Origin: Massilia sp. Se16.2.3
GTDB lineage: Bacteria; Pseudomonadota; Gammaproteobacteria; Burkholderiales; Burkholderiaceae_D
Direction of reading: 5' to 3'
Length of the DNA: 64,000 nucleotides
Assembly: GCF_014171595.1 (NCBI RefSeq)
Contig: NZ_CP050451.1
Coordinates: 4,836,001-4,900,000, forward strand
Both the position numbers and the translations under genes were made by a program. Under the pieces are notes generated by a model that saw nothing but the letters and a program-made list of their open reading frames with translations, had not been told where the DNA came from and did not search any database. Below are positions 1 through 64,000 of this stretch, in pieces. Each line of letters begins with the position of its first letter. Position 1 is the stretch's first letter.

Positions 1-275
1 CCTTCAAGGAAGCGCAGGCCACCGCCAGCGTCGTCACCCTGCTGCCGATCGTGCCGCTGATCGCCGTTCCCATGCTCGGGCTGGGCACGCAACCGTGGAT
101 GTACGCGGTGCCGGTGCTGTCGAACCAGGTCATGCTGCAGTCGCTGGCATCGAACCAGGCGCCAGGCCTGCTGCCTTTCCTGCTGACCTGCGTGCCGCCG
201 CTGCTGGCGGCATGTGGGGCAGCTGCGTTTGCGATGCGCAGGATGCGCAGCGAGCAGTATGTGATGGGGATTTGA
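1..275 (+). CDS. ABC-2 type (NatB-like) permease, C-terminal fragment
   Basis: The reading frame is open from the left edge of the window to a TGA at 273-275, so only the last ~90 residues are present. They begin FKEAQATASVVTLLPIVPL, run through two hydrophobic segments and end MRRMRSEQYVMGI. The FKEAQ start of the last transmembrane block and the short basic tail resemble NatB/ABC-2 permeases that pair with an ATPase for Na+ or drug export; this is family knowledge and was not checked by alignment. The ATPase would lie upstream, outside the window. No partner gene follows, so this is probably the last gene of its operon. Confidence 0.6.
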   Translation, partial: FKEAQATASVVTLLPIVPLIAVPMLGLGTQPWMYAVPVLSNQVMLQSLASNQAPGLLPFLLTCVPPLLAACGAAAFAMRRMRSEQYVMGI

Positions 276-323
276 GACCTTGGCCGGATCTGGTGATCCG
301 GCTCAAACGCCTGGGATAAAAGT

Positions 324-545
324 TCATCCAGAGCGCTGAACGATAATGTAGAGGTGCTTCTGCGGGTGCTGGTCGAATTCCAGGTGCCTGCACACGCATC
401 CGGCGTCGCCGATCACCGCGAGCAGCCCGGGTATGCCCAGGCTGCCGTAGTAGACCTCGGGACCCATGGTCGAATCGACATGCTCGGCAGGCGCGTCCAG
501 CCCGCCGGTCGAGAAAATGAACACGCCTTCACAAGCCTGCCCGTC
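324..545 (-). pseudogene. Class I SAM methyltransferase, C-terminal remnant
   Basis: A 66-codon frame (324-524) reads VFIFSTGGLDAPAEHVDS near its start and ends YGSLGIPGLLAVIGDAGC then CRHLEFDQHPQKHLYIIVQR. This looks like the last third of a SAM-dependent methyltransferase of the type with a final strand H(L/V)YIIVQ. The SAM-binding glycine motif and everything upstream are missing. Just upstream of codon 1 the frame is closed by two TGA codons, while an adjacent frame continues for a short way, so a frameshift also sits near 525-530. There is no credible ribosome binding site. I call it a gene remnant; it could also be a damaged copy of a gene that lost its 5' part by deletion. Confidence 0.4.
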
Positions 546-632
546 CCCTCATCAAAGGTGAAATAATAACGCTTCATCCATTATTTCCCTGACAATGACC
601 AGATCCCCTTCACCTGCCCGGGAGCCGCGCCG

Positions 633-1870
633 ATGACGACCATCCAGCTGGTCGGCGCCATCCTGTTCGCCTGCGCGCTCGTGCACACCTTCAGCGCCAA
701 GCTGTTCGAGCGCCTCGCCGACCGCTATCCGCGCCATGAGGGACTGTTCCACCTGCTGGGCGAAGTCGAGGCCGTATTCGGCTTCTGGGCCTTCATCCTG
801 ATCGTCGCCATGGCCCTGATCAGCGGCGGCGACGCGGCGGTGGAGTATGCCGAGTCGCGCCACTTCACCGAACCGCTGTTCGTGTTCACGGTGATGGTGA
901 TCGCCGCCTCGCGTCCCATCCTCGACGCCGTCGACGTCCTGCTGCGCACGGTCGCGCGCCTGGCGCCAGTGCGCACCGAGGTGGCGCTGGCCTGGCTCGG
1001 CCTGGGCCTGGTGCCGCTGGCCGGTTCGCTCATCACCGAGCCAAACCGCGATGACGCTGGCGGCCCTGATGCTCGCGCCCGGTGTTCCGCCCCGGCATAC
1101 CGGAGTGGCTGAAGTACGGCGCCCCGGGCGTGCTGTTCGTGAACGTGTCGATCGGCGGCACCCTCACCTCGTATGCCGCGCCGCCGGTGCTGATGGTGGC
1201 CGGTACCTGGGGCTGGGACAGCGCCTACATGCTGGCTCACTTCGGCTGGCGCGCCGCGCTGGCCGTCTTCATCAACGCCAGCGTCGTCACCTTTTTGCTG
1301 CGTCCGCACCTGAAGCCCGCAAGCGGCGAGGCGCGCGAGAGCGTGCCCCTGAAGGTATCGGCGATCCACATGGCCTTCCTGGCCGCGGTGGTGCTGCTGG
1401 CGCACCATCCGGTGCTCTTCCTCGGCCTGTTCCTGCTGTTCCTGGGCTTTACCCAGGCCTATGAACGCCACCAGTCGCCGCTGATCCTGAAGGAAGGCCT
1501 GCTGGTCGGCTTCTTCCTCGCCGGCCTGGTCGTCCTGGGCGGGATGCAGCAGTGGTGGCTGCAGCCGATCGTGTCGAACCTGGGGCCGACCGCCCTGTTC
1601 TTCGGTGCGCTGGCCCTGACGGCAATCACCGACAATGCGGCGCTGACCTATCTCGGCTCCCTGATCGCCGGATTGTCCGAACACGCCAGGTACATGCTGG
1701 TGGCGGGCGCCGTGGCCGGCGGCGGCCTGACCGTGATCGCGAACGCCCCGAATCCGGCCGGCGCCGCGCTCTTGCGGCGCGGCTTCAACGACGAGTCGAT
1801 CGGCACGCTCGGCCTGCTGGCGGGTGCAGCCGGGCCGACGCTGGTGGCGGCACTGTTATTCCTGATCTAA
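633..1870 (+). CDS. Putative Na+/H+ antiporter (frameshifted)
   Basis: The product is an integral membrane protein of about 412 residues with roughly ten hydrophobic segments, resembling the putative Na+/H+ antiporter family (Pfam Na_H_antiport_3). Recognisable blocks include HEGLFHLLGEVEAVFGFWAF and, later, TLTSYAAPPVLMVAGTWGWD and ALTAITDNAALTYLGSLIAG. The start ATG at 633 follows GGGAG. The frame breaks twice: near 1043, where an extra A in CCAAACC looks likely, and near 1080 in GCGCCCGGTG. Between the breaks a third frame supplies MTLAALMLAP, which fits the gap exactly, so the gene is probably intact in the organism. The stop is followed after 11 bp by the DUF86 gene. Confidence 0.7.
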
Positions 1871-1881
1871 AAGGAGAAGGC

Positions 1882-2319
1882 ATGGACGAGACTATCTTGA
1901 TCGGCAAAATCGGCACCATCGAACGCTGCTGCCGCCGCGCCCGCGAGGAATACGAGAAGGACCCGACCACCTTTGTCGGCGACATCACGCGCCAGGACGC
2001 GGCCACGCTCAACGTGATCCGCACCTGGGAAGCGGCCATCGAGATGGGCGACTACATCCTGGCGCTTGCCAACCTGGGTACCCCGCACGACGAACGCGAG
2101 GTGATTACCCTGCTGGCCGAGAACGGCTGGATCGAGCCCACGCTGGCCGAAGACCTGAAGCGCACCGGGGAATTCTGCCGCGCCGAATGGGACCACCAGG
2201 CCGCGCCCCTGCCGGCGCTGGTCACCATCATCAAGCGCGGGCTCGACGATTTCGCCGCGTATGGCCAGGCCCTGCTGGCCGGTGTGGCGGCACTGCCGGG
2301 CGCCCCCGTAGCAGACTGA
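1882..2319 (+). CDS. DUF86/HepT-like HEPN-domain protein
   Basis: This 145-residue all-helical protein follows a strong ribosome binding site (AAGGAGAAGG) 11 bp after the antiporter stop. Sequence such as KIGTIERCCRRAREEY, TRQDAATLNVIRTWEAAIEM and LAENGWIEPTLAEDLK matches the DUF86 (HepT) layout. The HEPN nuclease signature R-x4-6-H is present as R100-AEWD-H105. HepT proteins are usually RNase toxins paired with a MntA nucleotidyltransferase antitoxin. No nucleotidyltransferase lies beside this gene; the neighbours are a transporter and a TonB receptor. The aromatic residue often found two positions after the histidine is not there (H-Q-A), so nuclease activity is uncertain. Confidence 0.65.
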   Translation: MDETILIGKIGTIERCCRRAREEYEKDPTTFVGDITRQDAATLNVIRTWEAAIEMGDYILALANLGTPHDEREVITLLAENGWIEPTLAEDLKRTGEFCRAEWDHQAAPLPALVTIIKRGLDDFAAYGQALLAGVAALPGAPVAD

Positions 2320-2571
2320 GCGAACCACGCGGTTCCGGCCCTGCAAGGAACTGGCGGCGCACGCCGCATTGGCCTTTGCCATCATGGTGTGGACGAACTG
2401 AAAACAGCCGGACCGCCGCTGCGCCAGGATAGCCTCCCTACGCCGCCACCCGTGTTGTATTTGTGCCGGTTTGATCCCACAAATCGAACAAAGCGGCAAC
2501 CCAACTGGTATGATCTGGTTCCATAAAGCAACTTTTCTTGCGTTGGCGTAGCCAGAACGCCTTTCCCTCAC

Positions 2572-4597
2572 ATGAATTTTTCTTCCTTGACGCCCGTTCG
2601 CGCCCGCGCTGCCATCTTCTCCGCAGTCGCGAGCCTGCTGGCCTGCCCGGCCCACGCCGCGCCGGAGGAAGCGCCACGTCCCGAGAACCTGGCCGGGCTG
2701 CCGCTGGAACAGCTGCTGGCCATGCGCACGGTCAGCGCCGCGTCGAAGTTCGAACAGCTGATCAGCGAAGCGCCCTCGGCGGTGGTCGTCCTGACTGCGG
2801 CCGACATCAAGGCCTACGGCTGGCGCACCCTGGCCGATGCGCTCGCGACCTTGCCGGGCGTGTACGTCACCAGCGACAAGAACTACAGCTACGTGGGCGC
2901 GCGCGGGTTCCTGCGCCCCGGCGACTACAACAGCCGCTTCCTGCTGCTGGTCGACGGTGCGCGCACCAACGACGCCGTGTACGGCCAGGCCTCGATCGGC
3001 TACGAAGGCCTGATCGACATGGACATGGTGCAGCGGATCGAATTCGTGCCCGGTCCCGGTTCGGCCGTCTACGGTTCGAATGCCCTGTTTGGCGTGATCA
3101 ACGTGGTCACCAAGGATGGCAGCGACCTGAAGGGCGCACAAATCGCCGTCGGCACGGGCAGCCTGGGCGAGCGCAAGCTGCGGGCGAGCTGGGGCTGGCA
3201 TGGCCAGAACGGCGCCGACCTGGTGCTCTCGGCCAGCAGCTATGGCCGCGATGGCGAGAACCTGTACTACCCCGAATACGACACGCCGGACCAGAACAGG
3301 GGCGTCGCCGAAGGGCTCGATTACGAGCGTGCCCACAATTTCCTGGTCAAGGCCAGCTATGCCGGCCTCACCCTGTCGGCCAGCCACGTGCGCCGCACCA
3401 AGGGCGTGCCGACCGGCTCGTTCGGCGCCGTCTTCAACACGTCCAACTGGACGGTGGACGCCCAGAGCATGATCAGCCTGGCCTATGCCCGCGACATCAG
3501 CCCGACCGTGAACCTGTCGGCCCAGGCCACCTGGGGCAAGGCCGACTACCTCGGCATTGGCGACTATCCGGGCGACACGCGCGCGCAGGTCACGAACGTC
3601 GATGGCGACCATGCGCGCTGGTACGGCGCCAGCGTGCAGGCCACGGTCACCACGCTGCCGCGCAACAAATTCGTCTTCGGCGCCGAACTCGGGCGCGATG
3701 CCCGGCGCGACCAGTTCAACTTCGACGTGGAACCGTTCCGCCAGCTGCTCGACGAACGCCGCAGCGCCAACCGCAGCGGCCTGTTCTTCGCCGACGAGAT
3801 CCGCGTCTCGAACAACCTGCTGCTGAACCGGGCGTGCGCCACGACCGCCACAGCACCGGCACGCGCAGCACCAGCCCGCGCGCGGCCCTGCTCTACAAGC
3901 TCACGCCCGCCGACACCGTCAAGCTGATCTACGGCACCTCGTTCCGCGTGCCCAATGCCTACGAGCTGTACTACGCCTATTCGCTGCCGGTCGAAGCGGG
4001 CAGCCAGATCACGAATCCGGACCTCGGCCATGAACGCATCCGCACTGTCGAAACGGTGCTCGAACACGCGCTCGGCAGCGCCGGCCATGCCACCTTCTCG
4101 GTCTTCCAGTACGACATGCGCGGCCTGATCACCCAGCAGGCCGACGAGGAGACCGGCGCCCTGGTGTTCCGGAATGTCGCCCAGGCGCGCGCGACCGGCG
4201 CCGAAGCCGCCCTCGAACGCCTGATCGGCGGCGGCGCCCGCGTGCGCGCCAGCTATGCCCGGCAGCGCTCGCACGACGGCAATGGCGCCGCCGGTCAGTT
4301 CGCCGCGCCACCTGGCCAAGCTCAACGCCGTCGTGCCGCTCGCGGCCAATACCCGGCTCGGCGGCGAAGTGCAGTGCATGTCCTCGCGCCTGACCGAGCA
4401 TGCCCGCACCGGCGGCTATTGCCTGGCCAACCTGACCCCTGGTGAGCAGCGAGGTGTTCGCCGGCGCCGACCTCTCGCTCGGCATCCGCAACGCGACCGA
4501 CCAGCGCTACGCCGACCCGGCCGGCCCCGCCTTCGTGCAGGAAGCCGTGGCACGCGAAGGCCGCACCCTGCACGCCCGCCTGTCTTACCAGTTCTGA
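2572..4597 (+). CDS. TonB-dependent outer-membrane receptor (frameshifted)
   Basis: The locus encodes a ~670-residue outer-membrane receptor. Residues 1-29 form a signal peptide ending AHA. The plug domain follows, with SAPSAVVVLTAADI-type sequence, LADALATLPGVYV, GARGFLRPGDYNSRFLLLVD and the conserved RIEFVPGPGSAVYGSNALFG then GVINVVTK. A barrel runs to LHARLSYQF, a C-terminal aromatic typical of outer-membrane proteins. The frame breaks near 3829, 4305 and 4440, yet each adjacent frame continues the barrel (for example TPADTVKLIYGTSFRVPNAY), so these look like indel errors. Only 2 bp separate its stop from yfiR. The ligand is unknown; the linkage suggests a signal input for c-di-GMP control rather than siderophore uptake alone. 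Confidence 0.8.
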
Positions 4598-4599
4598 CC

Positions 4600-5115
4600 A
4601 TGACGCCGCGCGCCTTCATCCCTGTCGTCTGCACCGCGCTGGCCCTGCTGGCGCAGCTCGCGCTGCTGGCACCCGTGCCGGCATGGGCGCAGGTGCGCGA
4701 TGTCGACCTGAAGGCGGCGTATATCTACAACTTCGTCCAGTTCACCACCTGGCCGGAACTGGGCCGCGCCGAGGGGAACCCTTCTTTGTCTGCGCCAGTC
4801 CCGACAGCGCCCTGTGGGCCAGCCTGCAGGCCTTCAACGGCAAACCCGTCAACAACCGCGCCTGGGTACGGTCGATGCGGGCAGCCGCCTGAAAGCGGGC
4901 AGCTGCGACGTGCTGGTGCTGGCGCGCGCCGCCGACCGGCCGGCCCGGCGCAGGGCACGCTGGTCGTGCGCGACGGCGCCGGCCGCGGCATGGCCGCCAT
5001 CACCCTGGTCGACGGCGACGAGCAGATCCGCTTCGACATCAATACCGACGAAGCCACGCGCAGCGGCCTGCGCTTCAGCTCGAAACTGCTGCGCCTGGCG
5101 CGCAACGTGACATGA
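4600..5115 (+). CDS. yfiR: YfiR-family periplasmic regulator (DUF4154), frameshifted
   Basis: The product is a secreted protein of ~171 residues with an N-terminal signal peptide (to VPAWAQ), then [19 protein letters not shown], the hallmark opening of YfiR/DUF4154. The C-terminus reads [20 protein letters not shown] then [10 protein letters not shown], as in the family. The middle is spread over three frames (breaks near 4785, 4862 and 4950), but the pieces [20 protein letters not shown] and [20 protein letters not shown] follow the family order, so sequencing indels are likely. In Pseudomonas and E. coli YfiR holds the diguanylate cyclase YfiN in check from the periplasm. Here the stop overlaps the start of the GGDEF-EAL gene by ATGA, which implies the same pairing. 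Confidence 0.75.
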
Positions 5116-6956
5116 CCCGCCCGCGCACACCCCGCAAGTTCCATCTGTCGAAGATGCTGGGCACGGGCCAGCTCACGACCGCCGTCGCCGCCCTTGGCGT
5201 GGCCGGCTTCATCCTGCTGGGCTATCAGTTCATCTCGCTGCGCCAGACCCTGACGGCCGACGTGACGGTGCACGCGGCGATCATGGCCGACAATATCGCC
5301 GCCTCGCTGATGTTCCGCGACAGCGAGGCCGCCACCGAAATGCTGCGCTCGTTCCGGCCTGCTCCCTTTCTCCAGGAAGCGGCCGTGTTCGACCGCGGGG
5401 GCAAGATCTTCGCCTGGTACCGCCGCGACGGCGCCGCCGCCCCCCGTTCCCAGTTCTGGATCGAACCGGTCGCCGTGACGCGCCCGGTGGTCTACCGCGG
5501 CACCGAACTGGGGCAGGTGCGCCTGGTGGCCGATACCAGCGGCATCCGCGACAGCCTGTGGCGCTACGGCACGCTGCTGGGGCTCGCCTTCCTCGGCGCG
5601 CTGGTGACGAGCGGCCTGGTGTCGCGCAAGATGCGCTCGCGCATGGCCAGGGCCGAACGCGAACTGGCGTATCTCGCCTATACCGACCCCGTGACCGACC
5701 TGCCGAACCGCCGCGCCGGCCACGAGGCGCTCGACACGATGATCGAGCGCGCGCGCATCAAGGGAGAAAAGGTCGGCCTGCTCCTGATCGACCTGGACAA
5801 CTTCAAGGTCGTCAACGACACCGCCGGCCATGACGCCGGCGACCATCTGCTGCGCCTGGTTGCCGGCCTGCTGCGCGACCAGACCCGCGAGACCGACCTG
5901 GTGGCGCGCATCGGCGGCGACGAGTTCGTCGTCATCGCCGGCCCGCTGCACGGATCCGACGAGCTGCATGTGCTTGCCGAGCGCATCATCGCCGCCCTGC
6001 AGCAGCCGCTGCAGCTGGACGGCCTCGAGTTCGTCGCCACCGCCAGCATCGGCTCGGCGGTGTTTCCCGACGATGCCGACAGCGCGCCGGAACTGGTCAG
6101 CAATGCCGACACCGCGCTGTACGACGCCAAGGATGCAGGCCGCAACCGCCTGGGCCAGTTCCGCCGCGAGATGATCGTCGCGGCCCAGCGCCGCGCCCAG
6201 CTCGAGCGCGACCTGCGGCGCGCACTCGAGCACGGCGCACTGGACGTGTTCTACCAGCCGCAGTTCGACTGCCCCTCGCGCACCCTCGTCGGCGTGGAGG
6301 CGCTGGTGCGCTGGAAGCATCCGGAGCACGGCTATATCGGCCCGGACGAATTCATCCCGATCGCCGAGCAGAGCGGCCTGATCGGCGAACTGGGCCGCTT
6401 CGTGCTCGAGCGCGCCTGCGTCGATATCCACGCCCTCGGCGAATACACGGGCCTGCCCCTGACGGTGGCGGTGAACGTGTCGGCACGCCAGTTCCGCGAG
6501 GACGAGTTCCTGCAGGTGGTGCAGGACATCCTGGCGCGCTCCGGCCTGCCGGCCGAACGGCTCGAGCTCGAGCTGACCGAAAGCGTGCTGATGGACGACG
6601 TCACCCGCGCGGTCGACTTCATGCATGCCATCCGCCGGCTCGGCGTGCGCATGTCGATCGACGACTTCGGCACCGGCTACTCGTCCCTCTCTTACCTGCA
6701 GTCCTTCCCGATCGACCAGCTGAAACTCGACCGCAGCTTCGTGCGCCCGCTGCCGGCCGGCGGCGCGACCCTGGCCAGTGCCGTGATCGCGCTGGCGCAC
6801 GGCTTCAACCTGGCCGTGGTCGCCGAAGGCGTGGAAACGCCGGAGCAGCTGGCCTGGCTGCAGGCGGCGGGCTGCGATGTGGCGCAGGGCTACCTGCTGG
6901 GCCGCCCCATGCCGATCGACGCGCTGCGCGAGCAGGTCGCGGCGGTAGTCGTCTGA
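5112..6956 (+). CDS. YfiN-like membrane GGDEF-EAL protein
   Basis: The 614-residue protein has a transmembrane helix near residues 20-45, a periplasmic sensor region like the CHASE8 domain of YfiN ([20 protein letters not shown]), and a second helix near 155-175. A GGDEF domain follows with intact RIGGDEF near residue 270 and the inhibitory I-site RETD five residues before it. Then comes an EAL domain with EALVRW near 395 and the loop [13 protein letters not shown] near 517. Both catalytic signatures look intact, so it could make or degrade c-di-GMP; YfiN itself lacks EAL. It is translationally coupled to yfiR (ATGA), so YfiR is the likely periplasmic partner and the TonB receptor the likely upstream input. 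Confidence 0.85.
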
Positions 6957-6974
6957 GTGCATCGAACGACCTTC

Positions 6975-8126
6975 ATGACAGACCACCAGCCTGCCCGTGC
7001 CGACGATGTGCGTGGGCACCAGAAGACCCGTCGGCACAGGATGCTGATCGGATCGCTGTCCTACCTGTTCACCCTGTCGCTGGTGGTCGCGTTCTGGTAC
7101 CGCGGCGATTATGGGTTCGATATCGTGCGCAACTACGTGCTCGCCGTATCCGCACTCGTCGCCACCTTCTATCTCCTGATCCGCAGCGATATCAACCTGC
7201 GCTTCGCCGACCCGAGCATGACCCTGGCGCAGGTCACCACGTCCATCCTGCCGGCGTTCTACGTGATGTATCACTCCCAGGACTCCCGTCCGGTATGCAT
7301 GATGCTGTGCTTCTCCGCGGCGATGTATGGACTGTTCCAGTTCCGCATGCGCGACTTTCTCGTGCTGAGCTTCGTGGTCAGCGGTGGCTATGCCGCCCTG
7401 ATTGCCCTCATCTATTTCACCAGGCCGGGTGAAATCCACCTGCAGCTGGAAATCCTGCTGTGGTGCGCACTCACGGCCACCTTCCTGCAGTTCAGCGGCC
7501 TGGGCGGCTACATTTCCAGCCTGCGCCACAAGGTCAAGGGGCATTACAAGGAACTGGCGACGCGTAACGCCGAGCTCGAGCAGGCCCTGCTGCGCATCCA
7601 GGAACTGGCCATGCACGACGAACTGACCGGCGTCTTCAATCGCCGCTTCCTGATGGAGACGATTCGTGCGGAAAAGCTGCGCGCCGACCGCACCGGCGAG
7701 GTATTCACGGTCGCCCTCCTCGACGTCGATCATTTCAAGAGCGTCAACGACCGCTTCGGCCACCTGGCGGGCGACCGCGTCCTGCAGGCGATCGCCCGGA
7801 CCGCGAGCGGCGCGCTGCGCCAGACCGATTACTTCGGCCGCTACGGCGGCGAGGAGTTCGCGCTGCTGCTCACCAGTACGGATGCCGCAAGCGCCCGCGT
7901 CACGGCCGAGCGGGTGCGCGAGGCGATCGCGGCCTTGTCCCTTGCCGACATTGCTCCCGGCTTCCGGGTGACCGTCTCGATCGGCATCGCCGAGGCATGT
8001 CCGGACGAGAGCAACGAAATGACCTTCAAGCGTGCCGATGACGCCTTGTACCGGGCCAAGGAAGCGGGGCGCAACCGCTGTGTCCTTGCCGATGAAGCGG
8101 CCGAGGATGCAAGCGTGCACGGCTGA
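6975..8126 (+). CDS. Membrane diguanylate cyclase (GGDEF)
   Basis: The 383-residue protein has five or six hydrophobic helices in residues ~20-185, a short coiled-coil linker (ELATRNAELEQALLRIQELA) and a C-terminal GGDEF domain. The active-site loop is GRYGGEEF near residue 290, with the product-binding I-site RQTD exactly five residues upstream, so it should be an active, feedback-inhibited c-di-GMP synthase. I chose ATG 6975; a GTG at 6957, directly after the upstream stop, is possible and adds six residues. It follows the GGDEF-EAL gene with no promoter-sized gap and is probably the last gene of the TonB receptor-yfiR operon. Confidence 0.85.
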   Translation: MTDHQPARADDVRGHQKTRRHRMLIGSLSYLFTLSLVVAFWYRGDYGFDIVRNYVLAVSALVATFYLLIRSDINLRFADPSMTLAQVTTSILPAFYVMYHSQDSRPVCMMLCFSAAMYGLFQFRMRDFLVLSFVVSGGYAALIALIYFTRPGEIHLQLEILLWCALTATFLQFSGLGGYISSLRHKVKGHYKELATRNAELEQALLRIQELAMHDELTGVFNRRFLMETIRAEKLRADRTGEVFTVALLDVDHFKSVNDRFGHLAGDRVLQAIARTASGALRQTDYFGRYGGEEFALLLTSTDAASARVTAERVREAIAALSLADIAPGFRVTVSIGIAEACPDESNEMTFKRADDALYRAKEAGRNRCVLADEAAEDASVHG

Positions 8127-8313
8127 TCGCGGCAGCGGACTGGCAAACAGGCATCTTGCATGGCTTTCAATGGGACATTTTGTCCGGATGCAGGGGAGCC
8201 GCTTTTCAGTAGAATGTCCTGGCAGGTGCGGCAATCCATCCTCCGATGGCGGCCGCCAAGGTCTTCTCCTCTCTCATCCGCATTCGGCACATCGCCTGGA
8301 AATACGCACCATC

Positions 8314-8550
8314 ATGGATTGGTTCCCTATCGTTGCCGGTACGTTCAAGGTGCTCGCCCTGGGCACGGGCATGTTCTTCGCCATCAAGTGGCATTACGAT
8401 CAAGGCAAGAAGGGGAAGGCGCGCGACAAGCGCGACCTGCTGCGCGCGGCCGGCAAGGTGGCAGCGGTGTTCGTGCTGGCGCTGCTGGCAATGGGGCTCC
8501 TCACTTTCGGCCTTCTCAGCACGCTCAGCCTGGACCTGGGCTTGCGGTGA
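8314..8550 (+). CDS. Small two-helix membrane protein, unknown function
   Basis: The 78-residue protein starts MDWFPIVAGTFKVLALGTGM. It has one hydrophobic helix at residues ~5-25, a strongly basic stretch (KWHYDQGKKGKARDKRD) and a second helix at ~45-70. The layout predicts an inner-membrane hairpin with a cytoplasmic positive loop. No family was recognised. It stands alone between the c-di-GMP operon and the convergent RMD1-family gene. There is no strong ribosome binding site before the ATG. Coding is supported by the clean hydrophobic/basic pattern and by the lack of any better frame. Confidence 0.6.
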   Translation: MDWFPIVAGTFKVLALGTGMFFAIKWHYDQGKKGKARDKRDLLRAAGKVAAVFVLALLAMGLLTFGLLSTLSLDLGLR

Positions 8551-8619
8551 TGGCCAAGGCCACGCCATCGGCGCGGCCAACCCGGCACGTGGCCTGAACC
8601 CCGCCCGGGCCGCGGCGAT

Positions 8620-9513
8620 TCAACCGATCGTCTGCCCGAAGTGGCCGTACAGCCCCAGGCACAGCTCGACGAAGATCAGCAGGAAGATCGCCTGCTCGAG
8701 CCGGTGCGAACTGTGGTAACGCATGGTTTCGACCAGGGTTTCCGAGGTATGCGACAGCGTCGTCAGCTTGCGGTCGAGCGCCTGCGCGCGGTCGTGCAGT
8801 TCGAAATCCCCTTCCAGCCTGGCGTACAGGCCCGACAGACCCGGGTTATCCCATAGCAGGTCGGGCCGGTCGAGCACACCGGCGCGGCCGTTCAGGCGGT
8901 TCTCCGCCAGCAGCATGTTGCCGGCCGCCTTCAGGAGTTCCGCCGGCTTTGCGGAAAAGCGGCCATCCTCGGCCAGGTCGCGCGCCAGCGGTTCGATGCG
9001 GTCGAAGTCGCGCGCGGCGCGGCGCTCTGGAACGACAGCATGCTGGCCTTGGCCATCACCTCGGCAATGAGCTGCAGGCGCAGGCGGTCGGCGTTCTTGA
9101 TCTTGATGCAGCTGCCCGCCGGGCCTTCTTTCCTCGTCCGGGCGCACCTGGACCTGCGCCGTTTCCTCCGCGCCCGCGTCGCCCGGCCCGGAAGCATGCG
9201 CGGCAAGCGCCTGCAGCAGGCGTGCCTTCTCCTCTTTCGACGCATTGAACAGGACGATGGCGCCATAGCGGAAGACCGCGGCAATGCCGCCCTGGCCCAG
9301 TTTCACCGTGAAGGGCGAGGTGGCGATGACCTCGAAGCCGGACAGCGCCTTGAGGTCGATGCGCTCGGCCACCATGAGGGCAGTGGCGGCAAACTGCGTT
9401 CCGGCGATGAGCGGACGCTGGAAGGGCAGCTTCTCCGTTTTGAGGTGCAGGCCGGGACGGGTGCGCGGGCGTGGATTCCAGCGGATCTGTTGTCGTTCGA
9501 GGTGGCTATCCAT
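8620..9513 (-). CDS. RMD1/YagE-family (DUF155) membrane protein, frameshifted
   Basis: About 298 residues. The N-terminal half contains GFEVIATSPFTVKLGQGGIA then FRYGAIVLFNASKEEKARLL, matching the DUF155 (RMD1) fold. The C-terminal part has LIYDRPDLLWDN-type sequence (RPDLLWDNPGLSGLYARLEG), a coiled-coil of hydroxyl/charged residues (KLTTLSHTSETLVETMRYH) and a final helix LEQAIFLLIFVELCLGLYGH that should anchor it in the membrane. Two compensating frame breaks lie near 9130 and 9020; the other frame supplies IKNADRLRLQLIAEVMAKAS between them. Yeast relatives act in sporulation and mitochondrial translation, but the bacterial function is unknown. It is convergent with the small membrane-protein gene. 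Confidence 0.7.
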   Translation of the reverse strand: MDSHLERQQIRWNPRPRTRPGLHLKTEKLPFQRPLIAGTQFAATALMVAERIDLKALSGFEVIATSPFTVKLGQGGIAAVFRYGAIVLFNASKEEKARLLQALAAHASGPGDAGAEETAQVQVRPDEERRPGGQLHQDQERRPPAPAAHCRGDGQGQHAVVPERRAARDFDRIEPLARDLAEDGRFSAKPAELLKAAGNMLLAENRLNGRAGVLDRPDLLWDNPGLSGLYARLEGDFELHDRAQALDRKLTTLSHTSETLVETMRYHSSHRLEQAIFLLIFVELCLGLYGHFGQTIG

Positions 9514-9809
9514 AGTCTGTCATGTGCGCGCCGGGGAACGAGGACATGGTCCGTCGTGCCGCCTTTGCGCCGCAAGGATGCGGCATGCGGGGCGGCGCCG
9601 ACGCAGCGCCGGCGCTGTCAAAACGTCATCATATCGGAACTTGCGGCGGCGCCGTTTTCGCTACGGCTACGGATGGGAGCCCGGACCCAGGCGGATCCGC
9701 GGCGGGCGGCGGATGGAAACGCCGCCCCTTGTCCCGGCTTGCCTTTGCCGGCCGCGGAGGGCCTGCACGGCGCCATGGCTGGCGCCGTGCGGGCAGGACG
9801 ACGCGCCTT

Positions 9810-10623
9810 TCAGGAAGTCGATCCGGGCGGCGCTATCGGTGCCGCGCCGGAGACGCCCGACATCGCCGTGCCGCTGTGCAGGGCGCGTGCGCGTCCCAGG
9901 TCGCTCAGTCCCACCGCCTCCTCGTACCAGGTCTGGATCATGGCCTGGTGCTTGCGCTCCTGCAGCAGCGCATTGCCGAAACCTTCGACCATGTCGGCCT
10001 GCTCGTGCTCCTCCGCCAGCGCGATCAGGGGTTTCCCAGCCGACGCCGTCGCTCAGTTCCGCCGTCAGGATTGCGTGCAGCGACTGCGCCAGGCTCGTAC
10101 GCGGGTCGTTCAGCACCTGCACCAGGCCCATGGCCTCGACGCCGGCCATGTCCGCGCTGGGCGTCATGGCGGTCGGGTCGCCACCCATCGAGGTGATGGC
10201 GTCGCGCAGCAGCAGCGCATGGCGCGCCTCGTCGCCGCGGATGCTGGCGACGTCGTCGAGGTTGATCGAAGCCCGCCCTTCGTTGACCACCGCCAGCTTG
10301 GTCAAGAGCGCGTCGTAGAGCCGGGTCGCGGTGCGCTCCATGGCCAGGCGCTCGGCCAGCTTGTCGAGCAGGACTTGCGGCTTGTCGCCCTTGAGCATGT
10401 TGACGCCCATGCTGACCATCCCCTTCATCGTACCGGGCATCGGGATCGAACCGACGTTATCCCCTTCCGCGATATACGACTGGCGCAGCTGCGCCATCGC
10501 GGTTTCGTCGCCCGGGTGGCCCCGGGCGATGATCCTGTCGTCGTCGAGCATGGCCTTCGTTTGCAGCGGCGACATCTGCACGCCGGTCTTGTTCATGCCT
10601 ACATGTTCCTTCTCTTGTGCCAT
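9810..10623 (-). CDS. Ferritin-like domain protein (frameshifted)
   Basis: About 271 residues. The start ATG at 10623 has an excellent AGGAGG five bases upstream. A ferritin-like four-helix bundle is suggested by LAERLAMERTATRLYDALLT, then SIRGDEARHALLLRDAI with an E-x-x-H pair, and a C-terminal EEHEQADMVEGFGNALLQE containing a second E-H pair. These are typical di-iron ligands. A frame break near 10028, in a run of four C where three would restore the frame, joins ELSDGVGWE to LIALAEEHEQ. The gene follows the larger ferritin-like gene by 29 bp on the same strand, so the two probably form one operon and may handle iron or peroxide stress together. Confidence 0.6.
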
Positions 10624-10652
10624 ATGGCCTCCTGAATGTTGTCGATGCGGAC

Positions 10653-11888
10653 TCAGTGCGCCGTCATGCCGCTGGCCGGGCGCTGGGCCGCGGCCACCGT
10701 GCCGGTCGGGATGGTGGCCCCGCTGGCACCGTCGCGCGCCATCAGTTCGGTGCCGGGCGTCCAGATGTAGCCTGCCGAGACCGGGCCGCTCGGCTCCCCT
10801 TCGCTGTGCAGCATGGCGCGGTAGTCGATGCTGGCCTGGCTCTCCTGGGCCTTCGGCACGAATTGCGGGCCCATCCGGCGCAAGTCGACCTCGTCGACCA
10901 GCACCTGGCGGTAGAAATCGCGCTGGCTCTTCAGCTCGATGGGGCGCTCGAAGGGTGCGGTGATGATCTCGGACGGGTCGCGCCGTTCGTAGGTCCTGAA
11001 AGCCTCGCAGGCGGCATGGAAGTGGCCCAGCTCGTAGTCGAGGAAACGCTCCCAGATGGCTTTGATGCGCGGGTTGGTCTCGGACTCGACGCAGCTGTAG
11101 TAGTTGTAGCACTCGTTGGCTTCATGCAGCACCCATTGCTCGAGCCAGGTTTCCGAGGGGTCGAGCATCGACTCGTACTGGGTCACGTGCTGCTCCTCGA
11201 CGGAGGCGATCTCGGCGTACAGCTGGCGCGCGATCGGATCGGAAAACACCGGACCGACGTTCATGTAGTAGTTGTGGGTCTGCTGCTCGGTCGAGGTGAT
11301 GGTCAGCGCGTGCAGCTTGCTGAGCATGTGCGCATTGGTGCGGTCGTAGTGGTTGACCGGGTCGTCCGTCGGGTAGCGGTGGTGTTCCCAGGTCGGCCGC
11401 GCCGGCACGATGTCGGTATAGCTCTGGGTGATGTTGTTCGGGTCCTTGCCCTCGAGCCGGTCGAGCAGCGCCGAATAGCGGTAGAGGTGGTCGAAATCCT
11501 CCAGCAGGCCATAGCGGTAGGTCTGGGCCAGGTAAGGATCGGGCTCGCGCTGGGCGACGGCGGCGGTCAGCTCGATGGCCACCTGCTCGTAGGCGATGGT
11601 GATTTCGAGCGGCGAATGGTCGGCGGACAGCAGCCAGTTGATCATCGTGGCCTGGTGCTGCTCCGAACGGCGGATCAGCGCCAGCGGCAGGCGCAGGTCC
11701 TTGTTGAAGCGCGCCGCCATGTGCGAGAAGCGCAGCGCTTCGACCTCGATGCCGTTCATCATGATGACCCGGACGCGGGTGAAGGCATCGTCGTCGAGCT
11801 TGCTGATCGGCGCGCGCACCATGTCGCGCCAGGTATAGCGCTGATTCTCGATCGGCGTACCTTTTGAATCGAATAGGCTGAAAGCCAT
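10653..11888 (-). CDS. Ferritin/rubrerythrin-like protein, unknown function
   Basis: 411 residues starting MAFSLFDSKG after GGGAGGAAT. The protein is helix-rich. It contains pairs of acidic residues and histidines in ferritin-like spacing: IEVEALRFSHMAARF, RRSEQHQATMINWL, IASVEEQHVTQYESML, and LHEANECYNYYSC with YELGHFHAACEAF. The E-E-x-H helix pairs are what a di-iron site would need. It is much longer than ferritin and I know no named family for it. It lies first in a two-gene unit with a second ferritin-like gene. The 5' region (11889-12111) contains an 11-bp inverted repeat that could be an operator. Confidence 0.6.
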   Translation of the reverse strand: MAFSLFDSKGTPIENQRYTWRDMVRAPISKLDDDAFTRVRVIMMNGIEVEALRFSHMAARFNKDLRLPLALIRRSEQHQATMINWLLSADHSPLEITIAYEQVAIELTAAVAQREPDPYLAQTYRYGLLEDFDHLYRYSALLDRLEGKDPNNITQSYTDIVPARPTWEHHRYPTDDPVNHYDRTNAHMLSKLHALTITSTEQQTHNYYMNVGPVFSDPIARQLYAEIASVEEQHVTQYESMLDPSETWLEQWVLHEANECYNYYSCVESETNPRIKAIWERFLDYELGHFHAACEAFRTYERRDPSEIITAPFERPIELKSQRDFYRQVLVDEVDLRRMGPQFVPKAQESQASIDYRAMLHSEGEPSGPVSAGYIWTPGTELMARDGASGATIPTGTVAAAQRPASGMTAH

Positions 11889-12111
11889 GTATTCCTCCCG
11901 GTTAATTGGATGCCCGGCCAAACCCAGGCCTGTTCACCACATTAACCACACCGGCAGGAAGATCAATCGGAATTCATTTGAAGCCCGATAGGCGAAATCT
12001 ATTTAGAGCGCCTGACCATTCTCAAATGAATTGGATCTGCTCGACCATGATAACGGCAAGGATCGCCAGCATGGGCGGCATCCACGCGGCCCCGTGCGGG
12101 CGCAGCGCCGC
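11889..12111. promoter_or_regulatory. Intergenic region with inverted repeat
   Basis: This 223-bp AT-richer gap lies upstream of the ferritin-like pair and downstream of the hybrid kinase stop. It holds the inverted repeat AATTCATTTGA (11971-11981) / TCAAATGAATT (12022-12032), a perfect 11-bp arm pair 40 bp apart. It could be a paired operator for the ferritin-like operon. No gene is seen. Confidence 0.35.
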
Positions 12112-13735
12112 CTAGTCGGCGGTGTCCTTCGCCGTCCGCTCAGCGAGCAGCAGGCCTTGCACCAGCCGTGTCATCTCGTCCAGCCGATACGGCTTGCGCA
12201 GCAGGGGTACGCGCTGGAAAACGGCGTCGTCGCGGCCGACCTCGCCCGGATAGCCCGAGGCGAACAGCACCTTCGCATCCGGCAGATGCTCGGCGGCGGC
12301 CAGCGCCAGGTCCTGGCCGCGCGTGGCCCCCGGCATCACGATGTCGGTGAACAGCAGGTCGATCGGCAGCTTCTGGCGGATCAGGCCGAGGGCGGTTTCG
12401 CCATCGGCCGCCTCGAGCACGCACAAGCCGAGTTTGCGCAGCACCTCGACACTGGCGCTGCGCACCGCGTCCTCGTCCTCGACCACCAGCACGGTCCGCA
12501 CCGGCGCCGCGCCCGTTCCCGCGCCGTTGTCCGCAACCTGCTCCGGCGCTGCCGGAAAATACAGGGTCACGACGCTGCCCTGGCCGGGCGTGCTGGACCA
12601 GGTCGATCTGGCCGCCGCTTTGCGTGACGAAGCCGAAGGCCAGGCTGAGGCCAATGCCGGAACGGCGATTGCCGGCCTTGGTCGAAAAAAGAAGGGTTCG
12701 AAGGCGCGCCGCTGCACTTCCGGCGTCATGCCGGCGCCGTTGTCGGCCAGGCGGATGCGCAGCCAGCCTGCCGCATCGGTTTCGCCGCCGCTGCCGGGGG
12801 CAGCCGCGGGCGCCAGCTCGATCGCCAGCTGCCCTTCCGGTCCCATCGCCTCGGCGGCATTGCGCACCGGGTGCAGCATCGTCTTGCCGAATTCGGCCTG
12901 GTCGAGCGCAACCGCCGGACAGGCGCCGTCGACGGCGATGCGCAAGCCGCGTCCACCCGGGGCTTCGCGCAGGCGCTCTTCCATGCCGAAGAGGAGCGCA
13001 TCGACCCGGAGCAGGGCCGGCTGCAAGCGCTGGCGCCGGGCGAAAGCCAGCATCTGCGAGGCCAGCGTGGCGCCGCGGCGCACGCCATCGGCGGCGGCGT
13101 CGAGCCGGCGCAGCGTCGGCTCGTGGGTGCGGTGCGCGATGCGCAGCAACTGCAGGTGTCCGCTGATCAGGTGCAGGACGTCGTTGAAATCGTGCGCGAT
13201 GCCGCTCGTCAGTTCGCCCAGCGCTTCCATTTTCTGCGCCTCGTGCAGCGAGGCCTGCGCCGCCGCCAGTTCCTCGCTCCCGCTGCAGCAGGGCGGCCTG
13301 GCTGTCTTCGAAGGCGCGGCGTGCCTGGTCGCGCTCGACGATCGTGCGGTAGGCCCGGGTGTGTGCGCGAATGCGCGCGGCCAGTTCGATACGGTCCGGC
13401 CATTTGACGAGGTAATCCATGGCCCCGGCGGCAAAGCCCTGCGCTTTCGTCCCCGGGTTGTCGTTCGAGGACACCATGATGATGGGCACGTCAGCCAGCT
13501 GCGGGTGCGCTTTCAGCTCGCGGATGACTTCCAGCCCGTCGATCATCGGCATGTGCAGGTCGACCAGGATCACCGTCGGCGCGCAGGCTTGCGCATACGC
13601 GAGCGCGCGCGCCGGGTCAATCAGGTAGTCGACGGCAATGTCCGGTTCGGACGCGAGCATTCCGCGCACCAGGTCGGCATTGAAAGGCTGGTCGTCGATG
13701 AGCAGCAGGCGGGCGTCGCGGGTCTGGTTCGGCAT
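12112..13735 (-). CDS. Hybrid histidine kinase, REC-HisKA-HATPase-REC (frameshifted)
   Basis: About 540 residues. The N-terminal receiver begins LLLIDDQPFNADLVRG and contains the phospho-acceptor in VILVDLHMPMIDGLEV. A coiled linker leads to an H-box SGIAHDFNDVLHLISGHLQL, then an ATPase domain with NAAEAM (N-box), LADNGAGM, and a second receiver with VVEDEDAVR and LLFTDIVMPG. The H-box reads HDFND where most relatives have HDFNN. Frame breaks occur near 13280, 12660 (six T where four restore the frame) and 12595. It begins 17 bp after the first kinase ends, so the two are one operon. Having receivers at both ends suggests it takes phosphate from one partner and passes it to another. Confidence 0.75.
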
Positions 13736-13752
13736 GGCGGGCACCCGTTCGC

Positions 13753-16714
13753 TCAGCCGCACAGGGCTGGCGGCACCGGCGTCAGCTCGGCGATGCTCAC
13801 CTGCAGCTGCAGCAGGTCGTAGGGTTTGGGGAGCAGCATGATGGGACTGTCGGCGGGCAGCGCGATAGTGCCGCCCTCGCCCGAGGCCAGGATCACCTTC
13901 AGCGTCGGCTGCAGCGCGATCGCACGCGTGGCCAGTTCGATCCCGGACATGCCCGGCAGGTTCAGGTCGGTGAACAGGATGTCGACGGGACGCTCGCGCA
14001 GCAGCGCGAGCGCCTGCTCGGCCGAGCCGCTGCCGCTGGCGGCATGGCCGAGCGCGCAGAGCAGCTCGCAGGCCAGCTCGCGCGTGTCCTGGTCGTCCTC
14101 GACCACGAGGATGGACCGCCCATCCGGCGTTTCCAGCGCCAGCGTGCCCGGCCCGAAGGACGGCTCCGCGGGCATGCAGGCGGCAGCCGCGGCCGGCAGC
14201 GGCGCCGGCGCACCGGGTAGGTGGCCGCCATCGAGCAGGCGTGCGCGCACCGCGCGCGCCAGCTGCGCCCGGCCATAAGGCTTGGGCAGCAGCTCGATAT
14301 CGACGTCGAACACGCCGTCGGGCAGGTGCCCGGAGGTCAGCAGGATTTCGGTGCCGGGGGGCAAGCACGCGGCAGCGCGCCACCAGCGCCGCGCAGTCGA
14401 CCGTGCCGGGCATCGACAGGTCGGTGAACAGCAGGTCGACCGCCACGCCGCTCTCGAGTATCGCCAGCGCCGCCTGGCCGTCGCCGGCACACAGCACGTC
14501 GTAGCCGAGGCCCTTCAGGATTTCCGTGGTCGATGCCACCACGGCCGCATCGTCGTCGACGACCAGGATGGTTTCGCCGGCGCCGTGCAGGCTGACGTGT
14601 TCGATGTCGCGCTCGTGCACCACGGCGCCATGCGCGCGCGGCAGGTAGATCAGGATGGTGGTGCCCTGGCCCGGCCGGCTCTCGATGCGGATTTCGCCGC
14701 CGCTCTGCTTGACGAAGCCGTAGACCATGCTCATGCCCAGGCCCGTTCCCTTGCCCGGGGCCTTGGTCGTGTAGAAGGGGTCGAAGATCTTGGCCTGGAC
14801 TTCGGGCGGCATGCCGCAGCCGGTGTCGGTGATCGACAGGCACACGTGCTCGCCGCCGGCAGCACCGTCCAGGCGCACGTTGGCCAGGCCGATGGCCAGC
14901 CGGCCCTCGCCGCCCATCGCGTCGCGCGCATTGATCGCCATGTTCAGGATGGCGTTCTCGAGCTGGTTGCGGTCGACCTCGACGTTCCACAGGCCCCCGG
15001 CTTCCTCGCGCGCGATCTCGATGCGGTCGCCCAGCGCCCGCGCCAGCAGCGAAGCCATCTCCGCCAGCAGCTGGCCGAGATGGGTCACCAGGGGCTGCAG
15101 GGGCTGGCGGCGCGCGAAGGCGAGCAGCTGCGAGGACAGCTTCGAGCCGCGCTCGACGGCGGCCACCGCGTTCGTCACGCGCGCGCCCAATGTGCTGCTG
15201 ACGCCATCGAGCTCCATCAATTGCAGGTTGCTCGAGATGATCTGCAGGACGTTGTTGAAATCGTGGGCGACGCCGCTGGCCAGCTGGCCCACCGCTTCCA
15301 TTTTCTGTGCCTGGCGCAGCGCCTCTTCCACCTTGAAGCGCTCGGTTTCCTCGAGCACGACCTTGCGCTCGAGCGCCCCGTTCAGTTCGCGCAGCGCGAT
15401 CTCGGCCTGGCGCAGGCTTTCTTCGGTGCGCTTGCGTTCGGTGATGTCGAAGGCCACGCCCAGGTAGCGCTGTTCGCCCGCCACGGTCGACGCGACCGGC
15501 TGGCCGCGGCGCGCAATCCAGCGTTGTTCGCCCGTGTCGACGCGGGTGATCTGGAACTCGGCATAGGCGATCGGATTGGCGTCGGTGGCCAGGCGCTTCG
15601 GTCCCGACAGGTGCGCATCGGTCGGCACGATATGGCGCATCAGGATGTCGGCACTAATGTCGGCATCGGGCGCAAAGCCCCACAGGCGGCGGTAGGCATC
15701 GGACACGATGACCTCGCCGGTGGACGGATACCACTCGAAAGTACCGATCTCGCCCGCCTCCTGGGCTACGCGCAGGCGTTCCTCGGTCAGCGCGTGTTCG
15801 GTGATGTCGACGCCCTCGACGAAAATGCCGTAGATATTGCCAGCGGCATCCCTGAGCGGCTGATATACGAAATTCAGGATGCGGCGCACCGCACCTCCGT
15901 CGCCGCTGTCGATCTGGACGTCGAGGCCCTTGGCGTGGAAGGGTTCGCCTGTCGCCCGCACCCGGTCGAGCACATCGATCAAGCCCTGCTCGACGATTTC
16001 CGGCAGGGCCTGGCGCACGGACTTGCCCAGCACCTGGCGGTGCTGGACCAGCCGCAGGTAGGCATCGTTGGCCAGCTCGAACACGTGATCCGGTCCCGTG
16101 ACCACCGCCATGAAGCTGGGCGCCTGGCGGAACAGGGCGTTGAGGAAGTCCATGTCGCCGGCGAGCTGGCGGTTGGCGCGCTCGAGCCGCAGGCGCAAGG
16201 CGTCGAGGTCGGCGTTGACCCGGGCCAGGTGCTCCTGTTCGCGCGCACGCTGGCGCTCGCTGCAGACACGCGCCGTGGTTTCGATCACCGTCGAGACCAC
16301 CCCGGCTACCCGTCCATCGTCGCCGACGACCGGCGAGTAATACAGGTCGAACCAGGCTTCCTCCGGCTCGCCGTCGCGCTCGAGCACGAAATGCTGGTCG
16401 CGAAAGACACGTTCTTCACCCGCGTAGCAGGCGGAAAAGACGCTGTCGTTGAATTCGCGCGCCTCCGGCCAGGCAGCCAGCACCGGCAGGCCGAACATGG
16501 CCGGATGACGGGCACCGGCAACGACGGCGTAGCTGTCGTTATAGATCAGGACATGCTCCGGCCCCCAGGCCAGCACCATCGCGATCGGCGAGCGCAGCAC
16601 CATGTCCACCATGGTGCGCAGCGCCTGCGGCCAGCCTGCCGGCGCGCCCAGCGAGGTGCCGCTCCAGTCGTGGCCGCGTACCGGGCGGCGGTTGCCCCAG
16701 CACAGGCGGGCCAA
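13753..16714 (-). CDS. PAS-domain hybrid histidine kinase with two receivers (frameshifted)
   Basis: About 987 residues. It has several PAS/PAC units (for example [40 protein letters not shown]), then HisKA with [20 protein letters not shown] near residue 481. The ATPase domain carries [20 protein letters not shown] and [14 protein letters not shown]. Two tandem receivers follow: [11 protein letters not shown] with [10 protein letters not shown], and [12 protein letters not shown] with [13 protein letters not shown]. There is no transmembrane helix, so sensing is probably cytoplasmic. One frame break near 14365 falls inside the first receiver. The start is uncertain: TTG 16714 keeps the frame, while an ATG at 16728 would need one more indel. 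It is transcribed with the downstream hybrid kinase. Confidence 0.75.
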
Positions 16715-17045
16715 ACGGTGGTGCTCATTTCTGCCTCATGCGATGGTGGGTGGCGAGGGGGCGGAACCGCGGGAAAGCGCGATGATCGTGGGAAATATGA
16801 CCAACAGTGTACCACCCGCAGCAGTTCGCGACCGTACGCGGCGCTAGCGTGCGCGCCTCTCCGGCCGCGTGGCGGCGCCAGCGAGGCAGGTTTCCCTGCC
16901 GCGGCGCGCCACCGGACAGCAGCCACGCGTGGCGCCCGCGAATGGGTGAACTGGTATCATTCGCGTTTGTCCGGACGCCGGCCCGGCGTTTGTCCGACAA
17001 CGTTGTCGGACAGCGCGCCCGTCCTTCACCTTACAGAACATAAGA
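16715..17045. promoter_or_regulatory. Divergent intergenic region with perfect 22-bp palindrome
   Basis: This 331-bp gap separates the kinase operon (leftward) from the DUF2760-Hsp70 operon (rightward). At 16991-17012 it holds TGTCCGACAAC followed directly by its exact reverse complement. This perfect 22-bp palindrome ends 33 bp before the DUF2760 ATG. TATCAT at about 16953 could be a -10 element, which would place the palindrome in the early transcript or near the start site. It may be a repressor operator or a hairpin in the leader. No gene is seen. Confidence 0.45.
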
Positions 17046-17617
17046 ATGAGCACACCGACCCAACTGCCCTCTTTCTGGAGCCGGCTCTCCCTGGCTTTCG
17101 GCACCTTCTTCAAGACCATCGGCGACGCCGAATTCGCCGCCCGCGTGCGTGACGACGAGGTCGGCCCCGTTGCCGCGCCACCCGTGCAGGCCGCGCCTGC
17201 TCCCGCTCCCGCTCCCGCCCCGGCTCCGCTGCGGGTCGCGACCCCGGACGCCGCCCTGCAGCTCCTGACCCTGCTGCAGCGCGAAGCGCGCCTGGTCGAC
17301 TTCGCCCACGAAAACCTGGCCGCCTACGCCGATGCCGACATCGGCGCGGCGGCCCGCGTCGTCCACGAGGGCTGCGCGCGCGTGCTGAAGGAACACTTCA
17401 CGATCGCCCCGTGCGTGCCGAAGCCGAGGGCGCGCGCGTCACCCCGGAGGAAGGTTTCGATGCCGCCAGCGTGCGCCTGACCGGCAACGTGGTCGGCAAG
17501 GCCCCGTTCAAGGGCACCCTGTCGCACCGCGGCTGGCGCGCCCTTGAGGTCCGCCTGCCGCAGCTGGCCCAGGAGCACGACGCGACCGTTCTCGCTCCCG
17601 CCGAGGTGGAACTGTGA
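17046..17617 (+). CDS. DUF2760 domain protein (frameshifted)
   Basis: About 190 residues. The protein starts TQLPSFWSRLSLAFGTFFKT, followed by an alanine/proline-rich linker (PAPAPAPAPAP), and then the DUF2760 core: DAALQLLTLLQREARLVDF, ENLAAYADADIGAAARVVHE and GNVVGKAPFKGTLSHRGWRA, ending HDATVLAPAEVEL. One frame break near 17408 (CCCCGTGCG) is needed to join the halves. Function is unknown. Its stop overlaps the GTG of the first Hsp70-like gene (GTGA), so it is translationally coupled and likely a cofactor or adaptor of that chaperone pair. Confidence 0.75.
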
Positions 17618-19472
17618 GCGCGCGCTACGCCATCGGCATCGACCTGGGCACGACGCACAGCGCGCTGTCCTGGGTCGACCTGGAAGCCTCCGACGGCGAG
17701 AAGACCGCGCACGGCGTGCTGCCAGTGCCGCAGCTGACCGCGCCCGGCACCGTCGAGGCGCTGCCATTGCTGCCCCTCCTTCCTCTACCTGCCGCACCCG
17801 GACGAACTGGCGCCGGGCGAACTGGCACTGCCCCGGAATACGGAGGGCGAGCTGGCTGTCGCCGGTGAGATGGCGCGCAGCCGCGGCGCGACCACGCCGA
17901 TCCGCCTGGTGTCGTCGGCCAAGAGCTGGCTGTGCCACCCCGGCGTGGACCGCCGCGCCGCCATCCTGCCCGCGGACGCGCCGGAAGAAGTCACGCGCGT
18001 CTCGCCGCTGGACGCCTCCACGCGTTACCTGCAGCACCTGCGCCGCGCATGGGACCAGGCCCACCCGGAAGCACCGTTCGACCAGCAACAGGTCACCGTC
18101 ACCATCCCCGCCTCCTTCGATCCGGGCGCGCGCGTACTGACCGCGGAAGCGGCGCGCAATGCCGGCTACAGCTCGGCCACCCTGCTGGAAGAGCCGCAGG
18201 CGGCTCTCTACAGCTGGATCCAGGGCAGCGGCGGCGCCTGGCGCAAGCAGGTCAAGGCCGGCGACATCGTGCTGGTGGTGGACGTGGGCGGCGGCACCAG
18301 CGACTTTTCGCTGATCGCCATCCGGAACGCGAGGGCACGCTGGAGCCGCACCGCGTCGCCGTCGGCGACCACATCCTGCTGGGCGGCGACAACATGGACC
18401 TGGCGCTGGCCCACCTGGTGGCGCGCAAACTCGCGGCGAATGGCACCCAACTCGACGCCTGGCAGATGCGCGCCCTGACCTACGGCTGCCGCGGCGCCAA
18501 GGAACACCTGCTGGCCGACGCGAACGCCGGCGCCTGGCCGATCGTCGTGCCCAGCCGCGGCTCGAAACTCATCGGCGGTTCGATCCGCACCGAACTCACG
18601 CGCGAGGAAGTCACCACTTTCATCACGGACGGCTTCTTCCCCGCGTGGAGGCAAGCGCACGGCCAGCCGTGCGTGCGCGTGCCGGTCTCACGCAACTCGG
18701 CCTGCCGTATGCCCGGGACGCCGCCGTCACCCGCCACCTGGCCGCCTTCCTTGCGCGCCAGGCCGGAGCGACTGCCGAACTGCAAGGTTTCGAAGGCCGC
18801 GTCAAGCCCGAACACCGCGACGGCGGACCGACCTTCCTGCACCCGAGCGCGGTGCTGTTCAACGGCGGCGTGTTCAAGTCCGCCATCCTGGCCCAGCGCG
18901 TGATGGACACCATCAACGACTGGCTGTATATGGAAGGCGCCGAGCCCGCGCGCATGCTCGAAGGGGCGGACCTCGACCTGGCGGTGGCACGCGGTGCGGC
19001 CTATTACAGCTATGCCCGCCGTGGCGGCGGCGTCCGCATCCGCGGCGGCACCGCGCGCTCCTATTATGTCGGCGTGGAGTCGTCGATGCCGGCCATTCCC
19101 GGCATGGAGCCGCCGATCCAGGCCCTGTGCGTGGCGCCCTTCGGCATGGAAGAAGGATCCGAGCTCGAACTGCCGGGCCAGGAATTCGGCCTGGTAGTGG
19201 GCGAGCCCGTGCACTTCCGCTTCTTCGGCTCGACCACGCGGCGCCAGGACCGCATCGGCGAAGTGCTGGACTTCTGGGGGCCGGACGAGCTGCAGGAACT
19301 GAACGAGATCCAGGCCACGCTGCCGGCAGATGGCCGCACGCCGGGCGACGTGGTGCAGGTGCGCCTGCATGCGCTGGCCACGGAGGCGGGAACGCTCGAA
19401 CTGGTGGCGCAGTCGCCGGAAGGCCAGCGCTGGAAGGTCGAATTCGACGTGCGCCACAGCGCGGCTCAGTAA
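17614..19472 (+). CDS. Hsp70-family ATPase, first of pair (frameshifted)
   Basis: About 620 residues. The actin-like ATPase signatures of Hsp70 are clear: phosphate-1 loop YAIGIDLGTTHSALSW at the N-terminus, TVTIPASFDPGARVLTAEAA, LLEEPQAALYSW, and phosphate-2 loop VVDVGGGTSDFSLI. The conserved GGDNMDLALAHLV and LFNGGVFKS follow. The C-terminal third is not a DnaK substrate domain of normal sequence and ends WKVEFDVRHSAAQ, so clients may differ from DnaK's. Frame breaks lie near 17775 (CCCC for CCC), 18332 (a missing C) and 18655, each with a perfect continuation in the next frame. It is coupled to the DUF2760 gene upstream and followed after 10 bp by the second Hsp70-like gene. Confidence 0.8.
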
Positions 19473-19482
19473 GCGCTGAACG

Positions 19483-22323
19483 GTGAGCACCTACCTGGTC
19501 AGCATCGACCTCGGCACCACCAACACGGTGCTGGCCTATGCCGCGCCTGGCGCGGCCGAGGTGAAACTCTTCGCCATCGACCAGCTGGTCGCTCCGGGCG
19601 AAGTGGCTGCCCAGCCCCTGCTGCCCTCGAACCGCTACCATCCTTTCGAGGGTGAACTTGCCGCCGGCGATTTGCAGCTGCCCCGGCAGCAGCCCGACGT
19701 GGCGGGCGTGCCGCTGGTCGCCCTTGGCCGCCTGGCGCGCACGCTCGGCGCGGGGACGCCCGGGCGCCTGGTCGCCAGCGCCAAGAGCTGGCTGTCGCAT
19801 CCGGGCGTGGACCGCATGGCGCCCATCCTGCCCTGGGGTGCCGAGCCTGAAGTACCGAAGGTGTCGCCGGTGGCGGCCAGCGCCAGCTACCTGGCCCACC
19901 TGCGCGCCAACTGGAACACGCGCTTTCCCGGCCATCCGCTCGAACGCCAGCAGGTGGTCCTGACGGTGCCGGCATCCTTTGATGAAGGCGCGCGCGCGCT
20001 GACCCCGGAAGCGGCGCGGCTGGCCGGCCTGCCGGACGTACGCCTGCTGGAAGAACCGCAGGCGGCACTCTACGACTGGCTGTACCGTCATCGCGCGACG
20101 CTGGCCGAGGATCTGGCAGACGCACGCCTGGTGCTGGTGGCCGACGTCGGCGGCGGCACCACCGACTTCAGTCTCGTCAAGGCCGCACTCGAGGACGGCG
20201 AACCGAAGCTCACCCGCATCGGCGTGGGCAACCACCTGATCCCTGGGCGGCGACAACATGGACCTGGCGCTGGCCCACCTGGTCGAGGCGCGCATGGCCG
20301 AACAGGAAGGCAGCGGGGCGCAGCGCCAGCGCCTGAGCGCCGCCCGCCTGTCCCAGCTCACCGAGCGCTGCCGCGCGGCCAAGGAACAGCTGCTGGCAGC
20401 GGACGCGCCGGCACAGGTGACGGTCACGCTGCTCGGAAGCGGTTCGCGCCTGATCGGCGCCAGCCGCAAGGCCGAACTGCGCCGCGACGACATCGAACGC
20501 GTGGTGCTGGACGGCTTCTTCCCGCTCAACGACAGCCAGGACGACGCCAAACGCGCGCGCGCCGGCATCGTCGAATTCGGCCTGCCGTATGCGAGCGACC
20601 CAGCCGTCACGCGGCATCTGGCCAGCTTCCTGCGCCAGCATGCGGGTGCCGCGCGCGAGGCGCTGGGCCTGCCTGGGGACGACACCGCCCTGCCCGTGCC
20701 GGACACCCTGCTGCTCAACGGCGGCGTGTTCCGCGGCCAGGCGCTGGCGCAGCGCCTGCAGGACACGCTGGCAGGGCTGGCGGGCAGCCGCTGCGTGTGC
20801 TCCACAACGACAATCCGGATGTGGCCGTGGCCAGAGGCGGCGTCGCCTATTCGCTGGCGCGCCAGGGCGCCGCGCCCGCCATCGAAAGCGGTGCCGCGCG
20901 CAGCTACTACCTGCTGCTGGAAGGCGAGCGGGCGTCGAACGGCATGCTGCGCGCCGTGTGCCTGCTCCCGCGCGGCACGCCGGCCGCGTTTGAGGCGCGC
21001 CTGGCCGAACGCAGCTTCGCGCTGCGCCTGGGGCGGCCGGTGCGCTTCCACCTGGTGTCGACCGTGGCCGATCACGCCGCGCCACGGCCGGGCGACCTGG
21101 TCGACCTGGCGCCTGGCGAGGTCGTGCGCCTGCCGCCGATCGCGACTGTCCTGCGCGCGGCACCAGGCAGCAGCGCACGCACCGACGTCGCCGTACAGCT
21201 GGTGACGACCCTGAGCGAAGTGGGCGCGCTGGAAGTGCATTGCGTGGCCGAAGACGGCAGCGGACGCTGGCAGCTTGCGTTCGAACTGCGCGCGGCCGAC
21301 AGCACGCCTGAAGACGCGCCCAGCGAGGCCGAAACCCTGCCGCCGCAACTGGACGCGGCCATCGACAGGATCGACCGCGTCTTCGGCACCCGCTCGAAAG
21401 CGGTCGACCCGAAGGAAGTGCGCCAGCTGAGGGCCAGCCTGGAACATCTGCTGGGCGCGCGCGAGCGCTGGGCCACGCCCCTGCTGCGGCGCCTGTTCGA
21501 CGCGTTGATGGAACGGGCGAAGGGCCGGCGGCGCTCCGCCGAACACGAGCGCGCCTGGCTGAACCTGGCCGGCTACTGCCTGCGCCCGGGCTTCGGCGAC
21601 CCGCTCGACGGCTGGCGCATCGAGCAGCTGTGGGCCATGTTCGAGACCGGGGTGCAGTACCACAAGGACACCCAGGTGCGCGCCGAATGGTGGACCCTGT
21701 GGCGGCGCGTGGCCGGCGGCCTGGATACGCAGGCGCAGCTGCGCCTGCTGGATGATTTCGCCTTCAATTTGCAGGCCGATGCCTCGGAACGCGGCAAGCG
21801 CCCTGTTACCCTGGTCGACGGCAGCGAGGACGACATGCTGCGCCTGGGCGCATCGCTCGAGCGCATTCCTTCTGCGTACAAGGCGGAGATCGGCAACTGG
21901 ATGATGGAACAGGTCCGTGCGATTCCCGGCTCCGCCGCCAAACTCGATGCGAAGACGGCGGCGGCCTACACCCGCTACCTGTGGGCGCTGGGCCGCGTCG
22001 GGGCGCGCCAGTCCTTCCACGCGAGCGCGCACGAAGTGGCCGCGCCCGCGGTCGCCGAGGCGTGGCTGGGCGAGCTGTTGAAGCTGGACTGGAAGAAGGT
22101 CGAGCCGGCCGGTTTTGCGGCCAGCCACATTGCCCGCATGACGGGCGACCGCTCGCGCGACATCGGCGAAGCGGTACGCGCCGAGGTGCTGCGCCGATTG
22201 CAAACGATCGGCGCGCCTGCCAACTGGATCGCCATGGTGCGCGAGGTCGTGGAGCTCGACCAGGCGAGCGAGACGCGCATGCTGGGCGAGGCGCTGCCGC
22301 CGGGGCTGAAGCTGCTGCGCTGA
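19483..22323 (+). CDS. Hsp70-family ATPase with C-terminal DUF3731-like domain (frameshifted)
   Basis: About 947 residues, starting at GTG 19483. Hsp70 ATPase motifs are LVSIDLGTTNTVLAYA, VVLTVPASFDEGARALTPEA, LLEEPQAALYDW, VLVADVGGGTTDFSLV and TLLLNGGVFRGQAL. The ~350-residue C-terminal part (from DAAIDRIDRVFGTRSKAVDP) is all-helical and unlike DnaK. It contains YCLRPGFGDPLDGWRIEQLW and WWTLWRRVAGGLD, as in the DUF3731 family fused to Hsp70-like proteins. Frame breaks near 20242 (CCC for CC) and 20795 look like indels. The partner Hsp70 is just upstream. The pair plus DUF2760 probably forms one chaperone assembly; substrates are unknown and no DnaJ or GrpE gene is beside it. Confidence 0.8.
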   Translation: MSTYLVSIDLGTTNTVLAYAAPGAAEVKLFAIDQLVAPGEVAAQPLLPSNRYHPFEGELAAGDLQLPRQQPDVAGVPLVALGRLARTLGAGTPGRLVASAKSWLSHPGVDRMAPILPWGAEPEVPKVSPVAASASYLAHLRANWNTRFPGHPLERQQVVLTVPASFDEGARALTPEAARLAGLPDVRLLEEPQAALYDWLYRHRATLAEDLADARLVLVADVGGGTTDFSLVKAALEDGEPKLTRIGVGNHLIPGRRQHGPGAGPPGRGAHGRTGRQRGAAPAPERRPPVPAHRALPRGQGTAAGSGRAGTGDGHAARKRFAPDRRQPQGRTAPRRHRTRGAGRLLPAQRQPGRRQTRARRHRRIRPAVCERPSRHAASGQLPAPACGCRARGAGPAWGRHRPARAGHPAAQRRRVPRPGAGAAPAGHAGRAGGQPLRVLHNDNPDVAVARGGVAYSLARQGAAPAIESGAARSYYLLLEGERASNGMLRAVCLLPRGTPAAFEARLAERSFALRLGRPVRFHLVSTVADHAAPRPGDLVDLAPGEVVRLPPIATVLRAAPGSSARTDVAVQLVTTLSEVGALEVHCVAEDGSGRWQLAFELRAADSTPEDAPSEAETLPPQLDAAIDRIDRVFGTRSKAVDPKEVRQLRASLEHLLGARERWATPLLRRLFDALMERAKGRRRSAEHERAWLNLAGYCLRPGFGDPLDGWRIEQLWAMFETGVQYHKDTQVRAEWWTLWRRVAGGLDTQAQLRLLDDFAFNLQADASERGKRPVTLVDGSEDDMLRLGASLERIPSAYKAEIGNWMMEQVRAIPGSAAKLDAKTAAAYTRYLWALGRVGARQSFHASAHEVAAPAVAEAWLGELLKLDWKKVEPAGFAASHIARMTGDRSRDIGEAVRAEVLRRLQTIGAPANWIAMVREVVELDQASETRMLGEALPPGLKLLR

Positions 22324-22344
22324 CGATGCCCGCCGCTTCGCGGT

Positions 22345-22509
22345 CGTAGGGTAGGCGGCTATACCCGGCTGCCGGATCATCCGGGCTGCGAGCGCCGCCT
22401 GCGCGTTCAAGCGGCGGGTGATCGGTCGCGAGGCTTCTGGAGCCGCCTGAACGCGCAGGCGCCGCCGGGGCCGCGTTCGTGCAGAGAACCGGGCCATGGC
22501 CGCCTACCC
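22345..22509. repeat. Long GTAGGGTAG-type nested inverted-repeat element
   Basis: The 165-bp element lies between the Hsp70 pair and the outer-membrane protein gene. The ends are inverted (CGTAGGGTAGGCGGC at 22345 and GCCGCCTACCC ending 22509). Inside is a second inverted pair of 20 bp (22396-22415 and 22442-22461, 19 of 20 matching) centred on GCGTTCAA. Elements with the same plan occur at 48294 and 59423. Confidence 0.6.
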
Positions 22510-22596
22510 CAGGTTTCGTATGCATGACCGATGGCACATGTGCCGATCGCTGTGCTTTCCTAGAATCTGGTCTCCACCATCTCAGGAAACAGCACC

Positions 22597-23160
22597 ATGA
22601 CCAAATCCCTCTTGTCCACCCTGATCGCCGCCAGCCTGTTCGCCTCCACCGCCCAGGCCCAGCAAGCCTATGTCGGCGCGACAGTCGCCGCCGGCGCGAC
22701 CTGGCGCTACCAGGAAAGACCGGGCAGCCCGAACGCCGACGAAAAAGTCATGTTCGGCAAGCTGTACGGCGGCTACGCCTTCAACGATCACTTTGCACTG
22801 GAAGGCGGATGGGGCGCTTACGAGAAAGCGACTTTCGACAAGGCCGAGACCGGGGCGCCCCAGGATGCGGCCCTGCGGGCCAACCTGGTCTACCTCGCGG
22901 CGCGCGGCAGCTATCGCCTCAACGACGCCTGGTCGCTCACGGGCAAGCTGGGCGCGGTGCGTCACTTCCAGGAGGAGAGCATCGGCGCCACGTCCACGAA
23001 GTACCACGACGGCAGCGCGATGTTCGGCGTCGGCACGGCCTACCAACTGACGCCGCACGCCGCGCTGACGCTGGAGTACAACGACTACGGCAAGATCCGC
23101 ACGCCCGATTCGAAGCGCACGGTGCGCCACCTCGAAGCCGGCTTGACATTCGGCTTCTAA
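22597..23160 (+). CDS. Small outer-membrane beta-barrel protein
   Basis: 187 residues with a signal peptide cleaved after AQA (residues 1-21). The mature part has eight or so amphipathic strands (YVGATVAAGATWRYQE, YGGYAFNDHFALEGGWGAYE, LVYLAARGSYRLNDAW, ALTLEYNDYGKIR) and ends RHLEAGLTFGF with a C-terminal phenylalanine, as expected for an OmpA/OmpW-like eight-stranded barrel. The ligand or role is not evident. It is transcribed alone, with a likely SD (AGGA) near the ATG, and is convergent with the MipA-like gene, whose stop lies 24 bp away. Confidence 0.75.
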   Translation: MTKSLLSTLIAASLFASTAQAQQAYVGATVAAGATWRYQERPGSPNADEKVMFGKLYGGYAFNDHFALEGGWGAYEKATFDKAETGAPQDAALRANLVYLAARGSYRLNDAWSLTGKLGAVRHFQEESIGATSTKYHDGSAMFGVGTAYQLTPHAALTLEYNDYGKIRTPDSKRTVRHLEAGLTFGF

Positions 23161-23184
23161 TGCCTGCGTGCACTCCCGGTAGCG

Positions 23185-23906
23185 TCAGTAACGGTACAGC
23201 AGCATCACGAACGACGTCTGGCTGTTGCGCCGGGCGGTCCGGGGGCTGGTCGCGGCGTCGCCCATCAGCCGCTTGAATTCGAGCCCGGTGACGAGCTCGT
23301 ACTTTGGACCGAGTTCCCAGTGCCAGCGGCCGCCCAGATAGACGTCCTTGACGCCGGCCGACGCATCGGGCCCGGTACCGAAATGGGCCTGCAAGTAGCG
23401 CCGGTCCACCAGGCGCAGCCCGGCCGCGAGACCGATCGAATGGTGCGGCACCAAGCCGTTGTACGAGACCAGCTGCGCATCGATCATGGCGGTGCCGCGA
23501 CTGCCTGTCATGCGACTGCCATGGGCGCCGATCGTCAGGTTGTGCAACAGCTTGTATTGCACGAAGGCGCCGGCCACCGGCATCAGGCGGGTCCCGTGGC
23601 CGGGCCGCGGCGTCGGTTCGCGCGCCAGCGACACGAGCGGTCCATAGCGCAGGTCCTGCGTGCCCGACAAGTGCATCCCCAGCCACCCCCCGTCCGGAAA
23701 ACGCCGTTGCTCCAGCGTGCTTCGAAGTGGGGATGGACGAAGTTTGCGCGCGCGTCGCTGCCTTCGTCTTTCTCGCCACGGCCGTAGGCGGCGCCGATCG
23801 CGAACTCGCTGGTCCCCTCCGGCATCATGAACGGCGACTCGGCGGCGTGGGTCGCGGGCGCGGCCAGGAACATACCCAGCGCCAGCGAGACGGCACGCGC
23901 CGCCAT
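23185..23906 (-). CDS. MipA/OmpV-like outer-membrane protein (frameshifted)
   Basis: About 240 residues with a signal peptide (to ATHAAE). The body is made of alternating beta strands: GTSEFAIGAAYGRGEKDEGS, GAFVQYKLLHNLTIGAHGSR, MIDAQLVSYNGLVPHHSIGL, DVYLGGRWHWELGPKYELV. It ends SQTSFVMLLYRY with a C-terminal aromatic. The pattern resembles MipA/OmpV scaffolding barrels, but the family call is tentative. One frame break near 23700 joins SNGVF to the PDGGWLGMHL frame. The ATG at 23906 overlaps the stop of the response regulator (TGATG), so its translation is tied to the two-component genes and it may be the sensor system's target or partner. Confidence 0.6.
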
Positions 23907-24544
23907 CAGATGCACCCCAGTTCCAGGCCGCGCAGCACGGCGCGTACGCGGTCGCGCACGCCGAGCTTGGCGAGAATGCTCGACACATGGTTCTTGATCG
24001 TGCCCTCGCTCGGCCCCAGCGCCGCCGCGATTTCGCCATTGTTCAGGCCTGCCGCCATCAGCGCCGGGATCTCCGTCTCGCGGCCGGTCAGCGGCGTGTG
24101 CGATCCCTGCACGGCCGCGCCGGCAACGCTGCTGCGCTCGAAATTCCCGCGCGTGCGCTCGGTCAGCGCGGGCCGGAACAGGGTTGCGCCGGCGGCCACG
24201 CTGCGGATGCCCTCGGCCAGGCGTTCCAGCGAAATGTCCTTCAACAGGAAGCCGCGGGCACCGGCACGCATGCCGTCGAACAGGGCCTCGTCATCGTCGA
24301 AGGTGGTCAAGAGGATCGTCGGCGGCAGTGCGGCGCCGCTGCGGCGCAGCAGCTCGATGCCGGACACCTGCGGCATGCGCACGTCGAGCAGCAGCACATC
24401 GGGCGCGTTCGCGGCGATCACGGCCGGGGCGGATGCGCCGTCGGCCGCCTCGGCCACCACGCGAATGTCCGGCGTCAGTTCGAGCAGGCCGCGGATACCG
24501 CTGCGCACCAGGGTCTGGTCGTCCACCAGCACGACCCGGATCAT
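23906..24544 (-). CDS. NarL/LuxR-family response regulator
   Basis: 213 residues. The receiver domain carries acidic pocket VDD near residue 8, phospho-acceptor in VLLLDVRMPQVSG near 53, and the conserved T and K (ILLTTFDD; GFLLKD). A LuxR helix-turn-helix follows: LTGRETEIPALMAAGLNNGE then GTIKNHVSSILAKLGVRDR. Its start overlaps the stop of the upstream sensor kinase (ATGA) and its stop overlaps the start of the MipA-like gene. The three genes thus form a translationally chained operon. Confidence 0.88.
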   Translation of the reverse strand: MIRVVLVDDQTLVRSGIRGLLELTPDIRVVAEAADGASAPAVIAANAPDVLLLDVRMPQVSGIELLRRSGAALPPTILLTTFDDDEALFDGMRAGARGFLLKDISLERLAEGIRSVAAGATLFRPALTERTRGNFERSSVAGAAVQGSHTPLTGRETEIPALMAAGLNNGEIAAALGPSEGTIKNHVSSILAKLGVRDRVRAVLRGLELGCI

Positions 24545-25839
24545 GCCGGCTCCCCTGCCGGCGCCGCCATCGACGCTAGGGTGGGCGCCATTTGCTCAGG
24601 CAGGGCGATCGCCAGCCGGAACCCCTGTCCGCGCGCCGTCTCGACATGCAGCCTGCCACCCAGTTCGGCCACCCGCTCGCGCATGCCCGTCAAGCCGTTG
24701 CCTTCGGACGCGATGCTGCCCTTGCCGTCGTCGGCAATGGTGGCCAGCACCTCCCCGCCGCGCAATGCGATATCGATGACAAGCCGGGATGCCTGTGCGT
24801 GCCGCACCGTGTTCGTCACCGCCTCCTGCACGCAGCAGAACAGCGCGTGGGCGACGCTTGGGGAGCAAGCCTCCACGCCGGCGTCCACCCGGAGTTCGAT
24901 GCGCGGTGCCGGGATGCCCGCGCACAGCAGGCGCAGCGCTTCGCCGACATCGATCTGGCGCACTTGCCGCTCCATGCCGACCACGCCGCGCACCTCGGAC
25001 AGCAGGCTGCGGGCCAGTTCGCGCGACGTACGCAGCGACGCGGAAGCGCCCTCGCCCGCCTGACGCAGGCCCAGGTCCAGGTGCAGGTTCAGCGCCGTGA
25101 GGTGATGGCCGACGGAGTCGTGCAGGTCGCGCGCGATACGCATTCTTTCGGACGCGCGCACGGTCTCGGCCAGCAGCGATTGGGTAGCCTGCAGTTGCGC
25201 ATGCGAGGCCGCCAGCTGCAGGCGTGCAGCGCGATCCTTGCGTACCAGCCAGGTAAACCCAAAGGCCAGCAGCAGCATGCAACGCTCGAAGGTTTTCACC
25301 GCCAGCACGGTGCGGGCAGTGCCGTCGCTGAACTCGGCTCCGTTATGCAGCAGCAGGAGCACATCGGCCGCGAAGCCGGCGCTGAACTGTGCGGCCAGCC
25401 AGGCCAGGCCAACGCGCAGGGGCAGTAGCGCGGCCAGCTGGACCGTCGCCAGCAGGCCGAAGACGAGCGAATCGAGCAGCACGCCGATCGCCATCTGGGC
25501 CACAATCAGGAAAAGCGTGGCGGCACCCGCCTTGCGGAAGCTGGCCCGGTATAGCAGGACGACAAAGAGCCCGATCAGAAGCGCTTCGGCGCCGAGGAAT
25601 AGCTGCAGCGCCATCTCGGCCCGGTCGGAACCGGCGCGCAGTAGCGAAGGCGCGGGCGTGAACATGGCTGCAGCCTGCGTTGCCGCAATGCCGAGAGGAT
25701 TGAGCAGGTTGTCGTCCCCCGTCCCGCGCAGCCAGCGCGACACCAGCTCCGAGGTGGCGCAAATTGCGCTCGCGACGAGCGCTGCGGCGGCGTAGCGGGT
25801 AACGGCGGGCGGACGGCTGTCAGGGGAGTATGGGTGCAT
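24541..25839 (-). CDS. DesK/NarX-type membrane histidine kinase
   Basis: 432 residues. Six hydrophobic helices span residues ~15-190. The HisKA_3 dimerisation domain follows, with the phosphorylated histidine in RIARDLHDSVGHHLTALNLH near residue 240. The ATPase domain carries CCVQEAVTNTVRHAQAS (N-box) and NGLTGMRERVAELGG (G-box). This architecture pairs with NarL-type regulators, and one is encoded directly downstream with a 4-bp overlap. I started at ATG 25839; longer frames upstream lack a start with a ribosome binding site. The stimulus is unknown; the many-helix sensor suggests a membrane-linked or small-molecule signal. Confidence 0.85.
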   Translation of the reverse strand: MHPYSPDSRPPAVTRYAAAALVASAICATSELVSRWLRGTGDDNLLNPLGIAATQAAAMFTPAPSLLRAGSDRAEMALQLFLGAEALLIGLFVVLLYRASFRKAGAATLFLIVAQMAIGVLLDSLVFGLLATVQLAALLPLRVGLAWLAAQFSAGFAADVLLLLHNGAEFSDGTARTVLAVKTFERCMLLLAFGFTWLVRKDRAARLQLAASHAQLQATQSLLAETVRASERMRIARDLHDSVGHHLTALNLHLDLGLRQAGEGASASLRTSRELARSLLSEVRGVVGMERQVRQIDVGEALRLLCAGIPAPRIELRVDAGVEACSPSVAHALFCCVQEAVTNTVRHAQASRLVIDIALRGGEVLATIADDGKGSIASEGNGLTGMRERVAELGGRLHVETARGQGFRLAIALPEQMAPTLASMAAPAGEPA

Positions 25840-25986
25840 GCTTGCTGCTATGATAAGTCTGGCGGGCAATTCTACGCGAGGCTGCCCGATGCAGGAAGCA
25901 TCGCGCCGCCCGGGCATGACTTTTGGCACATGGGGTGCCAGGCCAGACGCCGTAGAATGCGCCGCCGCGACATACCACAGGATGCG

Positions 25987-26736
25987 ATGAGAACGACGAT
26001 GTATGCCAGCACGCCGCTGGTACTGATGCTGGCGCTGACGCCCATGCCGTCCCCGGCGGCGCCGGAACCGGAACCGGTAAGGGTATTCGTGAACGCCGCG
26101 CGCGACTCCGAATGGCACAGCTACCGCCACGCCTACAAGGCCGCCCGCTTTTTCGAGGCCTACACCCGCACCCGGCCGCTGATCCAGGCCCACATGCAGA
26201 TCCGCCCGCTGCGGCCCGACCTGCCCCTGACTGGCCTGCGCATCGAGCTCGCCGGCGAAACGACGAAGATCGATATCCCCGTCGACGACATGGGCCGCGC
26301 CGTGCTGCCGATGCTGAAAGCCGCCTACGACGAGGACGCGGTGCTGCGCCTGAACCGCCAGAAGGGCCACTACACCTTCAGCGGACGCTATTCGATCCGC
26401 GAGCGCGACGACGGCGTCTACCGTGGAGCCGACCTGCGCGCCGCCTGCGAGCAGCTGCTGAGCGCCCAGCGCGAATCGGGCTACCGCTTCCGCCTGCTCG
26501 GCAAGAAATGCGCCGGTGTGAAGTTCGTCTACAAGCTGGCCGACGCCACGCCGCAGGTGCTGCACCGCGACGCCGCCGGCGCCGAACGCCTGCTGCCGGT
26601 GGTGGAAGCGCAACCGTTCGAGAACAACACGATGGGCCTGTACAAGGTGGCCGTCTACCGCTTCGCCGACTGGCCCGCCGACGGTAGCGTCGTCACGCAA
26701 ACCAGGGCGCTGGCGATCGGCACGCTGTACGACTGA
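25987..26736 (+). CDS. Secreted DUF2987-type protein
   Basis: 249 residues with an N-terminal signal peptide (to SPAAP). The mature part contains WHSYRHAYKAARFFEAYTRT, IDIPVDDMGRAVLPMLKAAY and FSGRYSIRERDDGVYRGAD, which I associate with the periplasmic DUF2987 family; the exact family call is from memory. Two cysteines (in RAACEQ and KKCAG) could form a disulfide. Function is unknown. It is divergent from the DesK-type kinase across a 147-bp gap, so the two may share regulation. Confidence 0.6.
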   Translation: MRTTMYASTPLVLMLALTPMPSPAAPEPEPVRVFVNAARDSEWHSYRHAYKAARFFEAYTRTRPLIQAHMQIRPLRPDLPLTGLRIELAGETTKIDIPVDDMGRAVLPMLKAAYDEDAVLRLNRQKGHYTFSGRYSIRERDDGVYRGADLRAACEQLLSAQRESGYRFRLLGKKCAGVKFVYKLADATPQVLHRDAAGAERLLPVVEAQPFENNTMGLYKVAVYRFADWPADGSVVTQTRALAIGTLYD

Positions 26737-26828
26737 GCGTCGCCAGGGTGGGAGCTGCGCGCGCAAGCTGTCTTGATGCGGCGCGAACGCGTCCCTTGCG
26801 CAAGCTGCGACGGTTCAGGGGCCGCGCC

Positions 26829-28980
26829 CTACTCCACCGTGATCGCCAGGTCCCGCCCTTCCAGCGCCACCTGCCCGGCAAAATCCGCCGCAAAGATGCG
26901 CAAGATGTAGTCCCCGGCGCCAGCCCACCGACACGCCACGAACCGCGCACGGCCTGGCCGTCCTGCAGCCGGTTGTTGACCGCATAGGCGAAGCGCGTGG
27001 CCTTGCTGCCGTAGACGGTGATGCCGCTGCTGTCGGCGTAGACCAGCTTCACGGCTTCGCGCTCGCGCGGCAGGCGGTCGTAGACCTGGGTGATCAGGGG
27101 CTGTTCGTAGCCGGCCACCGGGCTGCCGTCGGCGTGCAGCACCTGGTAGCCCAGCTTGTAGAGGCCGAGGCGCCGCCGCGCCAGGTTGCCGTCCATCTGG
27201 TCGTAGCCGTCGGCCACGATCGTCACCTCTCCTATCGTGCGGGCCACGCGCAGGCGCTCGCCCTTTCGGCCGCAGGCGGCGCCCGGCGTCGTCGTAGAGC
27301 GCGATACCCGGATGCGCGGCGCGACCGTATCGCGCAGGCCGATGAAAGGCAGGGTCAAGGGATTGACCATGGCGCCGCCGGGGTAGTAATCCATGTGCAC
27401 GTGGGCCATCGGATTGATGGTGCCGAGGGCGTCGCCGACGGCGAAGCGGGTGCCGCGCCGTACCCGCACCCGTTCGGGCTTGCCACGCGCACCGAGCAGC
27501 AACTGGAAGCGCGGATCGAGCGCCTTGCCGGCACTGTCGCGGCCCACGCGCATGTGGATATAGGAGAATGGACCGAGGCTCATGCCCTCGCCGAGATTGC
27601 CGAAGGCCCAGTTCGGATAAGGGTCGCTCACCTTCGAGGGCAGGATCGCCAGCACGCGTGAACCGACGTCGGCGCGGATATCGAGACCGCCGTGGAAGTG
27701 GTCGCGGCTTTCGCCGTCGTAGCTGCCGCGCACCTCGCCCATCACGCCGACGACTTCGTGTGCGCCTCCGTCTGCGGGCCGACCGACCCAGGGCATCGGT
27801 TCGCGCCGCACCAGCGCGGCGGCCGGCAAGGCCTGCGCTGGCGGCATCGCGGTGCCCGCCTTCGGCGCGGCCAGCGTGAACACGCGCAGCGCCTGGCCGT
27901 CGCTGACCGCCAGCGAGCCGTCGCGGCGCACGGCGATCCCGCGCGGCGCGTACAGGCGCACCGTGCCGTCGCTGGCATAGCTCGATTCCGGCGGGCGGTC
28001 GACATCCGGCAGGGCGCGATACTGCCCGCCCGGCGCGACCTGGACGATGCGTCCCCCTGCCCCGCTCGCGACATACAGGTAACCGTCGAAGGTCAGCGCC
28101 AGCGCGACGGGACGGCGCAGCATCGGGCGCGGCTCATCCTCCAGCGCCGCGGCGAAGGTCGTCACCGCGCCGAGCTTGTCGATGCGGCGCACGGCATCGT
28201 TGCCGGTATCGGCCACGTACAGGATGCCCTCCTTGTCGACGGCGATCGCGCTCGGCGTATCGAAGAGCGCGGCGCCGCCCGTGCCATCGGCCTTGCCTGG
28301 CGTACTGCCGCCGGCCAGCGTGGTGACGGTACCGTCGGGCGCGATGCGGCGGATGCGGTCGTTATAGGTATCGGCCACGTAGACGACGCCATCGCGATCC
28401 ACCGCCACGCCGACCGGGCCGTTGAAGCGCGCGGCGCGGCCGATGCCGTCCGCGAAGCCGGCTTCGCCGCCGCCCGCGAGCGTGGTGACGCTGCCGTCAG
28501 GCGCGATCTTGCGGATGGCGTGGTTGCCGGTGTCGGCGACGTAGAGGTTGCCGCGGCGGTCCAGCGCCAGGGCGGAAGGGGTATCGAAAGCGGCGGCGGC
28601 GCCGATGCCGTCGGCAAAGCCGGCCTGCGCGCCGGCGAAGGTGCTCACCGTGCCGTCGGGCGCAATGCGGCGGATGCGGTTGCTGTCGCCCCGTCGGCCA
28701 CGAATACGTTGCCTTGAGGATCGGCGACGGCGCCGAAGGGATCGCTGAAACGGCTGGCAGTGGCGGCGCCGTCGACGACGCCACCGACACCGTCGCAAAC
28801 CAGTGGGGTGACGCGTGCCGCCCAGTCCGGTTTCGTGGGCAGCTCGGCCTGCACCGGGATGGCCCGGCCAGGCGTGGCATTCTTGCTGGCCGTGAAATAG
28901 AAGGCCGCGCCTGCGGCGAGCACGGCGGCGCTCGATACCGCCGCGATGAGGATTTTTCGGTTCACTGCTGCTGCCTGCAA
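26829..28980 (-). CDS. NHL-repeat protein with C-terminal M23-like domain (frameshifted)
   Basis: About 717 residues. The N-terminus is a hydrophobic anchor (VNRKILIAAVSSAAVLAAGA). Five or more NHL/beta-propeller repeats follow, with the cyclic pattern GNLYVADTGNHAIRKIAPDG / GVVYVADTYNDRIRRIAPDG and TTLAGG. A C-terminal region near residue 435 has HFHGGLDIRADVGSRVLAI and PMAHVHMDYYPGG, which resembles the H-x-x-x-D and H-x-H zinc ligands of LytM/M23 peptidases. A terminal Ig-like strand region ends LEGRDLAITVE. Frame breaks lie near 28693 and 26913, the latter in a G run (CCGGGGAC) where one more G restores the frame. The start is uncertain (TTG 28980 or GTG 28965). It is probably an envelope protein. 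Confidence 0.65.
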
Positions 28981-29427
28981 GTTGCTCAGGCCGCAAGTCT
29001 AACCGATCGGCCGAGCCCGCGCGGGACGGCAGGGCGTGCCGGCAGCGGGCAGCGGCGGCAGTTCAGCAACCCGGCGGTTCAGCTGCGCAAAGGCGCCAGC
29101 GGATCAGCGCTTGCGCAGCAGGCGCGCGAACAGCGACGAGATGGAGCGGGTCGGGATCAATTTCACGAGTGGGCCGGGATGATTGCAGCGGGAGGTAATG
29201 GTCATGGTTGTGTGCTCCGAAACAATGTTTGTCAGGATAGCCATACTGATGAGTTCGCTCTGTGCGCCAGTTCGCATAGCGTGACAGGCGCGCATGACGG
29301 GCACGTGACAAGCGCGCGCGGCGCACCGGGTTTGATCCATATCATGGATATCACGCTGCTGCGTCCTACTCTTTTGAGTGGGATCAGCCGTTTCGGGGAG
29401 TTCCAACACACACCAGGGAGAAACGAG
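28981..29427. promoter_or_regulatory. Intergenic region with FNR-like box
   Basis: This 447-bp gap holds, at 29332-29345, TTGATCCATATCAT. It matches the FNR/Anr consensus TTGATnnnnATCAA at nine of ten positions and lies 82 bp before the PRC-barrel start. A small leftward peptide frame (29104-29205) is listed separately. Nothing else was recognised. Confidence 0.4.
29104..29205 (-). CDS. Possible small basic peptide
   Basis: A 33-codon frame encodes a basic peptide beginning MTITSRCNHPGPLVKLIP and ending SSLFARLLRKR. GGAG lies about 8 bases before the ATG. The C-terminal amphipathic, arginine-rich helix is compatible with a membrane-active or leader peptide. There is no homologue I can name and the frame is short, so chance cannot be excluded. 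Confidence 0.25.
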   Translation of the reverse strand: MTITSRCNHPGPLVKLIPTRSISSLFARLLRKR

Positions 29428-30159
29428 ATGAGCTATGCAGATCGTGACAAATACGGGATGTACAAAGGCAGCAGCAGCGCAGGTCCGGGGCCGGCGCTGA
29501 TGGGCGCCGACACCCTGATCGGCGACCACGTCGTCAATGGCGCCGACGAAAGGCTCGGCGACATCAAGGAAATCATGCTCGACATGAACAGCGGCCAGGT
29601 CGCTTATGCCGTGCTCGCTTTCGGCGGCTTCCTCGGCCTGGGCGAAAAGCTCTTTGCCGTGCCATGGCAGGCCCTGCACCTGGACACCGTGCACAAGCGC
29701 TTCGTGCTGAACATGGACAAGGAGAGGCTGAAAACCGCACCCGGCTTCAACAAGGACGCCTGGCCCGACATGAGCGACGTCGGCTGGGCCAGCCAGATCC
29801 ACACCTTCTACGGCACCGATCCCCAGCGCAGCGGGGCGCCGACCATGGGCCCCGGTTCCATGATGGGCGGCATGGGCAGGGCCGGCTCGGGCATGGCGTC
29901 CGGCATGGGCGCGGGCATGGGCGGCAGCATGGGAGCCGGGCACGCCGGCTCGAGCTCGGGCAGCAGCTATGGCGCCGGTGGCGGCATGGGTAGCGCCGGG
30001 GGCGGCTCGGTTGGCGGGGCCGGCGGCGGCGTGTCGGGCACGGGCGTGAGCGACGACTCGGCACTCGGCACCGGAGGCGGCGGCAGCATCGACCCGCGCC
30101 CAGGCAACCTCGGCGACGACAAGGACATCAGCAAGATTCGGGGTAGCAATATCGGCTGA
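29428..30159 (+). CDS. PRC-barrel domain protein with Gly/Met/Ser-rich tail
   Basis: 243 residues. The PRC-barrel core covers residues ~22-95: GADTLIGDHVVNGADERLGD, IKEIMLDMNSGQVAYAVLAF and GGFLGLGEKLFAVPWQAL. The C-terminal ~110 residues are low-complexity (MGGMGRAGSGMASGMGAG and GGGSVGGAGGG), ending DDKDISKIRGSNIG. The ATG is preceded by GGGAGAAACGAG. Proteins of this type are common stress or surface-attached proteins in Burkholderiales, but the function is not known. An FNR-like box 82 bp upstream suggests oxygen-responsive control. It is convergent with hrpA. Confidence 0.75.
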   Translation: MSYADRDKYGMYKGSSSAGPGPALMGADTLIGDHVVNGADERLGDIKEIMLDMNSGQVAYAVLAFGGFLGLGEKLFAVPWQALHLDTVHKRFVLNMDKERLKTAPGFNKDAWPDMSDVGWASQIHTFYGTDPQRSGAPTMGPGSMMGGMGRAGSGMASGMGAGMGGSMGAGHAGSSSGSSYGAGGGMGSAGGGSVGGAGGGVSGTGVSDDSALGTGGGGSIDPRPGNLGDDKDISKIRGSNIG

Positions 30160-30165
30160 CCCCGG

Positions 30166-30204
30166 GGTGGCGCCACGCAGGCCACTGGCCGGCACGGCGC
30201 CACC
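30166..30204. terminator. Possible bidirectional terminator hairpin
   Basis: GGTGGCGCC (30166-30174) and GGCGCCACC (30196-30204) form a 9-bp stem between the convergent PRC-barrel and hrpA genes. There is no long T tract, so termination efficiency is uncertain. Confidence 0.35.
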
Positions 30205-33200
30205 TTACCTGATCATCGACTCCCACACCTTCTGCAAGCGCTTTGCCGACACCGGCATCGGCGTGCGCAGCTCCTGCGCGAACAGGGACACGCGCAATTC
30301 CTCCAGCATCCAGCGGTATTCCGTCATGCGCGGATCATTGCTTTTTCCCGGCTGTCTGGAGATGCGCTGCCACTGGCTGGCGGCGCTCTGCCACTCCGCC
30401 ATCAGCTGGGCGTCGCGCGAAGGGTTGCCGCGCAGCTTTTCCAGGCGCACGTTCATCGCTTTCAGGTAGCGCGGGAAGTGCGCCAGCTGGCTGTACTCGT
30501 TGTCGGCGATAAAACGCTTGTGCACCAGGCCCTGCAGCTGCGCCTGCATGTCGGCAGCGACCGCCGGCGGCAAGCCGTTCAGGCGTTTCGGCATGCCATG
30601 GAACTCGGCCAGGATGGAACCGACCAGGCGCGCGATCTCGTTGATCAGGAGGCCAATGCGGCCCTTGCCTTCATCCTTGCGCTTGTTGAAGGACTCCGCG
30701 CTTGTGGGCAGCGGGTCCTGCAGGCAGGCGATGTCGATCGCCTTCTGCACGATCTGGTCGCGCAGCTCTTCCTGCGAGCCGACCGTCATGAACTGCATGC
30801 CCATCCCCTGCAGGCCGGGGATGTTCTTCTCGGCGAATTTCAACTGGTCCTTCAGCTGCAGCGCGAACAGGCGGCGCAGGCCGACGCGGTGGGTGCGCGC
30901 GGCCACGTTCGGGTCGTCGAACACTTCCAGGTCGCAGTGGCTGCCCTTGTCGACCAGGGCCGGGAAGCCGATCAGCGTCAGCTTGCCCTGGGTGATCTCG
31001 AGCAGCTCGGGCAGCACGCCGAAGGTCCAGCTGGTGAGTCCCGTATGCTGGCCGGCGGCGGCTGCCGGCGCGTTCGTGGCCGGTGCGTTGCCGCCCTTGG
31101 CTTTTGCAGCAGGCGCCCCGCCCTTCGCCGGACCAGGCGCGGCTGCCGGCGTCGGCGCCAGCGGTGACGGCGACTTCGCCACCACGGCCGGTGCCGATGC
31201 TGTCAGAGGTGCGGCCATCTTCTGGAAGCTCTGGCGCGCCTGCCCGCCCAGTTCCGCCTGCAGGGTCGCCAGGTTGCGGCCCATGTCGAGCTGGCGTCCG
31301 TGCTCGTCGATCACCTTGAAGTTCATGAACAGGTGCGCCGGCAGGGTCTCGATCTTGAAGTCGCCGGTCAGGACGTTCACGCCGGTCTCGGCGCGGATAT
31401 CCAGGATCAGCACGTCGATCAGGTCGCCACGGCCGAAGGCACGCGCCGCATGGATGCGTTCGACGAAACGGGCCGCGTAGTCCGGCAGCGGCACGCAGTG
31501 GCGGCGCAGCTTCTGCGGCAGGGATTTGAGCAGCAGGTGCACTTTCTCCTTCAGCATGCCCGGCACCAGCCAGGCCGCGCGCTCGAGCGGAATCTGGTTC
31601 AGTGCGAACAGTGGCACCGACAAGGTCACGCCATCGCGCAGGCTGCCCGGCTCGAAGTGGTACGAGAGTCCCATCTCGATGCCGGTGACGTTCATCGTCT
31701 TCGGGAAGAGTTCCGTCGTGACACCAGCCGCTTCGTGGCGCATCAACTCTTCGCGGTTCAGGAACAGCAGCTTCGGGTTGTCGCGCGACGCGTCCTTGTA
31801 CCACTTCTCGAACCCGGCGCCGTTGACCACGTCCTGCGGAATCTCGGCGTCGTAGAAGGCGGCGATCAGCTCGTCGTCGACCAGCACGTCCTGGCGGCGC
31901 GATTTATGCTCGAGGTTCTCGATCTCTTTGACCAGCTTGTGGTTGTGCGCGTAGAACGCCGAGCGGGTTTCGTAGTCGCCCGCTACCAGCGCATCGCGGA
32001 TGAAGATCTGACGCGCCTCGTACGGATTGTGCAACGCGTGGTTGATGCGGCGGCCGCTGTAGACGACGATGCCGTACAGGGTCGCGCGTTCCAGTGCGCT
32101 CACCTGCGCCGGACGCTTCTCCCAGCGCGGTTCGCCCCAGGATTTCTTCAGCAGGTGCGCGCCGATCTTCTCGACCCACTCGGGCTGGATCTGCGCCACG
32201 CAGCGCGCGTACAGGCGCGTGGTCTCGACCAGTTCGGCGGCCATGATCCACTTGCCCGGCTTTTTCGTCAGCGAGGAACCCGGCCAGACGTGGAACTTGA
32301 TGCCGCGCGCGCCAAGATAGCCCGCGCCCGGCTCGTCCTCGCCCTTGAAGCCGATATTACCGAGCAGGCCGGTGAGCAGCGCCATGTGCAGCTGGTCGTA
32401 GGTGGCGGCGGCCGCGTTCAGGCGCCAGCCCTGCTCGCGCACGATGGTGAGCAGCTGCGAATGCACGTCGCGCCACTCGCGCAGGCGCACCTGCGACAGG
32501 AAATTGGCGCGGCAGTTTTCCTGCAGCAGGCGGTTCGATTTCTTGTGCTCGATCGCGTCTTCGAACCAGGCCCAGATCTTCAGGTAGCTGAGGAACTCGG
32601 ACTTCTCGTCGGCGAATTTCTTATGCTTCTCGTCGGCCTGCTGCTGGTATTCCATCGGCCGGTCGCGCGGGTCCTGCACCGACAGCGCCGAGGCAATCAC
32701 CAGCATTTCGCTCAAGCAGTCGTTGTCGACCGCCGCCAGGATCATGCGGCCCACGCGCGGGTCCAGCGGCAGCTTGGCCAGTTTGCGGCCCAGGGGCGTG
32801 AGTTCGTTCGTCTCGTCGACCGCGCCCACTTCCTGCAGCAATTGATAGCCGTCGGCGATCGCCCGGCCTTGCGGCGGTTCGATGAAGGGGAAGGTCTCGA
32901 CGTCCGTCAGGTGCAAGGACTTCATGCGCAGGATGACGGCGGCCAGCGAGGAGCGCAGGATCTCGGGGTCGGTGAATTTCGGCCGCTGGTTGAAATCGTC
33001 TTCCTCGTACAGGCGGATGCAGACGCCGTCGGCCACGCGGCCGCAGCGGCCGGCGCGCTGGTTCGCGGCCGACTGCGCGACCGGCTCCACCTGCAGCTGC
33101 TCGACCTTGTTGCGGAAGCTGTAGCGCTTCATGCGCGCGAGACCCGTATCGACCACGTAGCGGATGCCGGGCACGGTCAGCGAGGTCTCGGCCACGTTCG

Positions 33201-34578
33201 TCGCCAGCACGATGCGGCGCGCGTTCGTGGTGCGGAAGACGCGATCCTGCTCTTCCACCGACAGGCGCGCGAACAGCGGCAGGATTTCCACATGGGGCGG
33301 ATGGTGCTTGCGCAAGGCCTCGGCGCAGTCGCGGATCTCGCGCTCGCCCGGCAGGAACACGAGCACGTCGCCCGAACCGATGCGGCACAGTTCATCCACG
33401 CCGTCGACCACGGCATCGATCAGGTCGCGCTTCTCGCGGGCCTGCTGGGCCTTGGGAGCAGGCTTGTTGTCGACGCCGCCGCTTCCACCACCTGCGGCGA
33501 CCGGATCCCGGTCCACCGGGCGATAACGCACCTCTACCTTGTACAGGCGGCCCGACACCTCGATCACCGGTACCTTCTTCTCGCCCTGCTGGAAGTGGCG
33601 CGCGAAGCGCTCGGCGTCGATCGTCGCCGAAGTGATGATCACCTTCAGGTCCGGGCGGCGCGGCAGCAGCTGCTTCAGGTAGCCGAGCAGGAAGTCGATG
33701 TTCAGGCTGCGTTCGTGCGCCTCGTCGATGATGATGGTGTCGTAGGCACGCAGCAGCGGATCGGTCTGGGTTTCGGCCAGCAGGATACCGTCGGTCATCA
33801 GCTTGACCGAGGCGCCCGGCTGCAGCGTGTCGTTGAAGCGCACCTTGAAGCCGACGTGTTCGCCCAGCGGCGAGCCGAGTTCCTGGGCGATGCGTTTCGC
33901 GGTCGAGGACGCGGCGATACGGCGCGGCTGGGTGTGGCCGATCATGGCGTGCTCGCCGCGGCCCAGTTCCAGGCAAATCTTCGGTAGCTGGGTGGTCTTG
34001 CCCGAGCCGGTCTCGCCGGAGACGATGACGACCTGGTTCTCCATCAGGGCCTTGGCGATTTCGGCGCGGCGTCCCGAGACGGGCAGGTCTTCGGGATAGG
34101 TGATCGGAGGAGCGGCGTACGTACGCGCGGTGCGCGCGGTGCTTTCTCGGCAGCCGGCGCGCGTTCGCGTGGCATGCGTTCGCCCTGAGCACGCGCGCCT
34201 TGCGGACGGTTCTCGTCTTGCGGCCGTGCTTCACCGCGCGGGCGCGGTTCGTCTGCGGCCGTGCTTCGCCCGCGCACGCGGTCCGGTTTGCGGACGCGGC
34301 GCACGCTGGGTGCGCTCGCCCTGCGGCCGTGGTGCACGCCCCTCGCCTTCCGCGCGCACGGGCCGCGGCTGTCCGCCGCGCGCTTCGCCGGCAGTGCGCC
34401 CTGGCGTGCGCTCTTCGCCCGGATGCCTGCGCTCGGGCTTCGTCTGCAGGACTTCGCCCGTCTGCGTCAGCGGTGCGCGCAACTCGGCATTCGCCCGTTC
34501 GCGCGCCGGGTTCGATTCAGGCTGGGGAACTGCTGCGCGCGCCGTGTCCGGCGAAGGCTTGTTACTCTGTTCAGACAT
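30205..34578 (-). CDS. hrpA: ATP-dependent RNA helicase HrpA (N-terminus frameshifted)
   Basis: About 1,450 residues. The helicase core has Walker A GETGSGKTTQLPK, the DEAH box TIIIDEAHERSLNIDFLL, SATID (motif III), VFLPGEREI, TNVAETSLTVPGI and QRAGRCGRVADG (motif VI). The family-specific long C-terminal domain is complete to LQKVWESMIR. HrpA is a cytoplasmic RNA helicase linked to mRNA processing and ribosome rescue. The first ~170 residues (start MSEQSNKPSPDTARAAVP at 34578) are a Pro/Ala/Arg/Glu-rich disordered tail. It is broken by at least two frame changes (near 34230 and 34115) before reaching YPEDLPVSGRRAEIAKAL. A shorter start downstream would leave the helicase whole. It is divergent from argA with a 45-bp gap. 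Confidence 0.88.
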
Positions 34579-34623
34579 TGTTTTTACGAGGTATTTGGTG
34601 CGCAAGTCGCGCAGCGAATTATA

Positions 34624-35946
34624 ATGCGGCAAATGGAAAACCCTACCCAATTCGTCCAGTGGCTGCGTTCTGTCGCGCCGTATATTCATGCCTTTGGCGG
34701 CAAGACGTTTGTTGTTGCATTTCCCGGCGAACTGGTCGCTGCCGGCGCCCTGCCGGTGCTGGCGCAAGACCTGTCCCTGCTGGTCGCACTCGGCATTCGC
34801 GTCGTGCTGGTACACGGTTCGCGTCCGCAGGTGGCCGAACAGCTGGCGCTGCGCAGCGTCGAGGGCCGCTTCCACAACGGCGTACGCATCACCGACACCG
34901 CCGCAATGGAATGCGCGAAGGAAGCTGCGGGCGAACTGCGTCTCGATATCGAGGCCGCTTTCAGCCAGGGCCTGCCGAACACGCCGATGTCGAACGCCCA
35001 GATCAGCATCGTCTCCGGCAACTTCGTCGTCGCCCGTCCGCTGGGCGTGATCGACGGCGTCGACTTCGAACTGACCGGCATGACCCGCAAGATCGCCGCC
35101 GACAAGATCGCCCCGATCCTGCAGACCGAGGACAACCTGGTGCTGCTCTCGCCGCTGGGCTTCTCGCCGACCGGCGAAGTGTTCAACCTGACGATGGAAG
35201 ATGTTGCGGCCTCGGCGGCGATCGCCCTGCATGCCGACAAGCTGATCTTCATCACCGAAACGCCGATGATGTCGGATGCCGCCGGCACCGAGATCCGCGA
35301 ACTGTCCTCGCACCAGGCCGAGGCCGTGCTGCAGGCGAACTTCCTGCCGCCGGACGCGGCCTTCTACCTGCGCCATGCGATCAAGGCCTGCAACAGCGGC
35401 GTCGACCGCGCCCACATCGTTCCTTTCGAGATGGATGGCTCGGCCCTGCTCGAGCTGTTCACCCACGATGGCGTGGGCACCATGATCAGCCACGAAAACC
35501 TGGAAAGCCTGCGCCAGGCCACAATTGAGGACGTCGGCGGAATTATCAAGCTGATCGAACCACTGGAAGCGGACGGCACGCTGGTGTATCGCGGCCGCGA
35601 ACTGATCGAGCGCGAAATCGACCAGTTCTCCGTCATCGAGCACGACGGCGTGATTTTCGGCTGCGCGGCGCTGTATCCGTTCCCCGAAGCGAAGATGGGC
35701 GAGATGGCCTGCCTGACGGTCAACCCGGACGTGCAGGCCCAGGGCGATGGCGAGCGCATCCTGAAGCACATCGAGAACCGCGCGCGCGCTTCGGGCCTGA
35801 CCAAACTGTTCGTGCTGACGACCCGCACCGCGCACTGGTTCAAGAAGCGCGGCTTCCAGCCGGCCAGCGTGGACGACCTGCCGAAGGACCGCCAGCACAT
35901 GTATAACTGGCAGCGCAAGTCACAGATTTTCATCAAGACTTTATAA
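34624..35946 (+). CDS. argA: N-acetylglutamate synthase (amino-acid N-acetyltransferase)
   Basis: 440 residues. The N-terminal amino-acid-kinase fold has [38 protein letters not shown] and the [17 protein letters not shown] block. The C-terminal GNAT acetyltransferase domain has [20 protein letters not shown] (acetyl-CoA loop) and [18 protein letters not shown]. It makes N-acetylglutamate from glutamate and acetyl-CoA, the first step of arginine synthesis. Length is normal. ATG 34624 is used; ATG 34633, giving MENPTQF, is equally plausible. It is followed 32 bp later by the yggX gene. Confidence 0.92.
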
Positions 35947-35978
35947 TCGCTGTTTTCTCACCGAATCTGGAGCGCATC

Positions 35979-36251
35979 ATGGCCCGTATGGTCAACTGCA
36001 TCAAGTTACAAAAGGAAGCCGAAGGCCTGGACTTCCCGCCCGTCCCCGGCGAAATGGGCAAGAAGCTGTATCTGTCGGTGTCGAAGGAAGCCTGGCAGGC
36101 CTGGCTGAAACACCAGACCATGCTGATCAACGAGAATCGCCTGAACCTGGCCGACGACCGCGCGCGCAAGTACCTGGCGACGCAGATGGAAAAGCATTTC
36201 TTCGGCGAAGGCGCGGATCAGGCTGTGGGTTACGTGCCGCCGACGGCGTAA
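35979..36251 (+). CDS. yggX: Fe(2+)-trafficking protein YggX
   Basis: 90 residues starting [20 protein letters not shown], with the conserved single cysteine in the VNCIKL motif near residue 7. [35 protein letters not shown] and [15 protein letters not shown] follow. Length and sequence match YggX, which protects iron-sulfur clusters against oxidative damage and helps iron supply in the cytoplasm. It lies downstream of argA and ends before a strong terminator. Confidence 0.93.
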
Positions 36252-36277
36252 GTACTACGTCCTCATCGGGACCTCGA

Positions 36278-36305
36278 GGCGGGCTTCAGGCCCGCCTTTG
36301 TTTTT
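36278..36305 (+). terminator. Rho-independent terminator after yggX
   Basis: GGCGGGC, loop TTCAG, GCCCGCC, then TTTGTTTTT. The 7-bp GC stem with a T tract lies 27 bp after the yggX stop. Confidence 0.85.
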
Positions 36306-36311
36306 GTGGTT

Positions 36312-36455
36312 CGTAGGGTGGGCTCTCGAGCCCACGCTGTCGTACTGTCGCGTACCGCACAGTCAGTAAATGTCCGCTGTTCATGCACTGCAACCTGATG
36401 GATGCGTTTCGACATGGATGGGCTCGACGGCGTGGGCTCGAGAGCCCACCCTACT
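36312..36455. repeat. Inverted pair of GTAGGGTGGGC palindromes
   Basis: One copy, CGTAGGGTGGGC-TCTCGA-GCCCACGC (36312-36337), and its exact inverted twin (36430-36455) enclose ~92 bp without a gene. Each copy is itself a hairpin. The right copy overlaps the stop codon of the DUF488 gene (TAG at 36451-36453). Confidence 0.7.
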
Positions 36456-37023
36456 CACAGCAGCCTTCAGCTTTCGTCGCTTCCGGAGCCTCTCCTGATT
36501 CCTCCGGTGGATACAGGATCCGCGTCCCCTCCACGCTTGCAAACGGCGTCAACTTCGCCGGCCGCCGCTTGCCCGGGTTGATGATGTGCTCGACCGGAAT
36601 GCCGCGCACCAGCAGCGCATCCGCCACCAGCGAGCGGTGGCAGCGCCAGGGAACCGACTCGGCGCACATCAGCGCGCAGCGCGTGGTGGCGGCCAGCGCG
36701 ATCACCATCTCGACGTTTTCCACGAATTCCGCCGTCTGCATGTAGTCGGCGTAGCCGCGAAACGAGGTATTGCGCCAGCCGCTGTTGGGCGAATCCTTGC
36801 GCGCACGGCGCAGGCCGCCAAGGCCCGGCACCTGGCGGTATTCGATGCCGGCCGCCGCCAGCGAGACGGGCAGCTGGTCCTGGCCGAACTGCGGGTTGTG
36901 GCGCGACTTGGGCACCGTGCGGATGTCGAGCAGGCAGGCGACGCCGTTCTCCTTGAGCAAGGCAATGAATTCTTCGATCGGCCGGTTCGAGTGGCCGATC
37001 GTGCAGACGAGGTCCGTGTTCAC
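36451..37023 (-). CDS. DUF488 family protein
   Basis: 190 residues, starting at GTG 37023. The family signature CTIGHSNRPIEEFIALLKEN opens the protein; LLDIRTVPKSRHNPQFG, YRQVPGLGG and CAESVPWRCHRSLVADALL follow. The C-A-E and C-H-R residues are the conserved putative active-site positions of DUF488. The biochemical function of the family is not established. The last codon and stop lie inside a repeated palindrome, so the natural C-terminus (EATKAEGCCE) may have been reshaped by the repeat. It is divergent from the DUF817 gene. Confidence 0.8.
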   Translation of the reverse strand: MNTDLVCTIGHSNRPIEEFIALLKENGVACLLDIRTVPKSRHNPQFGQDQLPVSLAAAGIEYRQVPGLGGLRRARKDSPNSGWRNTSFRGYADYMQTAEFVENVEMVIALAATTRCALMCAESVPWRCHRSLVADALLVRGIPVEHIINPGKRRPAKLTPFASVEGTRILYPPEESGEAPEATKAEGCCE

Positions 37024-37136
37024 TGGGGCACTCCAGAATGACTGAATGTGTATTGTCGCGCCGACAGGACTATACCGGCGCCGCCCAGCCCATCGTAGAA
37101 TGACGAGTCCGCCCCTTCCCGCTTCGGCGCACCGAC

Positions 37137-37985
37137 ATGAACATGATTGCCGCGATCGACAACCTGCTGCTCGACAACCGTCCGCGCCAGCTGGCCGGGC
37201 TGCGCCGCGGCCTGCTCGAGTTCTGGTATTTCGGCATCAAGAACGCGCGTTCCTGCCTGTTCGTCTTCCTGTTCATGGCAGCCGTCCTCCTGATGCCGCG
37301 CGCCGGCATCCTCGGCATCCCCCGCTACGACGTGCTCCTGCTCGTGGCTGTGGCAATCCAGTTCTGGATGGTGTTCTCGAAGCTGGAAACCTGGGACGAA
37401 CTGAAGGCCGTGTGCCTGTTCCACGTGGTCGGCTTCGCGCTGGAGGCCTTCAAGGTCTCGGGCAACATCCAGTCGTGGAGTTATCCGGATTTTGCCTACA
37501 CGAAATTGCTGGGCGTGCCGCTGTTTTCCGGCTTCATGTATGCGTCGGTCGGCAGCTATATCGTCCAGGCCTGGCGCCTGTTCGACCTGCGCATCCGCCA
37601 TCATCCGCCCTACTGGATGGCAGCGACCATCGCCATGCTCATCTACGCGAATTTCTTCACCCATCACTATATCGGCGATTACCGCTGGTACCTGGCCGCC
37701 TGCGCACTGGGCCTGTATTCGCGCACCGTCGTGATCTACCGCCCGCTCGACCGCGACCGGCAAATGCCGCTGATGCTGGGCTTCGTGCTGATCGGGTTCT
37801 TCATCTGGCTGGCCGAAAACATCGGCACCTTCTGGGGCGTGTGGCGGTATCCGAACCAGCTGGGCGCGTGGTCGCTGGTACACCTGAGCAAATGGAGTTC
37901 GTGGTCGCTGCTGGTGATCATGACCTTCACGATCGTCGCGAGCCTGAAGCACATCAAGAGCAAGATTCACATCGCCGAGCAATAG
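37137..37985 (+). CDS. DUF817 integral membrane protein
   Basis: 282 residues with about eight transmembrane helices. Family-like blocks are GLLEFWYFGIKNARSCLFVF, FWMVFSKLETWDELKAVCLF, HVVGFALEAFKVSGNIQSWS, FSGFMYASVGSYIVQAWRLF and FFIWLAENIGTFWGVWRYPN, ending WSSWSLLVIMTFTIVASLKH. These match the DUF817 family (YoaT-like), whose function is unknown. It is divergent from the DUF488 gene across 113 bp and convergent with the lipoprotein gene. Confidence 0.8.
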   Translation: MNMIAAIDNLLLDNRPRQLAGLRRGLLEFWYFGIKNARSCLFVFLFMAAVLLMPRAGILGIPRYDVLLLVAVAIQFWMVFSKLETWDELKAVCLFHVVGFALEAFKVSGNIQSWSYPDFAYTKLLGVPLFSGFMYASVGSYIVQAWRLFDLRIRHHPPYWMAATIAMLIYANFFTHHYIGDYRWYLAACALGLYSRTVVIYRPLDRDRQMPLMLGFVLIGFFIWLAENIGTFWGVWRYPNQLGAWSLVHLSKWSSWSLLVIMTFTIVASLKHIKSKIHIAEQ

Positions 37986-38075
37986 CCGGAGCGGCTAGCT
38001 GACCTGGAGGAGAGAAAGGCGAAAGGCTCCGCACAGCCGCGTGTCTGCCCCACAGAAAGGCGGCTGCCGGAGACA

Positions 38076-38098
38076 CGGCACCGACAGAATCGGTGCCG
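38076..38098. terminator. GC-rich hairpin between convergent genes
   Basis: CGGCACCGA, loop CAGAA, TCGGTGCCG form a 9-bp perfect stem between DUF817 (+) and the lipoprotein gene (-). There is no T tract, so it may be a weak bidirectional terminator or another structured element. Confidence 0.4.
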
Positions 38099-38121
38099 CA
38101 ACGGAGGGACCTCCGAAAACT

Positions 38122-38529
38122 TTACTTGGAAGCGTCCTGCATCTTTTCGCCAGCCTTCTCGAGGCCCTTGCCGGCCTTTTCGGTGACGTTGGCGGCGCCT
38201 TCCTTGACGTCCTGGCCGGCTTCGCGGGTTTCCTGCTTCACTTCGGCGCCGGCTTGCTTCAGGTTCTCGCCCGTGCGCTCGGCGGCGTTCTCGATTTTAT
38301 CGCCGGCATGGTCAGCGGCCTGGCCAACGTTCTCGGCAGCGCGCTCGGTGGTTGCACCGACGACGGCAGCGCCTTCCTTCACGTCGCTGGCGACAGCGGC
38401 GCCAGCCTGGTCGACGGCCTTGCCGGCTTCCTGGGCAGGACCGGTCGATGGATCGTTATCGGCTTTTTTGCAGCCGGTAGCCAGGACCGCGACAGCCAGC
38501 ATCAGTGCGGAGAGGGTGGTCTTGTTCAT
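38122..38529 (-). CDS. Alanine/glycine-rich heptad-repeat lipoprotein
   Basis: 135 residues. The signal peptide ends in a lipobox LATGC at residues ~17-21, so the mature protein should be a lipoprotein starting at cysteine. The rest is a long amphipathic helix built from repeats such as AGKAVDQAGAAVASDVKEGA, ENVGQAADHAGDKIENAAER and ENLKQAGAEVKQETREAGQD. The pattern is like LEA/CsbD-type stress proteins. An AAGGAG lies 7 bases before the ATG. It is probably an envelope stress protein; no specific function can be assigned. Confidence 0.75.
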   Translation of the reverse strand: MNKTTLSALMLAVAVLATGCKKADNDPSTGPAQEAGKAVDQAGAAVASDVKEGAAVVGATTERAAENVGQAADHAGDKIENAAERTGENLKQAGAEVKQETREAGQDVKEGAANVTEKAGKGLEKAGEKMQDASK

Positions 38530-38751
38530 GGTGGAACTCCTTATCAATTTGTTATGAATAAGATTACCGCTTTCGAAAAAAAGATGCCACACGTTACATT
38601 TGTTACGAGTGCGACGATAGGAATCCGCTTCCAGCTTCCAGGTGCGCGCGATCCGGTTACACTCGCGGCCAGCACGCAATCGACACGCATGTCGCACACA
38701 TCAGGGAACGATTTTGAGGACTGAACAATCACAGCAAACCGGGAACCCGAC

Positions 38752-39150
38752 GTGACGGTCCCTATTAACCCGGCTGAAGTCGAATTCATTGCCATTCGCG
38801 CGCAGGGACCGGGCGGGCAGAACGTCAACAAGGTGTCCTGCGCCGTGCACGCGCGCTTCGACGTGCATGCCTCGTCGCTGCCGCCGCATATCAAGGAGCG
38901 CTTGCTGGAGTTACGCGATGCCCGCGTCACCCGCGAGGGCGTCGTGGTGCTCAAGGCGCAGAGTTCGCGCAGCCTGGAACAGAACAAGGAAGACGCGCTG
39001 GGCCGCTTGCAGGCGCTGGTCGACCAGGCGGCCGTGGTGCCGGTCGTACGCCGTCCGACGAAACCGACGCGCGGCTCGCAGCGGCGCCGGCTGGACGAAA
39101 AAACGCGCAGCGGCCAGATCAAGGCGCTGCGCGGCAGGGTGACCGACTAG
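38752..39150 (+). CDS. arfB: Alternative ribosome-rescue factor ArfB (YaeJ)
   Basis: 132 residues starting at GTG 38752. The GGQ peptidyl-tRNA hydrolase motif appears as RAQGPGGQNVNKVSCAVHAR near residue 20. The C-terminal tail is rich in basic residues (RRPTKPTRGSQRRRLDEKTR), which in ArfB enters the empty mRNA channel of stalled ribosomes. The length is right for ArfB, and it lacks the codon-reading domains of release factors RF1/RF2. It acts on non-stop ribosomes in the cytoplasm. It is transcribed alone. Confidence 0.9.
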   Translation: MTVPINPAEVEFIAIRAQGPGGQNVNKVSCAVHARFDVHASSLPPHIKERLLELRDARVTREGVVVLKAQSSRSLEQNKEDALGRLQALVDQAAVVPVVRRPTKPTRGSQRRRLDEKTRSGQIKALRGRVTD

Positions 39151-39201
39151 GAACTGGCGCGGCAGATATGCCGGCGCCGTCTCTTCAAGCCGCCGGCAGC
39201 A

Positions 39202-39533
39202 TTACATCTTCTTGCACTGGCGCAGTTCGCAGCGAGCCATGAACACCCTGCCGTCGGCGCACTGCAAGCGGTAGATCTCGACGGGGCCCGGCACCGTCAC
39301 CAGGCCGGCGCCCTGCCCCGTGCAGGCATTCTGGCGCGCCATCTGTTCCACGGTCGTCGAGGACACGCCGATGCGGTAAGGGATGCGCTCGATCGGCGTG
39401 CCGTTGGCATCGACGAGCCCGGGCGCCGGCTTGGCCGCCACAGCGGGCGGCGCGGGCGGCGCCTTCGGCTTTTTTTGAACATCGAACAGCCGCCCGGGGC
39501 AGCAATCATCACCAGTACCAGCACACGTTTCAT
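39202..39533 (-). CDS. Small lipoprotein (frameshifted)
   Basis: About 110 residues. The signal sequence MKRVLVLVMIAAPGGCSMFK has a cysteine at residue 16 in a lipobox-like setting. After a proline/alanine linker the second half reads VDANGTPIERIPYRIGVSST, VEQMARQNACTGQGAGLVTV and VEIYRLQCADGRVFMARCEL. The frame breaks in a run of seven A (rendered TTTTTTT near 39472); one more A restores a continuous product. Four cysteines in the C-terminal half suggest disulfides. No family was recognised. It lies just downstream of rpiA on the same strand (12-bp gap). Confidence 0.55.
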
Positions 39534-39545
39534 GGTCGCTCCGAA

Positions 39546-40223
39546 TCAGAAGGTCAGGGTCTTGACGCCGTCGGCGGTACCGAGCAGGCAGACGTTGGCG
39601 CCCTGCTGGGCGAAAAGGCCGACGGCGATCACGCCGACGATGCCGTTGATCTGCGTTTCCACACCCACCGGGTCGGCAATCTCCATGCCGGCCACGTCGA
39701 TGATCTCGCCGCCGTTGTCGGTAATGAAGGGATCATTGCCGCCCGCCTTCGTGCGCAGGCGCGGCTGGCCGCCGAGTTGCGCGAGCTTGCGCATGACGGC
39801 CGCGCGTGCCATCGGGATGACTTCGACCGGCAGCGGGAACTTGCCCAGCGTGTTCACCAGCTTCGAGCCGTCGGCAATGCAGACAAACCGCTTCGACACC
39901 GAGGCGACGATCTTCTCGCGCGTGAGCGCCGCGCCGCCGCCCTTGATCATCGCGCCCGCTGCGGTGATCTCGTCGGCGCCATCGATATAGACGGCGATCG
40001 ACTCGACATCGTTCAGGTCGAACACGGGAATGCCGTGGCCGCGCAGGCGCGCCGCGGTGGCTTCGGACGAAGCGACGGTGCCCTTGATGCGGTCCTTGAT
40101 CTTCGCCAGTTCGTCGATGAAGAAGTTCGCCGTCGAGCCGGTGCCGACGCCGATGATTTCGCCGTCGACCACGTAATCGATGGCCGCGCGCGCCACGGCT
40201 TGCTTGAGTTCGTCCTGAGTCAT
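39546..40223 (-). CDS. rpiA: Ribose-5-phosphate isomerase A
   Basis: 225 residues of normal length. Motifs: [18 protein letters not shown] (phosphate loop), [35 protein letters not shown] with the catalytic DGADE segment, and [21 protein letters not shown]-terminal [17 protein letters not shown] is also typical. It interconverts ribose-5-P and ribulose-5-P in the non-oxidative pentose phosphate pathway, complementing zwf and tal elsewhere in the window. No HexR-like site was seen upstream. Confidence 0.95.
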
Positions 40224-40371
40224 GATGTCCGCAATGGGAAATGTGGAAATGCAGACATTTTAACGGATCGGCCCTGCCCTTCCCCGTCTTTTGCGGACCT
40301 TCGACAAGGAGGCATCCGGCACCCTTTCGATTGCAGCGCGGCGCCGATCCGGGCGGGACGGAAAAGACGGC

Positions 40372-40869
40372 TCAGGCGCCCGGCGCAGGGCAAGTGGGAA
40401 CGGCGCGTTCGGACTGCCCGCTCGCGCCGATGCGGTGCACGCGAGCGACGCCCCGCCCTTCGCGCACCAGGCAGAAACGGGCGAGGTAATGCGTGGGGCG
40501 ATTGCCTGTCTGGCGCGTGTCGATCTGTACCTGGTAGACGACGCCTTCTGCCAGGGGAGCCGCCGCCGTCTGCGGCAAGGCCGGCACCCGCCCTCCGTAG
40601 GGGATGCACATGCTTGCATTGAGCGGGAAAGTCCGCTCGCGCGGCATCGCCATCTTCCACATCACCGTTCCGCCGGGCGCACTGACCTTCACCGACTGGA
40701 ACTCCGGGCCGCCGCCGCGGCGCTCCTCGTCCATCGCAATCGTGAAGCATGCGTTGCCATTCGCTCCCGCGCGTACCTCCGCCTCGCCGACACGGCCTGC
40801 GGCCTGCACCGGGAGCACAAGCTGGAAGACGGGGCATATGACGAGGAGTCGTGTCAGTAGACGCTTCAT
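40372..40869 (-). CDS. Secreted protein, unknown function
   Basis: 165 residues with a signal peptide (MKRLLTRLLVICPVFQLVLP then VQAA). The mature part has beta-like segments NACFTIAMDEERRGGGPEFQ, SVKVSAPGGTVMWKMAMPRE and GVVYQVQIDTRQTGNRPTH. Four cysteines (NACFTI, SMCIPY, RFCLV, PTCPAP) may form two disulfides. No family was recognised. It is transcribed alone, upstream of rpiA on the same strand, but separated by ~150 bp. Confidence 0.55.
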   Translation of the reverse strand: MKRLLTRLLVICPVFQLVLPVQAAGRVGEAEVRAGANGNACFTIAMDEERRGGGPEFQSVKVSAPGGTVMWKMAMPRERTFPLNASMCIPYGGRVPALPQTAAAPLAEGVVYQVQIDTRQTGNRPTHYLARFCLVREGRGVARVHRIGASGQSERAVPTCPAPGA

Positions 40870-40988
40870 GACCGTGTCGGAAAACAGGAAGGAGCGCCTA
40901 GCCTAAGGCCTGGTTGCACAGCAGTATTGAGCCGACTCAATGCAATCAGGGTAGACAGGCGCTGCTGTCCTGTGGCGTGGCAGACGCC

Positions 40989-41561
40989 CTACCCCAGACG
41001 GGCAATGCGCCCGGCCAGGCCGCGGTGGAGATGGTCGCGGCTGCCCGGATCGGCCAGGAAGCCAGCCAGCACCCGTTCGTACAGCGCCAGCGCGCCGCCG
41101 TAACGGCGCTGGCGCATCGCATCGGGTCGCTTCAAGAATTTCAGCACGAAGTAATCGGCCAGCAGGTCGCCCTGCGCTTCCATGTTGTAGTCCGCCAGGC
41201 TCGCATCCTCGTGCAGGTCGTAGTGGTACGGCAGCTTGATGCGGATGGCGCCGCGCAGGCGCACCGGGTAGCCCAGCTGGTGCTGCCAGACATGCACCAT
41301 TTCGTGCATGAACCAGTGCTGGCCGGTGATGTTCGCTTGAGAGTAGTCGTCGAGGAAGCAGGACTGATGGAAGTACATGCTGCCGTTCGGAGTCATGCAG
41401 CAGTTCTTCGGCTGGAAAGGCATGTAGCGCCGGCCGTGGATGCGCACGCGGCCGTAATCGACGGCATCGCGGAACAGCAGCGAGGCCATGGCGATTTCGC
41501 CTGCGCTGAGGGGGCGCCAGCGATGCACATGCGGACTGCGGGCACGGAGGACATTCTTCAT
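40989..41561 (-). CDS. HExxH zinc-metallopeptidase-like protein
   Basis: 190 residues starting MKNVLRARSPHVHRWRPLSA; a TTG at 41594 would add 11 residues. The zinc signature H-E-M-V-H sits in HWFMHEMVHVWQHQLGYPV near residue 92. NMEAQGDLLADYFVLKF downstream could supply a third (Glu) ligand. FHQSCFLDDYSQANITGQ precedes it. The form HEMVHVWQ resembles domains found in Vgr/Rhs-linked or DUF4157-type peptidases. There is no signal peptide, so it may act in the cytoplasm or be exported by a non-Sec route. No secretion genes lie nearby. Confidence 0.6.
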   Translation of the reverse strand: MKNVLRARSPHVHRWRPLSAGEIAMASLLFRDAVDYGRVRIHGRRYMPFQPKNCCMTPNGSMYFHQSCFLDDYSQANITGQHWFMHEMVHVWQHQLGYPVRLRGAIRIKLPYHYDLHEDASLADYNMEAQGDLLADYFVLKFLKRPDAMRQRRYGGALALYERVLAGFLADPGSRDHLHRGLAGRIARLG

Positions 41562-41662
41562 TGCTTGCTTGTACACGATTGAGAGGCTAGCCAATCTTAA
41601 TTGATGCAGGTCGGGAATACAGGTCGAAGTAGCCTCTCAGGCGCACGTCGCCACCGGGAACG

Positions 41663-42061
41663 TTATGGCACGTACACCATATGAACGGTCACGGCATATC
41701 CATTGTCTGCTTCCGATACCTGAACCTGCAATACGAGGTCGCTACGGCCCTCCTCTTCCGTCCAGAGATCGACAAGCGCATCCCAGTGACCGTTCATCCA
41801 GATGCAAACGGAGGTGTCCCATGATGCTTCTGGAAGCGGAAGCAGCGTCGCGCCGTAGTCCTCAATGTACTCGCGGATCTGGATAGCGGTGTCCTCGGAT
41901 ATCGGAGCCACGCCGCTCACCCGATCCGCAAGAGCGTAGTCTTGAAGAGCGAACGCATCGACGACGTTCTTCAGGACCGGCCGCCACGCCGACGGGATGA
42001 GCCCTTCGCTTGCGGAGTCTTTGCTTACCGGAACTTCCGTCTGCTCGGTATGTAGTCGCAT
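41663..42061 (-). CDS. DUF7668-like small acidic protein
   Basis: 132 residues, beginning MRLHTEQTEVPV after the likely ATG 42061 (TTG 42067 possible). The core reads PVLKNVVDAFALQDYALADR, IREYIEDYGATLLPLPEASW and WDALVDLWTEEEGRSDLVLQ, ending YAVTVHMVYVP. I associate this pattern with DUF7668, from memory. The acidic, small, cytoplasmic nature resembles immunity-type proteins, but no toxin partner is adjacent. Base composition is less GC-rich than the neighbours, which may hint at transfer. Confidence 0.5.
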   Translation of the reverse strand: MRLHTEQTEVPVSKDSASEGLIPSAWRPVLKNVVDAFALQDYALADRVSGVAPISEDTAIQIREYIEDYGATLLPLPEASWDTSVCIWMNGHWDALVDLWTEEEGRSDLVLQVQVSEADNGYAVTVHMVYVP

Positions 42062-42106
42062 TTCCAATGCCTCTATCTGCCTCTGCTGAAGTTGCGCCCG
42101 GAGCTG

Positions 42107-42688
42107 TTACTCCTGCCGCTCCGCCCGCTGCAACACGGCCCCCATCATCCTGCCGATATCCTTCCTGACCACGCCCGTGCCCACGATCCCCGGCACATCG
42201 AACTTCGGCGCGATGGTCGCGTTGTAAACGACGCGAGTGCCGCCCGCGCCGGGCACCGGTTTGAGCTCCCAGCTGGCGCGGAAGACCTTCATGTCGCCGT
42301 CAATCAGGCTGATATCGATGCGGTCGGGCGACGATTCCTGTACCTGCACGCGCAGGCGGATGGTCTGGCTGAAAAAGAGAAAACGGGCAGTGCCCAGCTG
42401 TTCGACGACGACCTTGTCGCCGCTACGCGAGACGACACGCGCGCTTTTCAGGTTGGGCAGGAATTCGGCCAGATGGTCGTAGTCGGTGAGGACGCGCCAG
42501 ACCGCGGCCCGGCTGGCCACCACCGTGCCGCTCGAGGCGATCTGGTAGACCTTGGCGCCCTCGCTGCCGTCGACGTGCTCCACCTTCAGGTCGAACGCGG
42601 GCGCGCCAGGCTGCGCTGCCGCGGAGGGAGAGCTCGAGGCGAGCAAGGCGCACCCGAGCAACAGCATGTTTAACAGGCGAAATAGCAT
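42107..42688 (-). CDS. Secreted SRPBCC/START-like (Coq10-type) lipid-binding protein
   Basis: 193 residues from ATG 42688, with a signal peptide (MLFRLLNMLLLGCALLASSS). The SRPBCC fold is indicated by VVASRAAVWRVLTDYDHLAE, FLPNLKSARVVSRSGDKVVV, SQTIRLRVQVQESSPDRIDI and FRASWELKPVPGAGGTRVVY. These proteins carry hydrophobic ligands such as polyketides or ubiquinone-like molecules. A periplasmic version could move lipids, but the ligand is unknown. A longer start at 42745 would bury the signal peptide, so I reject it. Confidence 0.7.
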   Translation of the reverse strand: MLFRLLNMLLLGCALLASSSPSAAAQPGAPAFDLKVEHVDGSEGAKVYQIASSGTVVASRAAVWRVLTDYDHLAEFLPNLKSARVVSRSGDKVVVEQLGTARFLFFSQTIRLRVQVQESSPDRIDISLIDGDMKVFRASWELKPVPGAGGTRVVYNATIAPKFDVPGIVGTGVVRKDIGRMMGAVLQRAERQE

Positions 42689-42827
42689 GCGCCGAGGGTA
42701 CCATGCTGATGGGCTCGCGTCATGCCATCGCAGCGCAGTGTTCATTGGCGGCGCCTGCGGGCAGGCGCCGCTTCAGTACCCGGGCAATACCTTGCGCAGC
42801 AAAGCATGCCCGGTGAAACGGATGACC

Positions 42828-43465
42828 TCAGGCCTGCTTGCGCAGCGCCGCCGCGGCCCGCGCCAGCTCGGTGATGCGGCCCCAGTCGCCCGCCAGCATC
42901 GCATCTTTCGGCGTCAGCCAGGAACCACCCACGCAGGCCACGTTTTTACAGGCGAGGAAGCTCGGCGCGGTATCGATCGAGATGCCGCCAGTCGGGCAGA
43001 AGGTCACGTCCGGCAGCGGACCGCCGATCGCGTTGAGCATGCCGACGCCGCCCGCCGGCACCGCCGGGAACAGCTTCAGCTGTTTAAAGCCCGCTTCGCG
43101 CGCCGCCATCACTTCCGACGGCGTCATCACGCCCGGCAGCAGCGGCAGGCCGCTCTTTTCGCCGCCTCGATCAGCGCCGGGGTCAGGCCGGGCGAGACGC
43201 CGAAGACCGCGCCGGCATCGCGTGCGGCGGCGAATTCGTCGCCTTGCGTCAGGGTGCCGACGCCGACAATCGCGCCTTCCACCTGCGCCATGTCGCGGAT
43301 CGCCTGCAGCCCGTGCGCGGTGCGCAGCGTCACTTCCAGCACGCGGATGCCGCCGGCCACCAGGGCTTTTGCGAGCGGCACGGCGTGGTCGGGATCGTCG
43401 ATCGCGATCACGGGGATCACGCTCGCCGAGCGCATGATGTCAAGTACGGTCATGGTCGTAGTCAT
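42828..43465 (-). CDS. eda: KDPG/KHG aldolase (frameshifted)
   Basis: About 212 residues. [40 protein letters not shown] (catalytic Glu) and the Schiff-base lysine region [14 protein letters not shown] are present. [12 protein letters not shown] and [20 protein letters not shown] follow. It splits 2-keto-3-deoxy-6-phosphogluconate into pyruvate and glyceraldehyde-3-P, the last Entner-Doudoroff step. One frame break near 43150 separates EAAKR from [16 protein letters not shown]; the missing base lies in CTCTTTTCGCC. The ATG is separated from the edd stop by 1 bp, so it is co-transcribed and probably coupled to edd. Confidence 0.9.
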
Positions 43466-43466
43466 C

Positions 43467-45386
<1,920 letters not shown>

Positions 45387-45410
45387 AATCGTTCCTTCGA
45401 AATTGTATTC

Positions 45411-45425
45411 TGAAATTTTACTACA
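45411..45425. promoter_or_regulatory. HexR-like operator of edd-eda
   Basis: TGAAATTTTACTACA; the reverse complement TGTAGTAAAATTTCA fits the HexR palindrome TGTARTAAATTTACA closely. It lies 25 bp upstream of the edd start, where a bound repressor would block initiation. HexR is encoded in the same cluster. Confidence 0.65.
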
Positions 45426-45482
45426 AAATGGGAATGGGGTTGTGGCGAGGTCTCGCTTTTCGACTTGCAGCCGTGCTATACG

Positions 45483-45582
45483 GCGTGGACACGAGTGTCC
45501 ACCCTACGGTGTGCCGCCTGCCGAGGTACAAAATAGTGTCGTTGGCGCCCGCGTAACGTAGGGTGGGCACTCGTGCCCACGC
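45483..45582. repeat. Inverted pair of GTAGGGTGGNC palindromes
   Basis: GCGTGGACACGAGTGTCC-ACCCTACG (45483-45508) and CGTAGGGTGGGC-ACTCGT-GCCCACGC (45557-45582) are two palindromic units in opposite orientation. They lie between edd and pgi. The left copy differs by two paired changes (GGAC/GTCC for GGGC/GCCC), keeping its hairpin. Confidence 0.65.
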
Positions 45583-45667
45583 GGGCTGACGACGTGATCA
45601 ATCGAACACTTTTACGATAGAACGTTTGCATTCGGATTACACGCCACGAATTCTCGCTCAGGCATTA

Positions 45668-45682
45668 CGTAGTGAATTTACG
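45668..45682. promoter_or_regulatory. HexR-like operator of pgi
   Basis: CGTAGTGAATTTACG is a near-palindrome matching TGTAGTAAATTTACA at 12 of 15 positions. It lies 44 bp before the pgi ATG. TATCAT at about 45694 could be the -10. Confidence 0.6.
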
Positions 45683-45726
45683 GACGATTCCTGTATCATT
45701 CGATAATCTGTCTAAAACAACATCGC

Positions 45727-47379
45727 ATGCTCAACATGACCGCCATCCCACTGACCAGTACGACCAGTTTCCAGGCCCTCGAAACCCATGCCGTAGAGGC
45801 GGAAGACTGGCAGATGCGCAGCCTGTTCGCGGCTGATCCGCAGCGCTTCGAGCGCATGTCGATCGAGGCCGCCGGCCTGTTCCTAGACTATTCAAAAAAC
45901 CGCCTTGACGGGCGCACGCTTGAACTGCTGGCAGCGCTGGCGCGCGAGCGCGGCGTGGAGGCCCGGCGCGACGCGATGTTCGCGGGCGAAAAGATCAACA
46001 ACACCGAAAACCGCGCCGTCCTGCACACCGCCCTGCGCGCCCCGCGCGACCAGCAATTGACCGTGGACGGCCAGGATGTGAGTGGCGACGTGCATGCCGT
46101 ACTGGCCCGCATCAAGACGTTTACGGACGCGGTGCGCAGCGGCGAATGGCTGGGCCATACCGGCAAACCGATCACCGACATCGTCAACATCGGCATCGGC
46201 GGCTCCGACCTTGGTCCGAAAATGGTTTGCCTGGCGCTGCGCCAGTACAGCCACCCGCGCCTGAAGATGCATTTTGTGTCGAACGTCGACGGCCACGACA
46301 TGGACGCCGCGCTGGAACAGGTGAACCCGGAAACCACGCTCTTCATCATTGCCTCGAAAACCTTCACCACGGCCGAGACCATGATGAACGCCCAAACCGC
46401 GCGCGTGTGGTTCCTGCACGATGCGCCGGAAGAGGCCTTGGCGAAACACTTCGTCGCGGTCTCGACCAATGTGGAAGCAATTAAAACCTTCGGCATCGAC
46501 CCGGCCAACATGTTCCCGTTCTGGGACTGGGTGGGCGGGCGTTATTCGGTGTGGTCAGCGATCGGCCTGCCGGTCGCGCTGGCGGTCGGCTTCGGCTACT
46601 TCAGCGATTTCCTGGCCGGCGCCCACGCCATGGACCAGCACTTCCGCACGGCACCTGTCGAGCAGAACATGCCGATGCTGCTGGCCCTGGTCGGCTTCTG
46701 GAACCGCCAGTTCCTCGGCGCCAGCTCGGTCACGATCGCCCCCTACCACCAGGACCTGAACCGTTTCCCGGCCTACCTGCAGCAGCTCGACATGGAGAGC
46801 AACGGCAAGCGCGTCACGCGCGATGGCGAACCGGTGGACACGCCGACCTGCCCCGCCATCTGGGGCGAGCCCGGCACCAACGGCCAGCATGCTTACTTCC
46901 AGCTGCTGCACCAGGGCACCGACGTGACGCCGATCGACTTCATCGCCGCGCTGCGCCCCGCGCACGAACTGCAGAACCACCATACGGCGCTGCTGGCGAA
47001 CTGCTTCGCCCAGTCGGAAGCCTTCATGAAGGGCAAGACGATCGACGAGGTGCGCGAAGACCTGCAACAGCAAGGCCTGTCCCTTGCCGAGATCGAGCGC
47101 CTGGCGCCCCATAAGACCTTCCCCGGGAACCGTCCGAGCAACACCATCCTGATGGAATACCTGACGCCCGCCACGCTGGGTGCCCTGATCGCGCTGTACG
47201 AACACAAGACCTTTGTGCAGGGTGTCATCTGGGACCTGAACAGTTTCGACCAGTGGGGCGTGGAACTGGGCAAGGTGCTGGCCAAGCAGGTCGAGGCGGA
47301 ACTGAAGGGAGAGGCGCGGCTTGACGCGCACGACAGCTCCACCAATGGCCTGATCGCCCGTGCCAAGGCGGCGGTGTAA
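45727..47379 (+). CDS. pgi: Glucose-6-phosphate isomerase
   Basis: 550 residues; intact. Signature segments: [100 protein letters not shown] and [20 protein letters not shown]. It interconverts glucose-6-P and fructose-6-P. ATG 45727 is used; ATG 45736 (MTAIPL) is possible. No clear Shine-Dalgarno is present. It is coupled to the gluconolactonase-like gene by TAATG and preceded by a HexR-like site. Confidence 0.95.
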
Positions 47380-48290
47380 TGATGGGCGCCGACATGAAAT
47401 CCCTGAAATTCGAGGTCGTCCATCACGAGCCGATGCAGGTCGGCGAATGCCCTCTCTGGCACGATGTGGAATCGGCCCTGTACTGGGTCGACATCAACGG
47501 CCTGACGGTCAACCGCGTGCACCCGGCCAGCGGCAAATTCTCGAGCTGGACGATGGCCTCGGAACCATCGGCCATCGCGGCGGACGACGACAACAACCTG
47601 GTCGTGGCGACGCGCCTGGGTTTCGTGCGCCTCAATACAACCAGCGGAGCGATGACCGACATCTGCCCGGCGCCGTACGACACGAAGATTGTCCGCTTCA
47701 ACGACGGCCGCGTCGATCCGCAGGGCCGTTTCTGGGTCGGCACCATGTACGAGCCGCGCGACAAGCCGATGGCGGAAATGTACGTGCTCGAACGCGACGC
47801 GTTGCACCTGGCCTGGTCGGGCAACATGACCAATTCGAACGGCCTGGCCTGGAGCCTTGACGGACGCGCCATGTTCCATGCCGACACCACCAGCCACCGC
47901 ATCGACCGCTACGATTTCGATGCCGCCAGCGGCACGCCGGCGAACGGCCGCACCCTGCTGAGCTTTTCGACCGACAAGACTGCCGCCGACTATGGTGGTC
48001 GCCCGGACGGCGCCACGGTCGACAGCGAAGGAAACTATTGGGTGGCGATGTTCGAGGGCGGCCGGCTGCTGAAGCTCTCGCCCGAAGGCGAACTGCTGCG
48101 CGAGATCCCGCTGCCGGTGCGCTGCCCGACCGCCGTTGCCTTCGGCGGCGCCGACCTGCGCACGCTGTACATCACCAGCGCCAGCCATGGTCGCTCGGCC
48201 GCCGAGGTCGCGCAGTATCCGTTGACGGGCAAGGTGCTGTCGCTGCGGGTGGATGTGCCGGGAGTGGTCAGCGCCGACTACCGGCGCTGA
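47379..48290 (+). CDS. SMP-30/gluconolactonase-family lactonase
   Basis: 303 residues forming a six-bladed propeller. Metal-binding residues expected in SMP-30 enzymes are seen: Glu in QVGECPLWHD near residue 23, Asn in MTNSNGLAWS near 150, and Asp in GGRPDGATVDSEGNYW near 209. ALYWVDINGLTVNRVHPASG is also typical. The start ATG overlaps the pgi stop (TAATG). Placed between pgi and zwf, it may hydrolyse gluconolactone or 6-phosphogluconolactone. No pgl gene is seen beside zwf, so I infer (not proven) that it fills the 6-phosphogluconolactonase step. Confidence 0.82.
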   Translation: MMGADMKSLKFEVVHHEPMQVGECPLWHDVESALYWVDINGLTVNRVHPASGKFSSWTMASEPSAIAADDDNNLVVATRLGFVRLNTTSGAMTDICPAPYDTKIVRFNDGRVDPQGRFWVGTMYEPRDKPMAEMYVLERDALHLAWSGNMTNSNGLAWSLDGRAMFHADTTSHRIDRYDFDAASGTPANGRTLLSFSTDKTAADYGGRPDGATVDSEGNYWVAMFEGGRLLKLSPEGELLREIPLPVRCPTAVAFGGADLRTLYITSASHGRSAAEVAQYPLTGKVLSLRVDVPGVVSADYRR

Positions 48291-48293
48291 CGC

Positions 48294-48589
48294 GTAGGGT
48301 GGTCGGCTCCACCCCGCTTCGTGCATTGACGTGGCGTGTGCGCCGCCCACGCGTTCAACCGGCGCATGCAGGGCCGCTCCCCTCACAAGGTCCGCCTTTC
48401 CTTCGTGCGAGGCCGCGACATATCGGGCGAACGTTGAACGCGTAGTTCAACAATCCTTGAGACGACGCGGTCCTGCATAAGGAGGAATCGGCCCTGTGAA
48501 GCAGCGCGATCGTCATGCGGCTGTTAAACGCGTGGGCGGCGCATATGTAGTCGTCGATCATATCGTCGGGTGGAGCCGACCACCCTACG
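48294..48589. repeat. Long nested inverted-repeat element before zwf
   Basis: The 296-bp element has perfect 22-bp ends (48294-48315 and 48568-48589, beginning CGTAGGGTGGTCGG). A middle pair of 20 bp follows (48341-48360 and 48523-48542, 19/20). A central hairpin GTTGAAC-GCGTA-GTTCAAC lies at 48433-48451. The three nested palindromes could fold into one long branched hairpin. No protein frame of note is inside. Confidence 0.65.
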
Positions 48590-48710
48590 CCGTGACTCAT
48601 CCCACTCCCACCCACCAGAAGAGGCGCGCCCTACCTCCCTCTCTTGTGGCACCATCAACCCGCGCCACGCCGCAATTACGTAGTAGAGTTTCTTGCCAAG
48701 AGCATATTCA

Positions 48711-48725
48711 TGTAGTAAATTTACA
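48711..48725. promoter_or_regulatory. HexR-like operator of zwf
   Basis: TGTAGTAAATTTACA is the best HexR-type palindrome in the window, 38 bp before the zwf ATG. A weaker look-alike (ACGTAGTAGAGTTTC) lies 34 bp further upstream, so HexR may bind two sites. Confidence 0.7.
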
Positions 48726-48763
48726 TCAATAGCTCCTTCTCCTCTTTGCGAACCGAATACACC

Positions 48764-50239
48764 ATGGCTCTTCTTGACTTCGACCTCGTCTTCTTTGGCG
48801 GCAGCGGCGACCTTTCCATGCGCAAGCTGTTGCCGGCAATGTATGCGCGCGATGTCGCCAACGACCTGCCGCCGACCGCGCGCATCATCTGCGTCGGGCG
48901 CGACGCGAGTTCGCAGGAAGCCTTCCTCGACTTCGTCGACACGCACTCGAAGCAGCACATCAAGGACCAGGACAGCATCGATGTGCAGAAGTGGCAGAGC
49001 TTCCTGCAACGCATCACCTATGTCGCCCTCGATGCGACGAACGTGAAGACCTATGCCCCACTGGTCGACGCCTTGCGCCAGGACGATGCGATCACGCGCG
49101 TGTACTACCTCGCCACCCCGCCCCACCTGTTCGCGCAGATCTGCGACAACCTCGCCGAAACCGGCCTGGCGACGCCAAATTCGCGCGTGGTGCTGGAAAA
49201 GCCCCTGGGCCGCGACCTGGAATCGGCCAAGCAGATCAACCTCGACGTCGGCAAGGTGTTCGCCGAATCGCAGATCTACCGGATCGACCATTACCTGGGC
49301 AAGGAAACCGTGCAGAACCTGCTGGCGCTGCGCTTCGGGAACGTGCTGTTCGAGCCGCTGTGGCGGCGCGAATGGATTTCCGACGTGCAGATCACCATCG
49401 CCGAGAAGATCGGCGTCGGCAACCGCCTCGGCTACTACGACACCTCGGGCGCCCTGCGCGACATGCTGCAGAACCACCTGCTGCAACTGCTGTGTATCGT
49501 GGCGATGGAGCCGCCCACCTCGATTTCGCCGGACGCCGTGCGCGACGCCAAGCTGCAGGTACTGCGTTCGCTGAAGCGCTTCACCCCGACCACGCTGGCC
49601 CAGAACATCGTGCGCGGCCAGTACCGCGCCGGCTATGTCGACGGCCAGCCGGTGCCGGGCTACCGCGACGAGCCGGACGCGCCGAAACAGTCGAAGACCG
49701 AAACTTTCGTGGCCATGAAGGCCGAGATCGACACCTGGCGCTGGGCCGGGGTGCCCTTCTACCTGCGCACCGGCAAACGCATGGCCGACCGCCTGGCCGA
49801 GATCGTGGTGCGCTTCAAGCCGATCCCGCATTCGATCTTCAACCAGCCGACGTCGAGCTTCCAGCCGAACAGCTTGGTCATCCGCCTGCAGCCCGACGAG
49901 GGCCTGTCGCTGAACCTGATGGCAAAGACGCCAGGCGACTCCATGCGCCTCAAACAGGCCGAACTCGAACTCGATTTCCGCGAGCAGTTCAAGGCGCCGC
50001 GCATGGAAGCCTACGAGCGCCTGCTGCTCGATGTGCTGCGCGGCCAGCTGACCCTGTTCATGCGCGGCGACGAGCTGGAGGCGGCCTGGGAATGGGTCGA
50101 GCCGATCCTGGACCACTGGGAGCAGGACGACAGCACGCCGGTGCCGTATGCATCCGGCACCTGGGGTCCGGCGGCATCGTCGGCGCTCATTGGGCGCGAC
50201 GGCTTGCAGTGGCGCGAAGAAGCGTTGCCCGAAGACTAA
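48764..50239 (+). CDS. zwf: Glucose-6-phosphate 1-dehydrogenase
   Basis: 491 residues; intact. The NADP-binding loop is LVFFGGSGDLSMRKLLPAMY and the active-site signature is YRIDHYLGKETVQNLLALRF. VVLEKPLGRDLESAKQIN, TETFVAMKAEIDTWRWAGVP and FYLRTGKRMADRLAEIVVRF follow. It oxidises glucose-6-P to 6-phosphogluconolactone, the entry to the Entner-Doudoroff and pentose phosphate routes. ATG 48764 is chosen; the reading frame extends to TTG 48746. Its last residues (LPED then TAA) are the same as the end of each 32-codon unit in the tandem repeat that follows after exactly 2 bp. Confidence 0.95.
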   Translation: MALLDFDLVFFGGSGDLSMRKLLPAMYARDVANDLPPTARIICVGRDASSQEAFLDFVDTHSKQHIKDQDSIDVQKWQSFLQRITYVALDATNVKTYAPLVDALRQDDAITRVYYLATPPHLFAQICDNLAETGLATPNSRVVLEKPLGRDLESAKQINLDVGKVFAESQIYRIDHYLGKETVQNLLALRFGNVLFEPLWRREWISDVQITIAEKIGVGNRLGYYDTSGALRDMLQNHLLQLLCIVAMEPPTSISPDAVRDAKLQVLRSLKRFTPTTLAQNIVRGQYRAGYVDGQPVPGYRDEPDAPKQSKTETFVAMKAEIDTWRWAGVPFYLRTGKRMADRLAEIVVRFKPIPHSIFNQPTSSFQPNSLVIRLQPDEGLSLNLMAKTPGDSMRLKQAELELDFREQFKAPRMEAYERLLLDVLRGQLTLFMRGDELEAAWEWVEPILDHWEQDDSTPVPYASGTWGPAASSALIGRDGLQWREEALPED

Positions 50240-50341
50240 AAATGGCAACGCAAGGAGTCCGGCCAAGCTTGGCCAGACCGTTCCGCAGGCGCATTGCGAT
50301 GCAATGCGAAACCCTGCTTCACCGCTCCCGGAAGATTAATA

Positions 50342-50440
50342 ATGAGAGCGCAAGGAGTCCGGCCAAGCATGGCCGAACTGTTCCGCAGGCGCGTCGCGAT
50401 GCAACGCGAAACCCCTGCTCCACCGCTCCCGGAAGATTAA
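50342..50440 (+). CDS. 32-residue mini-ORF of tandem repeat, unit 2
   Basis: ATG to TAA, 33 codons, beginning MRAQGVRPSMAELFRRR and ending with PED as zwf does. GGAAGATTAATA from the preceding unit gives a GGAAG just before the ATG, so translational coupling from zwf is possible. The arginine-rich centre is unusual for the neighbourhood. Conservation of hairpins despite residue changes (Ile/Val, Cys/Arg) argues that nucleic-acid structure, not the peptide, may be what is kept. Confidence 0.3.
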   Translation: MRAQGVRPSMAELFRRRVAMQRETPAPPLPED

Positions 50441-50442
50441 TA

Positions 50443-50541
50443 ATGAGAGCGCAAGGAGTCCGGCCAAGCATGGCCGAACTGTTCCGCAGGCGCGTCGCGA
50501 TGCAACGCGAAACCCCTGCTCCACCGCTCCTGGAAGATTAA
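50443..50541 (+). CDS. 32-residue mini-ORF of tandem repeat, unit 3
   Basis: Nearly identical to the unit 2 mini-ORF; the end reads PLLED where unit 2 has PLPED. It has the same 33-codon length, the same 2-nt gap before it and the same GGAAG upstream. Translation is unproven. Confidence 0.3.
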   Translation: MRAQGVRPSMAELFRRRVAMQRETPAPPLLED

Positions 50542-50543
50542 TA

Positions 50544-50642
50544 ATGAGAGCGCAAGGAGTCTGGCCAAGCATGGCCAGACCGTTCCGCAGGCGCATTGCG
50601 ATGCAATGCGAAACCCCTGCTTCACCGTTCCCCGAAGATTAA
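50544..50642 (+). CDS. 32-residue mini-ORF of tandem repeat, unit 4
   Basis: 33 codons, with changes against units 2-3: Trp for Arg after QGV, RPF for ELF, Ile for Val, Cys for Arg, SPF for PPL. It ends two bases before the hexR ATG, so hexR translation could be coupled to it. Translation is unproven. Confidence 0.3.
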   Translation: MRAQGVWPSMARPFRRRIAMQCETPASPFPED

Positions 50643-50644
50643 GC

Positions 50645-51499
50645 ATGCTGCTCGACTCGATCCGCACCCAGCTCGACTCGCTCTCCAAATCGGAGCGCAA
50701 GGTGGCGCTGGCCGTGCTGGAGTCCCCCAACACCACGGTCAGCCAGAACATCACGGCGCTCGCGAAAAGCGCGCAGGTATCCGAACCGACCGTGGTGCGT
50801 TTCTGCCGCACGCTCGGCTACGACGGCTGGCACGAATTCAAGCTGAAACTGGCGCAAGGCCTGGCGCTGGCCCTGCCGGCCGCCAACGAGCAGCCGGCCC
50901 AGGACGACCTGGCGGCGGACCTCGTCAATAAAATCTGCAGCCGCTCGATCAACACCCTGCTCGACCTGCGAAACAACCTGAAACCTGAACTGATCCAGAG
51001 TGCGCTCGACATCCTGAAACGCGCCAACAAGATCGAGTTCTACGGCCAGGGCACGTCTGGTTTCGTGGCCGCCGACGCCCAGCACAAGTTCTTCCGCTCG
51101 GGCGTGCCCACCGTGTCCTATACCGACCCGGCCATCCACTCGATCGCCGCCGCCCTGCTGCGCGAAGGCGACTGCGTGGTGGCGATCTCGCAGCGCGGCA
51201 ACAACCCGGCGCTGGTGCGCTCGGCCAAGCTGGCGCGCCGGGGCGGTGCCGACGTGATCGTGCTGGCGCCCTCTGGCACGCCGCTGGCCGACATGGCCAG
51301 CGTCCTGATTCCGATCGACCTGGTCTTCAACATCGACCCCTACACGCCGATTTCCGCGCGCCTGGCTTACCTGGTCGTGATCGACGTGCTGGCCGTGGGC
51401 CTGGCCTTGCAGCGCGGGCCGGAGTTCAGGAAGAAAATGCAGAACGCGCAGAAGGCGCTCGAAGAGTTCGACATGCAGTTCGATTCGTTTATTGGGTAA
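50645..51499 (+). CDS. hexR: HexR, RpiR-family transcriptional regulator
   Basis: 284 residues. The N-terminal HTH_6 domain (SLSKSERKVALAVLESPNTT and AKSAQVSEPTVVRFCRTLGY) binds DNA. The C-terminal SIS sugar-phosphate domain (KIEFYGQGTSGFVAADAQHK, GDCVVAISQRGNNPALVRSA) senses an effector, in HexR usually KDPG. The product matches HexR in length and placement beside zwf. It should repress edd-eda, zwf and pgi through the TGTAGTAAATTTACA-type sites seen before these genes and let go when KDPG rises. Its ATG lies 2 nt after the last repeat unit. Confidence 0.92.
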   Translation: MLLDSIRTQLDSLSKSERKVALAVLESPNTTVSQNITALAKSAQVSEPTVVRFCRTLGYDGWHEFKLKLAQGLALALPAANEQPAQDDLAADLVNKICSRSINTLLDLRNNLKPELIQSALDILKRANKIEFYGQGTSGFVAADAQHKFFRSGVPTVSYTDPAIHSIAAALLREGDCVVAISQRGNNPALVRSAKLARRGGADVIVLAPSGTPLADMASVLIPIDLVFNIDPYTPISARLAYLVVIDVLAVGLALQRGPEFRKKMQNAQKALEEFDMQFDSFIG

Positions 51500-51653
51500 C
51501 ATGCGCGGCTGACACGCGCGGCGGACAGGCACGAAGCCCGGCCCGCGGGTATTCGCTGGAACGGCCGACGCAGCACCCGCCAGGACGTATTGACGCGCGC
51601 AGCCGGGCGCGCCAGCCTGCGCCGATCGGCTACGCTGGCAGGAACACGCGACC

Positions 51654-52892
51654 ATGCTCCGTGTATCAGGCCACCCAACTGCTGACCAGGACCTCCGCTT
51701 GCATTCCCGTACCCTCACCGTCATCCTCGCAGGCCTGTCGATGGTCGGCGCCTTCGCCATCGACACTTTTCTGCCCTCGTTTCCCGCCATCGCGGCGGAC
51801 TTCGCGGTCGACGCGGCACTCGTGCAGCAGACCCTGAGCGCCTACCTGCTGGCGTTTTCCGTCATGAGCCTGTTCTATGGCACCTTGTCCGATGCTTTCG
51901 GGCGGCGTCCGGTCATTCTTGTGTCGCTGCTCATCTTCATCGTCGCCTCCATCGGCGCCGCCTTTGCCACCAGCTTTGGCGCCCTGCTGCTGTGCCGGGT
52001 GCTGCAGGGACTGTCGGCCGGCGGCGGCCGGGTGATTGGCCAGGCGGTGGTGCGCGACCGCTTTTCCGGCGCTGAGGCCCAGCGCTTGATGGCCAGCATC
52101 ACGATGGTGTTTGGCCTCGCACCCGCGATTGCGCCGGTGATCGGCGGCTACCTGCACACCACCTTCGGCTGGCGCTCGGTTTTTGTGTTCCTCACCGCCG
52201 TCGGCCTGGTGCTACTGGCCGCGACCTGGCGCTATGTTCCCGAAACGCTGCCGCCCGAGAAGCGCGCGCCTTTCCACATCCGCAGCCTGGCCGCGCACTA
52301 TGTGAACGCACTGCGCAATCCCCGTTTCGTGGCCGGCGCCTTGGCGATCGCCTTTGCCTTCGGGGGCCAGGCCATCTACATTTCCGCCGCGCCGCACTTC
52401 GTGATGGAGATCCTGAAGCTGCCTGAAACGGCGTTCGGCTGGCTGTTCATTCCCATGATCGGCGGCCTGGTGGTCGGCGCCGCGGTCAGCGGCCGCCAGG
52501 CCACCCACTCGGCGCCCGCCGCCCTGCTGCGTATCGCATTCGCCTGCATGGGCGTGGCGGCCATCGCCAACCTGACCGGCAATCTGCTCTTCCACGCCCA
52601 CTTGCCCTGGGCTGTCCTGCCGATCATGGGCTATGCGTTCGGCGTCGGCCTGGCGATGCCGATGATGAGCATCGCAACGCTCGACCTGTATCCGCAGATG
52701 CGCGGCCTGGCGGCATCTCTCATCAGCTTCGTGCAGATGCTGGTGTTTTCGCTGATGTCGGGCGTGGTCGCGCCCCTGGTCTTCGAGAGCGCAGCCCGGC
52801 TGGCCGGGGTGGTCGTGGCCTGCTTCCTGCTCGCCTTCGGGTGCTGGCGCTTTGCCAGCCGTTCCATGCCCGGGCTAGCACAGGGAGCGTAA
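51654..52892 (+). CDS. Bcr/CflA-type MFS drug exporter
   Basis: 412 residues with twelve transmembrane helices. The opening FAIDTFLPSFPAIAADF, the loop-2 MFS motif GTLSDAFGRRPVILVSLLIF and motif C-like FGLAPAIAPVIGGYLHTTFG are typical of the Bcr/CflA family of proton-driven exporters (bicyclomycin, chloramphenicol). ATG 51654 is used; a TTG giving LHSRTL further in could be the true start. It is transcribed alone, 154 bp after hexR, with no regulator beside it. Confidence 0.82.
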   Translation: MLRVSGHPTADQDLRLHSRTLTVILAGLSMVGAFAIDTFLPSFPAIAADFAVDAALVQQTLSAYLLAFSVMSLFYGTLSDAFGRRPVILVSLLIFIVASIGAAFATSFGALLLCRVLQGLSAGGGRVIGQAVVRDRFSGAEAQRLMASITMVFGLAPAIAPVIGGYLHTTFGWRSVFVFLTAVGLVLLAATWRYVPETLPPEKRAPFHIRSLAAHYVNALRNPRFVAGALAIAFAFGGQAIYISAAPHFVMEILKLPETAFGWLFIPMIGGLVVGAAVSGRQATHSAPAALLRIAFACMGVAAIANLTGNLLFHAHLPWAVLPIMGYAFGVGLAMPMMSIATLDLYPQMRGLAASLISFVQMLVFSLMSGVVAPLVFESAARLAGVVVACFLLAFGCWRFASRSMPGLAQGA

Positions 52893-52981
52893 GCAGGAGC
52901 CATGCCTGCGGCCTTCCCGGGCAGCCGCCCCGGACGGCGCGACAATTCGCCGTATAATGATTTTTTGCCCTGAGGCTAGTG

Positions 52982-55189
52982 ATGCGGCCACCCGGTTTTA
53001 CTCTCTCCCTGCGCCGCCTGCTCATCCTCCTCAGCGCGATCGGCCTGCTGCCGCTTGCCTTGCTGGGCTTCTGGTCGGTGCATACCACGAGCCAGTACCA
53101 GCAGCGCGAGCAGGACCGCGCACTGCTCGACCTGGCGCGTGCGCTGTCGAGCGCCGTCGACGCGGAACTCGACGGTTCGATCGCCACGCTCGCCAGCCTG
53201 GCACGGGCACCGGCCATCGGCGCCGGCGACATCCAATCTTTCTACGACATCGCGCGCGACCAGGTCAAGGCGCAGCCGGAATGGCTGGCGATCATCCTGA
53301 CCGATGCCGCCGGCAAGATCCTGTTTCGCACCACCGACCCGTTCGGCACACCTGCCGGCCATATCACCGATCCGGACAGCCTGCGCCAGCTGCTGGAGGT
53401 GCAAAGGCCGCTGGTGGGCCATGTGGCCCGTGGCGGGCGCGGAAAAGTCGCATTTCCGGTACGCGTGCCGCTGCGCGACGAGGCCGGGCACCTGTATGCG
53501 CTCACCGCCGTCATCAAGCCCGACCGCATCCTCGGCGTCGTCAGGCGCCAGGCGGCGCCCTCCGGGTCGGTCATTGCCGTCATCGACGCCGACGGTTCGA
53601 TCGTGGCGCGTTCGAAAGACCACGACAAGCGCGTCGCCGGTCCGGCCGGCCCGGTGCTGACGCAACTGATGGCCGGCGGCCTGCCGGAGGGTGTCGGCCG
53701 CAATGTCAACTATGAGGGCGATACGCTCACGAGCGCCTTTACGCGCCTGTCGCGCCATGGCTGGACGGTGGCGGTCGGCGTACCTCGGCCCAGCATCGGC
53801 CCCGCATCGCTTGCCGGCATCACCATGTATGGCTGGGGCCTGGCCGCCTCGCTGCTGGCCTGCGTGGGCCTGGCCTGGCTGCTATCGATCCGCATCACCC
53901 GCAGTTTCGCCAATTTGCAGCGCGGCGCCGCGGCGCTTGGTGCCGGCGAACAGGTCGAGGTCGCGCCCACCCGTATCCGCGAACTCGATTCGATGGGCCA
54001 GGCGCTGGAAAAGGCGGCAAGCCAGCACGCGGCCCATGAACAGGAACGTTCGCGCCTGCTCGCCTCGCTGGAAGAAGCGCTGGCCGCCAGCCGCGACGCC
54101 AGCCGCGTCAAGGACGAATTCCTGGCCGTCCTCGGCCACGAGCTGCGCAACCCGCTCAGCCCCATCGTCGCCTCGCTCGACCTGCTGGACCTGCGTGCCG
54201 ATGCCGGCAACGCGCGCGAACGCACGATCATGCGGCGCCCGGTGAACCACCTCAAGCGCCTGGTCGACGACCTGCTCGACGTCTCGCGCATCACCTCCGG
54301 CAAGATGCAGCTGGACCTGCGTCCGCTGAACCTGGCCGAGCTGGTGCGGCATACGACGGGCGAGCGCCCCGGCGTGCCGGTGGCGCTGTCGGCCCCTGCC
54401 GAAGTCTGGGTGAATGGCGACGAGAGCCGGCTGGTGCAGGTATTGAACAACCTGCTGTCGAACGCCGAGCGCTTCGGCGCCGGCAAGCCGATACGGGTGC
54501 TGCTGGAGGTCGACGGCGACCAGGCGCGCCCGGAAGTGAGCGACGGCGGCATCGGCATGCCGCACGAACTGCTCGCCAGCGTCTTCGAGCCCTTCTACCA
54601 GGCGCCGCAACAGGTGGCGCGCAGCACCGGCGGCCTGGGTCTCGGCCTGGCCATCGTGCGCCGCATCGCCCTGCTGCATGGCGGGCAGGTAAGCGCCCAC
54701 AGCGAGGGGCCCGGCAAGGGCAGCCGCTTCGTGGTCTGCCTGCCGCTGGCGCCTGCCCAGCTACCTGCTCCGGCGGCACCGGCAGGTCAGCCTGGTGTCC
54801 GCACCTCCGTACTGGTGGTGGACGACAATATCGACGCCGCCGCGACGACCGCGCTGATCCTGCAAGGGCTCGGCCACGAGGTCCACGTGGCGCATTCGGG
54901 CGCCGAGGCGCTCGCCGTCTTCGAACGCAGCAGGCCGGCAGTGGCAATCCTCGACATCGGCCTGCCCGACATGGACGGCCATGCCCTCGCGGCCGCGATG
55001 CGCGCCCACGCCGACGTGCCGGCACCGCGCCTGGTCGCCCTCACCGGCTATGGCCAGCAGGCCGACATCGACCGCGCGCGGCAAGCCGGTTTCGACCTGC
55101 ACCTGACCAAGCCGACCACGCTGGACGACCTGGCGGGGGCGGTGTCGGATGCGGGTGTCGAGACCGGGCAATCGGACTACACGCGATGA
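52982..55189 (+). CDS. Membrane cache-domain hybrid histidine kinase
   Basis: 735 residues. The N-terminal transmembrane helix (~12-33) is followed by a periplasmic dCache sensor (residues ~35-275: EQDRALLDLARALSSAVDAE and LAIILTDAAGKILFRTTDPF), a second helix near 280-300 and a HAMP-like linker. HisKA has the acceptor in LAVLGHELRNPLSPIVASLD near 384. The ATPase carries NLLSNAERFG, DGGIGMPHELLASVFEPFYQ and GGLGLGLAIVRRIALLHGG. The C-terminal receiver has VLVVDDNIDAAAT and phospho-acceptor in VAILDIGLPDMDG near 650. ATG 52982 or GTG 52979 can start it. Its stop overlaps the next gene (ATGA), a phosphatase-like protein, as a probable partner. Confidence 0.85.
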   Translation: MRPPGFTLSLRRLLILLSAIGLLPLALLGFWSVHTTSQYQQREQDRALLDLARALSSAVDAELDGSIATLASLARAPAIGAGDIQSFYDIARDQVKAQPEWLAIILTDAAGKILFRTTDPFGTPAGHITDPDSLRQLLEVQRPLVGHVARGGRGKVAFPVRVPLRDEAGHLYALTAVIKPDRILGVVRRQAAPSGSVIAVIDADGSIVARSKDHDKRVAGPAGPVLTQLMAGGLPEGVGRNVNYEGDTLTSAFTRLSRHGWTVAVGVPRPSIGPASLAGITMYGWGLAASLLACVGLAWLLSIRITRSFANLQRGAAALGAGEQVEVAPTRIRELDSMGQALEKAASQHAAHEQERSRLLASLEEALAASRDASRVKDEFLAVLGHELRNPLSPIVASLDLLDLRADAGNARERTIMRRPVNHLKRLVDDLLDVSRITSGKMQLDLRPLNLAELVRHTTGERPGVPVALSAPAEVWVNGDESRLVQVLNNLLSNAERFGAGKPIRVLLEVDGDQARPEVSDGGIGMPHELLASVFEPFYQAPQQVARSTGGLGLGLAIVRRIALLHGGQVSAHSEGPGKGSRFVVCLPLAPAQLPAPAAPAGQPGVRTSVLVVDDNIDAAATTALILQGLGHEVHVAHSGAEALAVFERSRPAVAILDIGLPDMDGHALAAAMRAHADVPAPRLVALTGYGQQADIDRARQAGFDLHLTKPTTLDDLAGAVSDAGVETGQSDYTR

Positions 55190-55515
55190 CCAACGCACTG
55201 TTTATCTGTACGCAGAACCGCCTGCGCAGCCCGACCGCCGAGCATGTATTCGCCTCCTGGCGCGGCGTGGAGACCGACTCGGCGGGACTCGGTGCCGACG
55301 CCGACATTGCGCTCTCGCCCGAGCAGCTGGCCTGGGCCGACATCGTCTTCGTGATGGAAAAGACGCACAAGGCGCGGCTCTCCACCAGATTCAGGCAGCA
55401 CCTGAACGGCAAACGCGTCATCTGCCTGGACATCCCCGACGAGTACGAGTACATGCAGCCGGAGCTGGTACGGCTGCTCGAATCGAAGGCCGGGCGCTTC
55501 CTGCGCCGGGGCTGA
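55186..55515 (+). CDS. Low-molecular-weight tyrosine-phosphatase-like protein
   Basis: 109 residues. The P-loop C-x5-R appears as ALFICTQNRLRSPTAEHVFA with Cys at residue 8 and Arg at 14. VFVMEKTHKARL, VICLDIPDEYEYMQPELV and LLESKAGRFLRR follow. The family's usual acidic DP loop is replaced by DIPDEY, as in short LMW-PTPase-like proteins. It may remove phosphate from protein tyrosine or arginine. It overlaps the preceding hybrid kinase by 4 bp. Confidence 0.75.
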   Translation: MTNALFICTQNRLRSPTAEHVFASWRGVETDSAGLGADADIALSPEQLAWADIVFVMEKTHKARLSTRFRQHLNGKRVICLDIPDEYEYMQPELVRLLESKAGRFLRRG

Positions 55516-55540
55516 CCGCCCGCCGCGCCCGCGGCATTAC

Positions 55541-56373
55541 TCACGCGCTGGCACGCACCCGCCAGCAGGCGGCATCGAAGCGCACCTCGTCGCCGCGCAG
55601 GTAAGGGTCGAAAGCCCGCTCCAGTTGGGGCAGGATCCTCTTGCGTGCCTCTTCGTCCATCCCTTCCAGCAGGCGCCCCACCGGCCCCATGCGGCTCAGG
55701 TAGCGCGCCAGTTCGTGGGCGGGAAAACCGCAGGCGACGTCGAGCGCGTCGATGGCGATTCCCTGCCAGCCGCTGTGTTCAGGATGCGGGCGACGCGTTC
55801 GCGCCGGGCAAAGGCGAACTGTCCCGGCCCGCTTGGATCGCGCGCGGGCAGCGACAGCAGATCCTGCGCGGCGCGTTCGGCCGCCGTCATGAAGGGATTC
55901 TCGTCGGGACTGCGCCAGACGATGGCATCGAGGCGTCCGCCCGGCCGCGCGGCGCGGCGCAGGTTCGTGAAGGCCGCGACCGGGTCGTCGAAGAACATGA
56001 GGCCGAAGCGCGATACGATCAGGTCCATGCTGCCCGGCTCGAAGGGATAGCTGCCGGCGTCGGCACAGGCGAAATCGACCCGTAGTTCTTCGTTTGCGGC
56101 CCGCGCCCACGCCAGGTCGATGAGCGGCTGCGCGATGTCGACACCCATGCACGACGCGCCCGCACCGGCGCGCCGTGCCAGCGCCAGCGTCGTCGCCCCG
56201 GCACCGCAGCCAACGTCGAGTATCCGGCGGTCGCTGCCCTGCACGGCCGCGGCCAGGAGCGGCTCGAACGGCCTGTACATCCCGTCGAGCAGCACCTGCA
56301 AATCCGCCCAGGCCTGCCCCGCGCTGCCGTTCCACAGCTGCGCCTGTCCACCGTTGGATTCGTGTGCTTCCAT
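55541..56373 (-). CDS. SAM-dependent methyltransferase (frameshifted)
   Basis: About 277 residues, starting MEAHESNGGQAQLWNGSAGQ after GGGAGAACGGC. SAM-binding motif I is RILDVGCGAGATTLALARRA; motif II/III CADAGSYPFEPGSMDLIVSR and FGLMFFDDPVAAFTNLRRAA follow, then RPGGRLDAIVWRSPDENPFM. A frame break near 55780 joins RVARILN to EHSGWQGIAIDALDVACGFP, and the rest reads on to ACWRVRASA. The substrate is unknown; the fold is that of UbiE/COQ5-like methyltransferases. It is divergent from a MerR-type gene with a palindromic operator between them, so it is probably that regulator's target. Confidence 0.75.
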
Positions 56374-56421
56374 GCCGTTCTCCCGTTGTTTGCCGTCGCT
56401 GGCCGATGCTGCTATCGTGCC

Positions 56422-56444
56422 ACTTCGAGTCGACTTGAGGTCAA
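56422..56444. promoter_or_regulatory. MerR-type operator/promoter between methyltransferase and MerR gene
   Basis: ACTTCGAGT-CG-ACTTGAGGT is a dyad with seven of nine arm positions matching. On the minus strand TTGACC (-35) and CACGAT (-10) are 19 bp apart with the dyad in the spacer. This over-long spacing is the mark of promoters twisted open by MerR regulators, and it would fire the methyltransferase. Confidence 0.55.
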
Positions 56445-56447
56445 GGG

Positions 56448-56887
56448 ATGAAACTCGATATTGGCGAGGTGGCGCGCCGGGCGGGCCTGCCCGCTTCGAC
56501 CTTGCGCTTTTATGAGGAACGGGGACTGATCGCCTCGAGCGGCAGGCAGGGCTTGCGGCGCCTGTTCGACGCCGGCGTACTGGAACGCCTGGCGCTGATC
56601 GCCCGGGCCGCGCCGCCGGCTTTTCGCTGGGCGAGATTGGCGCCATGTTCGACGCCAATGGCCGGCTGGCGGTCGACCGCGCCCTGCTGCTGTCAAAAGC
56701 CGATGAACTCGACAGGACCATCGCCCGCCTGTGTGCGATGCGCGACGGCCTGCGCCATGCGGCGCGCTGCACGGCGCCCAGCCACCTGGAGTGTCCGCGC
56801 TTCCTGCGCATCCCGGAAGCTGCCGGGGTCGGGGCGCTCGGCCGCGACCGTCACCGCAGCCGCCAGGCGAAAGCCCCGCTTCGCTAG
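56448..56887 (+). CDS. MerR-family regulator (frameshifted)
   Basis: About 146 residues. The winged-helix start MKLDIGEVARRAGLPASTLR with FYEERGLI is a textbook MerR DNA-binding motif. A frame break near 56610 joins LERLALIARA to AGFSLGEIGAMFDANGRLAV, followed by the dimerisation helix KADELDRTIARLCAMRDGLR and a cysteine pair (ARCTAPSHLECPRF) that could sense metal or thiols. The gene's TAG overlaps the stop of the convergent DUF4126 gene (CTAG), so both stops share bases. It probably activates the divergent methyltransferase promoter. Confidence 0.75.
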
Positions 56888-57352
56888 CGTGCTCGGGTCG
56901 CCAGTGCCACGATGGTGGCGCCCGCGGCCACGATCAGCGCGTCCTCGATCAGGCCACTGCGGGTCTGGCCGATGCGCGCCATGGCCTGCTTGCGGGCTGC
57001 GAGGGTCAGGTAGGCCAGCGGTACGGCGGCCGCCACCGCCAGGGCGGCGCCGCTGCGTTCGCGTCCCGCGGGCGCCAGCGCCGAGCCGGCGATCCCGGCG
57101 CTCATCACGCGCGCCAGCAGGCCCAGGAAGACGGTACGGTCGGGCGCGGTTTTCATCTTGTCGCCCGCCAGTTCGCCGACGCCCATCGCCAGCGCGCCGT
57201 AGGTGAACAGGGGCCGGTCGAGCAGGACGAGGTGCCCCGGCGTGCGGCGCCCCTGCCAGGCGTGCCGCCGCGATGGTGGCCATCGGTGTCATCGAGCGCG
57301 CGCTGGCGACGGCGCCGATCAGGATGGAAGAAAGCAGGCTGCGAATCGTCAT
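56884..57352 (-). CDS. DUF4126-like membrane protein (frameshifted)
   Basis: About 156 residues. The N-terminus MTIRSLLSSILIGAVASARS MTPMATIAA-type helix is followed, after a frame break near 57250, by ALAMGVGELAGDKMKTAPDR and LGLLARVMSAGIAGSALAPA, then AALAVAAAVPLAYLTLAARK and GLIEDALIVAAGATIVALAT. Four hydrophobic helices are expected. GELAGDKMxxxPDR is a motif I associate with DUF4126/DUF4260-like proteins. Function is unknown. It is convergent with the MerR gene and shares its stop bases. Confidence 0.6.
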
Positions 57353-57592
57353 CGGGAATTCACCATGAAAAGAAGTGTTCGGAAGCGGGACAGCAGGCCA
57401 CGAACCGGCAGGTTCCGGTTGGGGCGCCAGCGGGCCATGGTCTGTCTTGTCAGAATGCCATTCGATTGTAGAGAAGCGGGCTGAACATGGCGCCACGCAG
57501 GCGAGCGCCCGGGCGCGCGTCCCGCCACAGCCACACGGCGGGCGTGCTGGCTGTAGAATAGGCTCTTTCGCCATACACCTTTCCCGCTTCTC

Positions 57593-58090
57593 ATGCACAT
57601 CAACCCAGAACGCAGCACCCGTCCCGACTATGACCTGCTGGTGCGCCAGGTCGCCAGTGTCCTGGAGGGCGAACGCGACCTGACCGCGAATGCGGCGCAG
57701 TTTTCCGCGCTCGTCTACGACACCCTCGCCGACCTCAACTGGGCCGGCTTCTACCTGACCGTGCCATCCAAAAAAGGCGAAGGCCAGGATCTGCTGGTCG
57801 GCCCTTTCCAGGGCAAACCTGCCTGTGCGCGCATCCCGTTTGGACGCGGCGTCTGCGGCACCACCGCGGTCGAGCGCAAGACGATCGTGGTGCCGGACGT
57901 GCATGCCTTCCCGGGCCATATCGCCTGCGATTCGGCCTCGAATTCGGAGATCGTGCTGCCGGTCATTAAGGACGGCAAACTGGTGGGCGTGTTCGATATC
58001 GATAGCCCGAGGCTGGAGCGGTTTTCGGACGAGGACCGCATCGGGCTGGAGGCGATGGTGGCGGCGTTTATTGCGGCGACGGATTGCTGA
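57593..58090 (+). CDS. msrC: Free methionine-(R)-sulfoxide reductase (GAF domain)
   Basis: 165 residues that form one GAF domain. ALVYDTLADLNWAGFYLTVP, FGRGVCGTTAVERKTIVVPD and PGHIACDSASNSEIVLPVIK carry cysteines (GVCGT and HIACDS) that match the catalytic and resolving cysteines of fRMsr. The end DEDRIGLEAMVAAFIAA is typical. It reduces free methionine-R-sulfoxide in the cytoplasm as oxidative-stress repair. It is transcribed alone. Confidence 0.88.
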   Translation: MHINPERSTRPDYDLLVRQVASVLEGERDLTANAAQFSALVYDTLADLNWAGFYLTVPSKKGEGQDLLVGPFQGKPACARIPFGRGVCGTTAVERKTIVVPDVHAFPGHIACDSASNSEIVLPVIKDGKLVGVFDIDSPRLERFSDEDRIGLEAMVAAFIAATDC

Positions 58091-58119
58091 TTGCCGCTCC
58101 GGGATGCGCTGGCAGGCAG

Positions 58120-58196
58120 ACGATATGCGTTTGCGACGTTAACGATATGCATCTACGGGGCTAACAATCTGCAGTTGAACCATTGACAATATGCAT
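58120..58196. repeat. Four direct repeats with exact 22-bp period upstream of tal
   Basis: ACGATATGC starts at 58120 and 58142, ACAATCTGC at 58164 and ACAATATGC at 58186, each exactly 22 bp (two DNA turns) after the last. The consensus is ACRATMTGCRT; the bases between are unrelated. The array ends ~110 bp before tal. Confidence 0.7.
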
Positions 58197-58306
58197 CGTT
58201 CCAGCGTGGGTCATGAAGGCCAGCGGCTCGATGACGGCTTGACTTCGCAACGCCCACCCTACGCAATGCAAATATTATTTGATCGTTTCACCATTCAGGC
58301 AAATAT

Positions 58307-59236
58307 ATGAATCAACTCGAACAATTGAAGCAATACACCACCGTCGTTGCCGACACCGGCGACTTCCAGTCGATCAAGGCCTATGCGCCGCAGGATGCGA
58401 CCACCAACCCGTCGCTGATCCTGAAGGCCGTGCAGAAGCCCGAATACCTGCCGCTGCTGCAGAAGGCAGTGGCCGATTCGCAAGGCGGCTCGCTTGAGTC
58501 GATCGTCGACCGCCTCCTGATCGCCTTCGGCGTCGAGATCCTGAAGTATGTGCCGGGCCGCGTCTCGACCGAGATCGATGCCGCCCTGTCCTTCGACACC
58601 GAAGCGACGGTGGCCAAGGGCCGCGAACTGATCGCCCTGTACGAAGCGGCCGGCGTGTCGCGCGAGCGCGTCCTGATCAAGATCGCCTCGACCTGGGAAG
58701 GCATCCGCGCCGCCGAAATCCTGGAAAAGGACGGCATCCACTGCAACCTGACCCTGCTGTTCTCGCTGTGCCAGGCCGTCGCCTGCGCCGAAGCGGGCGT
58801 GCAGCTGATTTCGCCCTTCGTCGGCCGCATCTACGACTGGTACAAGAAGTCGACCGGTACCGATTATCAAGGTGCCGACGATCCGGGCGTGCAGTCGGTC
58901 AAGCGCATCTACCAGTACTACCGCAAGTTCGGCTACAAGACCGAAGTGATGGGCGCGAGCTTCCGCAATACCTCGCAGATCCAGGAACTGGCCGGTTGCG
59001 ACCTGCTGACGATTTCGCCGGACCTGCTGCAAAAACTGGCCGACAGCGACGCGCCGCTCGAGCGCAAGCTGACTGCCGATGCGAATGCCGAAATCGAGAA
59101 GATCGAAGTCGACGAGAAGAACTTCCGCTTCATGCTCAACGAGGATGCGATGGGCACCGAGAAGCTGGCCGAGGGTATCCGCGCGTTTGTGGCCGATTCG
59201 GCGAAGCTGAAGAAGATGATCGAAGAGATGCGCTGA
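58307..59236 (+). CDS. tal: Transaldolase
   Basis: 309 residues; intact. [20 protein letters not shown], the [19 protein letters not shown] block, the Schiff-base lysine in [40 protein letters not shown] and [20 protein letters not shown] are diagnostic of class I transaldolase. It transfers a dihydroxyacetone unit in the non-oxidative pentose phosphate pathway. The 22-bp repeat array lies upstream; no HexR-like site was seen. A strong terminator follows. Confidence 0.95.
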
Positions 59237-59264
59237 TCGCGCGTTTTCGTCCGCAGTGCAATGC

Positions 59265-59295
59265 AAACGCCGGCGTGATGCCGGCGTTTGTTTTT
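59265..59295 (+). terminator. Rho-independent terminator after tal
   Basis: AAACGCCGGC, loop GTGAT, GCCGGCGTTT, then a T tract (GTTTTT). It is a strong 10-bp stem 28 bp after the tal stop. Confidence 0.88.
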
Positions 59296-59356
59296 CATGT
59301 GTGTAATTCCGGTATAGCGTCTGCAGATGATCGTGGTGGTGTGCAGGGGTACGACC

Positions 59357-59381
59357 GCGTGGGCACGAGTGCCCACCCTAC
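59357..59381. repeat. Single GTAGGGTGGGC palindrome
   Basis: GCGTGGGC-ACGAGT-GCCCACCCTAC is one unit of the short repeat family, 40 bp before the long nested element at 59423. Confidence 0.6.
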
Positions 59382-59422
59382 CCTCCTTGCGAATGGCATC
59401 GATTGCGCGGCCCAGGAAGAGG

Positions 59423-59531
59423 CGTAGGGTAGGCGGATCTCCCGCCTACGCGTTCAACAGGCGTATGCAATCCGGACGCGTTCATGCGGCTGCTCCTTGA
59501 ACGCGCAGGCGGGGAACCCGGCTACCCTACG
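59423..59531. repeat. Nested inverted-repeat element between tal and tetR-type gene
   Basis: The ends CGTAGGGTAG and CTACCCTACG are inverted; an inner pair around GCGTTCAA / TTGAACGC lies inside. It has the same plan as elements at 22345 and 48294. It abuts the stop of the TetR-family gene (59534). Confidence 0.6.
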
Positions 59532-59533
59532 GT

Positions 59534-60151
59534 TCAGCGCACGCGGATGCCTTCGAGCATGGTCCCGATCATCCGTTCGCCGAGGTCGACCAGGCTGAAC
59601 GAGGTCGGTTCGAACATCCAGTTACGGATGAGGCCATCCATCAGCGCCCACAGGCCTGTCGCCATCAGCTGGGGATCGGCGTCGGGCTTGATCTGGCCGG
59701 CGCTCCGGGCCAGCTGCAGGCGCTCGACGACCTGGTCCATCATGTCGCATTTGCTCTGGCGCCGGCGCACGCGCACCGCATCCATTTCGCTGACGAACTC
59801 TACTTTCAACGAGGCGATCTCGAGCACGCGGCGGGCTTGCGGGTTGGTCTCCGTCACACGGAAGATTTCCGCGAAAAAGCGGCGCAGGTCGTCCAGCACG
59901 GTTCTTGCATCCGACTTCCCCAGGCTGCTCAGCGCACACTCGAAGGGCAAGGTGACCCGCTCCATCATCGCGTTGAACAGCGCGCCTTTGTCGTCAAAAT
60001 GCCAATAAATCGCACCGCGCGTCACACCGGCAGCCGTTGCGATATGCTGCAAAGTTGTCCGTGAAACCCCTTGTTCTACAAACAATTGTTCTGCCGCATC
60101 CAAGATGCTGTCGCGGGTGGCCGCTGCTTCTTCCTTTGTCCTGCGGGCCAT
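59534..60151 (-). CDS. acrR: TetR-family efflux repressor (AcrR-type)
   Basis: 205 residues. The N-terminal helix-turn-helix MARRTKEEAAATRDSILDAA, ITLFVEQG-type EQLFVEQGVSRTTLQHIATA and GVTRGAIYWHFDDKGALFNA is typical of AcrR/TtgR. The C-terminal ligand domain starts MMERVTLPFECALSS. It is divergent from acrA, with a palindrome between them (60186-60207), so it should repress the pump operon and itself and be released by pump substrates. Confidence 0.85.
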   Translation of the reverse strand: MARRTKEEAAATRDSILDAAEQLFVEQGVSRTTLQHIATAAGVTRGAIYWHFDDKGALFNAMMERVTLPFECALSSLGKSDARTVLDDLRRFFAEIFRVTETNPQARRVLEIASLKVEFVSEMDAVRVRRRQSKCDMMDQVVERLQLARSAGQIKPDADPQLMATGLWALMDGLIRNWMFEPTSFSLVDLGERMIGTMLEGIRVR

Positions 60152-60185
60152 GCTTTCTCCGTTTTTGGGTGGTCCTGCACGTTAA

Positions 60186-60207
60186 ACATACACTCGTGAT
60201 AGTATAT
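60186..60207. promoter_or_regulatory. AcrR-type operator between acrR and acrA
   Basis: ACATACACTC-GT-GATAGTATAT is an imperfect palindrome (seven of ten arm positions) in the AT-rich divergent promoter, resembling the AcrR/TtgR operator ACATACATT-type half-site. Confidence 0.55.
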
Positions 60208-60307
60208 AAAAAAGCCCGTAAAAGCCAGTGATACAACCGTGCGCAGGACCGAGAGGATTCTGGGAGCGGTTGCATCTTTTCTAAAAAACTCGAAGGAAGC
60301 ACACGTA

Positions 60308-61643
60308 ATGCGCTCTGCCCACTCCTCACACCTGTCCCTCACGCGGATTGCCGCCACCACGCTGATGGCCGTCGCCCTGCTGTCGGCATGCGGCAAGAAG
60401 GACGCTGCCCAGGCCGGTCCTGGCGCCGGCGGCCAGATGCCCGCGCCGGAAGTCGGCGTCATCACCACCAAATTCGAATCGGTCGCGCTGCAGACCGAAC
60501 TGCCGGCACGTGCCGAGCCGGTGCGCGTCGCCCAGGTGCGCGCCCGCGTCAATGGCGTGGTCCTGAAGCGCCTGTTCACCGAAGGCAGCGAGGTCAAGGA
60601 AGGCCAGTCGCTGTTCCAGATCGACCCGGCACCTTACCAGGCCCAGCTGGCCGCTGCCCAGGCCGATGTCGGCCGTGCCCAGGCGACGCTGACCCAGGCT
60701 GCAGCCCAGGCCGAGCGCTACAAGCCGCTGGTCGAAGCCAATGCCATCAGCAAGCAGGAATATACCAACGCCGTCGCTGCCCAGAAACAGGCCGAAGCGG
60801 CCGTGGCCGCAGCGCGCGCCCAGGTGCGCATCGCCCAGATCAATTCGGGCTATGCCAGCGTCAGGGCGCCGATCTCCGGCCGCATCGGCCGCGCCCTGGT
60901 CACCGAAGGCGCCCTGGTCTCGGCAGCCGAAGGCACCGAACTGGCCGTGATCCAGCAGACCAACAATATGTACCTGAACATCACCCAGTCGGCCTCCGAA
61001 GTGCAGCGTCTGCGCAAGCAGGCCGGCGCCAACGGTGGCGTGGCCAAGGACGTGCCGGTCACCGTGATGCTCGACGACGGCACCGAACTGCCGACCCGCG
61101 GCAAGCTGCTGTTCTCGGACGTCACCGTCGACCCAGGCACCGCCCAGGTCACGCTGCGCGCCACCGTGGCGAATCCGGACAACGCCTTGCTGCCGGGCCA
61201 GTACGTGCGCGTGCGTATCGCCCAGTCCCAGCTGCCGAACGGCATCGTCGTGCCGCAGCAGGCCGTCACCCGCGGTGGTGCCCAGGGCGATACCCTGATG
61301 GTCGTCGGTCCGGACAACAAGCCGGCCCCGCGCACCGTCAAGATCGCATCGGGCCAGGGCTCGAACTGGATCGTCACCGAAGGCCTGAAGGAAGGCGAAC
61401 GCGTGATGGTCGACGGCTTCCAGAAGCTGCAGATGCTGCCGCCGGGTACCCCGGTCAAGGCAGTGCCATGGCAAGCCAGCCACGAAACCACCGCGCAGGC
61501 ACCAGCTGCCGCGCCGGCCCCTGGTTGCAGGTGCGGCCAACGCCGGTGAATCGGCCGCCGCCACGGCGCGCCAGTTGCCGGCTTCGGCGCCGTCGGGCTC
61601 CACTGCCGGCGCCGCACCGGCAGCCGCGTCGACCCGCCGCTAA
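60308..61643 (+). CDS. acrA: RND efflux periplasmic adaptor (AcrA/MexA type), C-terminus frameshifted
   Basis: About 444 residues. The signal peptide ends in a lipobox (LLSACGKK). The membrane-fusion domains are clear: VRARVNGVVLKRLFTEGSEV (lipoyl half), the helical hairpin AQADVGRAQATLTQAAAQAE, RYKPLVEANAISKQEYTNAV, APISGRIGRALVTEGALVSA and beta-barrel DVTVDPGTAQVTLRATVANP. A frame break near 61522 cuts the low-complexity tail; restoring it gives an Ala/Pro-rich end to 61643. The adaptor links the inner-membrane pump to an outer-membrane channel. The pump gene follows after 30 bp. Confidence 0.9.
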
Positions 61644-61673
61644 GCATCGCGGTAACAGAACAGGACTATTGCA

Positions 61674-64000
61674 ATGGCACGTTTTTTTATTGACCGCCCT
61701 ATTTTCGCCTGGGTGATCGCGCTGTTCATCATGGTGATCGGCGCGGTCTCGATCACCCAGCTGCCGATCGCCCAGTACCCGAACGTGGCCCCGCCATCGA
61801 TCGTGGTCAATGCCGCCTATCCGGGCGCATCGGCGCAGACCCTGGAAGACTCGGTCATCTCCGTCATCGAACGCGAGATGAACGGTTCGCCGGGCCTGGT
61901 CTACATGGAGTCGAGCAGCACTGCCAACGGCAGCGGCTCGATCACCCTGACCTTCGAGACCGGCACCAACCCGGAACTCGCCCAGGTGGACGTACAGAAC
62001 CGCCTGTCGCGCGCGGCCCCGCGCCTGCCGGCGGCGGTGAACCAGCAGGGCGTGCGCGTCGACAAGGTGCGCGCGAACTTCCTGCTGTTTACCATCCTGT
62101 CGTCGGATGACCCGAAATGGGACCCGATCGCGCTGGGCGACTATGCCTCGCGCACGGTGCTGCCTGAAATCCAGCGTATCAAGGGTGTCGGTACCGCCCA
62201 GCTGTTCGGTACCGAGCGCGCCATGCGTGTCTGGATCGACCCGGCCAAGCTGGTGGGCTTCCGCCTGTCGCCCGCCGATGTGAACAACGCCATCCGCAGC
62301 CAGAACGCCCAGGTGGCCTCGGGCACCATTGGCGAACTGCCGCTGGCGCAAGGCCAGGAAATCACTGCCACGGTGGTGGTCACCGGCCAGCTCTCGACCG
62401 TCGAACAGTTCGGCAACATCGTGCTGCGCGCGAACCCGGACGGCTCGACCGTGCGCCTGAAGGACGTGGCCCGCATCGAGATCGGCGCCCAGGCCTATGG
62501 CACCTCGGCGCGCCTGAACGGCAAGCCCTCCACCGGTATCGGCGTGCAGCTGGCGCCAAGCGGCAATGCGCTGGAAACGGCACGCCTGGTGCGCGAACGC
62601 ATGGACGAACTGTCGAAGTTCTTCCCAAAGGGAATGAAGGCCACGGTGCCGTTCGACAGTTCCAAATTCATCGACATCTCGATCGAGCAGGTGCTGCATA
62701 CCCTGGTCGAAGCGCTGGTGCTGGTGTTCCTGGTGATGTATCTCTTCCTGCAGAACTTCCGCTACACCATCATCCCGACCATCGTCGTGCCGGTGGCGCT
62801 TCTGGGTTCGCTCGGTACCCTGCTGGCGCTGGGCTACTCGATCAACGTGCTGACCATGTTCGGCATGGTGCTGGTCATCGGTATCGTCGTCGACGATGCC
62901 ATCGTGGTCGTCGAGAACGTCGAGCGCATCATGTCCGAAGAAGGCCTGCCGCCGCTGGAAGCAACCCGCAAGGCCATGGGCCAGATCTCGGGCGCCATCA
63001 TCGGCGTGACCGTGGTCCTGATGTCGGTGTTCGTGCCGCTGGCCTTCTTTGCCGGCGCGGTCGGTAACATCTACCGCCAGTTCTCGGTCGTCATGGTGTC
63101 CTCGATCGCCTTCTCGGCCTTCCTGGCGCTGTCGCTGACCCCGGCGCTGTGCGCGCACTTGCTCAAACCCGTCGAAGCCGGCCACCACCACGAGAAGAAG
63201 GGTTTCTTCGGCTGGTTCAACCGCCGCTTCGCGAAGACCGCCAAGGGCTATGAAGGCTGGGTCGGGAAGCTGATCCGCGGTTCCGGCCGCGCGCTGGTGG
63301 CCTTCGTGGTCGTCATCGGCCTGGTCACGCTGCTGTTCACGCGCCTGCCGAACTCCTTCCTGCCGAACGAAGACCAGGGCTATGTGATCGCCAACATCCA
63401 GCTGCCGCCAGGCGCGACGCTCGAGCGCACCAACGAAGTGATGAAGACTGCCGAAGCCTTCATCATGAAGCAGCCGGAAGTGGCGAACATGGTCAGCGTG
63501 CTGGGCTTCTCGTTCTCGGGCGCGGGCCAGAACATGGCGCTGGCCTTCATTCCGCTGAAGGACTGGAGCGAGCGCAAAGGCGCGGACTCGAACGCGGGCG
63601 CTGTCGCCAACCGCATCATCGGCGGCCTGTCGGGCGTGCGCGACGCTTTCATCTTCGCCCTGTCCCCGCCACCGATTCCGGAACTGGGCCGCGGTACCGG
63701 CTTCTCGTTCCGCCTGCAGGACCGCGGCGGCAACGGCCACAATGCCCTGCTCGCAGCGCGTAACCAGCTGCTGGGCATGGCCTCGCAAAGCAAGATCCTG
63801 GCGGGCGTGCGTCCGGAAGGCCTGGAAGATGCGCCCCAGCTGATGCTCGATATCGACCGCGACAAGGCGCAAGCCCTGGGCGTGAGCTTTGACGCCATCA
63901 ACTCCGCGATCTCGACCTCGCTCGGCTCGAGCTATGTGAACGACTTCCCGAACGCCGGCCGCCTGCAGCGTGTCGTGGTGCAGGCCGACGCGAAGGACCG
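61674..64000 (+). CDS. acrB: RND efflux transporter AcrB/MexB type (truncated by window end)
   Basis: The start MARFFIDRPIFAWVIALFIM after a GAAC-rich leader is the canonical N-terminus of hydrophobe/amphiphile efflux-1 pumps. 775 residues are seen, without a stop. Porter-domain blocks AAYPGASAQTLEDSVISVIE and ELAQVDVQNRLSRAAPRLPA precede the proton-relay helix GMVLVIGIVVDDAIVVVENV, with the two aspartates. The trimeric pump uses proton flow to expel drugs and solvents. The outer-membrane channel gene is outside the window, if present. Confidence 0.93.
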   Translation, partial: MARFFIDRPIFAWVIALFIMVIGAVSITQLPIAQYPNVAPPSIVVNAAYPGASAQTLEDSVISVIEREMNGSPGLVYMESSSTANGSGSITLTFETGTNPELAQVDVQNRLSRAAPRLPAAVNQQGVRVDKVRANFLLFTILSSDDPKWDPIALGDYASRTVLPEIQRIKGVGTAQLFGTERAMRVWIDPAKLVGFRLSPADVNNAIRSQNAQVASGTIGELPLAQGQEITATVVVTGQLSTVEQFGNIVLRANPDGSTVRLKDVARIEIGAQAYGTSARLNGKPSTGIGVQLAPSGNALETARLVRERMDELSKFFPKGMKATVPFDSSKFIDISIEQVLHTLVEALVLVFLVMYLFLQNFRYTIIPTIVVPVALLGSLGTLLALGYSINVLTMFGMVLVIGIVVDDAIVVVENVERIMSEEGLPPLEATRKAMGQISGAIIGVTVVLMSVFVPLAFFAGAVGNIYRQFSVVMVSSIAFSAFLALSLTPALCAHLLKPVEAGHHHEKKGFFGWFNRRFAKTAKGYEGWVGKLIRGSGRALVAFVVVIGLVTLLFTRLPNSFLPNEDQGYVIANIQLPPGATLERTNEVMKTAEAFIMKQPEVANMVSVLGFSFSGAGQNMALAFIPLKDWSERKGADSNAGAVANRIIGGLSGVRDAFIFALSPPPIPELGRGTGFSFRLQDRGGNGHNALLAARNQLLGMASQSKILAGVRPEGLEDAPQLMLDIDRDKAQALGVSFDAINSAISTSLGSSYVNDFPNAGRLQRVVVQADAKD

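Follow-up and report, generated by a model that had tools for sequence, protein, structure and literature searches.

In the genome of Massilia sp. Se16.2.3, the gap between zwf and a hexR-like gene is filled by four head-to-tail units of 100, 101, 101 and 101 bp, and this array is probably a tandemly amplified member of a dispersed palindromic element that is, or formerly was, mobile. Each unit consists of a two-hairpin core of about 73 nt, here termed E, and a duplicate of the zwf 3′ end, and the element has the look of a repeat that was once mobile and homogenises itself, not of a chain of very small genes. All positions refer to the window, the 64,000-nt stretch of contig NZ_CP050451.1 that was analysed. 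The zwf stop codon ends at 50239 and the hexR ATG lies at 50645. Between them the order gene end, X′, E, gene-end copy is repeated, X′ being a sequence of about 8 nt directly before E that is complementary to the end of the preceding gene. The features of the locus are as follows.

48764..50239, + strand: zwf, glucose-6-phosphate dehydrogenase (TIGR00871, 594.7 bits, cut-off 400.6)
50222..50239, + strand: zwf 3′ end, duplicated in every unit (direct-repeat comparison)
50222-50229, + strand: arm X of hairpin 0, the first 8 nt of the zwf 3′ end (Ala-Leu-Pro codons)
50244..50251, + strand: X′ of unit 1, reverse complement of arm X (8/8 pairs; covariation)
50252..50323, + strand: core E of unit 1, 72 nt, short by one base (model R1, 80.9 bits)
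50324..50339, + strand: zwf-end copy 1 (direct repeat)
50344..50351, + strand: X′ of unit 2
50352..50424, + strand: core E of unit 2 (model R1, 86.6 bits)
50425..50440, + strand: zwf-end copy 2 (direct repeat)
50445..50452, + strand: X′ of unit 3
50453..50525, + strand: core E of unit 3 (model R1, 86.6 bits)
50526..50541, + strand: zwf-end copy 3 (direct repeat)
50546..50553, + strand: X′ of unit 4
50554..50626, + strand: core E of unit 4, every hairpin pair Watson-Crick (model R1, 93.1 bits)
50627..50642, + strand: zwf-end copy 4, immediately 5′ of hexR (direct repeat)
50645..51499, + strand: hexR-like regulator, RpiR/MurR family (NF008451, 262.7 bits, under the cut-off of 296)

The identity of zwf is secure (the mechanically called ORF begins at TTG 48746), and the regulator, which scores below the HexR cut-off, is HexR-like. 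Tandem Repeats Finder placed the array at 50231-50642 (period 101, 4.1 copies, 91% match, score 649). A preliminary description of this DNA had reported four copies of about 101 bp filling the gap, each with two hairpins and each ending (PED-stop) in a copy of the zwf end, and these three observations were borne out. On the + strand, the z-scores of the four units lay between −1.9 and −3.9; for the − strand, two units were folded and gave −2.7 and −4.3. The region 50212-50660 folded with a z-score of −6.8, which none of 100 shuffles equalled. An assembly artefact is unlikely, given the one-contig genome, the differences among the units and the single copies at the same place in other assemblies. 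A simple consensus scan of 50100-50800 revealed no promoter-like or terminator-like sites (shuffles give 0.1 and 0.9) and no intrinsic terminator, i.e. a GC-rich hairpin followed by a T run.

A translational relay, in which mini-ORFs of 32 codons join zwf to hexR, had also been suggested, and is very improbable. Units 2–4 do have an ATG, 32 codons and 2-nt gaps, and 5 of the 11 copies in relatives keep a start (ATG, in one case GTG) in frame with the PED stop. However, the chain already breaks at the first unit behind zwf. Unit 1, at 100 nt, is frameshifted and its frame runs past PED, so the exact 2-nt gaps hold at four of the five links and fail here. GGAAG, described as preceding each start, was found before three of the five, but CGAAG stands before unit 1 and hexR. 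Furthermore, start or frame is missing in 6 of the 11 relatives' copies, the unit-4 peptide matches no NCBIfam family, and the length of E varies across its family between 59 and 75 nt (usually 72-73 nt), so that no frame is kept.

The core is not confined to this locus. A blastn search with the array found a match in 24 of 149 genomes, the window's own included, and within that genome (one contig, 5.35 Mb) a unit matched this locus only. A covariance model of the core detected two more, distant copies there (C1:1737102-1737173 and C1:1029265-1029334) and a doubtful third extra copy (E-value 0.08); by the model, the genome has only six copies. Model R1 matched 204 of the 294 genomes of the window's family, from 32 of 44 genera (E-value 0.001), and 30 of 250 genomes drawn from the order, from 23 of 120 genera (E-value 1e-5), where both tallies count the window's genome and 4 of the 30 order matches come from its own family. 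Copy numbers in these surveys are minima, with 16 or 19 candidates scored per genome; a fuller search of six rich genomes gave 13-58 copies each.

In the rich genomes, E is mostly embedded in larger palindromes peculiar to each genome, as in genome G317, where it stands between GGGGTCAG and CTGACCCC. In genome G465, the 14 copies retrieved have near-identical cores and interrupt the palindrome CCCTCACCCCCAACCCCTCTCCC, and the position of E in this host repeat differs between locus L328 and loci L322, L325 and L326. The CCCTCACCCCCAACCCCTCTCCC repeat, into which E can be inserted, is itself dispersed: exact copies of this palindrome half number 64 in G465, where they are uninterrupted, and 51 in G426 (L379-L390 for the two genomes), and the reversed control gave 0. 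In G474, six cores are identical, and the 75-nt flanks on both sides are largely identical too; judging from these flanks the moving unit there would be larger than E; in G474, and partly in G465, E may thus travel inside a larger repeat instead of alone. Dispersed copies with a TTGCA loop have either CAC/GTG or CCC/GGG arms, perfect over 3 nt in 45 of 51 rows, not all of which are independent. Inverted pairs lie close together, for example at L154, L192, L244 and L259. Tandem arrays of two or three units were also seen elsewhere, among them arrays at smpB, hprK and rho (L146, L129, L010, L008, L019, L020), which indicates that tandem growth is a habit of the E family. A search of 50000-50900 against Rfam 15 with E-values up to 1 returned only two chance-level matches (18.5 and 12.4 bits against cut-offs of 55 and 50). 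Plasmid and phage records, from which near records were possibly left out, contained no match for the array, and plasmid records none for two single copies of E. Y1 transposases were the one class of mobilising gene searched, and no E at an E-value of 0.1 or better was found within 1.5 kb of 30 Y1_Tnp loci (30 of 58 matches, from 12 genomes).

E also stands 3′ of hprK, rho, proA and smpB, behind the stop codon and, as at zwf, in the sense orientation at every one of these five loci. These loci were chosen by eye from the flanks, and other copies adjoin genes in other orientations; hprK was named by its NCBIfam match, and we take the other three to be rho, proA and smpB from their translated sequences. 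At these sites, E is followed by a copy of the gene end, which carries the stop codon, starts in clear cases within 0-2 nt of the end of E and is about 15 to at least 45 nt long, weakest for rho. Against a control of 2080 mismatched flank pairs, the direct-repeat score was above the 99th percentile for 17 of 29 zwf copies (12 did not pass), 12 of 13 at hprK, 3 of 5 at proA, 1 of 3 at rho (the tandem copy only) and 2 of 2 at smpB, counts in which several copies are successive units of one array. Among all 107 non-redundant flanks, 11 exceeded the direct-repeat control and 7 the inverted control; since only 11 did so, long duplicates belong to the gene-end class. The space behind hprK (110-150 nt past the stop, or up to rapZ) was free of E at 28 of 30 loci. 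The hprK-rapZ gap of Massilia sp. Se16.2.3 itself (L354) contains another palindromic repeat, which starts GTAGGGTGGGC and ends GCCCACCCTAC, and E occupies this site 3′ of hprK in two same-genus relatives. The earlier idea that the repeat grew out of the 3′ end of zwf holds for the duplicated end in each unit, but not for the core, which is dispersed and also occurs behind other genes and inside other repeats.

Most relatives lack E at zwf. It was found between zwf and hexR in 10 of 78 relatives with both genes and was absent from 68; the absence or unrelatedness of copies in close relatives, named at the outset as a result that would refute the earlier reading, thus applies to most of them, but a same-genus relative (G025, L006) has one copy there. 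A thermosensor or attenuator setting the HexR level is possible, but with no promoter-like or terminator-like site in the scanned region and E missing from so many gaps it cannot be a conserved requirement for HexR control. In relatives without E, the start of hexR commonly coincides with the zwf stop or lies only a few bases from it (14 examples). In two of the 68 (L045 and L047), the gap is 86 nt long and contains one hairpin and a stretch resembling the zwf end, perhaps a decayed E. Two copies are present in L122, L125 and L127.

Relatedness among the copies follows the locus. For all 29 zwf copies, the nearest relative was the zwf copy of another genome, and the nearest copy was at the same locus for 5 of 5 copies at proA, 3 of 3 at rho, 8 of 13 at hprK and 0 of 2 at smpB. 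The two other copies in the genome of Massilia sp. Se16.2.3 are far less similar to its zwf copies. The distance between first-unit copies of E tracked the combined zwf and hexR distance (r 0.52, 0/5000 permutations, 22 rows). We therefore read the history of the zwf locus, from these comparisons, as probably a single ancient insertion that was lost many times and amplified locally. Counted against a single insertion are the five hprK and both smpB copies whose closest relatives stand at other loci, and a quick tree. This tree, of 94 loci of which 26 have E, requires at least 14 changes of presence, 11 of them forced by well-supported branches. Rows with E in this tree were partly selected for carrying it, the unbiased share being 10/78, and a tree of zwf loci cannot separate gains from losses. 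The alternative is that E was inserted repeatedly and independently behind the same genes, by an enzyme recognising a gene-end hairpin. The scattered presence on the zwf tree and the hprK copies related to other loci would suit it, as would the duplicates, which match each lineage's own gene end, and the mirrored 3-nt arms of the dispersed rows, not all independent. Nevertheless, all zwf copies are nearest to one another and follow host distance, and we regard repeated insertion as distinctly unlikely.

The layout of the core is AAGGAG, hairpin 1, CGTTnCGCAGG, hairpin 2, AAACCCCTGCTTCACC. Of the compensatory changes that had been noticed between copies in the array, two pairs are indeed changed on both sides: pair 4 of hairpin 1 is T-A in unit 4 and C-G in units 2 and 3, and pair 4 of hairpin 2 is A-T in units 1 and 4 and G-C in units 2 and 3. 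However, C·A mismatches remain (two in units 2 and 3, one in unit 1), and units 2 and 3, which differ by one base, are one variant. Across the family, covariation of the hairpins is overwhelming. In an alignment of 39 cores, 93.5% of the pair cells were paired, compared with 76.8% after shuffling (0/500), and 136 cells were doubly changed, compared with 35 (0/500); the number of further pair types in this alignment was not above that of the shuffles. At the zwf locus alone, across genera, 95.1% of cells were paired and 59 were doubly changed, as opposed to 18.1 in shuffles. Watson-Crick pairs made up 2170 of the 2240 pair cells in the set of 107 non-redundant copies, and the remainder comprised 21 G·T, 33 A·C and 16 others. 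A·C, which corresponds to G·U on the − strand, outnumbered G·T by 86 to 33 among all aligned copies of alignments A3-A5, but this excess shrinks to 33 to 21 (p 0.065) in the non-redundant copies, and no strand preference or strand of action is therefore claimed.

A third hairpin, hairpin 0, pairs the zwf codons at 50222-50229 with 50244-50251 and encloses the zwf stop codon. Among 25 distinct zwf copies, the score of X′ against its own zwf end was 6.0, compared with 4.52 when arms were swapped among the copies (0/20000 permutations). In 22 first units, the pairing of X′ with the Ala-Leu-Pro codons was changed on both sides at the Ala third base (G, C, A), the Leu first base (T, C) and the Leu third base (G, T, C), so that the covariation falls at synonymous positions of zwf. 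These 22 units contained 20 doubly changed cells, compared with 6.9 in shuffles (0/500), and three doubly changed pairs, which was not above shuffles; as the shuffles use related rows, these figures are not true probabilities. At hprK, the tie between X′ and the gene end showed the same trend but was weak (5.08 vs 4.64, 422/20000), and it was absent among the five proA copies. For the outer stem, formed by X′ and the downstream duplicate, no tie was observed at zwf (3.68 vs 3.83 permuted) and a weak one at hprK (3.67 vs 3.42, 691/20000). Mirrored arms are present at zwf, hprK, proA, rho and smpB.

Selection on RNA structure is the main rival explanation. The three hairpins of each unit would act on the zwf-hexR messenger, by stabilising a 3′ end, affecting ribosome behaviour at the zwf stop or lowering hexR translation, and array length would tune the zwf:hexR ratio. 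This is consistent with the stable fold of the array, the covariation at one locus across genera, its extension into synonymous codon positions by hairpin 0 and the tight spacing of zwf and hexR in most relatives. Structured RNAs are expected to have wobble pairs more commonly than E does, with G·T in just 21 of 2240 cells. The lack of any strand preference, the gap without E in 68 of 78 relatives and the same core at unrelated genes and within other repeats also weigh against this explanation, and we consider it doubtful.

As a whole, we prefer the amplified dispersed element, which could have arisen at zwf as follows. In an ancestor of the group of Massilia, Janthinobacterium and Rugamonas, the two-hairpin core would have landed immediately 3′ of the zwf stop codon, and the insertion would have left the last 16-18 nt or so of zwf duplicated on the far side of E and a short arm complementary to the zwf end on the near side. 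Because the duplicated gene ends may serve as recombination substrates, recombination between them could shrink the array to nothing, giving the clean zwf-hexR junction of most relatives, or expand it to two units, as in L122, L125 and L127, and to the four of the window, and would also account for the near-identity of units 2 and 3. The insertion may be tolerated by hexR because the zwf-end sequence behind which it normally starts is supplied again by the last duplicate. Matching of the arms of the three hairpins would be maintained chiefly by template-switch correction of quasi-palindromes, and possibly by structural selection as well. The rarity of wobble pairs and the co-changes that reach into coding sequence fit such correction: as in template-switched quasi-palindromes, the arms of E change together with few wobble intermediates, although selection could give similar counts. 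Template switching is proposed as both source and keeper of hairpins in one published study (PMC8794818). Counted against the amplified mobile element are the lack of E near the Y1 loci examined, the confinement of long duplicates to gene-end copies, the zwf copies that fail the duplicate test and the shared flanks in G474 and partly in G465.

A more specific version, in which E is a mobile hairpin arriving behind stop codons by a fold-back, target-copying route, would make the far-side duplicate of the gene end and the near-side reverse-complement copy of the target arm (X′) together. The mirrored arms at five loci and the alternative CAC/GTG and CCC/GGG arms around the TTGCA loop fit this route, which we think possible but unlikely. 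If true, insertion would proceed by replication or reverse transcription with template switching, and not by a cut-and-paste transposase.

Among known systems, REP, BIME and REPIN sequences are RAYT-associated elements. E resembles them as a short dispersed palindromic repeat with variable but matched stems and many copies in a genome (13-58 in the rich genomes, six in that of the window), and it also occurs in inverted pairs. It differs in that its unit combines two unlike hairpins with, behind gene-end copies, a duplicated gene end, and in that E was found at 0 of the 30 Y1_Tnp loci examined, i.e. beside no RAYT-type neighbour. MITE-type elements such as ERIC and Correia are non-autonomous and have a target duplication of short, fixed length. 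E is likewise small, non-coding and dispersed and duplicates its target at gene-end copies, but the duplicate varies from about 15 to at least 45 nt and the near-side arm is complementary to the target. Lacking both the RAYT neighbour and the fixed duplication length, E is a variant of dispersed palindromic elements that belongs to neither REP nor MITE. Hairpins attributed to template switching in PMC8794818 share its matched stems and multi-base compensatory changes, but there the mutational process concerns RNA genes, whereas E is a dispersed bacterial repeat with a stem reaching into coding sequence. The searches of open PMC full text brought up no description of E.

Many small intergenic repeats of Burkholderiales are united by E in one family, which offers a natural test of whether compensatory hairpin changes come from RNA selection or from DNA template switching. 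The zwf stem is suited to this test, one arm being conserved coding sequence and the other untranslated. The array is also a caution that covarying hairpins beside a regulator gene are not necessarily a regulatory RNA. Two further repeats, one of them putative, were noted in the window. The mechanically called ORFs at 46893-48386 (−) and 48496-48732 (+), which flank the gap before zwf, share the peptide motif VGGAxxxxxxxxGWSRPPYA and may therefore be a further intergenic DNA repeat that is translated only on paper. At 28307-28680 lies a tandem repeat with a period of 162 bp (2.3 copies, 73% match).
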